Program-made: the position numbers and the translations under genes
NCBI RefSeq assembly: GCF_000220175.1
Contig: NZ_AFPU01000001.1
Coordinates: 1,027,512-1,091,511 of the forward strand
Direction: 5' to 3'
Origin: Nitrosarchaeum koreense MY1
Lineage (GTDB): Archaea; Thermoproteota; Nitrososphaeria; Nitrososphaerales; Nitrosopumilaceae
DNA: 64,000 nucleotides
In this document: in pieces, positions 1 through 64,000 of the stretch
Layout of the letters: each line of letters opens with the position of its first letter
How positions within the stretch are numbered: position 1 is the stretch's first letter
The notes under the pieces: model-generated
Database searches by the model: none
Seen by the model: the letters and a program-made list of their open reading frames with translations, nothing else
What the model was told of the DNA's origin: nothing

Positions 1-174
1 AATGATTGGCGGAACAATCAATAAATATCCCAAATATAGAATTAGGTATAATTCAACATCTGTTATAAATTGAACTTGAAGGAAAAAATTTGCAATCAAT
101 ACTATAACCAACACTATTCGAATAATGGTTTGTGTTAGAAATCCTGAATTTGTTATGGCAAAATAATAGCTCAA
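1..174 (-). CDS. Partial membrane protein, 5' end only (runs off left edge)
   Basis: An open minus-strand frame starts with TTG at 174 and stays open to base 1 (58 codons). It is strongly hydrophobic, with two likely membrane segments around residues 15-35 and 41-58. The TTG overlaps the TGA stop of the zinc-ribbon gene to its right (shared bases TTGA), an arrangement typical of translationally coupled operon genes. No ATG is available in the visible part. I do not recognise the family, and the start codon is inferred from the overlap. Confidence 0.45.
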   Translation of the reverse strand, partial: MSYYFAITNSGFLTQTIIRIVLVIVLIANFFLQVQFITDVELYLILYLGYLLIVPPII

Positions 175-317
175 GAATTGCTCAACCTATAACCACAATG
201 AGAACAAGTATTCTGAGTAATTGGAATTATTCTGTTACAAACAGGGCACTTTCGCTCGGATAATTTTACTAATGCTGCTAAACCGAGCAGTCCCAAAATT
301 ATAGCTCCTGCAGACAT
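171..317 (-). CDS. Small membrane-anchored zinc-ribbon protein
   Basis: A 48-residue protein if read from the ATG at 317; the frame is open up to an ATG at 455 (94 aa). The short start is preferred because it puts a hydrophobic helix (GAIILGLLGLAALVKL) at the N-terminus, directly followed by a four-Cys zinc ribbon (CPVC-x9-CSHC). This layout is common in small archaeal membrane zinc-ribbon proteins. An AT-rich TATA-like stretch lies about 27 bases upstream of that ATG. It overlaps the next minus-strand gene at its stop codon. Function unknown. Confidence 0.55.
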   Translation of the reverse strand: MSAGAIILGLLGLAALVKLSERKCPVCNRIIPITQNTCSHCGYRLSNS

Positions 318-527
318 ATCTTTGAAATTAACAGAGTATGATATTACTATTCCTTGACAAAAATGAATTATCTGGTCAATGTCATACCGTTCAATATTCA
401 TCCAATTAGAGCAGAATTTGTGGTCTTCAACAAAATTAACAGTATTGTGTAGCAAGGAATTACTTTGCTCAGAGGCGAATTTGAAAATACGATCAAGATT
501 TTTAATCTATTAATTTCTTGATGTTTT

Positions 528-710
528 ATGACATTTTCAGTCTGTTCTAAGTGTAATTCAAAAAATACTTCAGAGATTCTTTATGGGTATGTGTTAATGA
601 CCAAAGAATTGAAAAAAGATTTGGAACAAGAAAAGATTGTTTTAGGCGGATGTTGTGTTACTGAAAATGATCCTCAATTGATATGTAATGATTGCTTGAA
701 TAGATGGTAA
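528..710 (+). CDS. Small putative zinc-binding protein, unknown function
   Basis: A 60-residue protein with two Cys pairs, CSKC near the N-terminus and CNDC near the C-terminus, plus a central Cys-Cys. The spacing (about 45 residues) suggests one split zinc-binding site. It is convergent with hsdS to its right, ending 8 bases before that gene's stop. No family recognised. Confidence 0.55.
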   Translation: MTFSVCSKCNSKNTSEILYGYVLMTKELKKDLEQEKIVLGGCCVTENDPQLICNDCLNRW

Positions 711-718
711 TAAGAAAT

Positions 719-1945
719 TTATACTTTAACTTGTATCTCTCCTGACATTAGTTTTGGTAAAAGAGAATCGCGAATTTTCTCTAAAATCAATATGGATGAA
801 CAATTATCTTGCATTTTTTTAATTAATGGAAAACCTAACCTAAAGAAGCTATCTAAAAGTTTAGTCGAGGGAAGAACAAATGCAAAAGAAGATAACGTAC
901 CTAGAAAAATACTAGGTTGTGCAGTTCTAGTTTGATGTGTATCTAAAAATAATTTGAATCCAGGAGATTTTATCAAACAATAAAGAAAAACAAAATTAGC
1001 TTTTTCATTTACTCTTAACATTGCAGCACTTCTTTGATGAGATAATGGAAGATCTGTTGCCCTAACTATTGCGACATTACCCAAGGTACCCACAGTTGAA
1101 AGCATCAGATCATTTTCTTGTAATTGGTAATTTCTTTGAATTTTATGATAATCTTCATCTGTAATGTAAGTAGCTTTATCATATTCTATAACAAAATTCA
1201 ATGTTCCACCTGTAATGAAAGATATTCCTTTTTCAACACGTAGAGGTGGATTATGACTACCATCACGTAATAATGACAATATATCGCCAAGTTTTGATGA
1301 AGTCCATCCTTTTGGAATAGGCCCTAATTCTGAATCTACAAATTCAGTTTGTCCATCAAAATCAATAAACCAAGATTTGTAGATTGATTGGATAATTTTT
1401 TCCAATATGAAATTATTTTTTTCAATGATTTCAATTTTAGAATCAATTGAATCTAAAACAGAAAGAATTTGTTTTTGGGTTTCTAAATCTGGAAGTTCCA
1501 CTTCAAAATTTCCAAGTATATCCTGAGTCATATTGGAATGTACACTACCACTTGCAATTCTTACAAATTTCTCTCTGCATAATGGTGAACGCAAGAGATA
1601 GTTCAAGAATAATGGGATTATTTTAGAGAAATTAGTTGTTCTAAATCGAATTATAAATCCACTAAAAACTGTACCAGGAAGGAAGTCATTAACCATAACT
1701 GCTTGACCTGCTCCACTTGGAACCATTGAACCGCGGACAAAAAGTAAATCGTTTTTCTTTATAAAATAACCATCAATATTATTTTTAAAATCAAGTTTTA
1801 ATTCATGTAAATTTTCTATACTTGCAAAACGTGATTTATACAATTGTTTTACATTGATTATCGGATATCCAACACCATAATCATCTTGATTAAAATTTAA
1901 TCCATTTTTAAATTCACCAAGTTCTTTTAATTTGAAAGTCTTCAT
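719..1945 (-). CDS. hsdS: Type I restriction-modification specificity subunit HsdS (distal copy)
   Basis: A 408-residue DNA-recognition subunit of a type I restriction-modification enzyme. It has two target-recognition domains (about 1-150 and 205-360), each followed by a helical conserved region. Typical family motifs are IYKSWFIDFD before the second domain and KIRDSLLPKLMSGEI at the C-terminus. It is the last gene of the operon, 3 bases after hsdR. Its second half is nearly identical to that of the other hsdS (4999-6189) while the first half is unrelated, so the two subunits should recognise different bipartite sites sharing one half-site. Confidence 0.93.
   Translation of the reverse strand: MKTFKLKELGEFKNGLNFNQDDYGVGYPIINVKQLYKSRFASIENLHELKLDFKNNIDGYFIKKNDLLFVRGSMVPSGAGQAVMVNDFLPGTVFSGFIIRFRTTNFSKIIPLFLNYLLRSPLCREKFVRIASGSVHSNMTQDILGNFEVELPDLETQKQILSVLDSIDSKIEIIEKNNFILEKIIQSIYKSWFIDFDGQTEFVDSELGPIPKGWTSSKLGDILSLLRDGSHNPPLRVEKGISFITGGTLNFVIEYDKATYITDEDYHKIQRNYQLQENDLMLSTVGTLGNVAIVRATDLPLSHQRSAAMLRVNEKANFVFLYCLIKSPGFKLFLDTHQTRTAQPSIFLGTLSSFAFVLPSTKLLDSFFRLGFPLIKKMQDNCSSILILEKIRDSLLPKLMSGEIQVKV
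738..1379 (-). repeat. Direct repeat, copy A: hsdS TRD2 and C-terminal region
   Basis: These 642 bases align without gaps to 5012-5653 in the same orientation, and the stretches compared by eye are close to nine-tenths identical. Similarity stops abruptly just after the codons for the shared SWFxDFD motif. The repeat covers the second target-recognition domain and final helix of both hsdS genes. Confidence 0.9.
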
Positions 1946-1948
1946 ATT

Positions 1949-4900
1949 TTATCCATAATTTGTTTCAGCTTGATCCATTATTTTTGGTACAATCTCTTCA
2001 ATTTTATCAGTTGGAAAATCAGCTCGCAGTAAAATTTTTCTAACACCCATTCTAATTTCAGCTTTAATATTTTCTTGATTAATCCAATCTATTCTTATAT
2101 TTCCTTTAAGATATTTTGTAAGATCCAAAGAAATTTGTTTTATTACAGCATCTGATTTTACATAATCTTTACCTAAAGATACAACATCATAAAATGCAAT
2201 TTCTTCATCATTAAGTCCAAGTTCTTGCTCCCTACTTGATTCATTTGTAATTTCTTTACCTACTTCTTCTAGCTTTTGTATAGTATCATCATTATCCCAA
2301 AACCTAGCATGATACTTACTTAGAGCTTCTTCAATTCTATCTTGAAATGATTTACGTTTTACTAAATTCCGTTTGAATTTAGCTTGAATTGCATCATCTA
2401 GTAATTTGTATGCTAGTTCTGCTTTGAGATTTTTTTGTTTTAATTTTTTAATATCGTTTAGATATTCTTTTGAGATATCTTGTTTTTTAGGATCAAATGA
2501 AATTTTAAACCCTTTGACTACTTGATCTGCCCCTATTCCTTGTTCTACCAAGTCAGATATTGCAGATTCCATTTCAGTAAGATCCACAGGCACATTTGAG
2601 GTAGCTTTGAGCAAAATCTTACGCAATTTTTGAAAAAATCTCAAATCATCTTCTACATCAAGACAAGACGGGTGAGGAGTACAAACAGCATATGCCTTTG
2701 TCAGTTCAGTTACAATTTTTATAAATTCTCGTTTTACAATATCATCATATACAATTTCATCTATTGCATCATAGATTAACTGAAGTTCTTGTGATTCATC
2801 TAATCCTTGTCTATTGCTAATCTTAGGATCAAAGAAATTTATCAAATCAGAATGTTTCTTTTTCATAATTTCAATTATTTCTGCAGTTGGAATCATTGCA
2901 CCTTTAACATCATCTTGAGCATATGCACTAAATGCCCTATCAAGATCATCAGCGATTCCAATATAATCAATAATTGCACCGCCTGGTTTGTTCTTCCAAA
3001 CTCTATTTACTCTAGAGATTGCCTGAATCAGATTATGATCACGTAGTGGTTTGTCAATATACATTGTATGAATTAGTGGTGCATCAAATCCTGTAAGATA
3101 CATATCACATACAATTAAAAGTGATAAAGGATCATTTTCATCTTTAAATCTTGTCAGTATATTTTCTATTGTCAATTTATCTTTGTAATGTTTTTGAATA
3201 ATTGCTTCTCTTGTTCTCTTTTCAGGAGTTGATTCAGGTTTTTGTGATGTTGCACCAGAAACAATACAAGTGCATTCAGGAGCAACTTTTAAACTTGAAA
3301 TGTAATCTGCAAATCTAGCTGCTGCAAGCTTGGTCGAAGTTGCAATCATTGCTTTTCCTTTGAATATTTTTTGTTTTTTATTAAAATGAGAAACAATATC
3401 ATTTGCAATTGTTTTGATTCTATCGGGGTCTTCAACTAGCTTTGTAAATTCTGCCCCTCTTCTAGCTAGAGTGGTAACATTTTCTTCATCTAGTCCTTGA
3501 GTTATTTCTTCAAAGTCTTTACCAATAAACTTGTTTAGTAAAAGCAATGTTACTGGATGGGTTTCACAAGAAATTTGTACTGTAGCTCCATCTCTTACTG
3601 CCTCTGGAATCTTGTATGATGAGATAATATCACCAAATACCTGAGTCGTAGAACGGTCTTCAAGTTCTATTGGAGTGCCTGTAAAACCAATTCTAAGTGC
3701 ATTTGGTAATGCAGTCTGAAGGTTTTGAGCCATCTTTTTGTATTGAGAACGATGAGCCTCATCGGCAATTATTATGATATTACGCCTATCTGAGATTTTT
3801 GGATACTTTACTTTTCCTTCTCTTTCTTCTTCTGTTGTTTGGAATTTTTGTATAGTAGTAAAAATAATTTTTCCAGATGGAACTTGTAATTTTTCTCTTA
3901 AATCTAAAATAGAATCAGCTTCTAGTATAGCAGTCTCTGGTTTCGGATATGGAAAACCAGCTATTCTAAAAAAGTGATTTAGCTGTTCATCAAGATCACG
4001 CCTATCTGTAATTATGATAAATGTAGGATTTTCAAATTTTTCTATCTGAGATAATGAGTTTACATAATAAATCATTGTTAATGACTTTCCACTACCAGTA
4101 GTATGCCAAACTACACCAATTCTGTTTTCTCCTTGTTGTGAGTATACATCAGATGTTTTTTTGACAATTGTATTTACTGCATGGTATTGATGCTGTTGAC
4201 AAATCTTTTTGATTAGATTTTTACCATCTGATTCGTATTCGATAAAATTTTTAATTACATCAAGTATAGTTGTTTTATTTAATAGTAATTTTTGTAATAT
4301 TTCTAATCTGTTTGCTACTTTTTTGTCTGGCTGCGTTAAATCATTCCAGTCAGAGAATCGCTCAAATGGTGCATTTATTGTACCATATTTTGCATTTAAT
4401 CTATCACTAATTACTAGAAATGCATTGTATCGAAATATTATTGGTATATCTCGTTGATACTTTGTTTTTCCTAGCTGATGAAATGCATCAACAATTGTAG
4501 CGTTCTTGTCTGCCATTGATTTGTATTCTAAAATTATTAGAGGGATTCCATTTACAAATATAACGTGATCTAGTCTTCTTTCTTCATGTTGAACTAGAAG
4601 AAATTGTCTGACTGCAATAAAATCATTTTTTTCTGGATTATCAAAATCAATTAATTTCATAACTGAATATTTTGTCTGGTTATCTTCCTGGTATGCTACT
4701 TTGATTCCAGATAATAGCATTTGATGAAATGCTCTATTTGTTTCAATTAGAGTGGGCTCTGAAATTAATTCAATTTTCTGTACTGCTATATCATATACAA
4801 TATCAGGATTTCCTGGGTTTAATTCGACTAGTTTTTGCCTTAATCTTCTCTTTAATAGCACTTCATGTAACGAATCTCGTTCTTGTAATTCTCGACCTGG

Positions 4901-5002
4901 TCTAATGTCTGGATCATATTTTACATCATCATATAGTTCAGAAAATGTATGTTCGGCAGGAATCTCTACTAGCTTTTCTTCGTTTAGTTCAGATGGAGTC
5001 AT
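1949..5002 (-). CDS. hsdR: Type I restriction enzyme motor/nuclease subunit HsdR
   Basis: A 1017-residue restriction subunit, full length for the family. The N-terminal PD-(D/E)XK nuclease shows LIILEYKS near residue 158. The SF2 translocase follows, with Walker A (TTGSGKS, about 300), the DEAH box (IIADEAHRSQ, about 415), GFTGTP (about 440) and a C-terminal helicase lobe ending in QAISRVNR. With HsdM and HsdS it forms the complex that cuts unmethylated DNA away from the recognition site after ATP-driven translocation. Its ATG overlaps the stop of the upstream hsdS by 4 bases (ATGA). It lies between two directly repeated hsdS genes, so recombination between them could delete it. Confidence 0.96.
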   Translation of the reverse strand: MTPSELNEEKLVEIPAEHTFSELYDDVKYDPDIRPGRELQERDSLHEVLLKRRLRQKLVELNPGNPDIVYDIAVQKIELISEPTLIETNRAFHQMLLSGIKVAYQEDNQTKYSVMKLIDFDNPEKNDFIAVRQFLLVQHEERRLDHVIFVNGIPLIILEYKSMADKNATIVDAFHQLGKTKYQRDIPIIFRYNAFLVISDRLNAKYGTINAPFERFSDWNDLTQPDKKVANRLEILQKLLLNKTTILDVIKNFIEYESDGKNLIKKICQQHQYHAVNTIVKKTSDVYSQQGENRIGVVWHTTGSGKSLTMIYYVNSLSQIEKFENPTFIIITDRRDLDEQLNHFFRIAGFPYPKPETAILEADSILDLREKLQVPSGKIIFTTIQKFQTTEEEREGKVKYPKISDRRNIIIIADEAHRSQYKKMAQNLQTALPNALRIGFTGTPIELEDRSTTQVFGDIISSYKIPEAVRDGATVQISCETHPVTLLLLNKFIGKDFEEITQGLDEENVTTLARRGAEFTKLVEDPDRIKTIANDIVSHFNKKQKIFKGKAMIATSTKLAAARFADYISSLKVAPECTCIVSGATSQKPESTPEKRTREAIIQKHYKDKLTIENILTRFKDENDPLSLLIVCDMYLTGFDAPLIHTMYIDKPLRDHNLIQAISRVNRVWKNKPGGAIIDYIGIADDLDRAFSAYAQDDVKGAMIPTAEIIEIMKKKHSDLINFFDPKISNRQGLDESQELQLIYDAIDEIVYDDIVKREFIKIVTELTKAYAVCTPHPSCLDVEDDLRFFQKLRKILLKATSNVPVDLTEMESAISDLVEQGIGADQVVKGFKISFDPKKQDISKEYLNDIKKLKQKNLKAELAYKLLDDAIQAKFKRNLVKRKSFQDRIEEALSKYHARFWDNDDTIQKLEEVGKEITNESSREQELGLNDEEIAFYDVVSLGKDYVKSDAVIKQISLDLTKYLKGNIRIDWINQENIKAEIRMGVRKILLRADFPTDKIEEIVPKIMDQAETNYG

Positions 5003-6189
5003 ACTCGAATTTCTCCTGACATTAGTTTTGGTAAAAGTGAATCACGAATTTTCTCTAGAATTAATATGGATGAACAATTATCCTGCATTTTTTTAATTAT
5101 TGGAGAGCCTAACCTAAAGAAATTATTTAATATTTTAGTTGAGGGAAGAACAAATTCATAAGAAGATAATGTACCTAGAAAAATACTAGGCTGTGCAGTT
5201 CTAGTTTGATGTGTATCTAAAAACAATTGGAATCCTGGAGATTTTATTAAACAATAAAGAAAAACAAAATTAGCTTTTTCATTTACTCTTAACATTGCGG
5301 CACTTCTTTGATGAGATAATGGAAGATCAGTTGTCCTCACTATTGCTACATTGCCCAAGGTGCCCACAATTGAAAGCATTATGTCATTTTCTTTTAATTG
5401 ATAATTTTTTTGAATTTTATAGTAATCTTCGTCTGTGATGTAAGTAGCTTTATCATATTCTATAATAAAATTTAGAGTGCCACCTGTAATGAAAGATATT
5501 CCTTTGACAACACGTTGAGGGGGATTATGACTACCATCACGTAACAATGATAAGATATCATCAAGTTTAGATAAAATCCATCCTCTGGGAATCTGTCCTA
5601 ATTCAGAATCTACAAATTCAGTTTGTCCATCAAAATCAACGAACCATGACTTGAAAATAGAATGAATCATTTTTTCGAGAAGGATATTTTGCAAATGAAG
5701 TTTTTCAATACTTTTATTCAGTGTCCCCAATATATGTCCAATTTTCTGTTGGATTTGAATATTAGGTGCTTTAAACTCAAATGGGTCCAAAATAGATTTT
5801 GTTAAATATTGTGTTGCAGTTCCATATGAATATCTTTGAAAATCTTTCAGGTGTGTTTTTAATGTATGATATAAAAAATCATAATCGAACTCACTTTCAT
5901 TTTTTATAGTTATAACGTATGTTCTTTGATAAACATCAAATTTTCCTTTGTAATGTTTTATTCCAAAATCCCCCACTGCATTATTTCCTGCCAATAATAT
6001 TGCTTCACAATCAAAAGAGTATGAATTAATTTTAAAATTATCTTTAGAACATGTAAAAAATGGGTACATGCCAAAATTTTCTGCAGCATTTGAATTTAAT
6101 TTACCTGTAAGGATATTGCATACATCCCCCAAACGATATGATCTCCAAATAGGCAAATCTATTTTTTCTGAGATTAAGTTAGATTTCAA
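4999..6189 (-). CDS. hsdS: Type I restriction-modification specificity subunit HsdS (proximal copy)
   Basis: A 396-residue specificity subunit with two target-recognition domains and the conserved helical spacers (IFKSWFVDFD, KIRDSLLPKLMSGEI). It overlaps the end of hsdM by 11 bases and the start of hsdR by 4, so the hsdM-hsdS-hsdR order is tightly coupled. This copy is therefore probably the one normally co-translated with hsdM. The first recognition domain differs completely from that of the distal copy; the second is nearly the same. Confidence 0.94.
   Translation of the reverse strand: MKSNLISEKIDLPIWRSYRLGDVCNILTGKLNSNAAENFGMYPFFTCSKDNFKINSYSFDCEAILLAGNNAVGDFGIKHYKGKFDVYQRTYVITIKNESEFDYDFLYHTLKTHLKDFQRYSYGTATQYLTKSILDPFEFKAPNIQIQQKIGHILGTLNKSIEKLHLQNILLEKMIHSIFKSWFVDFDGQTEFVDSELGQIPRGWILSKLDDILSLLRDGSHNPPQRVVKGISFITGGTLNFIIEYDKATYITDEDYYKIQKNYQLKENDIMLSIVGTLGNVAIVRTTDLPLSHQRSAAMLRVNEKANFVFLYCLIKSPGFQLFLDTHQTRTAQPSIFLGTLSSYEFVLPSTKILNNFFRLGSPIIKKMQDNCSSILILEKIRDSLLPKLMSGEIRV
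5012..5653 (-). repeat. Direct repeat, copy B: hsdS TRD2 and C-terminal region
   Basis: Partner of 738-1379: same length, same orientation, ungapped alignment. The two copies are about 3.6 kb apart and enclose hsdR together with the variable half of the distal hsdS. Confidence 0.9.
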
Positions 6190-7858
6190 AACCGATCTCT
6201 TTTAGATTCTTGCGAATTTCTTTGTCAAGTTTAGCAGATTCTTCAGAAAGTTTTGCATATTCGGTAGTTAGTCGTTTCATTTTTTCTTCAAACGGTTCAT
6301 CATCATCTTCAATGTCTTCAGCCCCTACATATCTTCCAGGAGTTAGAACATAGTTATTTTTTGCAATTTCATCTCTAGTTGCAACTTTACAATAACCTGG
6401 AATATCTTTGTATTTTGGATGTCCTTTCTCACCAATGTAAGAACGATATGTACCTGCAATCTGTTCAATTTGTTCTTCGGATAATTCATTTAATACTCTA
6501 TCAATTTTTGTAAATATTTTTCTTGCATCAATAAACAAAGTTTCTCCTTTTCTTTTTCTAGTTTTTCCATCATCTTTGTTTTTTGTAAAAAACCAAAGAC
6601 AAGCTGGAATTGTTACTGTAAAAAATAAATTAGTAGGCAACGCAATCATGCAATCTAAAATATCATCTTCAATCATATTTTGACGAATCTTTCCTTCAGT
6701 TCCACCAGATGCCATTGAGCCATTTGCCAAAACAATTCCCATTCTACCATCTTTTTCATCTAAATGGTACAACATATGCTCCATGAATGCATAATTGCCA
6801 CCTGCTTTACTTGGTGTAGGAATACCATATTTTTGGAATCTTGCATCTTCTTTGAGCTTATCATACCCCCATTCTCGAAGATTAAATGGAGGATTTGCAA
6901 GCACACGGTTTGCTTTAAGTTTTGAATGTGGATGATCCAAAAAGCAATCTCCTAATACAATATTTTTACTCTCAATTCCACGAATTGCGAGATTCATTTT
7001 ACATATACGTAGAACTTCGTTTTTCTTTTCTATTCCATAAATTGAAATTCCTTGCTTTGTATTTTGATTCTCATCTTTGTGAGCTTTCAAAAACTTGTAG
7101 CTTTGAACAAACATTCCACCTGAACCACATGTAGGGTCATAAACAATTCCTTGGTATGGTTCTAAGATTTCAACTAGTAATCTAACAATAGATTCAGGTG
7201 TAAAGAATTCACCACCTTTTTCACCTAATTTCTTTGAGAAATTTCTCATAAAATATTCATAGATTCTACCAAATGCATCTTTTGAGTGGTCATGAGTTGT
7301 AATGCTATCAAATAATTCTACTAGCTGTTGTAAATTATCATTTGGAATTGGAGCTCCTGAAAATACTTTGGGCAATACTCCTGCAAGTGAAGAATTATCT
7401 TTTTCAATTTGATCTAGCATTGCATCAATTTTAATGCCAAGATTTTTTTCTGTAGATATTATTTTTTTAAGATCACTCCATCTGTCTCCTTCTTTAAGAT
7501 AAAAGATGCCTTTTGAAGAATATTGATCTTTGAGATTTAACCAATATTTTCTTTTTTCTTCTGTTTTACAATAGATTTCGCTTTTTGGATTGTTAGTTTC
7601 TTTTTCAATTTCTTTTCTTCTTTCTTCATATCTATCTGAGATGAATTTAACAAACATTAATCCCAACGCAATGTTTTTGTATTCTGATGGAGATACAGCT
7701 CCAATTAATAATTCAGCAGTCTCCCAAAGCTTATCCTCAAATGACATGGAGTCTATTTTTTTCTGTTTTTTGTTTTCTGCAGGAGTTAGTTTGGTCTTAT
7801 TTTCTGGCTCAGTCTTCTTTTTTGGTTTAGGTTTAATCTTTTGTGATTTCTTTGCCAT
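6179..7858 (-). CDS. hsdM: Type I N6-adenine DNA methyltransferase subunit HsdM
   Basis: A 559-residue methyltransferase subunit. After a Lys/Pro-rich tail of about 37 residues comes the HsdM N-terminal helical domain (from about 40). The SAM-binding motif I follows (DPTCGSGGMF, near 245), then the catalytic motif IV (ANPPFN, near 323), both intact. It methylates adenine at the site chosen by HsdS and protects host DNA. It starts 9 bases after the RNase J-like gene and overlaps hsdS, so the five genes read as one transcript. The basic tail is longer than in most bacterial HsdM proteins. Confidence 0.95.
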   Translation of the reverse strand: MAKKSQKIKPKPKKKTEPENKTKLTPAENKKQKKIDSMSFEDKLWETAELLIGAVSPSEYKNIALGLMFVKFISDRYEERRKEIEKETNNPKSEIYCKTEEKRKYWLNLKDQYSSKGIFYLKEGDRWSDLKKIISTEKNLGIKIDAMLDQIEKDNSSLAGVLPKVFSGAPIPNDNLQQLVELFDSITTHDHSKDAFGRIYEYFMRNFSKKLGEKGGEFFTPESIVRLLVEILEPYQGIVYDPTCGSGGMFVQSYKFLKAHKDENQNTKQGISIYGIEKKNEVLRICKMNLAIRGIESKNIVLGDCFLDHPHSKLKANRVLANPPFNLREWGYDKLKEDARFQKYGIPTPSKAGGNYAFMEHMLYHLDEKDGRMGIVLANGSMASGGTEGKIRQNMIEDDILDCMIALPTNLFFTVTIPACLWFFTKNKDDGKTRKRKGETLFIDARKIFTKIDRVLNELSEEQIEQIAGTYRSYIGEKGHPKYKDIPGYCKVATRDEIAKNNYVLTPGRYVGAEDIEDDDEPFEEKMKRLTTEYAKLSEESAKLDKEIRKNLKEIGFEI

Positions 7859-7867
7859 ACAAAACGC

Positions 7868-9274
7868 CTAGGATACCTCGTATTTTACGCCTTCTTTGAT
7901 CAGAATCAGATTCTTTGAGACTTTGTTGTATGCGTCTGGATGCTCAGTATGTACAGGATAGAGTGCCTTGGCATCAACTGTCTTTACTATATCTAGCAAG
8001 TATTGGCCCTTTGAGTGCCCAGAGCAATGACTCTGAACACGCTCCAAATCATAATGGCTTAGCCATGAATCTACGCGTCTTTTATCAAATTCTCCCTCAT
8101 CATTATACGGCTCAGATAGAGAATGAATGTAAATAGAGCCTGGCTTTGGTTTGATATCTATTAGAGCACCAAAATTCCAAAACGAAAATGCACAAATCAT
8201 CTTGTCTTGATTTTTAGCAATATCAGATGCAGTTACAATATTTGGCTCATCAAACAAGTCTTTTTGATATTTCTTCCAAGATGATTTTTCTGGTTTAAAA
8301 ATTGCAATATTTTCATCATCAAAGTTTGGAATTCCAAGCTGTGGATCTTTTGATAAATGTTTTAAATATGCAACATTTGAAATATCAACTACAAATTTTC
8401 TATTATTTTGTTTTGCAATGTTATAAAAGGTTCTCATTCTATCCATGTCTTTGAAATTAAAATCAGAAATCACTAGTCCTGAATTATTTTTTACACGTGC
8501 ATTGCAATCATCAAATACTTTTTGTTCACTTTCATTGCTTTCCAAATCGCTAATCCTAGTTCCTTCACAAATAAACGCAATTGGTTTTGAATCAGTTGCA
8601 GCTTTTATAAAATCTTCAGTCATATCAGGTCTAATTCCATGTAAACGAATATCTCCAGTATAAGCAACTGCACCTTCTGAGGTGTGAATGATAAATCCAT
8701 ATGCACCAGGAACTGAATGGTCTACATGAATTGGTTCTACTTCTAGTGAACCTATCTTGAATTTATCACCAGTTCTAAATGTTCTAATGTCTCGCTCTAC
8801 TTCATCAGTATTTTTATCAGTTCGTGGTTTAAATGATAAAATTTCTCGCTCAAAACTTCGTTGTCCTCTTTCACGAATTGCTTCTAGGATTAATTTGCAA
8901 GTGTCACCCATGTAAATTGGAATCTCTTCATGTAAAAATGAAATATAATCTGCATGATCAGCATGTGCATGTGTTAGTAAAACTGCATCAATGTCAGTAT
9001 CTGTTTCTCTTTTTCCCATCATCTCCATTAAATCAGAACGATAAACTCTATCCAAGTTAGGAATCAAGCCTGTTTCAATAAAATCACGTAATCCAGTAGA
9101 AATTCTTGGACTCATAAATTCATCAAAATATTTACCACGCTTACCAAAGCTCATACCAAAATCAAGAAACACTTTGGTACCTTTATCTTCCAAGAGTATT
9201 TTGTTACCCCCAATCTCATTTACGCCTCCATAGAAAGTAAGACTAGTCAACATGAGAAAGTAATATTTTCTCAT
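7868..9274 (-). CDS. RNase J-like metallo-beta-lactamase/beta-CASP nuclease
   Basis: A 468-residue hydrolase of the beta-CASP branch of the metallo-beta-lactamase fold. The metal-binding motif HAHADH spans 102-107. Further ligands sit at HVDH (183-186) and YTGD (D208). The beta-CASP part shows FICEGTR, HCSGHSKG (near 420) and PVHTEHP (near 442), corresponding to motifs A-C of RNase J-type nucleases. The ATG at 9253 (MLTSLTFYGG) is an alternative start. It is the first gene of the hsd operon, 9 bases before hsdM, which suggests a role with the restriction system rather than general RNA decay. RNA versus DNA as substrate cannot be told from the sequence. Confidence 0.85.
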   Translation of the reverse strand: MRKYYFLMLTSLTFYGGVNEIGGNKILLEDKGTKVFLDFGMSFGKRGKYFDEFMSPRISTGLRDFIETGLIPNLDRVYRSDLMEMMGKRETDTDIDAVLLTHAHADHADYISFLHEEIPIYMGDTCKLILEAIRERGQRSFEREILSFKPRTDKNTDEVERDIRTFRTGDKFKIGSLEVEPIHVDHSVPGAYGFIIHTSEGAVAYTGDIRLHGIRPDMTEDFIKAATDSKPIAFICEGTRISDLESNESEQKVFDDCNARVKNNSGLVISDFNFKDMDRMRTFYNIAKQNNRKFVVDISNVAYLKHLSKDPQLGIPNFDDENIAIFKPEKSSWKKYQKDLFDEPNIVTASDIAKNQDKMICAFSFWNFGALIDIKPKPGSIYIHSLSEPYNDEGEFDKRRVDSWLSHYDLERVQSHCSGHSKGQYLLDIVKTVDAKALYPVHTEHPDAYNKVSKNLILIKEGVKYEVS

Positions 9275-9372
9275 AAAAAAGGAAGATCATTATTCTTTGT
9301 TTTTGAAGAGATAGATCATATTCTAATATTAGCATACACGATATCTAATTACAATAAATTTTTGAGAGAAAT
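9275..9372. promoter_or_regulatory. Divergent promoter region between hsd and mcr operons
   Basis: This 98-base AT-rich gap separates the minus-strand RNase J/hsdMSRS operon from the plus-strand mcrBC pair, so it must carry both promoters. AT-rich TATA-like stretches are present (for example around 9318-9330), but exact boxes cannot be fixed by eye. Confidence 0.5.
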
Positions 9373-12300
9373 ATGTCTGAAGAAAAACCAAAACGTCAAT
9401 GTAAAGAGATTTGCAAGCAATATCGAGCAGAGCGTCCTAATAATGGAAATCGATACTCTAACGGTCAAGTCAGATGCCAAATTTGTGAAATTTACATGAC
9501 CAAAGAGGGGTGTAAAGATAAACAAGGAAACCAAGCTACAGAAGATACAAAAGATCTTTTTTGTAAATGTTGTAACTATAGAGTTCGCTCAAAACCACGA
9601 AATAGAATATACAAAGAAAAATATCAAGAACAAATTGATAAAAATAATGAAAACGATTCTGCACCTATGGATATTGAAGAATTAAAAAATTTCATCACAG
9701 CAGAGGCTAGACCACAAGCAAATTATCAATTTGTCATAATCAAAACTTTGTTAGAAAATAATTTTACAACTACAAAAAACATTCTAGTTGATGCTTTAAA
9801 ATTTTATAATAAAGATATTGAGATATATGATAATGGTAGAACTGTATTTTCAGTATTAGAAGAAAGAAATATTATTACAAAAAGTGATGATGGAAATTAT
9901 TCTATAAATCTAGATTACAGTGTTTCTTATTTTGATATTTTAGAAACAGTATCATTATGTAATCAAAAAATTTATGAAAATAAAATTAAAACAAATCCAG
10001 ATTATTTTATTGCGTTAGGACCATGGGAAAACTGGAATCATACAATAGAACATCAACCATTGAGATGGGGGGTTGCAGATAGTACTCCTACAAATACAGC
10101 AATTTATGATTTAGCCTCAGAAGGAGATATTGTTTTTTATTATTCAACAAAACATGAGCCAATTTATTTTACAGAATCAGGATTTTTTGGAATAGGTATT
10201 ATTCGTAAAAAAGAAATTAACAAAGAAGAAAAATATTGGCCAGAAGAACGAAAAACAAACAGAGCATATTTCACACATAAAATATACTTAGATACAATCA
10301 AATTTGCTCAATCAGATACAGATCTTGTTCCAATTTCTACAGGACTGCCACTAGTCAAAGGATTTAACCACATTACAGAAGGACCTGCATTAAATGAATT
10401 AATCAAAAATACTCAAACAAAATGGAATGTATTACTGCAAAATAAATCAGAATCATCTGTAAACTATTGGAAGATTGCACCAGGCCCACAAGCTTCGGAT
10501 TGGAAAATTCAAAAAGCACTTGGACTTGTTGCTATAGGATGGAATGAATTAGGTGATTTAGATGGTAAATCTTTTGAATCAATACATCAAAAACTACGAG
10601 AACTTTGGCCAAGTGCAATTGGAAATACCAGCTCACAATTTCGAGATTTTTTGTCAATAAAAAAAGGAGATATCATTATTGCAAATAAGGGAAAATCACA
10701 TATTGTTGGGATAGGTAGAGTCATAGGAGATTATCAATATCAACCTGCTCTAAAGTATATGCACACATATCCAGTAGAGTGGTTAGATACAAACGAGTAT
10801 GAAATTCCAGATCAACCATCATGGTTTATCACAGTAAATGCAGTATCAGAAGAAGATTATAAACAAATAATGTCAAATAAAATATCTTCTGTTATGTCAA
10901 CTGATGAGTTTGAAACTCTGATTAAAAGATTTAATCAAGATAGAACTATTTTCAATCAACCATGGCATTGGCCATACTATTCGGATCATGAAAAAATAGA
11001 ACAAAGAAAAGAATTCATAACAAAGTTTCCTTCAAATGAAATTCAAAATATTACTATTGAAGATTATGCGTTAGGATTAGATGATGAAGATGGGGATAAA
11101 AATCGTTCAAATTTTTCTTATATGTTAGAACAAAAAACAAGAACATTTGGACATATTGGAGGCACTGCTAGAAAATTTGGTTTATTTTATAAAAGAGATG
11201 AAGGAAAATTCTGGCATCATCCAAGTTATCAAAATAAAGAAGAAGCGTTTTCGGCAATATTAGAACAAATTCAAAGAATAGTGAATGCAGGAAGAATTTT
11301 TGTGGAGAATCATAATGTTCAACAACTATCCAATGTTATTGACGATACAAGTAATTTTATTATTCATAGACAAATAAGATCTAAAATTTTAGCAGTTTAT
11401 TTTCCAAATACATTTCTTGGAATAACATCTATGAAACACATCAATAATTTATTAAATTATTTTAAAATTCCACAAAAAGAACTTGGTGATAATCTTACTC
11501 AAAAACAATTCAAGTTAATTGAAATTAAAAAAGCACATCCAATTATGAAAAATTGGAGTGTAGAAGACTATTCTTACTTTTTATGGAATACATTATGTGC
11601 TAAACCTGGACAATCTAATGATACAGATGAGGATACAGAGGAAAATACAGATACGGATGAAAATACTACCATAAACGAATCTCAAGATGAAATACTAGAA
11701 TCTTTTGATGATGTTTCATTAAGAAAAATTACATCTAAAGAAATGGAAGAAGGAGTAAACAAAATTCTTGAAGATTTGATTGTAGATCCTGATACTATTA
11801 GAGATATTGTAATTAATTTAGCAAGTGGTAGACACATAATTTTAGCTGGACCAGTAGGAACCGGAAAAACTGAGCTTGCTAGAAAAATTCCAAGAGTATT
11901 TTGGACAGAAAGCGGTGGATATTATGCAGAAGAGCATACGGCAACAGCTGATTGGAACACAACAGATGTGATAGGTGGAATTATGCCTAAGATGGTTGGT
12001 AAAAATCCAAGTTATGAAGTACAATTAGGTTGTGTCTCTGAAACTGTGCTAAAAAACTGGGAATCTGAAAATTCTATCAAAAGAGTATCACGTATGAGAG
12101 AAAACAAATCATCGCATGGAACGTGGTTAATAATTGATGAATTTAACAGAGCAGATATCGATAAAGCCTTTGGTCAGCTATTCACATCGCTTGAAAGTAG
12201 ACAGCTAAAAGTACCAGATACCAATAAACGTGGATACTCAGAATTTATCATTCCTAAAGACTATAGAATTATAGGAACTCTCAATACTGCAGATAAACAT

Positions 12301-12996
12301 TATTTATTTCATCTATCTGATGCTCTTAAACGAAGATTTGCATATGTAGAAGTAAATTCACCAGAACGTAAAGACAAAGATCATGAGATTTATTATGCAA
12401 TAAAAAATGCAATACTTCAATTACCAAAAGATGATTATTCATCATTAATTGTTCTTGACGATAGTTTAGATAAAAAAATAATTAACAAAGAAAAATCAAA
12501 TAAAGAATTTGTTAGAGTAGTAGAGAAAGCATATGATGTTTTAGACTTTGTTAGAATGTCAAAACCATTAGGCACTGCAATACTCAAATCTATTTATCAA
12601 ACAATGTTAGTTGCAGCATCTATGAGTAATAATTTTGATAAAGTATTAGATTTTGGTTTAAGGACAAACTTGATTCCTCAGCTAGAAAATATTTCATCTA
12701 CAAATATTGAAACAATAATAGCTGTATTCTATACAATTCCTGTTGATTTCTTTAAAAAGATTCAAGATGACAGTTCTAATAAAGAAAAATACAAAGACGA
12801 TTTTGCAAACTTACTATCATACATGAGATTAAGTCAGGGTCATCAAGAACAAATCATTCAACAATTTGTTAAAGGTCAGATTAAAAAAGAAGGATGGGAT
12901 GACTTGCAAAAAAGATTTGAAGATCATCAACCTCTTAAAGAAGAATTATTTAAAAAATCACTGCAATCTCTGTTGAAAACGTCTACAATGATATGA
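9373..12996 (+). CDS. mcrB: McrB-type AAA+ restriction protein with Cys-rich N-terminus and two EVE-like domains
   Basis: A 1207-residue fusion. (1) A Cys-rich putative zinc module at 1-80 (C10, C14, C35, C38, C47, C64, C66, C67) with KPRNRIYKEK after it. (2) A region at about 108-190 that looks like a winged helix. (3) Two EVE/PUA-like modules (about 208-330 and 365-500) with the typical openings YFIALGPWENW and YWKIAPGPQASDW; this fold reads modified bases. (4) An McrB-associated helical region with YFPNTFLGI (about 675). (5) An acidic linker. (6) The McrB AAA+ GTPase/ATPase: GPVGTGKTEL (about 826), WLIIDEFNRAD (about 917), GTLNTAD (about 967) and LKRRF. It overlaps mcrC by 4 bases. The likely role is modification-dependent restriction. 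Confidence 0.88.
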   Translation: MSEEKPKRQCKEICKQYRAERPNNGNRYSNGQVRCQICEIYMTKEGCKDKQGNQATEDTKDLFCKCCNYRVRSKPRNRIYKEKYQEQIDKNNENDSAPMDIEELKNFITAEARPQANYQFVIIKTLLENNFTTTKNILVDALKFYNKDIEIYDNGRTVFSVLEERNIITKSDDGNYSINLDYSVSYFDILETVSLCNQKIYENKIKTNPDYFIALGPWENWNHTIEHQPLRWGVADSTPTNTAIYDLASEGDIVFYYSTKHEPIYFTESGFFGIGIIRKKEINKEEKYWPEERKTNRAYFTHKIYLDTIKFAQSDTDLVPISTGLPLVKGFNHITEGPALNELIKNTQTKWNVLLQNKSESSVNYWKIAPGPQASDWKIQKALGLVAIGWNELGDLDGKSFESIHQKLRELWPSAIGNTSSQFRDFLSIKKGDIIIANKGKSHIVGIGRVIGDYQYQPALKYMHTYPVEWLDTNEYEIPDQPSWFITVNAVSEEDYKQIMSNKISSVMSTDEFETLIKRFNQDRTIFNQPWHWPYYSDHEKIEQRKEFITKFPSNEIQNITIEDYALGLDDEDGDKNRSNFSYMLEQKTRTFGHIGGTARKFGLFYKRDEGKFWHHPSYQNKEEAFSAILEQIQRIVNAGRIFVENHNVQQLSNVIDDTSNFIIHRQIRSKILAVYFPNTFLGITSMKHINNLLNYFKIPQKELGDNLTQKQFKLIEIKKAHPIMKNWSVEDYSYFLWNTLCAKPGQSNDTDEDTEENTDTDENTTINESQDEILESFDDVSLRKITSKEMEEGVNKILEDLIVDPDTIRDIVINLASGRHIILAGPVGTGKTELARKIPRVFWTESGGYYAEEHTATADWNTTDVIGGIMPKMVGKNPSYEVQLGCVSETVLKNWESENSIKRVSRMRENKSSHGTWLIIDEFNRADIDKAFGQLFTSLESRQLKVPDTNKRGYSEFIIPKDYRIIGTLNTADKHYLFHLSDALKRRFAYVEVNSPERKDKDHEIYYAIKNAILQLPKDDYSSLIVLDDSLDKKIINKEKSNKEFVRVVEKAYDVLDFVRMSKPLGTAILKSIYQTMLVAASMSNNFDKVLDFGLRTNLIPQLENISSTNIETIIAVFYTIPVDFFKKIQDDSSNKEKYKDDFANLLSYMRLSQGHQEQIIQQFVKGQIKKEGWDDLQKRFEDHQPLKEELFKKSLQSLLKTSTMI

Positions 12997-14426
12997 ACAG
13001 ACAAGAGCTAGCTGATGAAATTATTCGGATAAAAAACGAACAAAACATTGATCCAAAAACTCTAATCAGACCTGAATTTACATTACTACCAAATTTTCAA
13101 TACTTGTATGTTGAATTTGAGAAAGTAAAGCTAGAAGGTGAGAAATGGCATCAATTTGTGAGATTTGTGTTAACGCCAAAAGAGGAATGGAGATACATGT
13201 ATGAGAGATTAGCATATCTTCTCAAAATTCATAGAGGCGGTTTTGAGGATTATTTTGTTCTAAAATCAGGTACACAATCAAATTCTATGCCTGATAGAAT
13301 GACAGATTTTATACGATTCCATAAATTATATGAAGAATTTTATCAGATTTATTCTAAAATTATTAGACGAATTCAGGTGGATTATCCAACAGTGGATTAT
13401 GTTGGACAAATGATCAGAGGTAAAATAGATTGGAAAAAAACTATACTCAAATCAAATGGTCAATTTCCTTTAAGTTTTGAAATGAGTACGTGGTCAAGAA
13501 AATTTGCAACATCAGAAAATATTTTATTGTTTTTGAGTACAAATTGGTTAAACAAAGAGGCTACAACTCTAATTAACACAAAATTTTCTGAGCCATTACA
13601 CATGGATGAAATTCAAACTTTGTATGATGTTGAATCAAATACAAATAGATTAATTCAAAATTTTCCTTATTATGAAATAATTCAGGCAAGTAAGCGATTT
13701 TCAAAGTTATTACCAAACGATAAAGAAATCATACAATTAATGAATGATGTAGAATTTAGAGTAAAACAAGGTACAATTAGAAACAAAGGTTATTTGGAAT
13801 TATTAGATTGGATAAAAAAGCTAAATGAACTTAGTTTAGAATTTCTTTCTGGAAATCCAACTAGATTTCATATTGATTCTTTATCGGATTTAGATACTAT
13901 CTATGAAGCTTGGATATTTTTAGAATTTATTGAGTTTTGTAATGTAAAGAAACATCTGGATGTTAATTTGATTCTAGGCAAATCTACAGATGATCTTACT
14001 TTTTTTGAATTCAGATTTGATGGTCATGATATTGTTATGTATTATGATAGAAAATTCTATAAAACAAAAGGCGAGACCTGGACTTTAGATCATCAACCTG
14101 ATTTTTCAGTTTTCATAGATGGAAAACTTGTTGCGTTATTTGATGCAAAAAACTATAGTAAATCATCTGAAAAAGCAGATGGCATAAACAAGATGTTGGC
14201 ATATCTGATAAATTTAGATGCAAATTATGGTGCACTTATTTTTCCTAAAATTGAAAATAAAGAGCCATTTGAATTAAAAAATGGAAAATATCACAAAGAG
14301 CAGATTCTCACTCATTATCAGATGAATCCTGTAGATTCTGCTATAGATATTCAAACCAAAATAGATTCAATGGAAACGATTTTTTCAAAAATTATTGGTG
14401 GAATTGAACAAAAAATACCAAACTAA
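12993..14426 (+). CDS. mcrC: McrC-type nuclease subunit
   Basis: A 477-residue partner of McrB. A long alpha/beta N-terminal part is followed by a PD-(D/E)XK nuclease core near residues 367-388 (HQPDFSVF ... LVALFDAKNY), giving the catalytic D, D and K of McrC proteins. Its ATG overlaps the mcrB stop (ATGA), so the two are coupled. McrC is expected to cut DNA when the McrB ring translocates on DNA carrying the recognised modification. Overall similarity to Escherichia coli McrC is low, but operon position and motif agree. Confidence 0.85.
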   Translation: MNRQELADEIIRIKNEQNIDPKTLIRPEFTLLPNFQYLYVEFEKVKLEGEKWHQFVRFVLTPKEEWRYMYERLAYLLKIHRGGFEDYFVLKSGTQSNSMPDRMTDFIRFHKLYEEFYQIYSKIIRRIQVDYPTVDYVGQMIRGKIDWKKTILKSNGQFPLSFEMSTWSRKFATSENILLFLSTNWLNKEATTLINTKFSEPLHMDEIQTLYDVESNTNRLIQNFPYYEIIQASKRFSKLLPNDKEIIQLMNDVEFRVKQGTIRNKGYLELLDWIKKLNELSLEFLSGNPTRFHIDSLSDLDTIYEAWIFLEFIEFCNVKKHLDVNLILGKSTDDLTFFEFRFDGHDIVMYYDRKFYKTKGETWTLDHQPDFSVFIDGKLVALFDAKNYSKSSEKADGINKMLAYLINLDANYGALIFPKIENKEPFELKNGKYHKEQILTHYQMNPVDSAIDIQTKIDSMETIFSKIIGGIEQKIPN

Positions 14427-14515
14427 AGGGGACATTTTTCATACTATAAATAACAAAATAATTGCCAAATAGCAGAATAAATCATATTTTGATCGCATAT
14501 TTTAGATAGCCTTAA

Positions 14516-16732
14516 ATGATGGTATATATAATAAAAAGTGTGGATACCATTCACTATGAAACCGAAGTAGATGCACTCTATAACTATATTTCACGTTTAG
14601 AAGAGGAATATGGTTTTAACCAAAAAAACATCAGAAAAGAAGTTCCAATACAAGTAGGACCTAAACGGCAGTTAGCAGACATTATTGTGTATAAAGATGG
14701 TTTACCATATATCCTAATTGAGGTAAAACAAAAAATTCCTGAGAATCCTGAATTAATAAAACAAAATCTAGAATTAATTTCTTCATTGTTAGGGAATCAA
14801 TATTCTGTGATAACGGATGGGATTTATGACTTGTGCTATATTGTTCAAAATTCATCACAACAAAATAAACTTAAATCAATTCCAGACATTCCTTCGACAT
14901 ACTCAAGTAGTTCAACAAAAAAACAAAAACGACACATTATTTTAAAATCTCCAGAATTATTTTTTTGGAATATTTGTGATGTTTTAAGAAGTAAAACAAA
15001 ATCAAGATACCTTACAGAAAAAGAAATCAGTGATGACCTTCTAAAGCTAATAGGTGCAAAAATTTTTGATGAAAATAATTCTGAAAAGCCTCAATTTGTA
15101 GCAGATAATAGTGAAAATTATTTAAAAATTGTTACTAGAATTGAAAATATTTTAGAACAACTCAATAAAAAACAAAAATCACAAATTTTTGAACCAAAAT
15201 TTAAACTTCCACATGACATACTAGTTGAAATAATTTTTAAAATTCAAAAATATTCTTTAACAAAATCTAAAATAACAGATTCTAAACTTGGATTCCCATA
15301 TTTTATTTTTACAAAAAATAGTGGAGAATTTTTAACTCCACCGAATATTGCTTCGTTTTTGACAAATTTATTCCCAATAACTTCTGAGATGAAAGTTTTG
15401 GATTTAGCATGTGGTACTGGAAAACTTCTATTTGATGCTGGAAAAAAAGGAGCGACTATTGTTGGATTAGACATAAATGAATCTATGACAAACCTTGCAA
15501 AGATAAATTGTTATCTACATGAAATTGAAAATGCAACAATACTATGTACAAATAGTCTTGATTCTTTAGACACACTTTCAAAAAAATCTAATGATGTAAT
15601 TCAACCTAATTCATTTGATCTCATTATGACGCATCCACCTTTTGGATTAACTCCTCAAATAGAGTATCAAAAATTTTCAATGCTAACAACTTCTGGAAGT
15701 AAGTATGTAGAGGCATTGTTTATCGAAAGAAGCTGGGAATTATTAAAAGAGGGCGGCAAATTAGTGATTATTTTGCCTGAAGGTATAATTTCTAACAAGA
15801 TAACATTGGCAGTTAGAGAATTTATCACTAAAAATTTTAAGATTTTAGGTATTGTTGGTTTACCTGACTATGCATTTTATCCTTATTCATCTATTAAGAC
15901 TTCTATATTGATACTTGAGAAATTAGGACCCAAAATTTATCAAAATTCATACAATGTTTTTATTGCAAACGCAGAGAATTTGGGATATGATAAACATGGT
16001 TCTTCAACAAACGCAAATGATTTTTCTCAGATAATAGAAGAGTTTCACGTTTTTTTAAAAACAAACAAAGGCCATACATTTGATACATCATTAAATGAGG
16101 AACTAAGATTAGATGGGAATTATTTTAAAAATATATCCAATTTAGGAACACAAAAACAAATTTGTCTTTTAAAAGAGATTACAGATATTTCTATTGGAGT
16201 TAAGAATCATAAACTACGAAAAGGCGATAAATATAGAATAGTAAAAGGTCAACAAATCAAAGATTTTGAAATTGACTTGTCAACTGCTGATTTAACTGGA
16301 TTTGAATTAATTTCTATGGATAAATTTCTTTTAAAAAATAAAGACATAGTTCTCACTCGTTCAGGCACTGTTGGAAATGTTGGATTATGTAAAAATGTTG
16401 AAAATGTCATTTACAGTGATAATGTAATAAGAATACGGATTAATTCAAATAAAATTATTCCAGAATATCTTACTTCTTTTTTGCATTCAGAACTTGGTCA
16501 AAAACAACTTAGACAGTGTACTACAGGCAGTACAATTCGTGGAATTAGTTTGAGTAATCTTGAAAAAATTCAAATTCCAATACTTTCAATGTCGGAGCAA
16601 AATAAAATTGCACAGAAATTAGAGGATATTTTATATCAAAAATCAAAATTAAAAGATGCGTCAATTAAATTTGAAGAGTCTAAATCGAGACTTTCAAAAA
16701 TTATTGAAGAAATTACAATGGAGCAAAATTAA
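14516..16732 (+). CDS. Nuclease-methyltransferase-specificity fusion (type IIG-like), altered catalytic motif
   Basis: A 738-residue single-chain restriction-modification-like protein. Residues 1-110 form an HsdR_N-type PD-(D/E)XK nuclease with D55 and E69-x-K71 (LADIIVY ... LIEVKQK). Residues about 230-490 form an HsdM-like methyltransferase with an intact SAM motif LDLACGTGK (near 294). The catalytic motif reads THPPFG (H373), where N6-adenine methyltransferases have Asn, Asp or Ser. Residues about 540-735 hold one HsdS-type recognition domain (TRSGTVGNVGL, LSMSEQNKIAQKLEDI). A dead methyltransferase would make this a DNA-binding sensor or nuclease rather than a self-protecting enzyme. Two small genes follow directly. 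Confidence 0.82.
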   Translation: MMVYIIKSVDTIHYETEVDALYNYISRLEEEYGFNQKNIRKEVPIQVGPKRQLADIIVYKDGLPYILIEVKQKIPENPELIKQNLELISSLLGNQYSVITDGIYDLCYIVQNSSQQNKLKSIPDIPSTYSSSSTKKQKRHIILKSPELFFWNICDVLRSKTKSRYLTEKEISDDLLKLIGAKIFDENNSEKPQFVADNSENYLKIVTRIENILEQLNKKQKSQIFEPKFKLPHDILVEIIFKIQKYSLTKSKITDSKLGFPYFIFTKNSGEFLTPPNIASFLTNLFPITSEMKVLDLACGTGKLLFDAGKKGATIVGLDINESMTNLAKINCYLHEIENATILCTNSLDSLDTLSKKSNDVIQPNSFDLIMTHPPFGLTPQIEYQKFSMLTTSGSKYVEALFIERSWELLKEGGKLVIILPEGIISNKITLAVREFITKNFKILGIVGLPDYAFYPYSSIKTSILILEKLGPKIYQNSYNVFIANAENLGYDKHGSSTNANDFSQIIEEFHVFLKTNKGHTFDTSLNEELRLDGNYFKNISNLGTQKQICLLKEITDISIGVKNHKLRKGDKYRIVKGQQIKDFEIDLSTADLTGFELISMDKFLLKNKDIVLTRSGTVGNVGLCKNVENVIYSDNVIRIRINSNKIIPEYLTSFLHSELGQKQLRQCTTGSTIRGISLSNLEKIQIPILSMSEQNKIAQKLEDILYQKSKLKDASIKFEESKSRLSKIIEEITMEQN

Positions 16733-16733
16733 A

Positions 16734-17111
16734 ATGGTGTCAGATAATAATCTTCCAGGGTATTATTATAGATTAAAGATATTATCGCTTATTGCATTGT
16801 GTTTAGTTGTAAGTAATTTTTTTATTGCAATGCCATTTTCAAATAATTTTAATATATATCATATTTCCCTTTACCAAACATTTTCAATGTTTACAATTGG
16901 CTCTGATACCTTCACTGATACTGTTTTGATTCCTGATTTTATAAAAATATTGATTCAATTTGAGGGTCTGTTGTTTGTTGGACTTTTCACTGCAATTATA
17001 ATTTTATTAGTTGAAAAACAAGGAATTATTTCTGAAATTCGTAAAGAAACCAAATTTCATCTAGAAAAATTACACAGAAAATATCAAAAGGAAAAAGATG
17101 AATCAAAATGA
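16734..17111 (+). CDS. Two-helix membrane protein with ion-channel-like pore layout
   Basis: Start taken at the ATG at 16734, one base after the fusion gene's stop (125 aa); the frame is open further upstream inside that gene. The first membrane helix is at about residues 12-33. A re-entrant-looking segment follows (FSMFTIGSDTF, about 47-58), then a second helix (FEGLLFVGLFTAIIILL, about 75-92) and a charged coiled-coil tail. The helix-pore-helix order and the ExxxG...A...LLV pattern of the second helix resemble two-TM potassium channel modules, but the filter reads TIGSD rather than TVGYG. It ends with an ATGA overlap to the next gene. An effector role is inference from context. Confidence 0.6.
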   Translation: MVSDNNLPGYYYRLKILSLIALCLVVSNFFIAMPFSNNFNIYHISLYQTFSMFTIGSDTFTDTVLIPDFIKILIQFEGLLFVGLFTAIIILLVEKQGIISEIRKETKFHLEKLHRKYQKEKDESK

Positions 17112-17440
17112 GTGTTGAAGATATAAGACGCAGAAATCGTATACGTGATGCCCGAATTTTTATCACCAATTGTGGTGCTCAAGAACTCGTGGACAATGTT
17201 GATTTACAACGATGTATTATTTCTAGAATGGGTCTATTAGTTGAACTTGATGATGAATGTTTGTTTATTAGGGCATCTAGTGATGTAACTGTTTCCATCA
17301 GAGGAAATACCAGAATGTCTTCGATCATGACGGTATGTGCAAATAAACATGCTCTTAAATCTCAAATAACTGTTGATGATGCTTATCATGAAATTATTTT
17401 TGAGTTGGTTTTTGTTCTTGCAGGCAGGGTTTTACGATGA
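17108..17440 (+). CDS. Conserved small protein of unknown function, third gene of fusion operon
   Basis: A 110-residue soluble, mixed alpha/beta protein with an Arg-rich N-terminus (IRRRNRIRDAR) and single Cys residues at about 23, 36, 50 and 77. No family is recognised. Its ATG overlaps the stop of the two-helix membrane gene by 4 bases, so it is almost certainly co-translated with it and with the upstream nuclease-methyltransferase fusion. Confidence 0.65.
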   Translation: MSVEDIRRRNRIRDARIFITNCGAQELVDNVDLQRCIISRMGLLVELDDECLFIRASSDVTVSIRGNTRMSSIMTVCANKHALKSQITVDDAYHEIIFELVFVLAGRVLR

Positions 17441-17478
17441 TTTGATTTTCTAGAGTGATGATTTTTATATACTAAGAA

Positions 17479-17492
17479 ATGAATATATTCAT
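17479..17492. promoter_or_regulatory. 14-bp perfect palindrome, possible operator
   Basis: ATGAATATATTCAT is a perfect palindrome lying about 8 bases after a TATA-like stretch (17462-17471) and about 100 bases upstream of the winged-helix gene at 17589. Position and symmetry fit an operator, but the palindrome also contains the ATG of a small leader frame. Confidence 0.35.
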
Positions 17493-17592
17493 GCAGTTTG
17501 AATATCTTCATACTATGATTAATCTTTTTGATCAAGATTCTGTATATTGTGATGGGAGATTCAATAGTGATAAATGTGGTGAGGGTACTTGA
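17479..17592 (+). CDS. Possible 37-residue leader peptide coupled to downstream gene
   Basis: An ATG-initiated frame of 37 codons whose TGA stop shares bases with the TTG start of the next gene (cTTGA). This overlap often marks coupled genes in this genome. The peptide has no recognisable domain and two Cys residues. It may be chance; there is no clear ribosome-binding site before its ATG, but the gene could be leaderless given the TATA-like box at 17462-17471. Confidence 0.3.
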   Translation: MNIFMQFEYLHTMINLFDQDSVYCDGRFNSDKCGEGT

Positions 17593-18374
17593 TTCAGAAA
17601 CTATCTAATGCTCATAATGGATTCAAAGAATGGATCTTGGAAACAACCAAAGAGCCTGATGATTGGTCAGGATTTTTGTCTTCAAAATTGCATAAACAAA
17701 TAAAAATCGAATTGTTATCATGCACTCATGATTTTGAAGGATTTGTAAAAATTAACAATTTGAAAATCGATAATGCTAAAACTGTCTTTAATTTTCTCAA
17801 AAAATCTAAGTTGATTTTAGATTATGATTTGGGTAAAAGTCAAGCGGGAAACATAGCTGTTTGGGTAAAAGCCAAACATCCATTAATATGCAAAAATATT
17901 CTAGATAATAAATTCAAACTATCTAGTGACATTGAAGTAAATCCTGGTAATCAATACTTTGTTTTCAAATCGTTTTATGATGACAAAGTTACAACAAGTC
18001 ATTTAAAACAACTTCAAAATGCATTAACTCAACGAGGCATTACGATTAAAGAATTAAAAGAGAAACATAATGTTAACTCAATTCCTCACGAAATTCCAAA
18101 ATTTGAATTTAATAAAGATTATAGAAAAGTAATTGAATTGCTATTGGAATCTAATTATTTTGATCAAGAGAGAAGAACGATGACCCAAGAAGAAATTGCA
18201 AAAAAAGCTAAACTCTCAGTAGGCAAAACCAATAAAATCATTCGGAATTTACAAAAAGAAGGTTTTAACACAATGTTGAGTTTCTATCCAGATATGTCTA
18301 AATTTGAATCAAAAATGAAGGAATTAATTAAAAAAGACAAACAACAACTTAATTCAATGAAAGTTACATCTTAA
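17589..18374 (+). CDS. Unknown protein with C-terminal winged-helix domain
   Basis: A 261-residue protein read from a TTG at 17589, preceded by GGTGAGGG at suitable distance. Residues about 195-225 (EEIAKKAKLSVGKTNKIIRN) form a clear helix-turn-helix. The N-terminal two thirds is mixed alpha/beta and unrecognised. It sits between the restriction genes and the integrase block and may regulate either. DNA binding is well supported; the target is unknown. Confidence 0.65.
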   Translation: MIQKLSNAHNGFKEWILETTKEPDDWSGFLSSKLHKQIKIELLSCTHDFEGFVKINNLKIDNAKTVFNFLKKSKLILDYDLGKSQAGNIAVWVKAKHPLICKNILDNKFKLSSDIEVNPGNQYFVFKSFYDDKVTTSHLKQLQNALTQRGITIKELKEKHNVNSIPHEIPKFEFNKDYRKVIELLLESNYFDQERRTMTQEEIAKKAKLSVGKTNKIIRNLQKEGFNTMLSFYPDMSKFESKMKELIKKDKQQLNSMKVTS

Positions 18375-18470
18375 ACTAAATAACATCCACATATTCTATT
18401 TGTGATAATGTCGACTCTTCTAATTCAAATATTTTTCATCTTTTTTAATTTGTATCTGGAATTTAGAATT

Positions 18471-18617
18471 TTGTGCCTAAAAATCCACCAAATTCCTTTT
18501 AATTCTACTAATCTTGATAGATTCAAGATTAAAGAAAAAGCATTTGTCAACCGCTCACATGTTATTAAGTTTGCCATAACAAAATTATCTGAAGAAAAAA
18601 TCGATTGGAAAACTTAG
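18471..18617 (+). CDS. Putative ribbon-helix-helix DNA-binding protein
   Basis: The frame is open from 18402 (71 aa), but the folded part is the last 48 residues, readable from a TTG at 18471. It matches a MetJ/Arc-type fold: a short strand (CLKIHQI), helix A (NLDRFKIKEKAF) and helix B (VNRSHVIKFAITKLSEEK, with the NRSxxI signature). An AT-rich box at 18441-18449 sits the right distance upstream for a leaderless start. The N-terminal residues of the longer frame are hydrophobic and look untranslated. Likely a small regulator or antitoxin-like protein; no toxin partner is obvious. Confidence 0.42.
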   Translation: MCLKIHQIPFNSTNLDRFKIKEKAFVNRSHVIKFAITKLSEEKIDWKT

Positions 18618-18648
18618 TTTAGGTAGTTTTTAAAAAAGCAATTCAGAA

Positions 18649-19152
18649 TTAGCCCTTATTTTTAGTATGGTTTGCTATTACTTTATTGAGAGTCTTTACT
18701 GTTTGATTAACAATCTTTACATCATCTAACATCTCATTGTAGTCTTTCTCTGTTTGGTTATAAGTTCTAACAATATTCAATAATGGATTTACGTGGTTCA
18801 GATTTCCATCCATATCAGTCCTCTTTAGTTTTTCTATGGCATTATCAGCTAATTTGCTGAGTTCAATAACCTTGTTTTGTTTTCGTAATAATACATCCCT
18901 AAACTGTAATACAAGACCATGATCAACCATTCCTAAAACAAAATCATCTACAATATCTTCAGCGGTATCTATGTATCTATAATATTGTGCTTGGCCAATG
19001 TTTAGTTTCTTTTGAATTACTTCTCTAGGAGTATTCATAGACCATAAATTACAGAATTGTTTTAATTTACTAGAATCTATTCCCATAGAATCCATTCGTT
19101 TTGCTCTAGGCATATTCTTAATACCATCCTTAGATATTGTTGATCTTCTCAT
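18649..19152 (-). CDS. Helix-turn-helix protein of mobile-element type
   Basis: A 167-residue basic protein; MPRAKRM (residue 14 of this frame) is an alternative start. Residues about 38-70 (SMNTPREVIQKKLNIGQAQY) look like a helix-turn-helix of the kind in phage terminase small subunits or resolvase-like regulators. The rest is helical and probably coiled coil (QTEKDYNEMLDDVKIVNQTV). It is oriented like the integrase and lies downstream of two other small element genes. Function is not established. Confidence 0.55.
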   Translation of the reverse strand: MRRSTISKDGIKNMPRAKRMDSMGIDSSKLKQFCNLWSMNTPREVIQKKLNIGQAQYYRYIDTAEDIVDDFVLGMVDHGLVLQFRDVLLRKQNKVIELSKLADNAIEKLKRTDMDGNLNHVNPLLNIVRTYNQTEKDYNEMLDDVKIVNQTVKTLNKVIANHTKNKG

Positions 19153-19177
19153 AATCTATTCTCAAAAATGATAAATT

Positions 19178-19202
19178 TTCTCTCGATCAGAGAATGATCA
19201 TT
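19178..19202. promoter_or_regulatory. Inverted repeats upstream of the 167-aa HTH gene, possible operator
   Basis: TTCTCT-cgatc-AGAGAA (19178-19194) is a perfect inverted repeat that runs directly into the palindrome AATGATCATT (19193-19202). The pair lies 26-50 bases upstream of the minus-strand ATG at 19152, where an archaeal promoter would sit. Autoregulation by the HTH protein is a reasonable guess. Confidence 0.4.
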
Positions 19203-19234
19203 TGGGCAAAAAGATGTTGTTGCTGTTGTCATGC

Positions 19235-19786
19235 TCATAAAGAATTATTTGTAAAGTATGTTTTAGGAATTCGTTTTACAAAGCCTGAGACATTTAGTTG
19301 TCCCAAACGAGAGTCTTTACACATGTCAATTTCATCCTCAGGAATATTACAATAATAAAGAATTGTTTTTCGATAATCTAGAATAGTACGTCGATCTATA
19401 TTTCCCAAAGCATTGTTTAAAACTTGAGACAATACCGAGGCATCTAGTTTTGGATATGAATAGATTTGAAGTAATTGATATGCAATATTTCCTAATTTTT
19501 TCATTACTCTTTTTTCGGCTTTTTTACCATTATGGATTAACTCATATCCTGTTTCTTCTTGCATTAATTTAGATAACCCAAAACTAACAACTTGGTCAAA
19601 TTCATATTCTTCATTTTTGTTAATTTCTTCTTCATTATTATCATATTTTATTTTAAGAATTTCACTAAATTCTTTGTAATGAACTAATCTTATGTGTTTG
19701 ACAGTTCTTAGTTCTTGTAATTGCGGAGATACAACAGCAGCAGCAACATTTACAGTTTCTTCCAAAAAATCACTTTCGCTCCTCAT
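19235..19786 (-). CDS. Unknown mobile-element-associated protein
   Basis: A 183-residue protein, mainly helical with an acidic middle (NNEEEINKNEEYEFD). No motif is recognised. Its start overlaps the end of a 52-residue Cys protein by 17 bases, and both are oriented with the integrase. Context suggests an element-encoded gene. Confidence 0.55.
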   Translation of the reverse strand: MRSESDFLEETVNVAAAVVSPQLQELRTVKHIRLVHYKEFSEILKIKYDNNEEEINKNEEYEFDQVVSFGLSKLMQEETGYELIHNGKKAEKRVMKKLGNIAYQLLQIYSYPKLDASVLSQVLNNALGNIDRRTILDYRKTILYYCNIPEDEIDMCKDSRLGQLNVSGFVKRIPKTYFTNNSL

Positions 19787-19928
19787 GTTTGCAGCTACAA
19801 TGTACTTTAATTTCTAAACCTGTTTCTTCATCTATCACAATTTGATCATCTTGATGTTGATTACAATTTCCAATACTGCATTCAGGGCATATCAAGTCAT
19901 CAATTATTAAATAATGCATAAGACTCAT
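19770..19928 (-). CDS. 52-residue Cys-rich putative zinc-binding protein
   Basis: Read directly from the bases: ATG at 19928, TGA at 19770-19772, 52 codons. Cys residues are arranged as CPEC, a further Cys five residues on, and CSC near the C-terminus, suggesting one zinc site. The acidic middle reads DDQIVIDEETG. The stop lies 17 bases inside the next gene on the same strand, a usual arrangement in compact archaeal operons. Too short to place in a family. Confidence 0.5.
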   Translation of the reverse strand: MSLMHYLIIDDLICPECSIGNCNQHQDDQIVIDEETGLEIKVHCSCKHEERK

Positions 19929-20056
19929 AACAAAAAATACTATTTAAAATTCGAAAAATCACAAATAATGGAAAATATTATGCCTAATTTTTGTAAAATA
20001 TAGCTAATTGTAGCCACATAACTTTTTAGAAAATTAACTTTATGAATAAAATTTCA

Positions 20057-21133
20057 TTATTTTTTGTTTAACTGCCAACCTTCATTTCTTAATTTTGAAA
20101 GTTCTCTCTGAACAGCTTTCTCAATAAAACCAGGTATTTCTTTCTCAAGTTCAGATTTTTCCTTAAGTGCTGTATCCAACAGTATTTGTTTTCTCTGAGA
20201 ATCATCAATGGTTAATTCAAGAATGGCTTTTTTGTATTCCTTAAACAATTTAGATTCAGATGCATCAACATAGGTTTCATCAAGAGGAATGGTTGGAGTA
20301 GAATGTCCAAACATCTTTTCTGCAAGAATTATCTTAATACCATCAGTTGTTTTTACAATCGTATTCCATCTTTTCCTAAACCCATGATCAAGCTGTACAT
20401 CTCTTCTGGTTCCATCTCTACCAAATCTTAGTCCTGCACGTCTGAGAACCCTATCAATAATGGCCTGAATACTTACTTTTTTGAGAGGTTTTGCCTTTGC
20501 CATACCAAATGCGTAAACTTGTCTGAACAGAGGAGATTCTGGATTGATGTTTTCTCCATCTTGAGTTCGTTTGGTAAGATACTCATCAAGTACTTGTGAC
20601 GCTTCAGGAGTCAAAAAAGTGATGTATTCTTCACGTTCGCCAGGATAAACAGTCACAGCTTTGCATCCATCAGATATGCTTCTCACATGTTTTATTTTCA
20701 AATCAGGTAATGCTCCAATCCTTATGCCAGATGCTGCAATAAAGTGGATTAGAGCCTTGTTGCGAATTTCTGTTGTCGCTTCAAGCATTTTTTTTACTTG
20801 TTCTGTGGAATAAGCTCGAGAACCAGATTTTTTCTTTAGTGGAGGCAGTAATCGGTTTATTTTCTTCCAGTTTATAGAAATGTCATTTGTATCACAGAAT
20901 AGCTCAAGTGCAGAAATAGGTGTCTTGATAGTACTTCTTGCTTTATTCTGTTTTTTCTTTTCCATGACATAATCTTCGATCATCTGCTGGAGCATTTTGG
21001 GGTCCATTCTTACCAAGCTGTCATAATCACGTAGTTTGAAGTAAGAGAGAAACTTGTCAAGCGAATACTGGTATACCCTAAGGGTTTCCTTGCTATTGAT
21101 ACTATTTTGGAAAAGTAACAGGGATCTTTGCAT
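20057..21133 (-). CDS. Tyrosine recombinase / integrase
   Basis: A 358-residue site-specific recombinase. The N-terminal SAM-like core-binding domain spans about 10-95. The catalytic domain shows R138 (SGIRIG), H250-x-x-R253 (DHGFRK), H277 (MFGHST) and the nucleophile Y288 (LDETYVD). All residues expected in active enzymes are present except that the second active-site Lys was not located. A C-terminal coiled coil follows (about 315-350). It stands at the right border of the accessory region, next to purN, and probably inserted the element; the attachment site is not identifiable without an empty-site genome. Confidence 0.85.
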   Translation of the reverse strand: MQRSLLLFQNSINSKETLRVYQYSLDKFLSYFKLRDYDSLVRMDPKMLQQMIEDYVMEKKKQNKARSTIKTPISALELFCDTNDISINWKKINRLLPPLKKKSGSRAYSTEQVKKMLEATTEIRNKALIHFIAASGIRIGALPDLKIKHVRSISDGCKAVTVYPGEREEYITFLTPEASQVLDEYLTKRTQDGENINPESPLFRQVYAFGMAKAKPLKKVSIQAIIDRVLRRAGLRFGRDGTRRDVQLDHGFRKRWNTIVKTTDGIKIILAEKMFGHSTPTIPLDETYVDASESKLFKEYKKAILELTIDDSQRKQILLDTALKEKSELEKEIPGFIEKAVQRELSKLRNEGWQLNKK

Positions 21134-21209
21134 GGTTTTACTATATCCTCCAAGTAATTAATCTACGATCCACACACATTAATTGCAGGTTTGATCTACT
21201 ATTGACTAG

Positions 21210-21827
21210 TTGCTAAATCTAGGAATTTTAATTTCAGGACGTGGGAGCAACATGGAATCCATTCTAAAAGCAATTAAACGTAAAAAAATCCCAATTAATC
21301 CAGCTATCATCATATCAAACAAACCTGATGCAAAAGGTTTGAAAATTGCACAAAAAATGGGCATAAAAACAGAAGTAATTGAAAGTAAAAATTTCAAAGG
21401 TAGTAGATTAGATTATGATAAAAAAATCATATCAACTCTAGAAAAACATGGGGTTACACCAAAAAATGGGTTGATTTGTTTAGCTGGATTTATGAGAATA
21501 ATTAGTCCTGAGTTTGTTAAAAAATATAAAAATAGAATAATCAACATCCACCCAGCTTTACTTCCAGCTTTTCCAGGATTGGATGCTCAAAAACAGGCAA
21601 TTGATAATGGTGCAAAATATTCAGGATGTACGGTACATTTTGTTGATTCGGGGGTAGATACAGGACCAATAATTTTACAACTAGTAGTCAAAGTAAAAAA
21701 CAACGATACAGAAAAAACATTATCAAAGAGGATTTTAGCAAAAGAGCATAAAGCATACCCTGAAGCTGTAAGGTTATTTGCTGAGAATAGGATAAAAATT
21801 GTAGGTAGAAAAACTATAATTTCCTAA
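21210..21827 (+). CDS. purN: Phosphoribosylglycinamide formyltransferase
   Basis: A 205-residue GART enzyme, which transfers the formyl group of 10-formyl-tetrahydrofolate to glycinamide ribonucleotide in purine synthesis. Family motifs are LISGRGSNM at the N-terminus, the catalytic NIHPALLPAFPG (about 110-121) and VDSGVDTGPII (about 144-154). The only fitting start is the TTG at 21210. It faces away from the integrase, 76 bases off, so its promoter lies at the island boundary. The first core gene to the right of the island. Confidence 0.93.
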   Translation: MLNLGILISGRGSNMESILKAIKRKKIPINPAIIISNKPDAKGLKIAQKMGIKTEVIESKNFKGSRLDYDKKIISTLEKHGVTPKNGLICLAGFMRIISPEFVKKYKNRIINIHPALLPAFPGLDAQKQAIDNGAKYSGCTVHFVDSGVDTGPIILQLVVKVKNNDTEKTLSKRILAKEHKAYPEAVRLFAENRIKIVGRKTIIS

Positions 21828-22144
21828 GAATCCAATCCACTAAAAAAATACAATACAACTAATTCTTTTGAATTGCCATGGAAAAAGTGAGGAATTTTTT
21901 TCTCTACAAAATACATTTTATTTTCAGAAATCTCATAGTCTTTGTTTTTTATTTTTAAAAAACCGTTACCTTTGATTACAAAATATACTTCATCACTATC
22001 GTGTGGTTCTTGAGTGTCTTCTTCTCCAGGTTGCAATACTAGTACACCTGTAGCTAAATTTTCTTTATTAATAAAAGTATGAAAGTAGTTATCACTTTTT
22101 TTTATTTTTTCAATGTATTTGTTTACGTCAAAAACCAGGTTCAT
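21824..22144 (-). CDS. Single-domain cupin protein
   Basis: A 106-residue cupin. The two conserved motifs are visible: PGEEDTQEPHDSDEVYFVIKG (about 38-58) with His and Glu metal ligands, and a second block ending in KKIPHFFHG (about 83-91). Substrate unknown; the fold serves oxygenases, isomerases and binding proteins. It follows the ABM-domain gene by one base, so they form a two-gene operon. Its end overlaps the end of purN by 4 bases. Confidence 0.75.
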   Translation of the reverse strand: MNLVFDVNKYIEKIKKSDNYFHTFINKENLATGVLVLQPGEEDTQEPHDSDEVYFVIKGNGFLKIKNKDYEISENKMYFVEKKIPHFFHGNSKELVVLYFFSGLDS

Positions 22145-22145
22145 T

Positions 22146-22430
22146 TTATTGTGAGACTACAGTATAAAATTTAGGTTCAGGTAATTTTTCCATAAAGGAT
22201 GCAGCCATGGAATGAAGTTTTTCATGTTCAGAACTTTGATGCATTTTACTGAATTTTTCAAGATTTTCAAATTCAACTAATATCCTATGTTTACCATCTT
22301 TCGTTTCTAAAAGGCGTCTATTTACAAAACCATCAAATTTTGAAACTATTTTATTTGATTCTGAAAACCAATTTTTAAAGCCATCAAGAGATTCAGATTT
22401 TATTTGAACGTCAGATATTACTACAAACAT
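22146..22430 (-). CDS. Antibiotic biosynthesis monooxygenase (ABM) domain protein
   Basis: A 94-residue dimeric alpha-beta barrel protein of the ABM family (VVISDVQIKSESLDGFKNWF, RRLLETKDGKHRILVEFENL). Members are cofactor-free monooxygenases or haem- or quinone-related stress proteins, so the reaction is not predictable. Transcribed with the cupin gene. Confidence 0.75.
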   Translation of the reverse strand: MFVVISDVQIKSESLDGFKNWFSESNKIVSKFDGFVNRRLLETKDGKHRILVEFENLEKFSKMHQSSEHEKLHSMAASFMEKLPEPKFYTVVSQ

Positions 22431-22531
22431 AAAATAACTTCAATTTAGTTCCATAATTTCCTTTCTAAGATTTTCAATTGTAGATTAAGTTATTTCAAGG
22501 ATTAAATATCTACAAGTTAGAATTAATCTTA

Positions 22532-23395
22532 ATGACGGGCATAAAAATAGATGGTAAAGAAATTGCTCAGTCAGTAAAAGATAGAGTTAGAAAAGCTGTT
22601 GAAGAATTAAAAAATCAAGGGATCAATCCATGTTTGGCAACTATTCTAGTTGGAGATAATCCAGCATCTGCTACTTATGTCAAAAACAAGCACAAAGCAT
22701 GTGAAGAAGTTGGAATTATCACCAAAGATTTCAAGTTTGCTTCAGAAATTAGCCAATTAGAATTAAATAAAAAAATTGATGAGCTAAATAACGATAAAAC
22801 AGTTCACGGAATTTTAGTACAACTACCATTACCCAGTCAATTAGATGAATTTTTTACAACATCAAGAATTTCACCTCTAAAAGATGTGGATGGTCTAACA
22901 CCACATAATGCAGGGTTACTAGCAATGAAAAAAGCTGCACTTGTGGCATGTACACCATTAGGAGTAATGGAAATGTTTGATTATTACAAGATAGATTTGG
23001 ATGGAAAAAATGTAGTTTTAATTAATCGAAGTAATTTAGTTGGAAAACCGCTATATCATTTACTTTTAGCAAGAAATGCAACTGTGATTACATGTCACTC
23101 TAAAACAAAGAATATCAAAGAATTATGTCAACATGCAGATATTATAATTACAGCTGTTGGAGATAGAAACAAGTTCACATTAACATCAGATATGATAAAA
23201 AAAGATGCAATAGTAATCGATGTTGCAATATCAAGATACAACGAAAAATTAGTTGGAGATGCAGATTATGAACAAATTATTCAAAAAGCATCATATGCAA
23301 CGCCTGTTCCAGGAGGGGTAGGACCTATGACAGTCGCAATGTTATTGAAAAATACAATAACAGCTGCATCATTAAGTAGTCAAATTGAAAGATAA
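22532..23395 (+). CDS. folD: Methylenetetrahydrofolate dehydrogenase / methenyltetrahydrofolate cyclohydrolase
   Basis: A 287-residue bifunctional enzyme interconverting 5,10-methylene-, methenyl- and 10-formyl-THF. The active-site YVKNKHKACEEVGI (Tyr-x3-Lys, about 50-63), the substrate loop VHGILVQLPLP (about 90-100) and the C-terminal PVPGGVGPMT (about 260-269) are intact. It supplies the 10-formyl-THF used by PurN just upstream. Its end overlaps the start of the cyclo-ligase gene by 11 bases, so the two are co-transcribed. Confidence 0.95.
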   Translation: MTGIKIDGKEIAQSVKDRVRKAVEELKNQGINPCLATILVGDNPASATYVKNKHKACEEVGIITKDFKFASEISQLELNKKIDELNNDKTVHGILVQLPLPSQLDEFFTTSRISPLKDVDGLTPHNAGLLAMKKAALVACTPLGVMEMFDYYKIDLDGKNVVLINRSNLVGKPLYHLLLARNATVITCHSKTKNIKELCQHADIIITAVGDRNKFTLTSDMIKKDAIVIDVAISRYNEKLVGDADYEQIIQKASYATPVPGGVGPMTVAMLLKNTITAASLSSQIER

Positions 23396-23954
23396 TTCAG
23401 AAAAAACATCATTAAGAAAATTTCTTCTTGATAAAAGAGACGGTACTTCATTTGATTTAATGAAAATCATAAGCAAAGCAATACAAAAAAGACTAAAAAA
23501 GATTGATTCGTTTAGAAATGCAAAAAAAATAGGGATGTATTATCCCATCGGAAGTGAAATAATGACACAAGATATCATCCAAGAAGCACTAAGTGAAGGA
23601 AAAGAAGTATTTTTGCCCAAAGTAGTTGGAAAAAATATAGAATTTAGAAAGATTGAGAGTGTTAGCAATCTAGAAAATGGGGCTTTTGACATAATGGAAC
23701 CTCGTAATGAATGCCCAATGGATAACAATCTAGATATCATATTGGTTCCAACAGTAGGAATTTCACAAAAGGGAGTAAGATTGGGGTACGGTCACGGATT
23801 TTATGATAGATTTTTAGCTGAAAATAAAGTTGAAACAATTTCGATAACAATGGAAAAACAAATAGTAAAAAACATACCAGCTTCAGAGCACGATATAACA
23901 ATTAATTGGATTGTTACTGAAGATAGAATAATCGATACATCAAAGATACGATAG
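23385..23954 (+). CDS. 5-formyltetrahydrofolate cyclo-ligase family protein
   Basis: A 189-residue protein with the family's C-terminal signature RLGYGHGFYDRFL (about 127-139) and an N-terminal basic helix (SLRKFLLDKRD). It converts 5-formyl-THF to methenyl-THF with ATP, the substrate of FolD, which it overlaps. The start is a TTG at 23385. Its 3' end overlaps the 3' end of convergent purD by 15 bases. Confidence 0.88.
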   Translation: MKDNSEKTSLRKFLLDKRDGTSFDLMKIISKAIQKRLKKIDSFRNAKKIGMYYPIGSEIMTQDIIQEALSEGKEVFLPKVVGKNIEFRKIESVSNLENGAFDIMEPRNECPMDNNLDIILVPTVGISQKGVRLGYGHGFYDRFLAENKVETISITMEKQIVKNIPASEHDITINWIVTEDRIIDTSKIR

Positions 23955-25205
23955 ACCTTTTTTACCAATATCCATTCTGCAAAATTTGCTTGGCCAAGTG
24001 ATTTTATCTACTGCAGCATATGCATTTGAAATTGCAGAAGATAATGTATCACCAAGTGCAGTAACTCCTAATACTCTACCACCATTTGATAGAATTTTTC
24101 CATTTTGCTTTTTTGTTCCAGCATGAAAAACAATAGCATTTTTTGGAATCAAATCAAATCCAGTTATTTCTTCACCTAATAGATAAGATTCAGGATATCC
24201 CTGAGATGCCAAAACAATACAAACAGCTGATTGATTTTTCCATTTTGGTGCAGGCATAGAAGATAATGTACCATCTACACTTGCAACAAAATAATCATAC
24301 AAGTCAAAATCCATCCTCATCATAATGGGTTGACATTCTGGGTCACCCATACGTGCATTAAATTCTAAAACATATGGTTCATTGTTTCGAATCATTACTC
24401 CGGCATAAAGGAATCCTTTGAAAATAATTCCCTCATTTTTCATTGATTGAATTGTTTTATTGATGATTTTTTTTTGGATCTTTTCAGCAAAGACATCATT
24501 AATGACAGGAGTTGGAGAATATGCACCCATACCTCCGGTATTAGGGCCTTTATCATCATCAAAAATTCTTTTGTGATCTTGGCTTGACGCCATAGGTATT
24601 GCAGTTACTCCATCACATAATGCAATGTAAGAAGCTTCAATTCCATCAATTCTCTCTTCCACAATAATTCTATTACCAGCATCACCAAATGCCTTTTTTA
24701 CCAATATGGAGTTAATTGCTGCGATTGCTTCATCAGAGCTATTACAAACTATTACTCCTTTTCCAGAAGCAAGGCCATCAGCTTTGACTACAACATTATA
24801 ATCAAGAGATTTTACATATTCTTCTGCTTTTTTTGGATCATCAAAGATTTCAAATTTTGCTGTTTGAATTCCATTTCTTTTCATGAAATTTTTTGCCCAG
24901 ATTTTACTAGATTCTAATTGTGCTGCATTTTTAGAGGGTCCAAAAATTTTCAGATTCATTTGACTAAATTTATCAACAATTCCTGCTGCGAGTGGAATCT
25001 CAGGACCAACTACAGTAAAACAATTATTCTTTTTTGCAAAGTCTGCAAGGGAATCAAGGTCATCAACATTAATTGAAACATTATTTTCAGTTCCACCATT
25101 TCCAGGTGCAGTAAATACAGTATCAATCTTTGGACTTTGTGATAATTTCCAAGATAGTGCATGTTCTCGTCCACCCGAACCAATGACTAAAACATTAACC
25201 AACAA
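23940..25205 (-). CDS. purD: Phosphoribosylamine--glycine ligase
   Basis: A 421-residue ATP-grasp ligase making glycinamide ribonucleotide, the substrate of PurN. Visible motifs are the N-terminal LVIGSGGREHALSWKL (6-21), the ATP-grasp KADGLASGKGV (about 141-151), DHKRIFDDDKGPNTGGMGAY in the middle, and EFNARMGDPECQ. The start is one of two adjacent TTG codons at 25205/25202. Clustering with purN and folD groups the early purine steps together. Confidence 0.95.
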   Translation of the reverse strand: MLVNVLVIGSGGREHALSWKLSQSPKIDTVFTAPGNGGTENNVSINVDDLDSLADFAKKNNCFTVVGPEIPLAAGIVDKFSQMNLKIFGPSKNAAQLESSKIWAKNFMKRNGIQTAKFEIFDDPKKAEEYVKSLDYNVVVKADGLASGKGVIVCNSSDEAIAAINSILVKKAFGDAGNRIIVEERIDGIEASYIALCDGVTAIPMASSQDHKRIFDDDKGPNTGGMGAYSPTPVINDVFAEKIQKKIINKTIQSMKNEGIIFKGFLYAGVMIRNNEPYVLEFNARMGDPECQPIMMRMDFDLYDYFVASVDGTLSSMPAPKWKNQSAVCIVLASQGYPESYLLGEEITGFDLIPKNAIVFHAGTKKQNGKILSNGGRVLGVTALGDTLSSAISNAYAAVDKITWPSKFCRMDIGKKGLSYL

Positions 25206-25363
25206 AAATTATCTTTCACTCAATTATATAATCCAAGTTATCAAAATGTAAAAATCATATTTTTAGATAATTTAGCATTTTAGTTATTTTACCCATTGGA
25301 TGCGAATCAGCGTGAAACTAACTAGTACAAGAATGGAATAAAGAATGAGAAAATCAATTTAGC

Positions 25364-25371
25364 TTTATAAT
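25364..25371 (+). promoter_or_regulatory. TATA box of ileS
   Basis: tttataat lies 25-32 bases before the ileS ATG at 25396. With the usual archaeal spacing the transcript would begin at or next to the start codon, so ileS is probably leaderless. No T-box or other leader structure was seen in the 190-base gap. Confidence 0.55.
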
Positions 25372-25395
25372 GCCACACCTATATCAGAATTCAAG

Positions 25396-28300
25396 ATGGA
25401 ACTTTCATCAAAATTTGATGCAAAATCAATCGAGTCAGAAATTAAAGCATATGTCAAATCAATTAACATTGAAAGATTAATCTTTGAATCAGACAAGCCT
25501 GAAAAGATTATGTTTATTGAAGGCCCTCCAACTATGAACGGAATTCCACACGCAGGACATCTTAGAGGGCGGGTAATCAAAGATCTTTGGTACAGATTCA
25601 ATACCTTGAAAGGAAAAAAAATTGTATTTAATGGTGGTTGGGATACACAAGGACTTCCTGTGGAATTACAGGCAGAAAAAGAACTTGGAGTAACTGGAGG
25701 TAAATCAGAAGTTATTGAAAAAATAGGAATCGAAAAACTAGTTGAAGAGTGTAAGAGGATTGTAAAAAAATTCAATACGAAATGGGTAGAAGTAGATGAA
25801 TTACTTGGAATGTCATTTAATCACAACAAAGCATATTGGACTTATCGAGATGAATTTATTGAAAGAGAGTGGCAGATACTAAAAAAAGCACATGAAAATA
25901 AAATATTAGAAGAAGATTTCACAGTAATTGCTTATTGCCCTAGCTGTCAAACATCACTTAGTCATGCAGAAGTCAATCAAGGATATGAAGAAGTCAAGGA
26001 TCCATCATTATACTACAAAGTTAAACTCAGAGATGAAGACACATACCTAATTGTTTGGACTACAATGCCTTTCACATTAGTTACAGATGCAATGGTGGGA
26101 TTGAATCCAGACGAAGATTATGCGTGTGTCAAAGTAGAAAACGAAAAATGGATCATAGGAAAAACAAGACTCGAAGAATTTTTCAAAGAAGTAAACATTG
26201 AAGGATATGAAATTGTAAATACCATAAAAGGTTCAGAGTTTGAAGGAAAAAAATACATTCATCCACTTTTAGATTTAATTCCAGGATTAGATGAATGTGC
26301 AAAAGAAAATAATTTCCACGTAGCAGTATCAGAAGAATTTGTAGATGCCACAACAGGTAGCGGGTTGGTTCATTTATCCCCTGCAAACGGTGAGGAAGAT
26401 ATCAAAATTGCAAATAAAAGAAAAGTCAAAGTGTTCAGCCCAATAAATGATCAGGTAAAGTTCACTAATTTAGCTGGAAAGTATGAAGGTATGTTTGTCA
26501 GAGATGCTGACAGAATAATTGTAGACGATCTGAAGGAGCGAAATGCATTAGTAAAGATAGGGAAAATTAAGCACAAATACCCGCTGTGTTGGAGATCTCA
26601 TCACCCAATTGTATGGCTAGCACGAAAAGGATGGTTTTACAAACTAGATAGATTAGATGATAAAGCAATCAATGCAGCAGAAAGCGTAGAGTACTTTTTC
26701 GAACAACCAAAAAACAGATTTTTAGGAATTATCAAAGAAAGGCACCCATGGTGTATATCGCGAGAAAGAATTTGGGGATGTCCATTACCAGTTTGGATAT
26801 GCAATGATTGTAAAAAACAAAATTGGTTTTTTACAAGAAAAGATATTGTTGAATCAGCTGCAAAATTACCAGATGGTCCAAATTTTGAATTACATCGTCC
26901 TTGGATTGATAACATCATTATAAAATGCAAACATTGTAGCAGTACAAATACAAAAAGAGAAGAATATGTACTGGACACATGGCATAACAGCGGTTCAGCT
27001 CCATATTCATCATTAACAGATGAAGAATATTCAAAAAGTATTCCAGCTCCATTTTTCACCGAAGGTATTGATCAAACTAGAGGATGGGCATATACCCTAT
27101 TGATAGAAAATGTGATTCTAAATAATGGGCCAATTCCACCATTCAAGTCATTTTTGTTCCAGGGGCATGTACTTGACGAAAAAGGTGGTAAGATGAGTAA
27201 AAGTTTAGGAAATGTAATTGATGGTGAAGAACTACTAAAAAAATATCCAACTGATTTGATCAGATTTTATTTTATTTGGAAGGCAAGTCCGATAGAACCA
27301 CTTAGCTTTAGCACTGATGAATTAATGTCAAGACCATATCAGGTAATAAACACGCTATTTAATTTACATCTGTATTTTAAACAAAATAGCGAGTATGATG
27401 AATTTGATGAAACAAAAACCATTTCATGGGCAAAAGAAAATGGATTGTTAACATCGCCAGATATTTGGCTTGTATCTAAATTACAAAAATTAATTAAAAA
27501 AATCACTGAACGTAACGAATCTTGCAAGTTCCACGAAGCTGCAAAATCTATTGATGATTTTATTATAAACAATCTAAGTCAAATTTACATCCCAATTACT
27601 AGAAGCGAGTTATGGGATGATGATGAGTCAAAAAAGAACAGAAGACTGGCAATTTATGCAGTACTAAGCGATGTTCTCAGAACATTAGATATTTTGATTC
27701 ATCCGCTTTGTCCATTTACTAGCGAATATCTCTATCAAACAGTATTTGACGGAAAAAAGAGCATATTGCTTGACAAATGGCCACAATACCAAGAGACACT
27801 AGTAAATGAAGAGATTGAAGAATCATTTGACATCATGAAAGATGTTGTTTCAATTTCATCAGCTGCAAGAATGAAAGGAAAATTAAAACGAAGATGGCCA
27901 CTCGCTGAAGCATTAATTTGTGTAACTAAAGGTCAAAAGAAAAAACTAGAATTACTTTCCAATTTACTAATGTCACAGCTAAATGTAGAGAAATGTACAA
28001 TTTATGAGACAGAAAAAGAATTAGGATTAAACCAAATATTAGAATTAAAACGACTAAACTTACCGCTGATATCAGTAGTTGAATTAGAACGAAAAAAAAT
28101 TGGTCCAAAAGCAAAACAACATATGGGAAAACTGATCAACGTGTTTTCTGAAACTAACAAAGAAGAGATCATAGCATCACTTCAAAAACAAGAACATTAT
28201 GATTATGAAATTGACGGAGAAAAAATTTCATTAGACAAAGATGATTTTGTAATTGATTTTGATGCAAAAGAAGAATTTGCAGTTTCAAAAAGAGACAACT

Positions 28301-28593
28301 ACATTGTATTCATATCAACTTCAAGAAATAAAGAGATGATGGCAAGAGGATTAGTAAAAGACATTGCAAGACGATTGCAGACTCTAAGAAAAGAGAGAGG
28401 GTATAATCCAACAGACATTCTAAATGTTGCATCAATACTTGATTTAGATGAAGAGTCATTGGAGATGATTAAAGAAAAATCAGAAGATTTGGCATTTTTA
28501 GTCAGAGTCAAAAAAGTAGATTTTGTAGAATCATGCAAGGAATACAAAGACGATGATATTGATGGTCAAAAAATAAGAATTTCAGTAGAATAA
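25396..28593 (+). CDS. ileS: Isoleucyl-tRNA synthetase
   Basis: A 1065-residue class I aminoacyl-tRNA synthetase. The HIGH-type motif reads PHAGH (about 51-55), and KMSKS is present as GGKMSKSLGN (about 596-605). The editing domain contains WTTMPFTLVTDAMV (about 220-233). Paired Cys motifs CPSC (about 183), CNDC (about 472) and CKHC (about 513) suggest zinc sites. The C-terminal anticodon-binding and extension domains are full length. Charges tRNA-Ile with isoleucine. Confidence 0.96.
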   Translation: MELSSKFDAKSIESEIKAYVKSINIERLIFESDKPEKIMFIEGPPTMNGIPHAGHLRGRVIKDLWYRFNTLKGKKIVFNGGWDTQGLPVELQAEKELGVTGGKSEVIEKIGIEKLVEECKRIVKKFNTKWVEVDELLGMSFNHNKAYWTYRDEFIEREWQILKKAHENKILEEDFTVIAYCPSCQTSLSHAEVNQGYEEVKDPSLYYKVKLRDEDTYLIVWTTMPFTLVTDAMVGLNPDEDYACVKVENEKWIIGKTRLEEFFKEVNIEGYEIVNTIKGSEFEGKKYIHPLLDLIPGLDECAKENNFHVAVSEEFVDATTGSGLVHLSPANGEEDIKIANKRKVKVFSPINDQVKFTNLAGKYEGMFVRDADRIIVDDLKERNALVKIGKIKHKYPLCWRSHHPIVWLARKGWFYKLDRLDDKAINAAESVEYFFEQPKNRFLGIIKERHPWCISRERIWGCPLPVWICNDCKKQNWFFTRKDIVESAAKLPDGPNFELHRPWIDNIIIKCKHCSSTNTKREEYVLDTWHNSGSAPYSSLTDEEYSKSIPAPFFTEGIDQTRGWAYTLLIENVILNNGPIPPFKSFLFQGHVLDEKGGKMSKSLGNVIDGEELLKKYPTDLIRFYFIWKASPIEPLSFSTDELMSRPYQVINTLFNLHLYFKQNSEYDEFDETKTISWAKENGLLTSPDIWLVSKLQKLIKKITERNESCKFHEAAKSIDDFIINNLSQIYIPITRSELWDDDESKKNRRLAIYAVLSDVLRTLDILIHPLCPFTSEYLYQTVFDGKKSILLDKWPQYQETLVNEEIEESFDIMKDVVSISSAARMKGKLKRRWPLAEALICVTKGQKKKLELLSNLLMSQLNVEKCTIYETEKELGLNQILELKRLNLPLISVVELERKKIGPKAKQHMGKLINVFSETNKEEIIASLQKQEHYDYEIDGEKISLDKDDFVIDFDAKEEFAVSKRDNYIVFISTSRNKEMMARGLVKDIARRLQTLRKERGYNPTDILNVASILDLDEESLEMIKEKSEDLAFLVRVKKVDFVESCKEYKDDDIDGQKIRISVE

Positions 28594-28640
28594 GTCAGTC
28601 AAACCCTCGTTTATCTAAAATCATTTTTTGAAAAATGCAA

Positions 28641-28650
28641 TATTTTTATT
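28641..28650 (+). promoter_or_regulatory. TATA-like box of the Dps/ferritin-like gene
   Basis: tatttttatt lies 26-35 bases before the ATG at 28676, the usual archaeal distance for a transcript with a very short leader. Confidence 0.45.
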
Positions 28651-28675
28651 AGAACACCTAACTTGACAAGCAGAT

Positions 28676-29260
28676 ATGTCCGATTCAAAAATCCCAGTTG
28701 TTGGAATCAATGTTCTAAAACAAAATGGCTTGGACGTAGAGGAACTAAAAAAACTATTGATTCAAAATGCATCAGTAGAATTTACTGCCTACTACTACTT
28801 TACCAATTTGAGGGCACATTGTACAGGCTTGGAGGGCGAAGGGCTCAAGGGAATTATCGAAGATGCAAGATTAGAAGATCTTAGCCACTTTGAAGCATGC
28901 CTTGAGAGAATTTACCAGTTAGGAGGCTCACTTCCAAATGACGCTACACAGTTCATCAAAATGTCAGGGTGTGAGTTCTTACAGCTTCCAGCAAATCCAA
29001 CAGATCACAAGGCAATACTAGAAAAATGTCTCAAAGCCGAACAAGGAGCAATTGTAAATTGGGACAAGGTATGTAAAATGACTTTTGGAAAAGATCCTAC
29101 AACATACGACATTGCAAAAGATATTTTGGCAGAAGAGATCGAACATGAGTCTTGGTTCCTAGAATTAATCTACGGAAGACCATCAGGACACATGAGAAGA
29201 AAATATTCTGGAGAAAGACCACATACCAGAAAACATTCTAGAGCACTTGATATGGCATAA
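28676..29260 (+). CDS. Dps-like / ferritin-like iron-binding protein
   Basis: A 194-residue four-helix-bundle protein. Ligands of a dinuclear iron site are visible in order: E (ASVEFTAYYY, about 33), E/H (LEDLSHFEA, about 68-75), E (AEQGAIVNWDKV, about 121) and ExxHE (AEEIEHESW, about 152-159). Extra Cys residues near the site recall the DpsL group of archaea, which detoxify peroxide with iron and protect DNA. The basic tail (RRKYSGERPHTRKHSRA) could bind DNA. DpsL versus another ferritin branch is not settled. Confidence 0.78.
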   Translation: MSDSKIPVVGINVLKQNGLDVEELKKLLIQNASVEFTAYYYFTNLRAHCTGLEGEGLKGIIEDARLEDLSHFEACLERIYQLGGSLPNDATQFIKMSGCEFLQLPANPTDHKAILEKCLKAEQGAIVNWDKVCKMTFGKDPTTYDIAKDILAEEIEHESWFLELIYGRPSGHMRRKYSGERPHTRKHSRALDMA

Positions 29261-29358
29261 TAGCCAAATCACACTCTTTTCTTTTAATTAAAAATGAACC
29301 AACTGGTTAGCTTTTAGTTAAACCTGTATGATAAATAGAAAAAACGCATAGTAATTGT

Positions 29359-29688
29359 ATGGTAAAACAGATTAGTCTTGATGCTTGGCAAATTCAACAT
29401 TTAACAGATCTTTTAAAAAAAGGCTCAGATATTGTTGCAAAGACCAACAAACCAATTGTACTGTACAGACAAACACTAGAAGAAGAAGAAGATTCGTATG
29501 AAGAAATTGTATGCACCATCACCAAAGATTATGTCATTGAACAATTAGTCACATCAGGAGGAGTGATAGTTCCAAGTTTTCATCAACAATATGTTTTTAC
29601 AATTGAAGAATTTCCTCAAGAGCTATTGAGAAAAAGTCGTGATCGATTTTTACAGATAATTGATTTTCTAGAAGAGCAGCTAAATTAG
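29359..29688 (+). CDS. Conserved hypothetical protein
   Basis: A 109-residue soluble acidic protein with no recognised motif. A central EEEED stretch is followed by a hydrophobic beta-rich part. It lies between the Dps-like gene and sucC on the same strand but with its own intergenic gaps. Real by length, composition and start codon; function unknown. Confidence 0.65.
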   Translation: MVKQISLDAWQIQHLTDLLKKGSDIVAKTNKPIVLYRQTLEEEEDSYEEIVCTITKDYVIEQLVTSGGVIVPSFHQQYVFTIEEFPQELLRKSRDRFLQIIDFLEEQLN

Positions 29689-29728
29689 CCTCATAATTAA
29701 TAAAGATCGTAAAATTGTTGGCTTTTGT

Positions 29729-30835
29729 ATGCGTCTATTAGAGTTTCAAGCAAAAGAGTTGTTCAGAAACTATGGAATTAATCTCCTTCCAAGCAAAGCA
29801 TCTACAACTATAGAGGAAGGCAGGAAGCACGCAAAAGAATTAGGATATCCGTTTGTAATTAAAATTCAAGTTCCCGTAGGAGGTAGAGGAAAAGCTGGAG
29901 GCATTCAAAAATGTCAAAATGATGACGAATTTGAGTTAAAATATCCACAAGTTTTAGGCTTGACGATTAAAGGAGAAAAGGCAAGAGCAATTTTACTTGA
30001 AAAGATGGCAGATATCAAAAAAGAGTTGTACCTGTCATTATTTTTGAATCGATCAAAAAGATGCTATACAATTATTGCATCACCTGAAGGAGGAGTTGAA
30101 ATTGAATCAGTTAAAAATCAGATTATTAAAGAAGTTGGCCTAGGTGAAGTTTCAGATCAAGTAGCAAGAGAAGTTGCAAAAGAGATGAAACTAGAAGGTA
30201 AAGCTGCAGATGACTTTGTAGACATATTACAAAAGTTAGCAAAACTTACAGTTGAAAAAGAAGCCGAGCTTGCAGAGATAAATCCGCTAGCAATTATGCA
30301 AGACGGTTCATTGATGGCACTTGATGGAAAATTTGTAACAGATGACAACAGCAACTTTAGACATGATGAATTACAAAAGTATCAAGAAAAAACAGAGATT
30401 GAAGAGAGAGCAGAAAAAAGTGGATTTTCACTTGTAGAATTAGATGGAGATATTGCAGTTGTTGGAAACGGGGCAGGACTAGTAATGTCTACACTGGATA
30501 TGTTATCTGATAACGGAGGCAAGCCAGCATGTTTCTTGGATGTGGGAGGTGGTGCAACAACTGATTCAGTTTATGAAGCGCTAACTTTGATTAGCAAAAT
30601 GCATAGAGTCAAAGGAATTTTAGTTAATCTTTATGGTGGAATTGTAAAAACTACAGTAGTTGCAGAAGCATTTCTAAAAGCATATGATGATAAATTGATC
30701 AACTTACCAGTGTTTGCAAGACTAAAAGGTACAGAATCAGACAAAGCAAAAGAAATGTTGAAAAATTCTAGAACAAAAATTTTTGATTCAGTAGAAGAGG
30801 CAATTAATGCAGCCGTCATGGGGATTAAAAGATGA
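29729..30835 (+). CDS. sucC: Succinyl-CoA ligase, beta subunit
   Basis: A 368-residue ATP-grasp subunit. It opens with the typical LLEFQAKELFRNYGI. VPVGGRGKAGGI (about 49-60) is the nucleotide-binding part, and FLDVGGGATTDSVYEAL (about 269-285) with ILVNLYGGI (about 297-305) is the phosphate-transfer region. With SucD it interconverts succinyl-CoA and succinate with NTP formation. It overlaps sucD by 4 bases. Confidence 0.95.
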   Translation: MRLLEFQAKELFRNYGINLLPSKASTTIEEGRKHAKELGYPFVIKIQVPVGGRGKAGGIQKCQNDDEFELKYPQVLGLTIKGEKARAILLEKMADIKKELYLSLFLNRSKRCYTIIASPEGGVEIESVKNQIIKEVGLGEVSDQVAREVAKEMKLEGKAADDFVDILQKLAKLTVEKEAELAEINPLAIMQDGSLMALDGKFVTDDNSNFRHDELQKYQEKTEIEERAEKSGFSLVELDGDIAVVGNGAGLVMSTLDMLSDNGGKPACFLDVGGGATTDSVYEALTLISKMHRVKGILVNLYGGIVKTTVVAEAFLKAYDDKLINLPVFARLKGTESDKAKEMLKNSRTKIFDSVEEAINAAVMGIKR

Positions 30836-31749
30836 CAGATATTTTCAAGATACTAAAAGGAACTCCTGAAGATTCAGATTACAAGAAAAAAGGAGTAATT
30901 GTTCAAGGCATCACTGGAGCATATGGTTCACTTCATGCAAAAAACATGATAACTTATGGAACTAACATTGTTGCAGGAGTAACTCCAGGAAAAGGAGGTC
31001 AGAAATTTGAAGACAAGGTTCCAATTTACAATACAGTTAAAGAAGCAGTTGATGCAAGTGGTGCAAAAATTTCAATTATTTTCGTTCCAGCAAAATTCTT
31101 TTTGGGAGCTGCAAAAGAGGCACTTGAAGCCGGAATTAAACTACTAGTTGCAATTCCAGAACATGTTCCAGTTAGAGATACAATGGAAGTATTAGATTTA
31201 GCAAACAAAAAAGGTGCGGTGATTATCGGACCCAATACTCCAGGAATAATGATTCCCGAATTAATAAAAATTGGAATCATGCCAGCAACTCCATTTAAGG
31301 CAGGAAAGATTGCCGTGTTATCAAAAAGCGGAACATTACTTTATGAAATTTCAGATGCACTTACAAGTGCAGGATTTGGACAGTCAATAACAATAGGAAT
31401 TGGAGGAGACCCAATTAACGGAACTAGAATGATCGATGCATTTGACATGGTAAAAGACATTCCAGATTTAGAAGGATTAGTAGTAGTTGGAGAAATAGGA
31501 GGAGATTCTGAAGAAATTTTGGCTCAACGAATTATAGATATCGGATTTAAAAAACCAACTGTAGCATATATTGCAGGAAGAGCAGCTCCTAAAGAAAAGA
31601 GAATGGGGCATGCAGGAGCCATAGTGATGGGAACGTATGGTTCTGCAGAATCAAAGGTATCAATGTTTAACAAGGCAAACATTCCAGTGGCAAAAAGACC
31701 GTCTCAGGTGCCAGTACTATTAGCAGGAAAAATGCAACAATCCGATTAG
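30832..31749 (+). CDS. sucD: Succinyl-CoA ligase, alpha subunit
   Basis: A 305-residue CoA-binding subunit. Signatures are VQGITGAYGSLHAKNM (about 24-39), the CoA site GVTPGKGGQ, VIIGPNTPGI (about 130-139) and the phosphorylated His in MGHAGAIVMG (about 258-267). It is coupled to sucC by an ATGA overlap. In this organism succinyl-CoA is also an intermediate of the 3-hydroxypropionate/4-hydroxybutyrate cycle, so the pair links carbon fixation to the partial citric acid cycle (family knowledge, not seen here). Confidence 0.95.
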   Translation: MTDIFKILKGTPEDSDYKKKGVIVQGITGAYGSLHAKNMITYGTNIVAGVTPGKGGQKFEDKVPIYNTVKEAVDASGAKISIIFVPAKFFLGAAKEALEAGIKLLVAIPEHVPVRDTMEVLDLANKKGAVIIGPNTPGIMIPELIKIGIMPATPFKAGKIAVLSKSGTLLYEISDALTSAGFGQSITIGIGGDPINGTRMIDAFDMVKDIPDLEGLVVVGEIGGDSEEILAQRIIDIGFKKPTVAYIAGRAAPKEKRMGHAGAIVMGTYGSAESKVSMFNKANIPVAKRPSQVPVLLAGKMQQSD

Positions 31750-31780
31750 AATAAAAGAGAGAGATTAAGGAGAAAATTAT

Positions 31781-31948
31781 ATGCCCATAACAGACCCAGA
31801 GAAAAAACGTATTGCACAAGCTGCACGTTTGGTGATGAAGATTTGCTTTAACTGTGGCTGTAGAAATGACATCAATGCTACTAGATGCAGAAAATGTAGA
31901 AATCCGTACTTGAGACTAAAGAACAGAAATCTCGGCGTCAAAAAGTAG
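31781..31948 (+). CDS. rpl40e: 50S ribosomal protein L40e
   Basis: Read directly from the bases: ATG at 31781, TAG at 31946-31948, 55 residues. The four-Cys zinc site CFNC-x10-CRKC and the basic tail NPYLRLKNRNLGVKK are characteristic of archaeal L40e. A GGAG ribosome-binding site lies about 9 bases before the ATG. L40e is found only in archaea and eukaryotes, so it supports the archaeal assignment. Confidence 0.93.
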   Translation: MPITDPEKKRIAQAARLVMKICFNCGCRNDINATRCRKCRNPYLRLKNRNLGVKK

Positions 31949-31950
31949 CG

Positions 31951-32199
31951 TTAGAAATTCATCAATCTTTGTCTATATTCAATAATTGCTGATCGTATCT
32001 TGTATTGATATTCAGAGATAAATGGTCTAACAGCATTTTCATTTTCTAATTCCTCAAGTGATAGTTGCAAGTCATCAGGTAGTTGGTCATTCATTTGATA
32101 GAGTACTTTGGCAGCTTCTGTGTATTGTCCCAAATTAGCAGCATACTCAAATGCTAGTTGCATTCTCTCAATAAGCGCATCAAATTCATGTAAAGACAT
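31951..32199 (-). CDS. Small helical protein, unknown function
   Basis: An 82-residue protein predicted nearly all helical, with a tetratricopeptide-like look (AFEYAANLGQYTEAAKVLYQM). Convergent with L40e, two bases from its stop. No family assigned. Confidence 0.6.
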   Translation of the reverse strand: MSLHEFDALIERMQLAFEYAANLGQYTEAAKVLYQMNDQLPDDLQLSLEELENENAVRPFISEYQYKIRSAIIEYRQRLMNF

Positions 32200-32291
32200 G
32201 TTTGACTCTTGGAATTTTACTAGAAAAGGTAAAGGTTATCATAATATACAAAACCTAAAGGCAAAAAAGACGCTTGTCTTGTAATTTCATT

Positions 32292-32381
32292 GGACCGGTT
32301 GTCTAGTGGTTAGGATGACGCACTCACACTGCGTATGGAGAAATCCCGCAAAGGTCGAGGGTTCAAATCCCTCCCGGTCCA
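32292..32381 (+). tRNA. tRNA-Val (CAC) with a 17-nt intron in the variable arm
   Basis: Acceptor stem GGACCGG/CCGGTCC, D arm GTCT-AGTGGTTA-GGAT, anticodon stem ACGCA/TGCGT with loop CTCACAC (anticodon CAC, valine), T arm GAGGG-TTCAAAT-CCCTC and discriminator A are all clear. The gene is 17 bases too long. The excess sits after position 44 and folds as a bulge-helix-bulge splice site. Removing it gives a normal 73-nt tRNA with variable loop AGGTC. No CCA is encoded. A TATA-like ataatata lies at 32241-32248. Confidence 0.95.
32336..32352 (+). other. tRNA intron at non-canonical position 44/45 (bulge-helix-bulge)
   Basis: TGCG and CGCA form the central 4-bp helix. Three-base bulges TAT and AAG lie on opposite strands, and a GGA/TCC stem with a GAAA tetraloop closes the intron. 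Cutting after the second base of each bulge excises exactly 17 bases (32336-32352). Introns outside position 37/38 are known in crenarchaea and thaumarchaea, which have splicing endonucleases of broad specificity. Confidence 0.88.
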
Positions 32382-32395
32382 TCTCTCTAGCCTCC

Positions 32396-32401
32396 TTTTT
32401 T
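32396..32401 (+). terminator. Oligo-T terminator of tRNA-Val
   Basis: A run of six T follows the tRNA by 14 bases. Archaeal RNA polymerase terminates at such T-runs without a hairpin. Confidence 0.5.
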
Positions 32402-32468
32402 AAGTTCCAAAACCACAAAGACAAAGGGTAATCTTAATTCAAAATGCAAGTCCCAAAAATGAGAATTA

Positions 32469-32669
32469 ATGATCGCATTTATTAGAGTACCAAAAAACGT
32501 GATCGCAGTGGAATCTATCTGCATGCACTGTGGAAACTCTTGTGAGGATAATGATAAATTCTGTTCTCAAAATTGTAGGGATTCACACATCATTGAGATC
32601 ACAGTAAGAATCAATGAAGCGACTCAAAATGATAAGAGTCATACTAAAAAAATCAGCGAAGACAATTAA
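32469..32669 (+). CDS. Small zinc-finger-like protein, paralogue of 33163 gene
   Basis: A 66-residue protein from the ATG at 32469. The core CMHCGNS-x8-FCSQNCRDS gives four Cys in a treble-clef or zinc-ribbon spacing, followed by a charged helix and SHTK near the end. The protein encoded at 33163 has the same core (CMHCGNS...FCSQSCRDS...SHTK). By alignment with it, the GTG at 32508, four residues before the first Cys, may be the true start. Function unknown; possibly RNA- or DNA-binding. Confidence 0.65.
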   Translation: MIAFIRVPKNVIAVESICMHCGNSCEDNDKFCSQNCRDSHIIEITVRINEATQNDKSHTKKISEDN

Positions 32670-32677
32670 AACTAAAA

Positions 32678-32821
32678 TCAATATCTACGTTTTCTGTAAG
32701 ATATTTCATCTTCATCCTTTTTCATTAATACTTTTTTTCTTTTTACTGCCTCTTCAACCTCAGCAAGAAGTGTCTCTTTTTCTTCTTTAAGTAATTGTTC
32801 TATCTTTTCTTTATCTTCCAT
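32678..32821 (-). CDS. 47-residue highly charged helical protein
   Basis: Read directly from the bases: ATG at 32821, TGA at 32678-32680. The peptide is a single charged helix rich in Glu and Lys (EQLLKEEKETLLAEVEEAV), ending in YRKRRY. The absence of internal stops and the regular heptad-like pattern make it likely real. Convergent with the zinc-finger gene, 8 bases from its stop. Confidence 0.5.
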   Translation of the reverse strand: MEDKEKIEQLLKEEKETLLAEVEEAVKRKKVLMKKDEDEISYRKRRY

Positions 32822-33162
32822 ATCTCATTTTTCCCCAAAATTACTTGTTTATGAATCAAGCATCTAACGCATTTTTTCGTCAATTGGATTTGGCTTTCCA
32901 TGTCCCGAGAGGTAGATTTTGTCGACACTGTTAATTCTTAGGTAGATTTGGCATTTTTTTATGAAATAACTAAACAACCGAAAAACAACCTCATTTAGCC
33001 ACTGAAAGTAAACAAAGAGAAAAAATATCAATAGCCCATATCGTTTACACAGAATCTGAAAAAATCATATTAATGTAATATTTTATTACATATTTTTTAT
33101 GAAATTCCCAAAACTTGGAAATTCTAGTTAGACTTAACTAATATAGAAGAAAGTGACAAGTA
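32822..33162. other. Intergenic stretch with one inverted repeat, no gene seen
   Basis: These 341 bases hold no convincing frame on either strand. The right third is very AT-rich and contains a perfect inverted repeat at 33073-33091. Nothing else is recognisable. Confidence 0.5.
33073..33091. promoter_or_regulatory. Perfect 8-3-8 inverted repeat upstream of small zinc-finger gene
   Basis: ATGTAATA-TTT-TATTACAT is a perfect inverted repeat about 70 bases before the ATG at 33163, within an AT-rich promoter-like stretch. It could be an operator for a dimeric regulator. Confidence 0.4.
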
Positions 33163-33327
33163 ATGAAATTAGTTTGTATGCATTGTGGAAATTCCTTTGA
33201 AGGAGACAATACCAAATTCTGCTCTCAGAGTTGTAGAGATTCATACATAATGGATATCGAAAAAAGAGTTAAGGAATCAGTAAAAAACGATTCTAGCCAC
33301 ACTAAAGAATTAAGTCGTGATTTTTAA
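33163..33327 (+). CDS. 54-residue zinc-finger-like protein, paralogue of 32469 gene
   Basis: Read directly from the bases: ATG at 33163, TAA at 33325-33327. It opens MKLVCMHCGNSF, continues KFCSQSCRDSYIMDIEKR and ends DSSHTKELSRDF. The four Cys and the flanking residues match the gene at 32469, so this is a local duplication. The Cys pattern (CxxC, then CxxxC) suggests a structural zinc site. Function unknown. Confidence 0.65.
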   Translation: MKLVCMHCGNSFEGDNTKFCSQSCRDSYIMDIEKRVKESVKNDSSHTKELSRDF

Positions 33328-33433
33328 TACTAACACAGACAATTTGAACAAATTAACCATGCAGAGAACAATCAGAAATTTTTGCTTCAGCATAGACCCA
33401 TATACTATGGCAAATGATCTTCATTACAGATGT

Positions 33434-33526
33434 TTATTTAGACATCCTTGATTGTTCTCTAATTTTTGATAGAAATACGTCAGTCATTTGCAATAATCGA
33501 TTCATTTCAGAATCACCTATAGTCAT
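33434..33526 (-). CDS. 30-residue peptide related to the C-terminus of its upstream neighbour
   Basis: ATG at 33526, TAA at 33434-33436. GGAGG lies 6 bases before the ATG, a good ribosome-binding site. The peptide reads GDSEMNRLLQMTDVFLSKIR, matching DDSEINYLLKMTKHVLMKIR in the adjacent 69-aa protein. It starts inside that gene in another frame, which suggests tandem duplication or a decayed second copy that can still be translated. Confidence 0.45.
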   Translation of the reverse strand: MTIGDSEMNRLLQMTDVFLSKIREQSRMSK

Positions 33527-33722
33527 CGTAGTCCTCCATTATTTGTTCTCTTATCTTCATGAGAACATGTTTTGTCATTTTTAGCAAATAGTTGATTTCA
33601 GAATCATCAAGATTATCACGTCCTTGTTCATAGGAACTTTTTGAAATATTGCCAACTTCCTGCTCTAAACTAGATAGGGTCAAGACTGTACGAATCAATA
33701 TAACATCTCTCCTTTTTCCCAA
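33513..33722 (-). CDS. Small helical protein, unknown function
   Basis: A 69-residue protein with a basic start (MGKRRDVILIR) and a helical C-terminus (EINYLLKMTKHVLMKIREQI). No family is recognised. A related 30-residue frame overlaps its 3' end. Confidence 0.55.
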   Translation of the reverse strand: MGKRRDVILIRTVLTLSSLEQEVGNISKSSYEQGRDNLDDSEINYLLKMTKHVLMKIREQIMEDYDDYR

Positions 33723-33968
33723 GATAAATCAAATAACGAACTCATCATGTCTACTATAGTTTCAGATTCATTATCAAAAAGAGTCAGTTCTAAATTCATC
33801 TAGATTATGATTATCAGTATTAGATATAGGTCAAATGGAAATTTTTTACGCATATGGGATCCAATTTGGAAAATATCATCAAATCAGCATACTGTAAAAA
33901 CATCATCATTATTTGCAGATATTATTTTTTATTATCCACACAGGTTGTTAATTTTGCAAAAACATTAG

Positions 33969-33976
33969 TATTATAA
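33969..33976 (+). promoter_or_regulatory. TATA box for the 140-aa secreted protein
   Basis: The sequence tattataa occurs about 25-32 bases before the ATG at 34001, giving a leaderless or nearly leaderless transcript. Confidence 0.5.
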
Positions 33977-34000
33977 CCAAGAAATTCCATTTATCAGGAC

Positions 34001-34423
34001 ATGATAAAAATAAGCATCATGCATTTTGTGTTAATATTATTAGTAGCAACATGGTTTGGATATACATCAAATGCTACTGCCACAGATACATCTGAAGATA
34101 TAACAATCACACAAATTAATGATGAAATCAGTCTCCAAAAGACAATTTCAACAATGCGTATACCTGAAGATAAATCACTCTCATGGGGAAAAGTAAAGGA
34201 GGATGCTTCTGATTATGTTGAGAGGTATCCAGTAATAATTCAATTTTTCAAAGGAGATGAACCAGTACATGTAGCTCAGGTTAAAGTCAAGGGAGATGGT
34301 TCCTACGAGTACAAATTCAAAATAAGAAATACTGATCAAAACACTGGTGAAATAGTAGATATTTTCGAAGGAGAGTACACTGTAAAAATATTCAAGGTCA
34401 TTCACACCAAATCACAAATTTAG
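34001..34423 (+). CDS. Secreted or membrane-anchored protein, unknown function
   Basis: A 140-residue protein with a signal peptide (residues 1-27, FVLILLVATWFGYTSNATA). The mature part is beta-rich (VIIQFFKGDEPVHVAQVKVK, YTVKIFKVIH) and could be an Ig-like or carboxypeptidase-regulatory-like domain. It is preceded by a good TATA box and followed by pyrophosphatase. No specific function can be given. Confidence 0.6.
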   Translation: MIKISIMHFVLILLVATWFGYTSNATATDTSEDITITQINDEISLQKTISTMRIPEDKSLSWGKVKEDASDYVERYPVIIQFFKGDEPVHVAQVKVKGDGSYEYKFKIRNTDQNTGEIVDIFEGEYTVKIFKVIHTKSQI

Positions 34424-34471
34424 AAAGTCATAGAATTCATATACAGTTCAAAATATTTTAAGAACTAGAAT

Positions 34472-35011
34472 ATGAGTAAAAATTTTTGGCATGATATAGA
34501 ATCAGGAGTAGACATTCCAGAGATTGTTAACGTAATAGTAGAGATTCCAAAGGGATCCATGAACAAATATGAATATGATAAAAAACACAACATGATAAAA
34601 CTAGACCGAGTATTATTTTCACCATTTCATTATCCAGGAGATTATGGTTTGATTCCTCAGACACTTTCAGAAGATGGGGATCCACTTGACGCTCTTGTAT
34701 TGGTAACAAATCCAACATATCCAGGAATTCTAATTGAGGCAAGACCGATTGGATTGTTACAAATGAAAGATGATGGAAATCCAGATGACAAAATTATCTG
34801 TGTTTCAACAAATGATCCAAGATATCTTCATACAGTAGACATTACAGATGTGGAAGACCATTTCCGCTCAGAGATTGGGCATTTTTTCCAGGTCTACAAA
34901 GATTTGGAAGGAAAAAAAGTTGAGATATTAGGTTGGAAAGGAGCTATAGAAGCAAAAGAGATCATCGTAGAATCAATCAAAAGATACAAAGAGACTTTGA
35001 AAAAATATTAA
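34472..35011 (+). CDS. ppa: Inorganic pyrophosphatase (family I)
   Basis: A 179-residue soluble pyrophosphatase that hydrolyses the pyrophosphate released by biosynthesis. The signature DGDPLDALVL (about 69-78), the N-terminal VEIPKGSMNKYEYD and the C-terminal GWKGAIEAKEII with catalytic Lys/Tyr residues are present. Length matches the family. Confidence 0.95.
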   Translation: MSKNFWHDIESGVDIPEIVNVIVEIPKGSMNKYEYDKKHNMIKLDRVLFSPFHYPGDYGLIPQTLSEDGDPLDALVLVTNPTYPGILIEARPIGLLQMKDDGNPDDKIICVSTNDPRYLHTVDITDVEDHFRSEIGHFFQVYKDLEGKKVEILGWKGAIEAKEIIVESIKRYKETLKKY

Positions 35012-35235
35012 AAATTAAGATATGCGTATTTGTTTTAACAAATACTGTATTTTAATGACTATTCGTCATCTAGAATTATCCAAGATAATCCCATTATAGA
35101 TTCCCAAGCAGGTGGGGTATCAGTATGATTTGTCATACAATACAATTACAAAATTTACTTAAAACACTCGCGTATGAATCATACATAGAAATTATCAGCA
35201 CGCCCTAAATACTAATTTTGAAAATCAATACTAAT

Positions 35236-35280
35236 TGGAACTCTCACCAAGTACCGAATCGGTTTTGGTCTTAAGTTCCA
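35236..35280. repeat. Nested imperfect inverted repeat between ppa and pepF
   Basis: Three nested pairings stack in 45 bases: TGGAACT/AGTTCCA outside, ACCAA/TTGGT in the middle, ACCGA/TCGGT inside around a single A. A smaller hairpin, GTATGA-TTTG-TCATAC, lies near 35126. The rest of the 35012-35358 gap shows no gene. It could be a terminator for ppa, an RNA structure or an operator ahead of the pepF TATA box. Confidence 0.5.
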
Positions 35281-35298
35281 GTTAAAAATTTCTTTGAA

Positions 35299-35307
35299 TA
35301 TTATAAT
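35299..35307 (+). promoter_or_regulatory. TATA box of pepF
   Basis: tattataat-like sequence whose normal spacing puts the transcript start near 35327. That is downstream of the ATG at 35323 and before the ATG at 35359, so it supports the later start codon. Confidence 0.5.
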
Positions 35308-35358
35308 TTTTAGGCATACAGCATGCATTTTTTAATAGATGTAAAATATGATTATCGT

Positions 35359-37131
35359 ATGTCAGAGTACAAATTGGAGAGATGGGATCTTTCAGAACTT
35401 ACAAAGGACCCAAAGAGCCCAGAATTTCAAAAACAAATTAAAGAATTAGAGGAAATGGCAAAGAGATTTGAAAAAATAAAATTAAAACTAGACCCCAAAA
35501 TGTCATCAAAAAAATTTATCGGCATACTACATGAAGTAGAAGATATTTCTGAAAAAATGAGCAAAATTGGAGGATATGCGTCATTACAATACTCTGCAGA
35601 TACACAATCAGATGAAGCGACCTCACTAATTACTAGAATGTCAAAATTAGGTTCAGAAATTTCAAATAAAATTTTGTTTTTTGATTTATGGTGGAAAACT
35701 CAAGTTGATGATAAAAATGCAAAAAGACTGATTAAAGATTCAGGTGAACTTTCAGAATATCTCAATCATAAAAGACTATTTGCAAAATATGCTTTATCGG
35801 AACCAGAAGAAAAGATCATCAATACTTTAGACGTTACAGGAATTTCTGCCCTTGTCAAACTGTATGATAAGATGACTAGCGCATATGTATACAAAATGAA
35901 AGTTGGTGGAAAAACAAAAAAGATGACACGTGAAGAGATTACAAATTACATTAGAAGTACAAATGCAAAAGTCAGAGAGACAGCATACAAGACAATTTTA
36001 ACAAAATATACTGAAAACAAGGGAGTAAATGGAGAGATATATCAGAACATTGTTTTGAATTGGAAAGATGAAGGAATCGAAATTCGAGGGTACAAGTCGC
36101 CAATCTCTATGAGAAATATTGGAAACGATGTAGATGATAAAACCATAGAGTCACTTCTAACGGTATGTAGAAAAAATTCTCCGGTATTTCAAAAATTCTT
36201 TTTACAAAAAGCAAAAATGCTAAAAATGAAAAAATTACGCAGGTATGATCTGTATGCTCCTGTAGCAACCCACATGAAAGAGAAAAATTATCAATATGAT
36301 AAATCAGTAAAGATTGTTTTAGAGTCACTTGGAAGATTTAGCCCCAAATTAGAAGGATTTGCAAGAAAAGTCTTTGATGAAAAACATGTGGATTCATCTA
36401 TAAGACCTGGAAAAAGAGACGGTGCATTTTGCAGCACATTAACTCCAAAGATCACACCATATGTTCTAGTTAATTTTACTGGAAAAACCAGAGATGTTTT
36501 CACACTAGCTCACGAATTAGGCCATGCCGTTCACAGTCAAGCAGCACAAGACAGATCAATTCTTGTTCAAGATGCTCCGTTACCTCTAGCTGAAACCGCA
36601 TCCACGTTTTCGGAATTATTACTATATGATAATTTATCAAATAAAGTAACAAACGATGAGAAAAAAATAATGCTAGCTGAAAAAATTGATGATCTTTATG
36701 CGACAATTATGCGTCAAGCATTTTTTACTATTTTTGAAGTATCAACACATGAGCAAATTGGAAAAGGAACTATAGTGAATGAGATTTCAAAGACATATCT
36801 TCAAAATCTAAAAGAACAGTTTGGAAATTCAGTTGTCATTTCAGATGATTTTGCAATAGAATGGAGTTGTATACCTCATTTTTACCACACGCCATTTTAT
36901 TGCTATGCATATTCATTTGGAAATTTACTTGCATTGGCATTATTTCAAAGATATAAAAAAGAAGGAAGTAGTTTCGTTCCATCATACATCGATATTCTTG
37001 CTGCAGGTGGCTCAAAGAAGCCAGAGAAGTTGTTGGCAGAGCATGGATTTGATATCAGATCAGAGAAATTTTGGCAAGACGGATTTGATTATGTCCAAAG
37101 CCAAGTAAAAGCACTTTCAGCATTAAACTAG
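35359..37131 (+). CDS. pepF: Oligoendopeptidase F (M3 family metallopeptidase)
   Basis: A 590-residue zinc peptidase of the M3 family that degrades oligopeptides in the cytoplasm. The zinc site AHELGHAVHSQ is at about 391-401, with the third ligand in LAETASTFSELLL about 20 residues on. The start MSEYKLERWDLSEL at 35359 is preferred over the ATG at 35323 because of the TATA box position and because the extra 12 residues are not domain-like. Full length for the family. Confidence 0.93.
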   Translation: MSEYKLERWDLSELTKDPKSPEFQKQIKELEEMAKRFEKIKLKLDPKMSSKKFIGILHEVEDISEKMSKIGGYASLQYSADTQSDEATSLITRMSKLGSEISNKILFFDLWWKTQVDDKNAKRLIKDSGELSEYLNHKRLFAKYALSEPEEKIINTLDVTGISALVKLYDKMTSAYVYKMKVGGKTKKMTREEITNYIRSTNAKVRETAYKTILTKYTENKGVNGEIYQNIVLNWKDEGIEIRGYKSPISMRNIGNDVDDKTIESLLTVCRKNSPVFQKFFLQKAKMLKMKKLRRYDLYAPVATHMKEKNYQYDKSVKIVLESLGRFSPKLEGFARKVFDEKHVDSSIRPGKRDGAFCSTLTPKITPYVLVNFTGKTRDVFTLAHELGHAVHSQAAQDRSILVQDAPLPLAETASTFSELLLYDNLSNKVTNDEKKIMLAEKIDDLYATIMRQAFFTIFEVSTHEQIGKGTIVNEISKTYLQNLKEQFGNSVVISDDFAIEWSCIPHFYHTPFYCYAYSFGNLLALALFQRYKKEGSSFVPSYIDILAAGGSKKPEKLLAEHGFDIRSEKFWQDGFDYVQSQVKALSALN

Positions 37132-37145
37132 ATTTTTAATAATAT

Positions 37146-37186
37146 GGGGCTGGCAGTCCAACGCATGGACTACCAGCTTGTTCCCC
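37146..37186. ncRNA. GC-rich structured element, candidate small RNA or terminator
   Basis: Between two convergent genes lies a 41-base element of unusually high GC content. It folds as GGGG/CCCC, then CTGG/CCAG, a C-A mismatch, then AGTCC/GGACT closing a 7-base loop (AACGCAT), with a one-sided CTTGTT bulge. High GC with paired helices in an AT-rich genome is a hallmark of functional RNA in archaea. No C/D boxes or ACA tail were found, and the strand is not known. Confidence 0.45.
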
Positions 37187-37246
37187 GAACGGTTTGAATT
37201 CGATGTCAAATTGAAGTTCAAAATTATCTGATTTAAATGTTTGAAA

Positions 37247-37822
37247 CTATCCCCAGTCTATTTTTCTTGATTTTAGTTTTCGAATAGAGCCAGCCAAAAT
37301 CCCAATGGTAATCCCAATATGATAAAGAAAATACAAAAAGACTTCAAAAGTACTAGGGGTGAGATCAGTGAATCTACTAAGACCGGTTAATAGTAAAATA
37401 AGTAAGCTAAAAAACAAAACAAAAATTTTGGTGGCACCATGGATAGGTGCAAATTTCATCAATACAAAAGTCATAACAGTTACAGATATGGCAAGAACTG
37501 CCAAGAATCCAACATTCAATCCAAATACAAGAAAAATCAGAGAGGTTATCTCTCCAGGATTATTTGCCTGAAAAATGCTAGAGATATCAATTTTTTCAGT
37601 GGATGCAAACCTAGGAACACTCAAGATGGCATTTGCAAGAAACAAGAAAAATAAAGAGACAGAGACAGTCTTCACATGATTTTGTAGACGTGGAAATCGC
37701 AAGAGAATTGCTTTTCCCAAAATAATTCCTTGAAAAATCCCAATTCCAAATGCGCTTACTATTGCAACTACTGAAAATATAGGATTTTGAAAGATTTCAA
37801 CTAAGTATGGAGCTAGAACCAC
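37247..37822 (-). CDS. Multi-pass membrane protein, unknown function
   Basis: A 191-residue protein with five to six predicted membrane helices (for example VVAIVSAFGIGIFQGIILG, VSLFFLFLANAIL, IFVLFFSLLILLLTGL) and a basic cytoplasmic tail. No conserved motif is recognised. Confidence 0.65.
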   Translation of the reverse strand: MVLAPYLVEIFQNPIFSVVAIVSAFGIGIFQGIILGKAILLRFPRLQNHVKTVSVSLFFLFLANAILSVPRFASTEKIDISSIFQANNPGEITSLIFLVFGLNVGFLAVLAISVTVMTFVLMKFAPIHGATKIFVLFFSLLILLLTGLSRFTDLTPSTFEVFLYFLYHIGITIGILAGSIRKLKSRKIDWG

Positions 37823-37966
37823 ATCTAAAAAATAATCTGAATTGCAATATTAGGTACCAGATAGAGAGTTTTAGTAAAATTAGCAAAAAAATTTCATCAA
37901 AGATAAAAGGCTTGATGAATAAAAAGAGAGTAAATTTAATAATTTCATTATAAAAAAGTCAAACAT

Positions 37967-39121
37967 ATGCAAAAGATCTGGTTTTTGTTTGGATTGATAG
38001 GAGTGTTGATTGGCATGACAGGTTATGCATATTCACAAGAAACTAGTCTTGCTACATTTCAAGAGACCGCACAGATAATTATCGATAAGAGCATATCTCA
38101 AAACGTTACAGCCTCAATTGCCTTACAAAGTACAAGCATTCAAGAGATACAAATCCCAGCAGAATTGGAGCAAAAAATTAGAGAAGATAGAAGGATTACA
38201 GCAATAGTTGTAACAAATGAGAATCATTGTATTTTAGGTGTTTTTGACGAGTCATGTATCATCATAAATGTTGCAAGAGATCCAGAAGATAAAGGCATTT
38301 TAGCAATACAAAATACTACAAAAAGAGTCGCATCATTATTTATCGATGATGTGAATCAGGCATTAGATACAGAAGCAAAATTTCATTCAGTATTCATTCA
38401 AAGTGAAGATGAAACAAGCAAGGCTTTAGAAACATCAGGAACTATTTCAGGCAAAGGAACTGTATCTGCAGTGTATACGATGCCCATGGAAGACACTGCT
38501 TCAATGTATGAAAAGATCTCAGCATTACTTTTACCAAGAGAGATTAGAGACAGAGGAGGATTTTACGACATAGCAAAGAACCTATCAAAAGAAGAAAATG
38601 CAAAAATAACATTTTCTATAATACCAATAGAAAATAAATCATTATTACAATTAAAATTATCAGTAGATTATCCAAATACTGCTTCATCAATAAATGAAAT
38701 TAGTCCATTAGAATTGTTGAAAACAAATGAATTGAAAAGATCAGAGTACTTTTCATCAGGATTTTATCCATTAAATTCAATATTACAAGTAGTAGTGCTA
38801 TCACCAGAATCAACTAACGTATCAGATGTGAGAGGAAATATCATACCATCACAGTTAGTTGACGGTGAAAAAATCCCTACTGAAATTACAAAAGAAGGAT
38901 GGATTTTTGATCCTGAACAAGGAAAGAGAATTCAGGGGAAATTTATTTTTGGGGAAAGAAAATCAATTGATAAAAATGAATTAATATTTTCATTAGGAGG
39001 TAGCCAGTTATCTACGCCTAAAATTGAAACATCATTTGACGAATCAATTGTAATTGTAATAATAATTTCAGTTATTGCAATTGGTGCTGCAATATATTAT
39101 CTTAAAGGATATAGAAAGTAA
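37967..39121 (+). CDS. Secreted protein anchored by a C-terminal helix
   Basis: A 384-residue protein with an N-terminal signal peptide (about 1-23), a large extracellular part and a C-terminal membrane helix (IVIVIIISVIAIGAAIYYL) followed by a basic stop (KGYRK). The body is beta-rich with no Cys cluster beyond two residues near 87-96. Likely an envelope protein; family not recognised. Its end abuts the convergent arginine decarboxylase gene. Confidence 0.7.
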   Translation: MQKIWFLFGLIGVLIGMTGYAYSQETSLATFQETAQIIIDKSISQNVTASIALQSTSIQEIQIPAELEQKIREDRRITAIVVTNENHCILGVFDESCIIINVARDPEDKGILAIQNTTKRVASLFIDDVNQALDTEAKFHSVFIQSEDETSKALETSGTISGKGTVSAVYTMPMEDTASMYEKISALLLPREIRDRGGFYDIAKNLSKEENAKITFSIIPIENKSLLQLKLSVDYPNTASSINEISPLELLKTNELKRSEYFSSGFYPLNSILQVVVLSPESTNVSDVRGNIIPSQLVDGEKIPTEITKEGWIFDPEQGKRIQGKFIFGERKSIDKNELIFSLGGSQLSTPKIETSFDESIVIVIIISVIAIGAAIYYLKGYRK

Positions 39122-39673
39122 TTACACTAGTAAAACAGCAGCTGCAAAGACAGTAGTCCATTTTCCATCTTTATCGCCTTTTGTTGATTGAGTAACATTT
39201 TGTGTTTTGTAAATTTGACCAGAGATAGTCCATTGTTGTCTTTTTTCATCCCAACTTTTATCAATATCAAATGGAATTCCAAGTGAAGACGCAAGCATTT
39301 GTGCTGCAATATCTTCAGCATAATCACCTGACTGTTGTTCATTTTGTCCAAATGATTCGTATTCAGAAAGATATCCGTAACGATTAGTATCTTTAGGTCT
39401 GGCAATACCAACTGAAGCAGAACATAGTCTTTGTGGCTCATTTGTTTGATTTTTAGAATAAATTGTAAACAAGATTTGTCCAGGTTTAATTTGCTTAAGA
39501 CCTTCATTTCTTGATATTAGTTTTGCATTTGGCGGGAATATACTAGAAATCAAAACCAGATTAGTGCCAGCAATTCCAGCATCTCTTAGAGCATATTCGA
39601 AACTTGTCAATCGGTCTTCATGAACACCTTTACCTTTTGTAAGAAATAATTTCTTTGCAACTAAATCTAGCAA
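39122..39673 (-). CDS. pdaD: Pyruvoyl-dependent arginine decarboxylase
   Basis: A 183-residue proenzyme making agmatine from arginine, the first step of archaeal polyamine synthesis. LISSIFPPNA (about 42-51) contains the Ser-Ser site where self-cleavage makes the pyruvoyl group. ASVGIARPKD and YAEDIAAQML are further family blocks. Full length and intact. Confidence 0.93.
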   Translation of the reverse strand: MLDLVAKKLFLTKGKGVHEDRLTSFEYALRDAGIAGTNLVLISSIFPPNAKLISRNEGLKQIKPGQILFTIYSKNQTNEPQRLCSASVGIARPKDTNRYGYLSEYESFGQNEQQSGDYAEDIAAQMLASSLGIPFDIDKSWDEKRQQWTISGQIYKTQNVTQSTKGDKDGKWTTVFAAAVLLV

Positions 39674-39974
39674 TTCTTTTTTGATGAAACAGTTTTATTA
39701 TTTATACTTTGATTGAAAAATCTAAAAACAGGTTTTAAAAAATATCAATTGGTTGTAGCACCATCATATGTTTCAAGATGTTTTCTTAGTTACAAAATTG
39801 CTCTATAGAAATTTACCATATTTGTAAAAAAATGAGATGATTTTAAGGCATTATTGTACCTAAAGTGAATTGAAATAACAGAATAAAACACACCCATAAA
39901 CAAGATTACCATTTAAAGGCATACCAGTTATTGATGAGTTAGATTTTTTACACAATATAAGAGCAGTATGAATT
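39674..39974. other. Intergenic region, no feature seen
   Basis: These 301 AT-rich bases separate the diverging pdaD and CPBP genes. No frame, strong hairpin or repeat was recognised; promoters for both genes must lie here. Confidence 0.5.
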
Positions 39975-40523
39975 ATGTTGGAGGATTTTTTTCAATCAGA
40001 TACTTTTGTGATTGGATATTACATTTTAACTGTAGGGGCATCATTACTTCTCATCAAAGAGACTAGGAAAAGAATTACTGATCTTAAAATCGGAATCGGT
40101 TCAATAAAATATGCGCCAATTCCATTTGGGATTTTATTTGCATACATCGTTTTTGCTCATGATTTTGTTGAGACCATACCAATTCTAAATTGGAGTTGGT
40201 TAGGGTACAACATTGCGTTTGGTCCATTTGCAGATCAAGGGTTTTGGGGAATAGTACCGTTTATCCCATTGTTAGTGTACATGTTTATTCACATCAACTA
40301 TGTTGAAGAATTGTATTTCAGAAAATCAAAGAAGATGGTAGTAGTTTGGGCATTGATCCATATTGCCATGGGAATTAAAGTACACATGGCACTGTTACTT
40401 TTGCCAATAGGATTTTTGTTCAAATATATTTATGATAAAAAGGGAATTAATCACTCGTTTGCAATGCACTTTGCAACAAACATTTTAGTCATTATCGCGC
40501 TTTTTCTTTCGTTTATTCTCTGA
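39975..40523 (+). CDS. CPBP-type intramembrane protease-like protein
   Basis: A 182-residue membrane protein with about five helices. It carries the motifs of the CPBP/Rce1 (CAAX protease and bacteriocin-processing) family: E111-E112-x3-R116 (VEELYFR), H129 (LIHIAMG) and H160/H165 with N169 (NHSFAMHFATN). The expected catalytic Glu and His residues are thus present, though the fit is short and divergent. It may process prenylated or membrane proteins; substrates are unknown. Its 3' end overlaps a convergent gene by 39 bases. Confidence 0.6.
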   Translation: MLEDFFQSDTFVIGYYILTVGASLLLIKETRKRITDLKIGIGSIKYAPIPFGILFAYIVFAHDFVETIPILNWSWLGYNIAFGPFADQGFWGIVPFIPLLVYMFIHINYVEELYFRKSKKMVVVWALIHIAMGIKVHMALLLLPIGFLFKYIYDKKGINHSFAMHFATNILVIIALFLSFIL

Positions 40524-40712
40524 TTGAGGTGTCTGATTAAGAAAAACCCAACCGAAAAATCCACCCAACGAGATATTGATGACACCCATAAATGTAATCA
40601 ATAATGAAGTATTTGGTGGTGCAACTTTCAGACCCACAACAATACCAACAATACCAGTTACAAAAAACATCATCATTAAGACTTTGAGTCGTAAAGGATT
40701 GACGTATTTCAT
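40485..40712 (-). CDS. Small two-helix membrane protein
   Basis: A 75-residue protein with two predicted membrane helices (MMMFFVTGIVGIVVGL and ITFMGVINISLGGFFGWVFL) and a very basic C-terminus (NKRKKKRDND). The last part overlaps the end of the CPBP gene on the other strand. No family assigned. Confidence 0.55.
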   Translation of the reverse strand: MKYVNPLRLKVLMMMFFVTGIVGIVVGLKVAPPNTSLLITFMGVINISLGGFFGWVFLNQTPQSENKRKKKRDND

Positions 40713-40861
40713 GGATAATTTATGGATTATTTGACACTATTATAATCTGATGTAATAGATCCATCAAATAATTTCAGAAGTTTTTTCATAACTCACGATA
40801 CGTAGATCTTTGAAGATATTCGGTAACACTTTAAAGATCCGAAATTTTTATTGGATTTTGT

Positions 40862-40936
40862 GCCAATATAGCTCAGCCTGGTTAGAGCATCAGATTTGTA
40901 ATCTGAGGGTCGTGGGTTCGGATCCCATTATTGGCT
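40862..40936 (+). tRNA. tRNA-Thr (TGT)
   Basis: Acceptor GCCAATA/TATTGGC, D arm GCTC/GAGC, anticodon stem TCAGA/TCTGA with loop TTTGTAA (anticodon TGT), variable loop GGGTC, T arm GTGGG/CCCAT with loop TTCGGAT, discriminator T. No intron and no encoded CCA. T-rich sequence follows and can terminate transcription. Confidence 0.96.
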
Positions 40937-41001
40937 TTTTAATTTTTATAAAAATAACTTCAAAAGAGTAAAAGAAAAAACGACGTTAAGCGTATTTCAG
41001 C

Positions 41002-41160
41002 CTAATATCTTCCTCTATTTTCAGATCTTGGTTTTCTATGTTTTGGTAAACATTCTTTGCAGAATACATCTCTACCTTCTATTGGTTGAAAAGGTACTTG
41101 GGATTCTTTTCCGCAATCAGAACATGTACATGGGTACATTTTTCGGTCATCTACTGACAT
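41002..41160 (-). CDS. 52-residue CxxC...CxxC zinc-binding protein
   Basis: Read directly from the bases: ATG at 41160, TAG at 41002-41004. Sequence blocks CTCSDCGKESQVPFQP and GRDVFCKECLPKHR match the widespread small CxxC-x17-CxxC zinc domain that is often found near or fused to DEAD-box helicases and cold-shock proteins. A DEAD-box helicase lies 1 kb away, diverging. The tail SENRGRY is basic and may bind RNA. Confidence 0.75.
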   Translation of the reverse strand: MSVDDRKMYPCTCSDCGKESQVPFQPIEGRDVFCKECLPKHRKPRSENRGRY

Positions 41161-41249
41161 TGCTAGAGATACTTATGAGGGAATATAAGAACTGTTAGAA
41201 AGAAAAATAGGCAATACGAATAAGTACGTAACAATTGAAGCAAGCCTAA

Positions 41250-42041
41250 ATGGATTCAGATGAATCAAATCACAGTGGGAAAAAAATAGTGAGTAAATCG
41301 GTTTTTAATATTTTAGTGGTCTCAATAATTGGAGTTGGTTTGATAGCTGCATTTTTTGCAGGTTCTTTTATTAGTTTAAAATCAGAGCAGGTAACAAAAT
41401 CGGAATTAAACAATGCGATTGCAAGTATCGAAGCAAAGATTTCAAAAAATCAGATGCCAACACAGCCAAACATACAACCAATCAAGATAACTGCAGATGA
41501 CGACCCAATCATTGGAAATCAAGATGCGCCGATTACCATAATAGAATTTTCGGATTTTCAGTGTCCATTTTGTGCTAGATTTCAAACTCAGACTCTTCCA
41601 TTAATTTTAGAACAATACGTAGAAACAGGAAAAGTGAAATTTGTGTTTAGAGATTTCCCAATTCAATCCAGTCACCCTAATGCAATGCCAGCAGCTGCTG
41701 CATCAGAGTGCGCAGATGAACAAAACAAATTTTGGCAGTATCATGATAGGTTATTTGAAAACCAAGGAATTTGGAATAAAATGGATTTTACATCTGCAAT
41801 TACAGTCTTTAAAGAATATGCAATAGAATTAGAGTTAAATCAAGAACAATTCAACGCTTGTCTAGATTCTGGCAAATATGTCAATGAGATCAACAATGAT
41901 CTAACAGATGGAAGAAATTATGAGATTACGGGAACACCTGGATTTTTCATTGGAAATGAAAAGATAGGATTTGTAAAAGTAAATGGAGCCCAATCCTTTG
42001 AGATATTTCAAGGCATAATAGAGTCTCAGCTCAACTCTTAA
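41250..42041 (+). CDS. Membrane-anchored DsbA/thioredoxin-like oxidoreductase
   Basis: A 263-residue protein with an N-terminal membrane helix (about 20-45) and an extracellular DsbA-type thioredoxin domain. The redox motif is CPFC (about 107-110, within DFQCPFCARF). The cis-Pro loop reads ITGTPGFFIG. The domain includes the inserted helical part with DRLFENQG. It likely forms or isomerises disulfides of exported proteins, which are numerous in this window. Confidence 0.88.
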   Translation: MDSDESNHSGKKIVSKSVFNILVVSIIGVGLIAAFFAGSFISLKSEQVTKSELNNAIASIEAKISKNQMPTQPNIQPIKITADDDPIIGNQDAPITIIEFSDFQCPFCARFQTQTLPLILEQYVETGKVKFVFRDFPIQSSHPNAMPAAAASECADEQNKFWQYHDRLFENQGIWNKMDFTSAITVFKEYAIELELNQEQFNACLDSGKYVNEINNDLTDGRNYEITGTPGFFIGNEKIGFVKVNGAQSFEIFQGIIESQLNS

Positions 42042-42144
42042 ATCAGAACAAGCGTTTATTAGACCTAAAAAGGACTTTAGTATATCGGAATAATGACGAG
42101 TGGGCAATGAGCTTTTTCGTCATTGCTTTAGAGAAGAAAACAAA

Positions 42145-43491
42145 ATGACAAAATTTCAAGATTTAGGATTAAGAGAAGAATTACTGAAAGGGATTCGTGA
42201 AATGGGATTTGATGAAGCATTTCCTATTCAAGAAGCCGTTATTCCAGTATTACTTACAGGAAGAGATGTCGTAGGACAAGCTCATACTGGTTCTGGTAAA
42301 ACAGCAGCATTTGCTTTAGCAATGCTTCAAGAGATACAACCAAAAAAAGGCATCCAGGGCTTGGTGATGGCTCCAACAAGAGAGCTTGCAATGCAAATTT
42401 CATCAGAGATAAAGAAATTTGGAAAATATACTGGAATTAGAGTGGCAACAGTTTACGGAGGCCAAGGAATGGGATTACAATTAGATGCATTAGATAGAGG
42501 GGTCGAGATAGTAGTTGCAACTCCTGGAAGATTAATTGATCATCTTAAACGTGGTTCAATTGAACTAGGAGATATCACTCACATCGTGTTAGATGAAGCA
42601 GACACAATGTTAGATATGGGATTTGTTGACGATATTCAGTTTATTTTAGATCTTGCTCCAGAAGAGAGAGTAATGTCATTGTTTTCAGCAACAATGCCAA
42701 CAGAAATTTTAAGATTATCTGAAGACTATCTAAAGAATCCTAAACAATTTTTGCTTGATGCAGATGATCTTAGCGGAGAAGGCATAGACCAAGCATACCT
42801 GGTAATTAAAGATAGAGATAAAATGAAATATCTTATTGATTTTATCAAACCACTTAAAGGTCAGATCATAGTTTTCTGTTCTACAAAATATAGAACCAGA
42901 GATGTAGCAAAATATCTTCATCAAGAAAAATTTGATGCAGTTGCAATCGAAGGAGATATGTCACAAAGCAGAAGAGAGCAATCAATGTCCAAATTCAGAA
43001 GCGGTAAGGTAGACATTCTTGTTGCAACCGATGTAGCATCAAGAGGAATCGATGTTCCAAGAGTAGAACTAGTAGTAAATTATGATGTTCCAAATCAAGA
43101 GATGGCATATTTCCACAGAATTGGAAGAACCGCAAGAGCAGGAGCAAAAGGAAGAGCAATCACACTAGTATCATACTCATCTGTAGGAGATTGGAATTTA
43201 ATTAAACGCCAAATCAAAGTACCGCTAACAGATTTGAATAAAGAGATGGGAATAGAAATTTCAATTCCTGACCCATTAAAGAGACAGTCACCATCCAGAA
43301 GATTTGGAGGATCACAATCAAGATCTGAGTATTCAAGAGGTAGAAGTGGTGGCGGATATGGAAGGTCTGGAGGTTCTGGCGGGTATAGAGGTTCCAATAG
43401 AGGAGATGCAAGAGATGACAGAAGTGGTGGAAGAAAAAGATATGGTGACCGTAATAGTGGAAATAGCTATGGCGGACGCAGTAGATGGTAG
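42145..43491 (+). CDS. DEAD-box RNA helicase with Arg/Gly-rich tail
   Basis: A 448-residue ATP-dependent RNA helicase starting at MTKFQDLGL; the frame is open from a GTG at 42100. Motifs: Q motif (FPIQEAVIP), AHTGSGKTAAFA, APTRELA, TPGRLID, DEAD (VLDEADTML), SATMP, ATDVASRGIDVP and HRIGRTARAG. The C-terminal 75 residues are an RG/SR-rich, low-complexity tail (GGSGGYRGSNRGDARDDRSG) typical of RNA-binding and cold-shock helicases. Likely unwinds RNA during ribosome assembly or at low temperature. Confidence 0.94.
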   Translation: MTKFQDLGLREELLKGIREMGFDEAFPIQEAVIPVLLTGRDVVGQAHTGSGKTAAFALAMLQEIQPKKGIQGLVMAPTRELAMQISSEIKKFGKYTGIRVATVYGGQGMGLQLDALDRGVEIVVATPGRLIDHLKRGSIELGDITHIVLDEADTMLDMGFVDDIQFILDLAPEERVMSLFSATMPTEILRLSEDYLKNPKQFLLDADDLSGEGIDQAYLVIKDRDKMKYLIDFIKPLKGQIIVFCSTKYRTRDVAKYLHQEKFDAVAIEGDMSQSRREQSMSKFRSGKVDILVATDVASRGIDVPRVELVVNYDVPNQEMAYFHRIGRTARAGAKGRAITLVSYSSVGDWNLIKRQIKVPLTDLNKEMGIEISIPDPLKRQSPSRRFGGSQSRSEYSRGRSGGGYGRSGGSGGYRGSNRGDARDDRSGGRKRYGDRNSGNSYGGRSRW

Positions 43492-43539
43492 TAGCTGTAA
43501 AACTTAAAGACAAGTAATAGAACTATTATTCTAAGAAAA

Positions 43540-43767
43540 ATGCATATTGGATTTATTTTGTTAAATTGTGATCTTGGTGCAGAAGAATACATTGTTGAGG
43601 AATTAAAACAAATGCCCAAAGTCAAAAACGCACATCTGACTTATGGAGCATACGATGTAATTGCAGAAGTAAACACAGAAGAGCAAAAAGATTTTGAAAA
43701 AGCGGTTGCAGACATTAGAAAATTATCAAGAGTGGTAAGCACAATGACACTAAATGTCATAAATTAA
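43540..43767 (+). CDS. Stand-alone Lrp/AsnC ligand-binding (RAM) domain protein
   Basis: A 75-residue RAM/ACT-like domain (IGFILLNCDLGAEEYIVEEL, VKNAHLTYGAYDVIAEV, VVSTMTLNVI) without a DNA-binding domain. Such proteins bind amino acids and modulate partner Lrp regulators by oligomerisation. The fold assignment is good, the ligand unknown. Confidence 0.85.
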   Translation: MHIGFILLNCDLGAEEYIVEELKQMPKVKNAHLTYGAYDVIAEVNTEEQKDFEKAVADIRKLSRVVSTMTLNVIN

Positions 43768-43833
43768 GAATGGTAATCTTAACTAAATTTTTATCAACTA
43801 GCAAGTTATTGAAAATTATTGACGTATAGAATA

Positions 43834-44034
43834 ATGGAAGATGTACTAAATGCATCCGAAGTCAAAATCCATCTTGAGACTTGCAGTGTCTATCAAAATA
43901 ATCCAAACGATACAGCCACATCAAAATGGCATAAAGCCAGTAGTATTGCAGAGGCAGAGAACATTGCAAAAGAAACATCAAAGAAATACAACAAGGGTTG
44001 GAAAAAAGCAGATTGTTGTATGAAATTTGCTTAG
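43834..44034 (+). CDS. Small conserved protein, unknown function
   Basis: A 66-residue protein from the ATG at 43834 (a TTG at 43819 would add five residues). It has Cys at about 17 and a Cys pair near the end (KKADCCMKF). The body alternates charged helix and strand (SSIAEAENIAKETSKKYNKGW). No family assigned. Confidence 0.55.
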   Translation: MEDVLNASEVKIHLETCSVYQNNPNDTATSKWHKASSIAEAENIAKETSKKYNKGWKKADCCMKFA

Positions 44035-44056
44035 GCTCAATTTTGTGAAATTAGGT

Positions 44057-44857
44057 TTATGAGATTTTAAACAATTCTTTGGCATTTTTGTACATGAAAT
44101 TGTCTCTAAATTCCTGTTTGATTTTCAGCTTTGCAACAAAGTTAAGGTATGAATCCATTGAGCTGATAGGCCAGTCAGTTCCATAAAGTAGGTATTTTGG
44201 TTCTCCGGCATAATTAATTAGCTCGGCAACTTTTTCTTTGATCATTTTTTCAAAAAAGTGATCAAAGATACCAATAACGAGACCAGAGATATCAGCATAG
44301 ACATTTTTATTTTTGTATATGACTTCTTGAGCATCTTGAATCCAGGGGTTTCCTAGATGACACATTACAATTTTTAGCTCAGGATTGTCTACTGCAACAT
44401 CATCAAGGTTTAACGGACGAGAATAACGAAGTTTTCCTTTTGGACTATATGTATCCCCAGTATGAAACATTGCAGGGACGCCAAATTCCACACAAGTATC
44501 ATAAATTTTTTGATATCTTTCATCATATGGATAATAATGCTCATAACCAGAATAAATTTTGAGGCCTTTTACCAATCCATCTTTAATCCAAGTTCTGTAA
44601 TTTTTTAAATCTTCATCAGTATGATTGTCAATTGAGAATCCTGCAACGACGCCAAGATTATCATATTTTTTAATTGCATCAATGATCTGTTTTGCTGAAG
44701 GTCTCTCTGAATTTGTTTTGTAGGATGATAAAATAATAGCATAATCTACATTGTTACTTGTCATTTCTTTTTGAAGTTCATCTATTCTATCATCTAAAAC
44801 AGGAATATGATGAATTAGCTCATATTGATTAACGTGAACATGACAATCGATGATCAT
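44057..44857 (-). CDS. Amidohydrolase family protein
   Basis: A 266-residue TIM-barrel hydrolase of the amidohydrolase-2 type. The metal-binding motif DCHVHVN is at residues 3-9, MFHTGDT at about 130, MCHLGNPW at about 166 and GTDWPI at about 227, matching the four ligand-bearing strands. Family members decarboxylate or hydrolyse aromatic or lactone substrates; this substrate is unknown. Its start overlaps the GNAT gene's stop by 4 bases. Confidence 0.85.
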   Translation of the reverse strand: MIIDCHVHVNQYELIHHIPVLDDRIDELQKEMTSNNVDYAIILSSYKTNSERPSAKQIIDAIKKYDNLGVVAGFSIDNHTDEDLKNYRTWIKDGLVKGLKIYSGYEHYYPYDERYQKIYDTCVEFGVPAMFHTGDTYSPKGKLRYSRPLNLDDVAVDNPELKIVMCHLGNPWIQDAQEVIYKNKNVYADISGLVIGIFDHFFEKMIKEKVAELINYAGEPKYLLYGTDWPISSMDSYLNFVAKLKIKQEFRDNFMYKNAKELFKIS

Positions 44858-45504
44858 TTTGCTTTGTAATTTGGATTAATCCATTCAATAAAAGTGGCGT
44901 GGTTAAGTGATCGGGGATCCTTCATGTAATCATTAAGAATTTTTATAAATTTGAAACCATTTTTGACTTGAAATTCTAAAACAGGTTCCCTAATTTCATG
45001 TTTTAAGACTTTTTGAACATATTCAAGAGGAGATAATTCTTTTGCAAATTCACAATAATTGAATAGTCTTGCACCTGCAATAATTCTACGTAAATTGAGT
45101 TTTATTGCAAGTGCTTTTCGTGCATCATAAATTTTAGTTGCTACGCCTAATCGTCTGTTATCTGGATGTGTGGAAATATCTGCACCATATAATGAATCTC
45201 CTTTTGGGTTATGTGCTGAAAAGATGCTATCACCACAAGCTTCTTTCCAAGTGTGTTCTTTGTATTCAGGGTTAAATTTCACAATTAAGCTACTACATGA
45301 ACCGACAATCTTACCATTATAATCAGCCACAAATTGACCTTCTGGAAATACTTTGAGATGTGCTTCTAATTGTTCAGGTTTCCAGTAAACACCTTCAGCT
45401 GCCATATATGGAAATGCGGCTTTTTGTAATTCTACAATTTTGGGTATATCCTCTTTAGTCATATTACGAATGATTACTTTACTTTTACGAGTTTGATCAG
45501 ACAT
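44854..45504 (-). CDS. GNAT family N-acetyltransferase
   Basis: A 216-residue acetyltransferase. The N-terminal IRNMTKEDIPKIVELQKAAFP and the acetyl-CoA loop THPDNRRLGVATKIYDAR (about 113-130) are clear. The acceptor substrate is unknown. It is coupled to the amidohydrolase gene by a 4-base overlap, so the two may act on related compounds. Confidence 0.85.
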   Translation of the reverse strand: MSDQTRKSKVIIRNMTKEDIPKIVELQKAAFPYMAAEGVYWKPEQLEAHLKVFPEGQFVADYNGKIVGSCSSLIVKFNPEYKEHTWKEACGDSIFSAHNPKGDSLYGADISTHPDNRRLGVATKIYDARKALAIKLNLRRIIAGARLFNYCEFAKELSPLEYVQKVLKHEIREPVLEFQVKNGFKFIKILNDYMKDPRSLNHATFIEWINPNYKAK

Positions 45505-45544
45505 GTGTCAATAAAACACTTGACAACTATTTAATGAATCGGAA

Positions 45545-46390
45545 TTAAATAGGATGTTCGGAATCATCGACTTTGGATTTTTTCTCTTTGTGAAAAAATC
45601 TGATTTTAATTAGATAAATTATGCTAAGGAAAATTTCAACAATCATTGCCACAATCATAAATGATGCAATTTGTGTTAGAAATGATGGTATCTCAGATAA
45701 TCTTTGGAGAACATCAACGAGTGAATAAAATTGTGGATCAAATAAAAATATAGCAAGTAATGCAAATGGAAGTAACTTTGCAAGATCTCGTGAAAGATCT
45801 TCCCTATAATATGCAGATATTCTAATTGCAATAATTAATGAGCTTGATACAAGAAAGATTGTTGCAGTTGGCATATGTTGTACAAGAATAAACATAAACG
45901 AAGAATATCCCAAAAACCACAAAAATATTACAAATGGAAATACAAAGAAATTAGTAGCGATAAATGCTGCAGCCCTAGGTGCACTAGATGATTTTTTTCC
46001 AGAAGATGAAAAACGGCCTTTCGAAATTTTTTCTATGTTGATATTAAATAAATCTCGTTTGGATAGGAATCTGTAAAAATTATAAACAAATACACCATAA
46101 ACAACCATTCCAATAGAAAATCCAACAATATCATAAATTGAGGAGTCCTTTGCAATTTCAGTAATTAGACTATTAATATAATCGATAGGTAGAAAATCAG
46201 AATTTTCTACCTTTTGAAAAGCAGTTCGAATGTTATCGTAAAAAGAAGTTGCATCTTCTTCGAGTATTTGGGCGGAAGACGGTTCATTTTCATTTTGAAG
46301 TAAAGTAAATGAATCACCTAAAGAGAAAGAAGATACAAGTAAAATTCCAATAGATGTAACCATGAAAACAAAAAGGAGATTTTTACGCAT
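45545..46390 (-). CDS. Membrane protein with signal peptide, unknown function
   Basis: A 281-residue protein with an N-terminal signal or membrane segment (5-25), a short external acidic part and about five helices (for example FSIGMVVYGVFVYNFYRFL, FVFPFVIFLWFLGYSSF, IASFMIVAMIVEIFLSIIYL). A basic stretch (RFSSSGKKSSS) lies between helices. It sits downstream of the MscS gene on the same strand, with a gap of about 110 bases. Family not recognised. Confidence 0.65.
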   Translation of the reverse strand: MRKNLLFVFMVTSIGILLVSSFSLGDSFTLLQNENEPSSAQILEEDATSFYDNIRTAFQKVENSDFLPIDYINSLITEIAKDSSIYDIVGFSIGMVVYGVFVYNFYRFLSKRDLFNINIEKISKGRFSSSGKKSSSAPRAAAFIATNFFVFPFVIFLWFLGYSSFMFILVQHMPTATIFLVSSSLIIAIRISAYYREDLSRDLAKLLPFALLAIFLFDPQFYSLVDVLQRLSEIPSFLTQIASFMIVAMIVEIFLSIIYLIKIRFFHKEKKSKVDDSEHPI

Positions 46391-46504
46391 GAAAATAGTT
46401 GATTCCTGGCTTTTTGTACCTTTATGTTCTAAAAAATGTAAAAAAGAGTGAAAATATTGAATGTGGTAAAATTATCAAAATTTGGAATTTAAAATGAATT
46501 TGAT

Positions 46505-48268
46505 TTAGGGTGAATCTCCACCATCACCTTTTAGTAAATCTCCAACACCATATTTTTCAATAAGCTTTTTACGTTCAGTGTTGAGTTTATCAATTTCTTC
46601 AGCCTCTTTTTTTTCATCGCCCTGATAGATAGTTCTAATTGGCCATGGAATTCTAATGTCATATTTTTTGAATTCCTCATAGATCATCATCCTCATGTCA
46701 GTTTCCATTTTAAATTGTGAACCATAATCTCTCACATACACCCAAATTGCAAAATCAAGTGAGGAGTCATTGAATTTTTGGAATCTAACAGTTGGTTGTT
46801 CTAAATCTAAAATAAATGTCTTATCACATCCACAACTAGGTTTGTTTTCATCAATATTTGGACATCTTGATTGAACTGCAAGATGTTTACCTTTAGAGTC
46901 CTTTACTTCATTTAATGCACGAGTTCCTACTTTCATTAATGCAGCTGCTACTTGTTTTGGGTCATTTAGGTAAGAGACTCCAACTTCAACGGTTGCAGGA
47001 ACAATGGCAAATTCTTTTGTATAATTTATTATCTCACTTGTAACAAGTTGTCTAGTAGGAACAATTGCTACGGATTCATTTAGTGGATGTCGAATATAGG
47101 TTACACGTGAAGTAATTTTATAGACTATACCTTTGTATCCACTTGCCAATGCAATCCTTTCTCCTTCAGCAAAGATCTTATCTTTTCTTATCATCATATA
47201 TGCAAAGTAATTTTCAAAAGTTTCTTTTAATGCAAAACCAACTCCAAGGGCAATACCACCACTGGCAGTAGCTAATACGAAGAGGTCAACTCCCCACCAA
47301 GCAATTATACCCAGAGCTGTACCTAAAACAACTCCAAGGGGAATAAAATTTCTAAAGGGTTTTGGAAGTCCTTCTCTTTTCTTTTCTGCGTAACCTGGAG
47401 GTTTTGAGCCAGCAATAATTGGCTCATATGAATTACTTCTCTTTTCTTCAGCCCATACATCAATTTCATAAATTTCGTCTGGAGTTTTACCAGGAAGTAA
47501 TGGTCTACCTAGGTCATTTTCTCCAGTTATACAATCATTGTAATATTGTTCATATTTTTTTTGTTCTGACTTTTTCCATTCTGAAAAAGGATCTTTTGCA
47601 AGTTTTTGATAACTGCCAATTCGTGCACCAGTTGAAGTGGTAAATTTTTCTAGGAAATTTCTACCTTGCGGAGTTTGTAAAAATTCGTTGAATTCATTAT
47701 TACTTATTTCTTCAGGGGGATTTTTAGGGGGAACCCATTTGTAACATCTATGAAACAAATCATTCTCATCATCTTTAAAACCATTCAAATCTCGCCAAGC
47801 TTTAAAATCCTCTTTTTCCTGCTTGATCCTTTCTCCTTTTTCAAGAAGAATTGTTATGATGTGGCCTGCGGTAAATGCAATAACAAGAATATTCATTGAG
47901 TTGAGAAGTTTAGCAAATGTTTCTCCAACAGTAAGTTCGGCACTTAATTGTTCTTCAATAATTTCTGCAGGATCGTCAAATAATTCAAAAGTCTGAATGT
48001 AAATATTAATCGAAGAGATCAAAGCCAATGCAAGAATAGGTAAGATGGCTCTTCGAACTATATCAGCCAATATAGGATTAGAATAGCTGAATTTTTTGGT
48101 TCTGGTCCATTGTCTAAATTTATTATAAATTGTACCAATCACAATCAATCCTACTACTAAAATTACAAACGCTATTTGGAGTGAAATTGAAGATGATAAT
48201 AATTCAACTAGAGTTCCAATTTGTCCTACTGCTTGTCCTTCTGCAAGTGTTACTTCCTCTCCAGCCAT
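46505..48268 (-). CDS. MscS-family mechanosensitive ion channel
   Basis: A 587-residue channel. Three helices lie in the first 130 residues; a charged cytoplasmic insert of about 150 residues follows. Then come two helices, the second being the Gly/Ala-rich pore helix (ATASGGIALGVGFALKETFENYFA, about 331-354), and the MscS beta domain (IVPTRQLVTSEIINYTKEF). The C-terminal alpha/beta part holds a CPNIDENKPSCGC insert and ends in a charged tail. It opens under membrane tension to release solutes after hypo-osmotic shock. It diverges from the KamA-like gene with 150 bases between. Confidence 0.9.
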   Translation of the reverse strand: MAGEEVTLAEGQAVGQIGTLVELLSSSISLQIAFVILVVGLIVIGTIYNKFRQWTRTKKFSYSNPILADIVRRAILPILALALISSINIYIQTFELFDDPAEIIEEQLSAELTVGETFAKLLNSMNILVIAFTAGHIITILLEKGERIKQEKEDFKAWRDLNGFKDDENDLFHRCYKWVPPKNPPEEISNNEFNEFLQTPQGRNFLEKFTTSTGARIGSYQKLAKDPFSEWKKSEQKKYEQYYNDCITGENDLGRPLLPGKTPDEIYEIDVWAEEKRSNSYEPIIAGSKPPGYAEKKREGLPKPFRNFIPLGVVLGTALGIIAWWGVDLFVLATASGGIALGVGFALKETFENYFAYMMIRKDKIFAEGERIALASGYKGIVYKITSRVTYIRHPLNESVAIVPTRQLVTSEIINYTKEFAIVPATVEVGVSYLNDPKQVAAALMKVGTRALNEVKDSKGKHLAVQSRCPNIDENKPSCGCDKTFILDLEQPTVRFQKFNDSSLDFAIWVYVRDYGSQFKMETDMRMMIYEEFKKYDIRIPWPIRTIYQGDEKKEAEEIDKLNTERKKLIEKYGVGDLLKGDGGDSP

Positions 48269-48418
48269 TATTTTTCACTATTTCCTTCTAAATACAAATA
48301 TTTCATAGAGATATTTTAGATGTTATCATTTTTTATAAATCATTCAATTGGATTTTTTTAAAAAAACTAGAATAAATCCGTCACTAACATTTAACAATGA
48401 TAAAAGCTATCAATTTAC

Positions 48419-49786
48419 ATGCAAAATCAAAAATCAGAATGGGCTACGAATGAATCGCCACGCATTATGAGTTACACTTTAGCAAATTTTCGACAATTAC
48501 CACAAATTCAAAAATTAGGCGAGGAAAAACAGTTTGAAATGGAAGTTGTGGGCAATGTGCTTCCATTTAAGACAAACAACTACGTCGTAGAACAACTAAT
48601 TGACTGGAATAACATTCCAGATGATCCAATGTTTGTTTTAACATTCCCACAGAGAGGAATGCTGATTCCTGAACATTATGCAAAAATGGAAGCAGCTCTA
48701 AAAAAAGGAGATAAAAAAGAGATTCAAAACACTGCAAATGAGATCAGATTACAGTTAAATCCACACCCAGCAGGTCAAATGGAGTTAAACGTACCAACAC
48801 TAAAAGATGGAACCAAACTTTATGGAATGCAACACAAATACAAAGAAACTTGCCTGTTCTTCCCAAGTCAGAGTCAGACATGTCATGCATATTGTAGTTT
48901 TTGTTTTAGATGGCCACAGTTTGTTGGAATGGATGAACTCAAATTTGCAATGAAAGAAGGCGAACAACTAGTGCAGTATCTGCAAGAGCATCCGGAAATA
49001 TCAGATGTTTTGTTTACAGGAGGAGATCCAATGATCATGAAGGCAAGAATATTTTCAACATACATCAATCCGCTTCTTGAAGCAAATCTACCAAATCTTA
49101 GAACTATACGAATTGGAACAAAAGCATTGTCATATTGGCCATACAAATTTCTAACAGACGATGATGCAGAAGAGATGTTAGATATCTTCAAACGAGTTGT
49201 AGATAAAGGGATTCATCTAGCATTGATGGGACATTTCAATCATACAGTAGAATTAAAAACAGATGCAGTAAAAGAGGCAATCAAAAAAGTACGAGCCACT
49301 GGAGCTCAAATTAGAACTCAATCGCCAATACTTCGTCATATCAATGATGATTCAGAGATGTGGGCCGAAATGTGGAAGACTCAAGTTCAACTGGGATGCA
49401 TTCCATACTACATGTTTGTTGTAAGAGATACTGGTGCACAGCATTATTTTGGAATACCGTTGATAGAAGCTCAAAGGATATTCCGTGATGCTTACAAAAA
49501 AGTAACTGGACTTGCAAGAACTGTAAGAGGTCCAAGTATGTCTGCAACACCAGGAAAAGTTCAGATTCTTGGAATTGCAGAATATGGAGGAGAAAAGCTT
49601 ATGGTGTTAAGATTTTTGCAAGGAAGAAATCCAGATTGGGTACAAATTCCGTTTCTAGCAAAATATGATGAAAAAGCAATTTGGCTTGATGACCTAAAAC
49701 CAGCAACTGGTGACAAGTTCTTCTTTGAAGATGAATTAAATGAAAAAATGAAAGTAATTAAAAATCAGGACTATCCAGAATCCTAG
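48419..49786 (+). CDS. KamA-like radical SAM aminomutase, possibly glutamate 2,3-aminomutase
   Basis: A 455-residue member of the lysine 2,3-aminomutase family. The radical SAM cluster motif is CHAYCSFC (about 158-165). The SAM/PLP region has LFTGGDPMIM, and ATPGKVQI (about 376-383) supplies the likely PLP lysine. At the position of the substrate-binding Asp of clostridial lysine aminomutase (YYIYQCD) this protein has Arg (YYMFVVR, about 334), and the second Asp, before the PLP-lysine loop, is also missing. Glutamate-specific relatives have a basic residue there, so a carboxylate substrate is likely. glnA follows after 55 bases. Confidence 0.85.
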   Translation: MQNQKSEWATNESPRIMSYTLANFRQLPQIQKLGEEKQFEMEVVGNVLPFKTNNYVVEQLIDWNNIPDDPMFVLTFPQRGMLIPEHYAKMEAALKKGDKKEIQNTANEIRLQLNPHPAGQMELNVPTLKDGTKLYGMQHKYKETCLFFPSQSQTCHAYCSFCFRWPQFVGMDELKFAMKEGEQLVQYLQEHPEISDVLFTGGDPMIMKARIFSTYINPLLEANLPNLRTIRIGTKALSYWPYKFLTDDDAEEMLDIFKRVVDKGIHLALMGHFNHTVELKTDAVKEAIKKVRATGAQIRTQSPILRHINDDSEMWAEMWKTQVQLGCIPYYMFVVRDTGAQHYFGIPLIEAQRIFRDAYKKVTGLARTVRGPSMSATPGKVQILGIAEYGGEKLMVLRFLQGRNPDWVQIPFLAKYDEKAIWLDDLKPATGDKFFFEDELNEKMKVIKNQDYPES

Positions 49787-49841
49787 ATATGAATTTACTA
49801 GATTTAAACAACATCGCATCAGTAAGGCAAGAAAGCAAGTA

Positions 49842-51287
49842 ATGATGAATTCAAAACAAGTTATAGAAAAAATAAAAGAAGAAAATATTTCGTTTGTTGA
49901 TTTTTGGTTTGTAGATATTTTTGGGGAACTACATTGTATGGGAATGCCAAGTTATTCTCTTTCAGAAGACGATTTTAATGACGGATTAGAAAAACTTGAT
50001 GCAAGTTCTATTCTTGGTTTCAAGTCAGTAAATAAATCAGACATGATCTTAAAGCCAGATCCTTCCACATTTCGAATTTTACCACCAGATTATGATCCAA
50101 GCAGAAAAAATGCAAGAATATTTTGTGATCTTTATGAAGGAAATAGAGCAGAGGAGACACGCTTCAACAGAGATTCTCGTGGAATTACTGCAAAAGCTAA
50201 AGGAAAGCTAAAAGAATTTGGATTAACACATTCGATGTGGGGTCCAGAGATTGAATTTTTTGTATTTGATGCAATCAACATCTATCCTTCACCATATGGT
50301 GCAACTCACTCATACGGTGGTTCTGGGTATTCTATTGAATCAAAAGAGTCACCATGGGCAAAAGGAAATGCAAGCACTGCAATTGATCTTAAAGAAGGGT
50401 ACTATCCATCACAGCCTAAAGATACGCTAGGTGGCCTCAGAAAAGACATTTGTGATGATTTGTATCGTTACTTTGGAATTCAAGTTGAAGCTGAACACCA
50501 TGAGGTTGCAACATCAGGACAGAGTGAGATTAATTTCAAATACGGTGAGATGACTGAAATTGCAGATGCAGTAGTTACAATAAAAAATGTTGTTAAAGTA
50601 AAAGCCAAAAAAAGAAACAAGGTTGCCACGTTTATGTCAAAACCAATCTTTGGAGACAATGCATCTGCAATGCATACTCATCAAAGCATATGGAATAATG
50701 ATACAAATAGAATGTATGATCCAAATGATAGTGTTGCACAGTTATCGCAAGAAGGACGTTACTACATAGGTGGACTTTTAGATCATGCATCTGCATTATG
50801 TGCAATAACAAATCCAACAACAAATTCATACAAAAGACTAGTACCTAATTTTGAAGCACCTGTCAATGTTTGTTGGGGATTAGGAAATAGGTCTGCTGCA
50901 ATTCGCGTACCGATGTATCTAAAAAATAGAGAAAAAAGTAAACGAATTGAATATCGAGTACCAGATCCTACTGCAAACATCTACTTACTTGAAGCAGCGT
51001 TACTACTTGCAGGATTAGACGGAATTAAAAATAAAAAAGATCCAGGAGATCATGTGGAGGAAAACGTCTACAAGCTTAGCGCTGAAAAGAAGAGAGAACT
51101 CAATATTGGCTCTCTTCCTACATCGCTTAAGGGAGCACTAGATGCATTTCAAAGTGATATGAAATTTCTTGAAGATGTGTTTACAAAGGATTTTCTTGAT
51201 GCATACACAGAATTAAAATACAAAGAATATCATGCATTTGCACAAACTCCAACTGCATGGGAAGTTTCAATGTATACGGATGCTTAA
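49842..51287 (+). CDS. glnA: Glutamine synthetase
   Basis: A 481-residue type I glutamine synthetase. Blocks MWGPEIEFFVFDA (about 130-142), EHHEVATSGQSEINFKYG (about 218-235), the catalytic SAMHTHQSIW (about 275-284) and EYRVPDPTANIYL (about 370-382) give the metal, glutamate and ATP sites. It assimilates ammonium into glutamine and, in some archaea, also amidates beta-glutamate. Codirectional with and close to the aminomutase gene. Confidence 0.95.
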   Translation: MMNSKQVIEKIKEENISFVDFWFVDIFGELHCMGMPSYSLSEDDFNDGLEKLDASSILGFKSVNKSDMILKPDPSTFRILPPDYDPSRKNARIFCDLYEGNRAEETRFNRDSRGITAKAKGKLKEFGLTHSMWGPEIEFFVFDAINIYPSPYGATHSYGGSGYSIESKESPWAKGNASTAIDLKEGYYPSQPKDTLGGLRKDICDDLYRYFGIQVEAEHHEVATSGQSEINFKYGEMTEIADAVVTIKNVVKVKAKKRNKVATFMSKPIFGDNASAMHTHQSIWNNDTNRMYDPNDSVAQLSQEGRYYIGGLLDHASALCAITNPTTNSYKRLVPNFEAPVNVCWGLGNRSAAIRVPMYLKNREKSKRIEYRVPDPTANIYLLEAALLLAGLDGIKNKKDPGDHVEENVYKLSAEKKRELNIGSLPTSLKGALDAFQSDMKFLEDVFTKDFLDAYTELKYKEYHAFAQTPTAWEVSMYTDA

Positions 51288-51320
51288 AGGGATCATAATA
51301 AAATTAGAAAATATCGAGAA

Positions 51321-52976
51321 TTACGATTTAGGATTTTCAGTTAACAGATTCATGATACCTTGAGTTGTTACAATTCCAAGCACATTTTCGTTTGTAGGAT
51401 CAACTACGGGAATAACATCAAAATGATGAGAATTCATTTTTTGAATTACAGAATACAGATATTCATCAGGTGAGACGGTATGAAATTTTTTGTACATTAC
51501 GTCATTGATGGTGATTGCATCAAAAGTTTTTTTATTAAATCTGTTAATTTCTCGTTTTGATACAAGTCCTACAAGTTTGTTATTAGCATCAATTACCAAA
51601 AAAGGTTTTTTGCTAATTTCATTTTGTTCTAGAAATGACTTTATTGTAAGTAAAGGAGTTGTTTTTGGAAAATCAGTAATGATTACAGCAATTGCAGGTA
51701 CATCAGACACTACCCTTCTAAAATAAATTGGCATCAATCCAAGCTCTATAGTTCCTACTTTAACATGAATTATTTTCTTTAACTTTCGTTGAAGCTCAAC
51801 ACTGGATATTATCATAGTTAAAAGAGTACCAAATACAAGTAGTGAAAAAAGATCATCTTCCAAGATGTTGGCCTGTAACAAAGATAACATCAAGGCTAAA
51901 TCTACTGCACCTTTTGCCATTACACCATATGCGACAGTGGTAGCAGGACGCATCTGTGCAATTCGAACAGCAATGTATGAGCTTATAAATTTCACACCAA
52001 TGATTATTCCAATAAACACAACAATAATCCACCAATTTAGATTGAGAAAGCCCAGACTAAAGTGAAGACCAATGCCTGCAAAAAATATTGGAATAAAAAT
52101 TCCATGTCCAATCACACCGATATTTGTTGAAATTTCAGAATACTCATCCTTAGCCATTCGAGAAACAGCAATTCCTAAAAGGAGTGCGCCTATTGCACCA
52201 TGGATTCCACTAACCTCAGCAAAATATGCGACAAGCAAAATTACGCCTATGATAATACCAAAATAAATTTGCTGATCTTTAAGATGTTTTTTCAACATAC
52301 GGAAAAATCGTGGTAAAACGAAAATTGAAAGCAAACCTGCAACTGCAAAAAAGATAATCATCTTTGCAAACAACCAGAAAAATTCTGAAACTTCTGGGGT
52401 TTCACTTGAATTTATCTGGATCAGTACACTTGTAACAATAATTGCAATAAATTCCACAATAGCTGTAACTGTAAAAATCTCAAGACCTATAGTAGACTTT
52501 AGCTTACCAAGATCGCTTAGTATTTTTGCAGTCACACCAAGACTAGATGCAGCAATTACACTTCCAATTGCAAATGCTTGTGTAAAATTCATGTCTATGG
52601 ATAAACCAAAAAGTGCTGCTACAAAAAAAGGAATTAAAAATGCCACCGCAGAACCTACAAAAATTCTACCTTTCATAACGCGAAATATTCCAGCTAAATC
52701 AATTTCTTGAAGACCAATTAAGAAAAATAAGAAAAACACTCCAATTGAGGTAAAAAGTTCTATTGCGTCAATTGGCTCAACTATAGCTAAAAGCGCAGGT
52801 CCAACAATAATCCCGGCAAGGACATTTCCTATTATCGTTGGCTGATTAATTCGATGCATAAGTTCGCCAAATAATTTGGCGGCAATTATCAACACTGCAA
52901 GATAGAGAATTGCTTCAAAGACCAATATACAATAATCATGTGTAATCATCTCATATCCCTTTCGAAAGACCACCAC
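51321..52976 (-). CDS. Kef/CPA2-type cation:proton antiporter with CBS domains
   Basis: A 551-residue transporter. About twelve helices in residues 12-390 carry the Na+/H+ exchanger fold; NQPTIIGNVLAGIIVGP is the typical N-terminal block and GVTAKILSDLG the central one. Two CBS domains follow in the C-terminus (about 430-545, for example LVGLVSKREINRF and VLGIVTTQGIMNLL), probably sensing nucleotides. It exchanges K+ or Na+ for protons; ion specificity cannot be told. Confidence 0.9.
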   Translation of the reverse strand: MVVFRKGYEMITHDYCILVFEAILYLAVLIIAAKLFGELMHRINQPTIIGNVLAGIIVGPALLAIVEPIDAIELFTSIGVFFLFFLIGLQEIDLAGIFRVMKGRIFVGSAVAFLIPFFVAALFGLSIDMNFTQAFAIGSVIAASSLGVTAKILSDLGKLKSTIGLEIFTVTAIVEFIAIIVTSVLIQINSSETPEVSEFFWLFAKMIIFFAVAGLLSIFVLPRFFRMLKKHLKDQQIYFGIIIGVILLVAYFAEVSGIHGAIGALLLGIAVSRMAKDEYSEISTNIGVIGHGIFIPIFFAGIGLHFSLGFLNLNWWIIVVFIGIIIGVKFISSYIAVRIAQMRPATTVAYGVMAKGAVDLALMLSLLQANILEDDLFSLLVFGTLLTMIISSVELQRKLKKIIHVKVGTIELGLMPIYFRRVVSDVPAIAVIITDFPKTTPLLTIKSFLEQNEISKKPFLVIDANNKLVGLVSKREINRFNKKTFDAITINDVMYKKFHTVSPDEYLYSVIQKMNSHHFDVIPVVDPTNENVLGIVTTQGIMNLLTENPKS

Positions 52977-53028
52977 CTACCAGATAACAGAATAATTGTT
53001 ATAGGAGATAATTCAGGTAAATTTCAAA

Positions 53029-53316
53029 ATGGAGAAAATTGACTATGAAGGAATTGTATGGGCAATTAATCACAATAATCCAGAACCACTAGTGGAACAC
53101 GCTATTCATACATTAGTGATGCATGGAGTGAAAAAAGAAGATATTCAATTAACAGATGCTCCAGACAATGTCAAAGTTGGAGCTATTGTAGTTGAGATTT
53201 GGCCATATCATCTAGATGTTGCTAGAGTAAGAACAATTAGAAATGAATCTTTTATCAGCGGTACAGTTATGACTATTGAGCTAAAATTAGACGGCGAAGG
53301 AAACTATACAGATTAG
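53029..53316 (+). CDS. Conserved hypothetical protein
   Basis: A 95-residue soluble alpha/beta protein (GAIVVEIWPYHLDVARVRTI). No motif is recognised. Followed after two bases by a membrane-anchored protein on the same strand. Confidence 0.6.
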   Translation: MEKIDYEGIVWAINHNNPEPLVEHAIHTLVMHGVKKEDIQLTDAPDNVKVGAIVVEIWPYHLDVARVRTIRNESFISGTVMTIELKLDGEGNYTD

Positions 53317-53318
53317 TT

Positions 53319-53810
53319 TTGAAAAAAGCAAAGAAACAAAACATAATCATTGCGTCAATTGCGATTATCATCGTAAGCGCAATAGTTGCATACAATTATT
53401 CATATGATCAAACAAGACAAAAGGGTTTCAAATTTGGAAATGAACTTCAACAGATTCAAGAAGAAGTAAAACAAGCTCAAATTCAATTTGACTCAAAGAT
53501 TACACAGTGGAAAGAGGGGGATTTGAGTTTAGAAGAATTGCTGAATTACTCTGAAATACATTTGAATGATATGCAAAATGAGATTTTAAAATATGACAAA
53601 CTAAATCCGCCAGATCAATTTGCACCATCAGTAGAATTATTCAAGCTTTCAACACAAGCACAACTAGATAGTGATAAAGAATTCATAGAATGGATAAAAA
53701 CTAATGATGAGTCTCACAGTATTAGATCGGATTCATTATTACAAGAATCATTTGAATATGAAATGCTTGCATTGGGAGAGTTTAATTCAGTCAAAGCAGG
53801 ATTAAAGTAG
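53319..53810 (+). CDS. Membrane-anchored helical protein
   Basis: A 163-residue protein from a TTG at 53319, two bases after the previous stop. One N-terminal helix (IIIASIAIIIVSAIVAYNY) anchors an otherwise helical, probably coiled-coil extracellular domain. No family assigned. Confidence 0.6.
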   Translation: MKKAKKQNIIIASIAIIIVSAIVAYNYSYDQTRQKGFKFGNELQQIQEEVKQAQIQFDSKITQWKEGDLSLEELLNYSEIHLNDMQNEILKYDKLNPPDQFAPSVELFKLSTQAQLDSDKEFIEWIKTNDESHSIRSDSLLQESFEYEMLALGEFNSVKAGLK

Positions 53811-53812
53811 AA

Positions 53813-54271
53813 TTATAATAAATTTAATTTCTGTAATAAATCTAAAATTGGCGATATTTCTTTTATAATTTCATTTTTATCCAAAGGTGTTGGTTCTGAG
53901 AATTTAATTGGGAATGTAATTGTAAGCATGTCTTGGTCTGTGTGAGATATACGAATAGAATGAACGGTATTGTTTGTTTTTGTAATGAAATCTTTCCATT
54001 TTTTTAAATGCTCTCCAACACGATTAATCTGAGTATCCAATTCATCAATATCAATATCCAAATCAGAGTCAAACAATCCAAATTTTACAAGAGGAATCAT
54101 CATCAATCCTCCTGAAATTTTATCATGATTTTTTAGCATTTGTGAGATAATTTCTACAGAATTTTCTTTGGGATAAATAACTCCATAATCAGGATCAAAA
54201 TATCCTGCTACAAGTTTCTTTGAATCTAAAATTCGAAAATATTCATCATCTAAATCTAATTTCCACAACAA
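53813..54271 (-). CDS. Conserved hypothetical protein
   Basis: A 152-residue soluble acidic protein with aromatic strands at the start (WKLDLDDEYFRIL) and a helical end. No motif is recognised. Convergent with the preceding gene, two bases apart. Confidence 0.6.
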   Translation of the reverse strand: MLWKLDLDDEYFRILDSKKLVAGYFDPDYGVIYPKENSVEIISQMLKNHDKISGGLMMIPLVKFGLFDSDLDIDIDELDTQINRVGEHLKKWKDFITKTNNTVHSIRISHTDQDMLTITFPIKFSEPTPLDKNEIIKEISPILDLLQKLNLL

Positions 54272-54343
54272 CTAGTCAATAATACATAATTAAATAAACA
54301 GTTTACCAATGACAGTTAAATAAACAAGGTGAAGATAAAAAAC

Positions 54344-54628
54344 ATGACAATTTCCAAAGAAAATAAAACATTCATCGATAGTTTAATTGATTATTACATC
54401 AGTGAAGCAGAATCATACAGACAAATTGCAGAGAACTTTGTACCAGAGGTAGAATCAGTTCCAGATACAGCATTTGGAATTATTACTGGATGTGTATATT
54501 CAGGATTTTTGCAGGCATATCAAAATCAGCAACTTACACCAGGATTAGAAGACATGAACGAGTTTAATCAAATCATAAAAAAACGTGCCCCGCTAATCAA
54601 AAAGGCACTACTTGGACCCGTAAAATAG
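54344..54628 (+). CDS. Small conserved protein
   Basis: A 94-residue protein from the ATG at 54344, preceded by AAGGTGA; a GTG at 54329 would add five residues. Acidic and mostly helical (FIDSLIDYYISEAESYRQIA), with one Cys. Function unknown. Confidence 0.6.
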   Translation: MTISKENKTFIDSLIDYYISEAESYRQIAENFVPEVESVPDTAFGIITGCVYSGFLQAYQNQQLTPGLEDMNEFNQIIKKRAPLIKKALLGPVK

Positions 54629-54719
54629 GAAAATAAGCCAAAAGATACTCCTGAAAAATCAGACACATAGTTTGGAAATCACAGCTAAAGTTTAATTTGA
54701 TTTTATAATACCAAAATGC

Positions 54720-54812
54720 ATGAAGGTAGATGGAAGTAAAATCATTTTTGGGATGGGAGTATCATCAGCAGTAGTGATGGTAATAGTAGTGCTTTATTTT
54801 GCAATACGTTGA
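54720..54812 (+). CDS. 30-residue single-helix membrane peptide
   Basis: ATG at 54720, TGA at 54810-54812. Five charged or polar residues, then one membrane helix (AVVMVIVVLYFAIR), ending in Arg. A TATA-like tttataata lies just upstream (54701-54709). Small membrane peptides of this kind are common in archaea but missed by gene finders; not proven. Confidence 0.4.
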   Translation: MKVDGSKIIFGMGVSSAVVMVIVVLYFAIR

Positions 54813-54839
54813 TAAATCAATTTTTCTATAAATAACATA

Positions 54840-55160
54840 TTGTCAGCAACAGACGAGTTTAAAATTACACAAATTGTGGATAATGGGCAAGTAGTACAAT
54901 TAACATTGATTGAAAATGTGTCAACTGAGCCAATTTCTCAAAAACAAATGATCATAGACAATGTTTCAAAGAGACTAGATGCCGAAACAAAAGAGCAGGT
55001 CATGCCATTATTAGAAGCAATATTGCAAGCTCAGCCAACAGTTAACATTAGAAGTTATCAACAAACACAAATTACAATAGGTATGCCAAAATCAAGATAT
55101 GAAAAAATGGGCAGACCGCAAGTTGGAAGTGTACTTGGAATAGATATAAAAAAAATCTAA
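54840..55160 (+). CDS. Conserved hypothetical protein
   Basis: A 106-residue soluble protein from a TTG at 54840. A helical middle ([19 protein letters not shown]) is flanked by strands, and the end reads [16 protein letters not shown]. No family recognised. It overlaps the end of the convergent YyaL-type gene by 4 bases. Confidence 0.6.
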
Positions 55161-57184
55161 AGGTTTGATTTTATATCGCTTATAGTCGCCAAAGGTAACG
55201 AACAAGTAAAATCCTTACAAACAAAGACAGATGTTTTATCACTGTAGGATTTTCCTGCAAAAAATGGGAATTTAGATAGATTTTCTAGTTGAGATTTATT
55301 GTTAATTGATACCATAATTGATTCAGGTAAAAATTTAGAGTAAAGGAAATTACAAATTTCTGAATTCTCAGAGTTGATAATTGTAATTTCAGTTGGATGT
55401 TGCATGAAAATGTAAATTGTATTTAGCAGATAGCCAAAGCCAAATGGATTTTCAGCTGCAATTTGAGCCTGAGATTCCATTATTTGAGTTGCAATTTTTA
55501 AGAATTTTTCTTCTTGTGTAAGATGATACAATCGCAACATTACAAAACATGAAACTGAGTTACCAGATGGCAATGACAAATCATAATTGCTCTTTGGTCG
55601 GATGATTAATTTTTCATGATCATCAGATGTCATAAAAAAGCTGCTACTCTCAGGATCCCAAAAGTGATCAACCAAATGATGTCCTAGTTTAACTGCCAAA
55701 TTCAGATATTTTGCTTCAGGTTCAATCTCAAAGACGTCAAGTAATGCGTTTGCAAAATAAGAGTAATCTTCCAAATAACCATCTATTTTTGCCACATTGT
55801 TTTTGTAAGTTCGTAATAATTTAGTATCATCAAGTAGTTTTGTTTCAATAAATGAGACACAGTTTTTTGCAGCATCCAAATATTTTGTTTCTCCAGTTAC
55901 ACGGTACCCTTTAGCAAATGCTGTGATCATCAATGCATTCCACGAAGTGAGTACTTTATCATCCAGTCCAGGAGGAACTCGTTTGGAACGAACATTCAAT
56001 AATTTTTCAGAGCAACGTACAAGAATTTCTTTGATTTTTTCTTCAGGCATTCCAAAATGAAATGCTACTGCAGAGATGTTGATGTTATTACACAAAATGC
56101 TGTTTCCTTCCCAATTACCGCCATCAGTAACATCATAGTACAAACAAAATATCTCAGCATCATCACCAAGTATCTCTTTTATCTCACTTTTCTTCCATAC
56201 GTAGAATTTTCCTTCTACACCTTCTGAATCAGCATCGTATGCAGAATAAAATCCACCTTCTTTTGAAGTCATTTCTCTTAAGACAAATCCCAAAGTCTTG
56301 TGAAGAACTTCAAGATAGAATTGGTCTTGGGTAATCTGATAGGCTTCAGCATAATTTACTGGGATTAAGGCATTATCGTAAAGCATCTTTTCAAAATGAG
56401 GAACAAGCCATTTTGCATCAGTAGAGTATCTATGAAATCCTCCACCTATCTGGTCAAAGATGCCGCCTTTGGCCATTTTATTTAGAGTTTTGAGCGCAAA
56501 TTCATTAAATTTTGATAGTCCTGTAAGTTTTGCATATCTGAACAAAAATGAAACATTAGCTGCGTTTGGAAATTTTGGCGCAGAACCAAATCCACCATAT
56601 GCTGCATCACCAAGCTGAAATAAATTCATTGCAGCTTCATCAAGAATAACTTTTTCTAGTTTAGATGGAATTTTTACAGTCTCTGCTTTTTGTAATGCGG
56701 ATAGAAAGTTATCAGCAGACTTTTCAATGTCTTTTGGTTTTTCTTTCCAAGCTTGTGCTAGTTGTCTTGTAATACTTCCAAAACCTGGACGACCGTAAGA
56801 GTCCAAAACTGGAAAATAAGTTCCAACGTAAAATGGCTTTTGATCAGGAGTTAGAAAAATACTAAGAGGCCATCCACCCTGACCGGTTGCTATCTGACAA
56901 ACTTTTTGATATATATCATCAAGGTCCGGTCTTTCTTCTCTGTCAACTTTGATGTTTACAAAATTTTCATTCATGAATTTTGCAACTTCGTCATTTTCAA
57001 ATGATTCGTGTGCCATCACATGACACCAGTGACAAGCACTATACCCTACACTAAGAAATATGGGTTTGTTTTCATCTTTAGCTTTTTTTAGAGACTCATC
57101 ATTCCAAGCATACCAGTCTACTGGGTTTTCTGCATGTTGTAATAAATATGGACTGGTTTCATGAATTAGATGATTTTTTGCCAT
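55157..57184 (-). CDS. YyaL/SPATA20-type protein with thioredoxin domain
   Basis: A 675-residue protein. The N-terminal DUF255 thioredoxin-like domain carries [12 protein letters not shown] (about 51-62) and [17 protein letters not shown] (about 76-92). The rest is an (alpha/alpha)6-barrel as in glycoside hydrolase or epimerase relatives ([20 protein letters not shown]). The family is highly conserved but its reaction is not established; redox or sugar-related roles have been proposed. Confidence 0.88.
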
Positions 57185-57222
57185 GATTAATCAAGTTCCT
57201 TTTGTTATTTGTATCTAATTGA

Positions 57223-57459
57223 CTAGTAAAAGATGCCTTTGCCTTCTTCTAATTCATAAATTCGTGTATTGATTTTGTTCAATAGTTTTTGTTTTGATTT
57301 TTGGGCTTTTTTGTCATGACTGTAATCTTTTTTTTCAAGTAATTCTTGCAATCGCTTTAATTGATCTAGTGTTAGTTTTTTAAAGTCATTTTTAGATCTT
57401 GAAACAATTTGGAGTAGAGTTACTCGTTCACGGTCATCAGCAGATATATCATCAGTCAA
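57223..57459 (-). CDS. Small helical protein
   Basis: A 78-residue charged helical protein (LKRLQELLEKKDYSHDKKAQ). No motif. Transcribed in the same direction as its neighbours. Confidence 0.55.
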   Translation of the reverse strand: MTDDISADDRERVTLLQIVSRSKNDFKKLTLDQLKRLQELLEKKDYSHDKKAQKSKQKLLNKINTRIYELEEGKGIFY

Positions 57460-57539
57460 TGATTGTTAGATGATTAGGATCTTTATTTTTCTAATGAATG
57501 AGACAGGCTCACAGGGACTCACCTACCATTTTGGGGATG

Positions 57540-57570
57540 AAAATGGACGCAGATAGGCATGAAAATTAAA
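57540..57570. repeat. Dispersed intergenic repeat, copy 1
   Basis: aaaatggacgcagataggca plus about ten further bases. It recurs, with changes, at 63498 and 59322. This copy begins in the gap after the sugar-dehydrogenase-like gene and overlaps its stop codon. Confidence 0.6.
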
Positions 57571-59104
57571 TTCGTTTTTTAATTTGCCACACAGTAATTG
57601 CAGGTGCTACGAAATACATTCCTACATTTAGCAGAATCAAAGAGATTCCATATCCTAGCATTTTAGCTTCTGAATCCACATCCACATAATTTAGAATTGA
57701 TAGGCTAGAGATCATTGGAGTAAGCATGAGTTTAACTGCTTCTTTGAATATTGGATTTTCTCTCTCCAAGTCTGCCACAGTTGGGCTAAACGAATAGTAG
57801 AATTGATTGAATGCACTCATAAATGATGTACCTGATGTTGTTTGGAGCAAAGAGTTGTCTCGTAGTTCACGTAATTGTTGTATTTGTGGTGCTAATTCAG
57901 AACCATATGTGGCAGTAGCAATTAAACAACCACCACCATTATCTGAAACGGTAGAATTTGTAATTGTTTGAGCAGGAAGTATTCTATAGATGGCTCCTTC
58001 ACTCAATGACACCACATATAGAAAACCATCAGGGCCTCTTTCAATATCAGTTACACACCCAAATCCAGTACCAATTATAATTTCATCCAAAGACTCATCT
58101 TTGTTTACTACATTATCTTGAAGAAATGAATTGGTAAATTCAAAACCATTACGATTTTCATTTAATTCAAATTTATAGAGATTTCCTGTATTACAATCTC
58201 CTACAAAAAGAGAATTATCATAATTATTGATTTCTTGAAATTTTGCAAAATCTAATCCAGTTGGTGCTACAGATTGTTCCCAAGAGAATTTTGGATCATC
58301 GTAAATGTAATCTTCGTATCCTGGAAGACTAGCAAGTTCAGATTCAGTTGCAGGGCCCATAATGACTATCCAACCACTGTTAAACTTCTCTGGAATCAAA
58401 TTAATTTCATCAAAATTATCATCTCCATTTTCAGTAGCCCATAAATTTCCTGTAACAGGGTCTACTGCTAAACCAAAGCTATTTCGTATGCCCATAGCAA
58501 AATAAGGATTTTCTCCCTCTAATTGCAAAATTACCCCATTATCTTTCAGATCAAGATCATCACCTTCTAACCAATCTAGAGGTTTATTTTGAAGAAGACC
58601 ATATCCTAATGTATCACCAATTACTGCATAGACTTGTTCATCTAATCCTACAACCATTGCACCGCCATTATGAGAAATGTTTGATGGTAGTTCTTTTAGT
58701 AATTCTGGATTTATCAAATAATCTCCAGTCCATTCATATTTGTAAATTCTATTTCCTAGAGATTCTCCTCCATCTTCATTTGCTTCTGTGTAATAGAGGT
58801 ATACTGTTGACCCAACGCTAGTTATTCCCAACATTCCTTTTTCTCCATCTGGATCAACATTTACATCAAGCACAGGCTCGTCTTGTAAAACTCCGTCTTG
58901 AATTAAACGAACTACTCCATCACTTTTTTGTAAAATTAGAATGTCATCTTCAACAAAGGTCATTGTAGTAATCATACAACAGAGATCTGAAACATATTTT
59001 TCAACAACTAAGTCCTGTACATTTAGTGATGGTTCTGCAAATGTTTCACCAAGTGTAGTCGTACCAAGGAATACCAACACTAGAAGGAAAAAAATGAATC
59101 TCAT
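57566..59104 (-). CDS. Secreted glucose/sorbosone dehydrogenase-like beta-propeller with CFI-box tail
   Basis: About 512 residues from the ATG at 59104, which starts a clean signal peptide (MRFIFFLLVLVFLGTTTLG); the frame is open from 59125. The body is a beta-propeller of the PQQ-dependent sugar dehydrogenase family (GAMVVGLDEQVYAVIGDTLG, NSFGLAVDPVTGNLWATENG, GPDGFLYVVSLSEGAIYRI). The C-terminus has the CFI-type sorting tail CLIATATYGSELAPQI followed by a membrane helix, as in other thaumarchaeal surface proteins. Electron acceptor and substrate are unknown. Confidence 0.85.
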   Translation of the reverse strand: MRFIFFLLVLVFLGTTTLGETFAEPSLNVQDLVVEKYVSDLCCMITTMTFVEDDILILQKSDGVVRLIQDGVLQDEPVLDVNVDPDGEKGMLGITSVGSTVYLYYTEANEDGGESLGNRIYKYEWTGDYLINPELLKELPSNISHNGGAMVVGLDEQVYAVIGDTLGYGLLQNKPLDWLEGDDLDLKDNGVILQLEGENPYFAMGIRNSFGLAVDPVTGNLWATENGDDNFDEINLIPEKFNSGWIVIMGPATESELASLPGYEDYIYDDPKFSWEQSVAPTGLDFAKFQEINNYDNSLFVGDCNTGNLYKFELNENRNGFEFTNSFLQDNVVNKDESLDEIIIGTGFGCVTDIERGPDGFLYVVSLSEGAIYRILPAQTITNSTVSDNGGGCLIATATYGSELAPQIQQLRELRDNSLLQTTSGTSFMSAFNQFYYSFSPTVADLERENPIFKEAVKLMLTPMISSLSILNYVDVDSEAKMLGYGISLILLNVGMYFVAPAITVWQIKKRI

Positions 59105-59256
59105 AGATATTAAAAATTGGAACAACTAATAAAAGAATTATTAATTTTGTGCCTAAATTCCTGTTTTAGAAATACAAAGCGAATCCATAGAGGTCTGAAC
59201 CATTTTTGCAGAATGAAAAAAATTCTTTTTGTAAAAATTAAAAATTCATTCTTTTT

Positions 59257-59294
59257 TGGGCCCAGCCCCCAAATTGGGTACAAAAATGGGCCCA
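59257..59294. repeat. Pair of TGGGCCCA palindromes, GC-rich
   Basis: The 8-base palindrome TGGGCCCA occurs at 59257-59264 and 59287-59294, so the two can pair as hairpin arms. The stretch is GC-rich in an otherwise AT-rich gap between the histidine-kinase side and the sugar-dehydrogenase-like gene. The short frames crossing it on both strands look non-coding. Confidence 0.45.
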
Positions 59295-59321
59295 CAGGAG
59301 ATCATCCCCATTATGAGGAAT

Positions 59322-59349
59322 AAAATGGGCACAAATAGGTATTGAAAAG
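59322..59349. repeat. Dispersed intergenic repeat, divergent copy
   Basis: aaaatgggcacaaataggta plus eight bases, matching copies at 57540 and 63498 in most positions. It lies 16 bases beyond the stop of the minus-strand gene at 59365. Confidence 0.5.
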
Positions 59350-59364
59350 TTTGATTTTCATTTT

Positions 59365-59718
59365 CTAATTACTCGGTCTGATCTTATCACGTACTTTGTT
59401 TTTTATTGATTCATTTTCGTTAAAAGATAGTATTATTCTCTTATAGAATCCGTTTTTGAGCTCAATATTAAGAAACGAGTTGTTTCTTGTAGTATACCAA
59501 AATTCCCATCCTCTGTTTGTAAAATAAGTTCCAGCTTTAATTAGTCCTGGAAAACATGTTCCAGGAATTCGAAGTTCTTTAAATGATTGTTTTGGAACAT
59601 CGGTATGAATGAAGTATATGTTATTCAGTGGAATAACAAATGAACCATGCACCCCCAGTATTTTTTCTACAATGTTGAATTTTATCCGCACACTATCATC
59701 ATCTACAATAATTTGCAT
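59365..59718 (-). CDS. PH-domain-like small protein
   Basis: A 117-residue, strand-rich protein. VRIKFNIVEKILGVHGSFVI, PGTCFPGLIKAGTYF and WEFWYTTRNNSFLNIELKNG follow the pattern of bacterial/archaeal PH-like domains. No signal or membrane segment. Role unknown. Confidence 0.65.
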   Translation of the reverse strand: MQIIVDDDSVRIKFNIVEKILGVHGSFVIPLNNIYFIHTDVPKQSFKELRIPGTCFPGLIKAGTYFTNRGWEFWYTTRNNSFLNIELKNGFYKRIILSFNENESIKNKVRDKIRPSN

Positions 59719-59807
59719 TCTATTATTTTAAAAAAAGATCGTAATAAAAAATCATTCTGATTCCACATTACAATGATTAAGCCATATTTTAGGATGAAAA
59801 TAAATTT

Positions 59808-61301
59808 TCAAATAGTAGGCAGTTGAATATGAATTTCAGAGCCTTTATCCAAACCATTTGATTCTGCCCAAATTTTGCCATTATGATTTTCTATGATAAT
59901 CTTAGATAATGACAAACCTATGCCTGTTCCTCCATGCTCTCTAGTTAATGTGGTGTCTACTTGATAATACTTTACAAATATTTTGTCTATGTTTTCTTTT
60001 GAAATTCCCATTCCGTTGTCTTTGATAATAATGTGAACATTATTTTTAATTCTGTTTGTTATTATCTCAATTTTTCCTTGTTGCTTTGGGCAAAAATCAA
60101 TTGCATTACTTAATACGTTGATAATGACCTGACTCATTCTATCTTTATCACAATTGCACATTAGATTTTTTTCAAGAGATTCTATAATTGTAATTTTTTT
60201 CTTACTAAATTCATCTTTTAACATATCTATAGCAAACATGACAATTAAAGACATATCATTTATTTCCATATTGAATTTCAATTGATTGGTCCCCATTCTA
60301 TTAATGTCAAGAATATCAGTGACCATATTTTGCATCCTTACACAGTTATTTTTTATCTTCAATAATCGTTCTATTTGATTTTGATTTAAATCTCCAAAGT
60401 GTTTTGATAAAAGTAAATCCACATATCCAATTATTGGAACCAGTGGAGTTTTTAATTCATGTGTGATCATGGCTGAAAAATCATTTTTCATGATATCAAT
60501 TTTATTCAGCTCTATCACCATCGTCTTAAAATCCTGTATCAATTCCTTTATCTCATCTGGCCCACGTACTGGAATGTTAACATCAAAATTCCCTGCAGCA
60601 ATCAGTTTTACAGATTTTTTTAAATCACTTATTGGTGCGGATAATCTTTTTGAAAAAAATATTCCCAGTAAAATAGACAGAGACACCAGAATTGGAAAAA
60701 TGATTTCTAATACAATTGTACCTTCTTTTGTCACTCTATCTATGTTTGAAGATAGTAGTAGGGATGTATTTTCTAATGATCTAATACCATCATTATATTC
60801 TAAATCATTATTTTTTGAGTGAATCTTCAATGAATCTGTGTAATGGGATTTTAGATTTGTGTATTCATCACTTTCCAAAAGTGATATGGCTTGTTTGTAT
60901 TCTCCATCATCGGTTAATCTTATTGCTTCTTTTTCCATGTTAACAAGTTCAATATTTATTTTATTTAATTCAAAAAAAACGCTATTGTTTGCATCACTAT
61001 ATGGTTCTTTGATCAGTTTATCCAGTACAGGTTCAATTTGAAGATACCTTGATTTCCATTTTTCATCATGAGTAAAAGCATAATTTCTGGCTGATTGTGT
61101 TAAAACTTCATCATAATACATTATCAATCGGTCATTTTCTAAAACTGATGCTTTTGTTTTAAAATCCTCGATTGATTCTGGCACCGCAGTTTTTAGTGAA
61201 TCTATAATCGTAACAAACTGATATAATGAAATTACCCCTATGACTCCAGATATTGCAGCAATTACAAGAAATCCCAGGATTAAACTTTGTGAAAATTGCA
61301 T
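59808..61301 (-). CDS. Membrane-bound sensor histidine kinase
   Basis: A 497-residue sensor. Membrane helix 1 spans about 8-30, an extracellular helical sensor about 35-195 and membrane helix 2 about 197-217, followed by HAMP (SKRLSAPISDLKKSVKLIAAGNF). The phospho-acceptor His is in FSAMITHELKTPLVP (about 284) and the ATP-binding domain shows NVLSNAIDF, DNGMGISKENI and GGTGIGLSLSKII. No response regulator is adjacent. Archaea of this group carry many orphan kinases. Confidence 0.92.
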   Translation of the reverse strand: MQFSQSLILGFLVIAAISGVIGVISLYQFVTIIDSLKTAVPESIEDFKTKASVLENDRLIMYYDEVLTQSARNYAFTHDEKWKSRYLQIEPVLDKLIKEPYSDANNSVFFELNKINIELVNMEKEAIRLTDDGEYKQAISLLESDEYTNLKSHYTDSLKIHSKNNDLEYNDGIRSLENTSLLLSSNIDRVTKEGTIVLEIIFPILVSLSILLGIFFSKRLSAPISDLKKSVKLIAAGNFDVNIPVRGPDEIKELIQDFKTMVIELNKIDIMKNDFSAMITHELKTPLVPIIGYVDLLLSKHFGDLNQNQIERLLKIKNNCVRMQNMVTDILDINRMGTNQLKFNMEINDMSLIVMFAIDMLKDEFSKKKITIIESLEKNLMCNCDKDRMSQVIINVLSNAIDFCPKQQGKIEIITNRIKNNVHIIIKDNGMGISKENIDKIFVKYYQVDTTLTREHGGTGIGLSLSKIIIENHNGKIWAESNGLDKGSEIHIQLPTI

Positions 61302-61459
61302 ATGAAATTATGATCATATTCATTGATGAAACAATCAATGTAAAATTATGATATAATTGGTTAACGATAGTATACTTTTATTATAGAATTTTTTGATTCT
61401 ATAGATAATTCCACACCTATCCTTTGAAAAATAAATGGTTCAATTTTTTGTAAATTTAC

Positions 61460-63040
61460 TCACGGTTTCTCATTGAGATAATCTATCATTGCATTACAAT
61501 GATCAGCCATGAAGGTCTCAAGATTTCCTAGCTTTCCTTCCCATTGATTTATGGTAGTTTGGGCACAATTTCCAGTAGGATCATTTGAAGCTAGAGCATT
61601 TTTGGCATTTTCCATAACACTTTCTGCAAATTGCTTGTTTGTTTTAATATCATCTTTAGTTGCAAGCAAATTGGTATGGCCAGAAATTAAAACGTCAAAA
61701 TCAAATGAGTCTAAAACATCATGTGTTTTCAGATACAAATCAATGTCAGGAGTAACACCAAATGCTCTATACGGTGGTTCACCTGGACGCATCAAGTCAA
61801 CGAGCATTGCAACTTTTTGTTGAGGAGCTAAAATCAAAATATCCCCATTAGAGTGGAAATTTCCAAGATAGTGCAACTCTAGCGTCTGTTCTCCAACGGT
61901 TAGAGAATACATTGAATCATCAAACGTTACAGATGGTATTGGTCTAGTGCCGTTTTCTTGTTTTAAAACATCTGCCGTTTGTTTGTGTGAAACATATGTA
62001 ATATCTGGTGAAAATATCTGATCTACTGCGCCAGTGTGATCTGCATGAGAATGTGAATAAATCATATGAGTTATTGGTTCTGAAGTCACATCTTTAATTG
62101 CATCAAGATATTTTTCTCCAATAGGCTGTGGTGCATCAACTACAACTACACCTTGTCCTGTTGTAACAAACATTGTCTGATAACCGCTACCAACTAACCA
62201 GTACACATTGTTAGCAATCTCTGTTACAAAGTATCTCTTTTCTCCAATAACTACAGGGTTGATAGTGTAATCAAGAGTGCTTTCAAATATTCCTGCAGGG
62301 GGTTCTACACATTCGCCTTTATGGTCCATGGCAACATGTTCTGCATTAAGAGCACACATGTTTCCATAGATCTTTGCATCCATTCCACATACAGGATCAT
62401 ACTCTAATGTACATGCAACAATTGGTTTTTCAACATACCATCCTCGTTCTTTTAGCTTGTTAACTGACTCATGATTAACACATACGGGAGATATGTCATG
62501 TTTGAAGATTAATTCTAAAGGTTCGGCACAGATCACGCTACCTGCAGGAATTCCTGCGTTGCCCTGCTGTAATGGTCTCAGGTAAGGTTGTTTTATTCCA
62601 TCCATAACACAGACTTTTCCAGCATAGATGCCAGGTCCACATCTATCATTTAATACACAAATTTTACCAAGTGAAACAAATCCAGGAGCACATAGATTTT
62701 TGTAAGGTACATGTCTTGACGAAGATTTTTCTTCGATTATTTTTACTAGTTCATATTTTTTGCTTGAAGCATCAGCTGGAGGATTTGCTACATCGGTTAC
62801 TTTAACAGAGAGTTTGTATGAGTTTCCATCTACAAAATCAAATCCTGTGATTTTATCGTAAAAATTAGTCCATTCTGATTTTTCATCATCTCTTATTTGC
62901 ATGCATTTTTGTGGGCCAACTCCAACACAATCAACCAAATTTGGGCCAACAAAGATGGTTTTTATTTCTTCAGCATATGATAGCGGAATTGAAAATACAA
63001 AAAATACAGACAGTACGATTAATGGAATCGTAGATTTCAC
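61460..63040 (-). CDS. Secreted Kazal-like/metallo-beta-lactamase fusion protein
   Basis: A 526-residue exported protein with signal peptide (1-23). The Cys-rich N-terminal part contains CAPGFVSLGKICVL and CAEPLELIFKHDISPVC ... KERGW, a block seen in other thaumarchaeal surface proteins. A Kazal-type module follows (CTLEYDPVCGMDAKIYGNMC, about 211-230). The C-terminal half is a metallo-beta-lactamase hydrolase with HSHADH (about 332-337), FHSNGD and ISGHTNLL. Metal ligands are intact, so it is probably an active extracellular hydrolase; the substrate is unknown. Confidence 0.85.
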   Translation of the reverse strand: MKSTIPLIVLSVFFVFSIPLSYAEEIKTIFVGPNLVDCVGVGPQKCMQIRDDEKSEWTNFYDKITGFDFVDGNSYKLSVKVTDVANPPADASSKKYELVKIIEEKSSSRHVPYKNLCAPGFVSLGKICVLNDRCGPGIYAGKVCVMDGIKQPYLRPLQQGNAGIPAGSVICAEPLELIFKHDISPVCVNHESVNKLKERGWYVEKPIVACTLEYDPVCGMDAKIYGNMCALNAEHVAMDHKGECVEPPAGIFESTLDYTINPVVIGEKRYFVTEIANNVYWLVGSGYQTMFVTTGQGVVVVDAPQPIGEKYLDAIKDVTSEPITHMIYSHSHADHTGAVDQIFSPDITYVSHKQTADVLKQENGTRPIPSVTFDDSMYSLTVGEQTLELHYLGNFHSNGDILILAPQQKVAMLVDLMRPGEPPYRAFGVTPDIDLYLKTHDVLDSFDFDVLISGHTNLLATKDDIKTNKQFAESVMENAKNALASNDPTGNCAQTTINQWEGKLGNLETFMADHCNAMIDYLNEKP

Positions 63041-63090
63041 AATAAATTACAATTAAGATCATTTTTATCTTTAACGTTTTGAGATTGTTT

Positions 63091-63450
63091 ATGAATAAAA
63101 TAATTCCTATCGGAATAGGATGCGTAGCTGTTGGGATTATTATGACGATGATTTTTTCAGGAGATACCAAACCAATTCCTCCTGTAACACAGCACGATTT
63201 ACGAATACTAATTGATCAATGGATGAAAAACCCAGATAAAGATGACAGAAGTCAACGCCTAGAAATAATGAAGGCATACTATACTTTTGAAGAATCAGGT
63301 CAGAAATTATCAGACGACCAAGAAGGCAGAGTGATGTTAAACCAGATTAGAAAAATGGTTAGCTTTGATATTCCAAAAACAGAACTTGATCAAATGAAAC
63401 AAGAGATTCGTGATGAACTAAGACAATTAGGATTCAAAATAGAATCTTGA
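63091..63450 (+). CDS. Membrane-anchored protein with helical domain
   Basis: A 119-residue protein from the ATG at 63091 (a TTG at 63079 would add four residues). One N-terminal helix (IIPIGIGCVAVGIIMTMIF) anchors a soluble helical domain ending in KQEIRDELRQLGF. Function unknown. Confidence 0.6.
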   Translation: MNKIIPIGIGCVAVGIIMTMIFSGDTKPIPPVTQHDLRILIDQWMKNPDKDDRSQRLEIMKAYYTFEESGQKLSDDQEGRVMLNQIRKMVSFDIPKTELDQMKQEIRDELRQLGFKIES

Positions 63451-63497
63451 GTCATAAATGAGAATACTAGCAAAAGACAGTTTGAATCGTTATTGGA

Positions 63498-63527
63498 AAA
63501 ATGGACGCAGACAGACATGAAATTTAA
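63498..63527. repeat. Dispersed intergenic repeat, copy 2
   Basis: aaaatggacgcagacagaca plus about ten bases, close to the copy at 57540. It lies 11 bases past the stop of the minus-strand CbtA gene, between convergent genes. Confidence 0.6.
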
Positions 63528-63537
63528 AAATTACAAA

Positions 63538-64000
63538 CTAATATTTTTCTAGTTTAATTTGAGAATCAGGTCGAAATTTGCTCCAAAATATGCCTAAAAT
63601 AGTAGCTACAGATACCCAAAATACACTAACTGCAATAACAGACATTGTTCTAAAGTCATTTACCAATTCCATAGGTGCAGATATTTCATCAGGATTTGGA
63701 GGCATCACTACAAACACTATGCTGATAAAAATTGTATATCCAACAAAGGCAACAATCTTTTTTTGTGATTGTAATTTTTTGTATAATTGATAAAATCCCA
63801 CTGCACCAAAACTAGAGATTGTGATAAATGAAAGATATAGAATTGATCTCAGTATTACAGTTTCAGGGTCACCTACTGTTGGTGGATTTGCAGGATATTT
63901 CAAAAACGGTATAAAGTAAATTGCTAGCCACATTATTGCCGCAAGTGTAAATGTTTTTTTCAGATCAGTTCTTCCAGGTAATGAACTTCTAGAATATGCG
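63538..64000 (-). CDS. cbtA: CbtA-family cobalt transporter subunit, C-terminal part (runs off right edge)
   Basis: The minus-strand frame is open from 63538 to the end of the window, upstream of the ATG at 63933, so the gene continues outside. The visible part (154 codons) has four membrane helices. It contains the family's typical block FLKYPANPPTVGDPETV (about 20 residues after SSLPGRTDLKK). CbtA is linked to cobalt uptake for cobalamin synthesis. The usual small partner CbtB is not visible. Confidence 0.75.
   Translation of the reverse strand, partial: AYSRSSLPGRTDLKKTFTLAAIMWLAIYFIPFLKYPANPPTVGDPETVILRSILYLSFITISSFGAVGFYQLYKKLQSQKKIVAFVGYTIFISIVFVVMPPNPDEISAPMELVNDFRTMSVIAVSVFWVSVATILGIFWSKFRPDSQIKLEKY

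Follow-up and report, generated by a model that had tools for sequence, protein, structure and literature searches.

The tRNA-Val(CAC) gene of the window (the whole 64,000-nt stretch of DNA analysed) carries a 17-nt insert between tRNA nucleotides 44 and 45. We consider it nearly certain (probability about 0.96) that this insert is a conserved non-canonical archaeal bulge-helix-bulge (BHB) tRNA intron that is cut out by the splicing endonuclease, with its exons joined by RtcB, and that arose near the base of the family before about three losses. The ordinary archaeal tRNA-splicing enzyme would very probably remove the 17 bases. The gene and its elements have the following window coordinates:

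32292..32381, + strand: tRNA-Val(CAC) gene, precursor form, 90 nt (cmscan with RF00005, and ARAGORN)
32292..32335, + strand: 5′ exon, tRNA nucleotides 1-44 (44 nt), GGACCGGTTGTCTAGTGGTTAGGATGACGCACTCACACTGCGTA (from pairing and comparison with intronless orthologues)
32325..32327, + strand: anticodon CAC, nucleotides 34-36 (sequence and ARAGORN)
32330..32333, + strand: TGCG, nucleotides 39-42, the 3′ strand of the mature anticodon stem and, in the precursor, the 5′ strand of the BHB central helix; pairs with 32347-32350, and position 39 covaries with the intron
32334..32336, + strand: 5′ bulge TAT, predicted cut between TA and T (TA, cut, then T or A in 94/94 distinct arms; some of these arms came from a pattern scan in which the TA was fixed, and arms found by similarity show the same bulge)
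32336..32352, + strand: intron TGGAGAAATCCCGCAAA, 17 nt, between nucleotides 44 and 45 (absent from intronless orthologues; register conserved)
32337..32346, + strand: intron hairpin GGA-GAAA-TCC, inner helix h′ (a 3-6 bp helix with compensatory changes in relatives)
32347..32350, + strand: CGCA, intron strand of the central helix, identical in letters to nucleotides 28-31
32351..32353, + strand: 3′ bulge AAG, predicted cut between AA and G (A, then A, G, T or C, cut, then G in 94/94 distinct arms)
32353..32381, + strand: 3′ exon, nucleotides 45-73 (29 nt), GGTCGAGGGTTCAAATCCCTCCCGGTCCA (cmscan and pairing)

The gene matched the Rfam tRNA model RF00005 over its full length in cmscan (57.8 bits; gathering score, 29), and the model treated the excess bases as an insertion in the variable region. 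The 90-nt gene exceeds its 73-nt spliced product by 17 nt. The initial annotation had placed 17 extra bases after position 44, and both their sequence and their coordinates proved to be as claimed.

The insert and the adjoining exon bases form a 4-bp central helix, TGCG/CGCA, with the 3-nt bulges TAT and AAG on opposite strands. Helices lie on both sides of this core in an hBHBh′ arrangement; the inner one has 3 bp and the outer one only 2 bp (C38-G46 and A37-U47). The description of the motif as textbook in the initial annotation holds for the core (central helix, bulges, GGA/TCC stem and GAAA loop) but not for the outer stem, which is just 2 bp long. A cut after the second nucleotide of each bulge would release exactly 17 nt. 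Since the 5′ exon and the intron both end in A, cutting one base further upstream would give the same product, and the cut site is uncertain by 1 nt. After excision, what remains is a 73-nt cloverleaf in which every stem is paired, with two wobble pairs in the D stem; its predicted variable loop, AGGTC, is 5 nt, as long as in intronless orthologues. The earlier claim that excision gives a perfect tRNA is borne out by this product.

A strict BHB test was defined as four central pairs plus at least three adjacent inner pairs in register. It was passed by 0.015% of 20,000 shuffles of the insert (0.00015) and by 0.065% of random 17-mers (0.00065). Because these rates are low and 48 of 49 distinct homologous intron-bearing arms retain the strict fold in loci found by similarity alone, with no motif selection, the fold of the insert cannot be attributed to chance.

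The mature anticodon stem and the BHB are mutually exclusive because the central helix borrows the anticodon-stem strand TGCG. Folding energies make the competition between precursor and mature folds, already proposed in the initial annotation, plausible for this tRNA. When the D arm was held, the BHB fold (-29.4 kcal/mol) and the cloverleaf with intron hairpin (-30.8 kcal/mol) were nearly equal. The unconstrained optimum (-33.5 kcal/mol) included the BHB with a misfolded D arm; in the ensemble, values were 0.79-0.95 for the central helix and then only 0.04 for the D stem. These energies are no proof of the order of events, since the unconstrained model misfolds the D arm and the D-arm-held model slightly favours the cloverleaf.

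Among the proteins encoded by the genome are two members of the tRNA-intron endonuclease family. The first (P0001, 178 aa) most resembles crenarchaeal chains and retains Tyr116, His124 and Lys155; in an ungapped alignment with chain 3p1z, its Lys35 falls at the place of the lysine of the Crenarchaea-specific loop. The second (196 aa) is without the histidine, as would be expected of a structural subunit. These assignments come from alignment, with Tyr115, His125 and Lys156 of the M. jannaschii enzyme and the loop lysine of Aeropyrum as the reference residues. A full-length RtcB ligase is also encoded (E 1.5e-179). The two-subunit splicing endonuclease is probably an (alpha-beta)2 enzyme. Thaumarchaeota have been described with alpha2-beta2 endonucleases, the type that accompanies non-canonical introns (PMC4090602), and loop-bearing endonucleases are likewise tied to such introns (PMC12397907).

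We propose the following sequence of steps. The precursor would adopt the BHB by borrowing the 3′ strand of the anticodon stem (39-42), with the CGCA of the intron as a mimic of the 5′ strand (28-31). The two-subunit endonuclease would cleave both bulges and RtcB would join the exons. The released 39-43 strand could then re-pair with 27-31, yielding mature tRNA-Val(CAC) with the variable loop AGGTC.

A search of 61 genomes of the family gave a match in 60. Most family genomes showing the gene carry an insert at the same site, and most genera of the family retain it. Among the loci most similar to the DNA surrounding the gene, several are labelled Nitrosarchaeum (84-87% identical). This label predominates in the closest named relatives, so that the genome is more likely to belong with Nitrosarchaeum than with Nitrosopumilus, the nearby genus suggested in the initial annotation. 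The homologous introns at 44/45 are 16-25 nt long, and once 48 nt (49 distinct arms). The 48-nt intron (L045, G013:C253:4785-5107) keeps the BHB ends of the shorter introns and has an extended inner part. Addition of pattern-found loci from named genomes brought the strict BHB count to 93 of 94 distinct arms. One locus and its duplicate (L038 and L201) have an A-C mismatch in the central helix. Such conservation bears on an alternative in which a chance insertion has struck a decaying gene or a pseudogene. Its odd length alone favours that reading; however, all stems are intact, the gene is the only one named Val(CAC) by ARAGORN among the tRNA genes of the 1.6-Mb genome, and the insert is kept across most genera. 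We therefore regard a decaying gene as scarcely credible.

The paired positions of the intron change in a coordinated manner. Among relatives, the first pair of the central helix occurs as T-A, A-T, G-T, T-G and G-C. Nucleotide 31, nucleotide 39 and the intron partner of 39 mostly change together (A/T/A, T/A/T and C/G/T), and T/A/C is the sole form that breaks the pair. Pairs of the inner helix switch between G-C and A-U, and the intron interior otherwise varies freely. On this sequence evidence, the conserved register and compensatory changes are the signature of a base-paired splicing site. The case for a BHB intron is weakened by the 2-bp outer helix, the ambiguous fold energies and the mismatch in L038/L201.

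ARAGORN, a generic tRNA finder, reads the gene as a single 93-nt tRNA whose variable region is long and weakly paired, as would suit an extended, class II-like variable arm that is retained and never removed. However, nucleotide 39 in the anticodon stem varies in concert with the 3′ strand of the insert, behaviour not expected of a variable arm, and the register and bulges of the insert are conserved. A self-contained stem in the variable region, the mark of class II, was not found; instead, the insert is paired to the anticodon stem and covaries with it. The same genome has separate genes for Val(TAC) and Val(GAC), whose variable loops are ordinary, as are those of intronless Val(CAC) genes. 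A retained arm is thus very unlikely, and we take the ARAGORN model to be a misreading of the intron.

Intronless Val(CAC) genes occur in part of genera g6 and g9 and in genus g19. Their variable loops are 5 nt long (TGGTC, GGGTC or AGGTC) and agree with the AGGTC predicted from splicing. Intronless genes are also present in families f9 and f10 of the same class, the only families in which intronless CAC outgroups were read. Matches in family f2 were considered as further Val(CAC) outgroups and rejected, as they are Val(GAC). The initial annotation had named comparison with relatives as a check. The outcome, the same site across most of the family with the BHB kept, upholds its claim of a BHB intron at 44/45, as do the conserved register, the compensatory changes and the intronless orthologues with the predicted spliced loop.

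In an rpoB tree, the deepest split of the family has intron-bearing species on either side. Three changes are enough to explain the pattern inside the family, or four when the outgroups are counted as intronless; the tree outgroups are f2 and f3, where an intronless CAC gene was not itself shown, and several inner branches are weak. The distribution suggests a single gain of the intron close to the base of the family (Nitrosopumilaceae, by its named relatives), followed by about three losses. Its long retention across the family could also reflect an added role for a spliced intron, e.g., in modification timing or in keeping mobile elements from integrating into the gene; archaeal tRNA introns have been suggested to guard against such integration (PMC3293823). 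We consider such a role unlikely, in view of the loss of the intron in about three lineages and the freedom of its interior to vary apart from pairing.

The spliced intron may also constrain the mature tRNA. Pair 27-43 was A27-U43 in 49 of 49 distinct intron-bearing arms and in 0 of 4 distinct intronless arms from loci obtained without motif selection; uniformity of this pair over the 94 arms is partly circular, as the pattern scan fixed these letters. Every intronless arm has C-G or U-G instead, and the pair switches with each of the three inferred losses. The proposed constraint at 27-43 would arise from a need to keep nucleotide 43 free of pairing within the 5′ bulge; a G at 43 could pair with the C that usually ends the inner helix. 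That splicing rather than translation sets this pair is a tentative idea, somewhat short of an even chance, and with only three independent events the switch is suggestive and not established. If true, the sequence of a tRNA stem would be dictated by splicing rather than translation.

In kind, the Val(CAC) intron is no different from the non-canonical BHB introns of Crenarchaeota and Thaumarchaeota; like them it is short, lies away from 37/38 and has a 4-bp central helix with 3-nt bulges, and like their hosts the genome encodes two endonuclease subunits. It shares its BHB logic and enzymes with the canonical archaeal tRNA intron at 37/38, but it is located at 44/45 and its central helix recruits one anticodon-stem strand. 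The extra intron at 24/25 of Caldiarchaeum tRNA-Thr(GGU) was similarly gained within the tRNA body (PMC3293823); that intron is linked to a mobile element, whereas no such link was seen for Val(CAC). tRNAscan-SE 2.0 has a BHB model trained on Thaumarchaeota, and 107 non-canonical tRNA introns have been counted in the phylum (PMC8450103). We found no paper in the open literature that names the Val(CAC) 44/45 intron, which is very probably already within that catalogue. It is an ordinary member of a class already catalogued for Thaumarchaeota and leaves the understanding of tRNA splicing unchanged. The three-way 31/39/intron covariation and the 27-43 switch are modest extras over that class. The family offers a clean comparative series (intron present, covarying, and lost about three times) for studying intron gain, retention and loss, and for asking how a precursor switches from the splicing fold to the cloverleaf.

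Several further tRNA genes in this genome look odd. A tRNA-Met-like gene (L098, C1:1357780-1358140; anticodon CAT by eye), left unnamed by ARAGORN, seems to have 15-17 additional nt in its D loop, probably another non-canonical intron. Three more loci (L099, C1:1479280-1479640; L100, C1:1275680-1276020; L097, C1:276780-277150), missed or misnamed by ARAGORN, are tRNA-like with odd insertions when read by eye. One of them may be an Arg(CCT) gene and another a Trp(CCA) gene with a large insert; the third has an insert after the D loop.

Upstream of tRNA-Val(CAC) are two genes for succinyl-CoA synthetase-like subunits (window 29729-31749), and further downstream is an inorganic pyrophosphatase-like gene (34472-35011), all named by eye from translations; the upstream neighbourhood is kept in relatives. 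Within the region directly upstream (window 32220-32291), the box A position reads CCTAAAGGCAAAAAAG, and CTAAAGACAAAAAA is conserved in many relatives. Most other tRNA genes of the genome, unlike Val(CAC), have TATA boxes resembling TTTAAT or TTAAAT, and the unusual box A is possibly a weak or specialised promoter.
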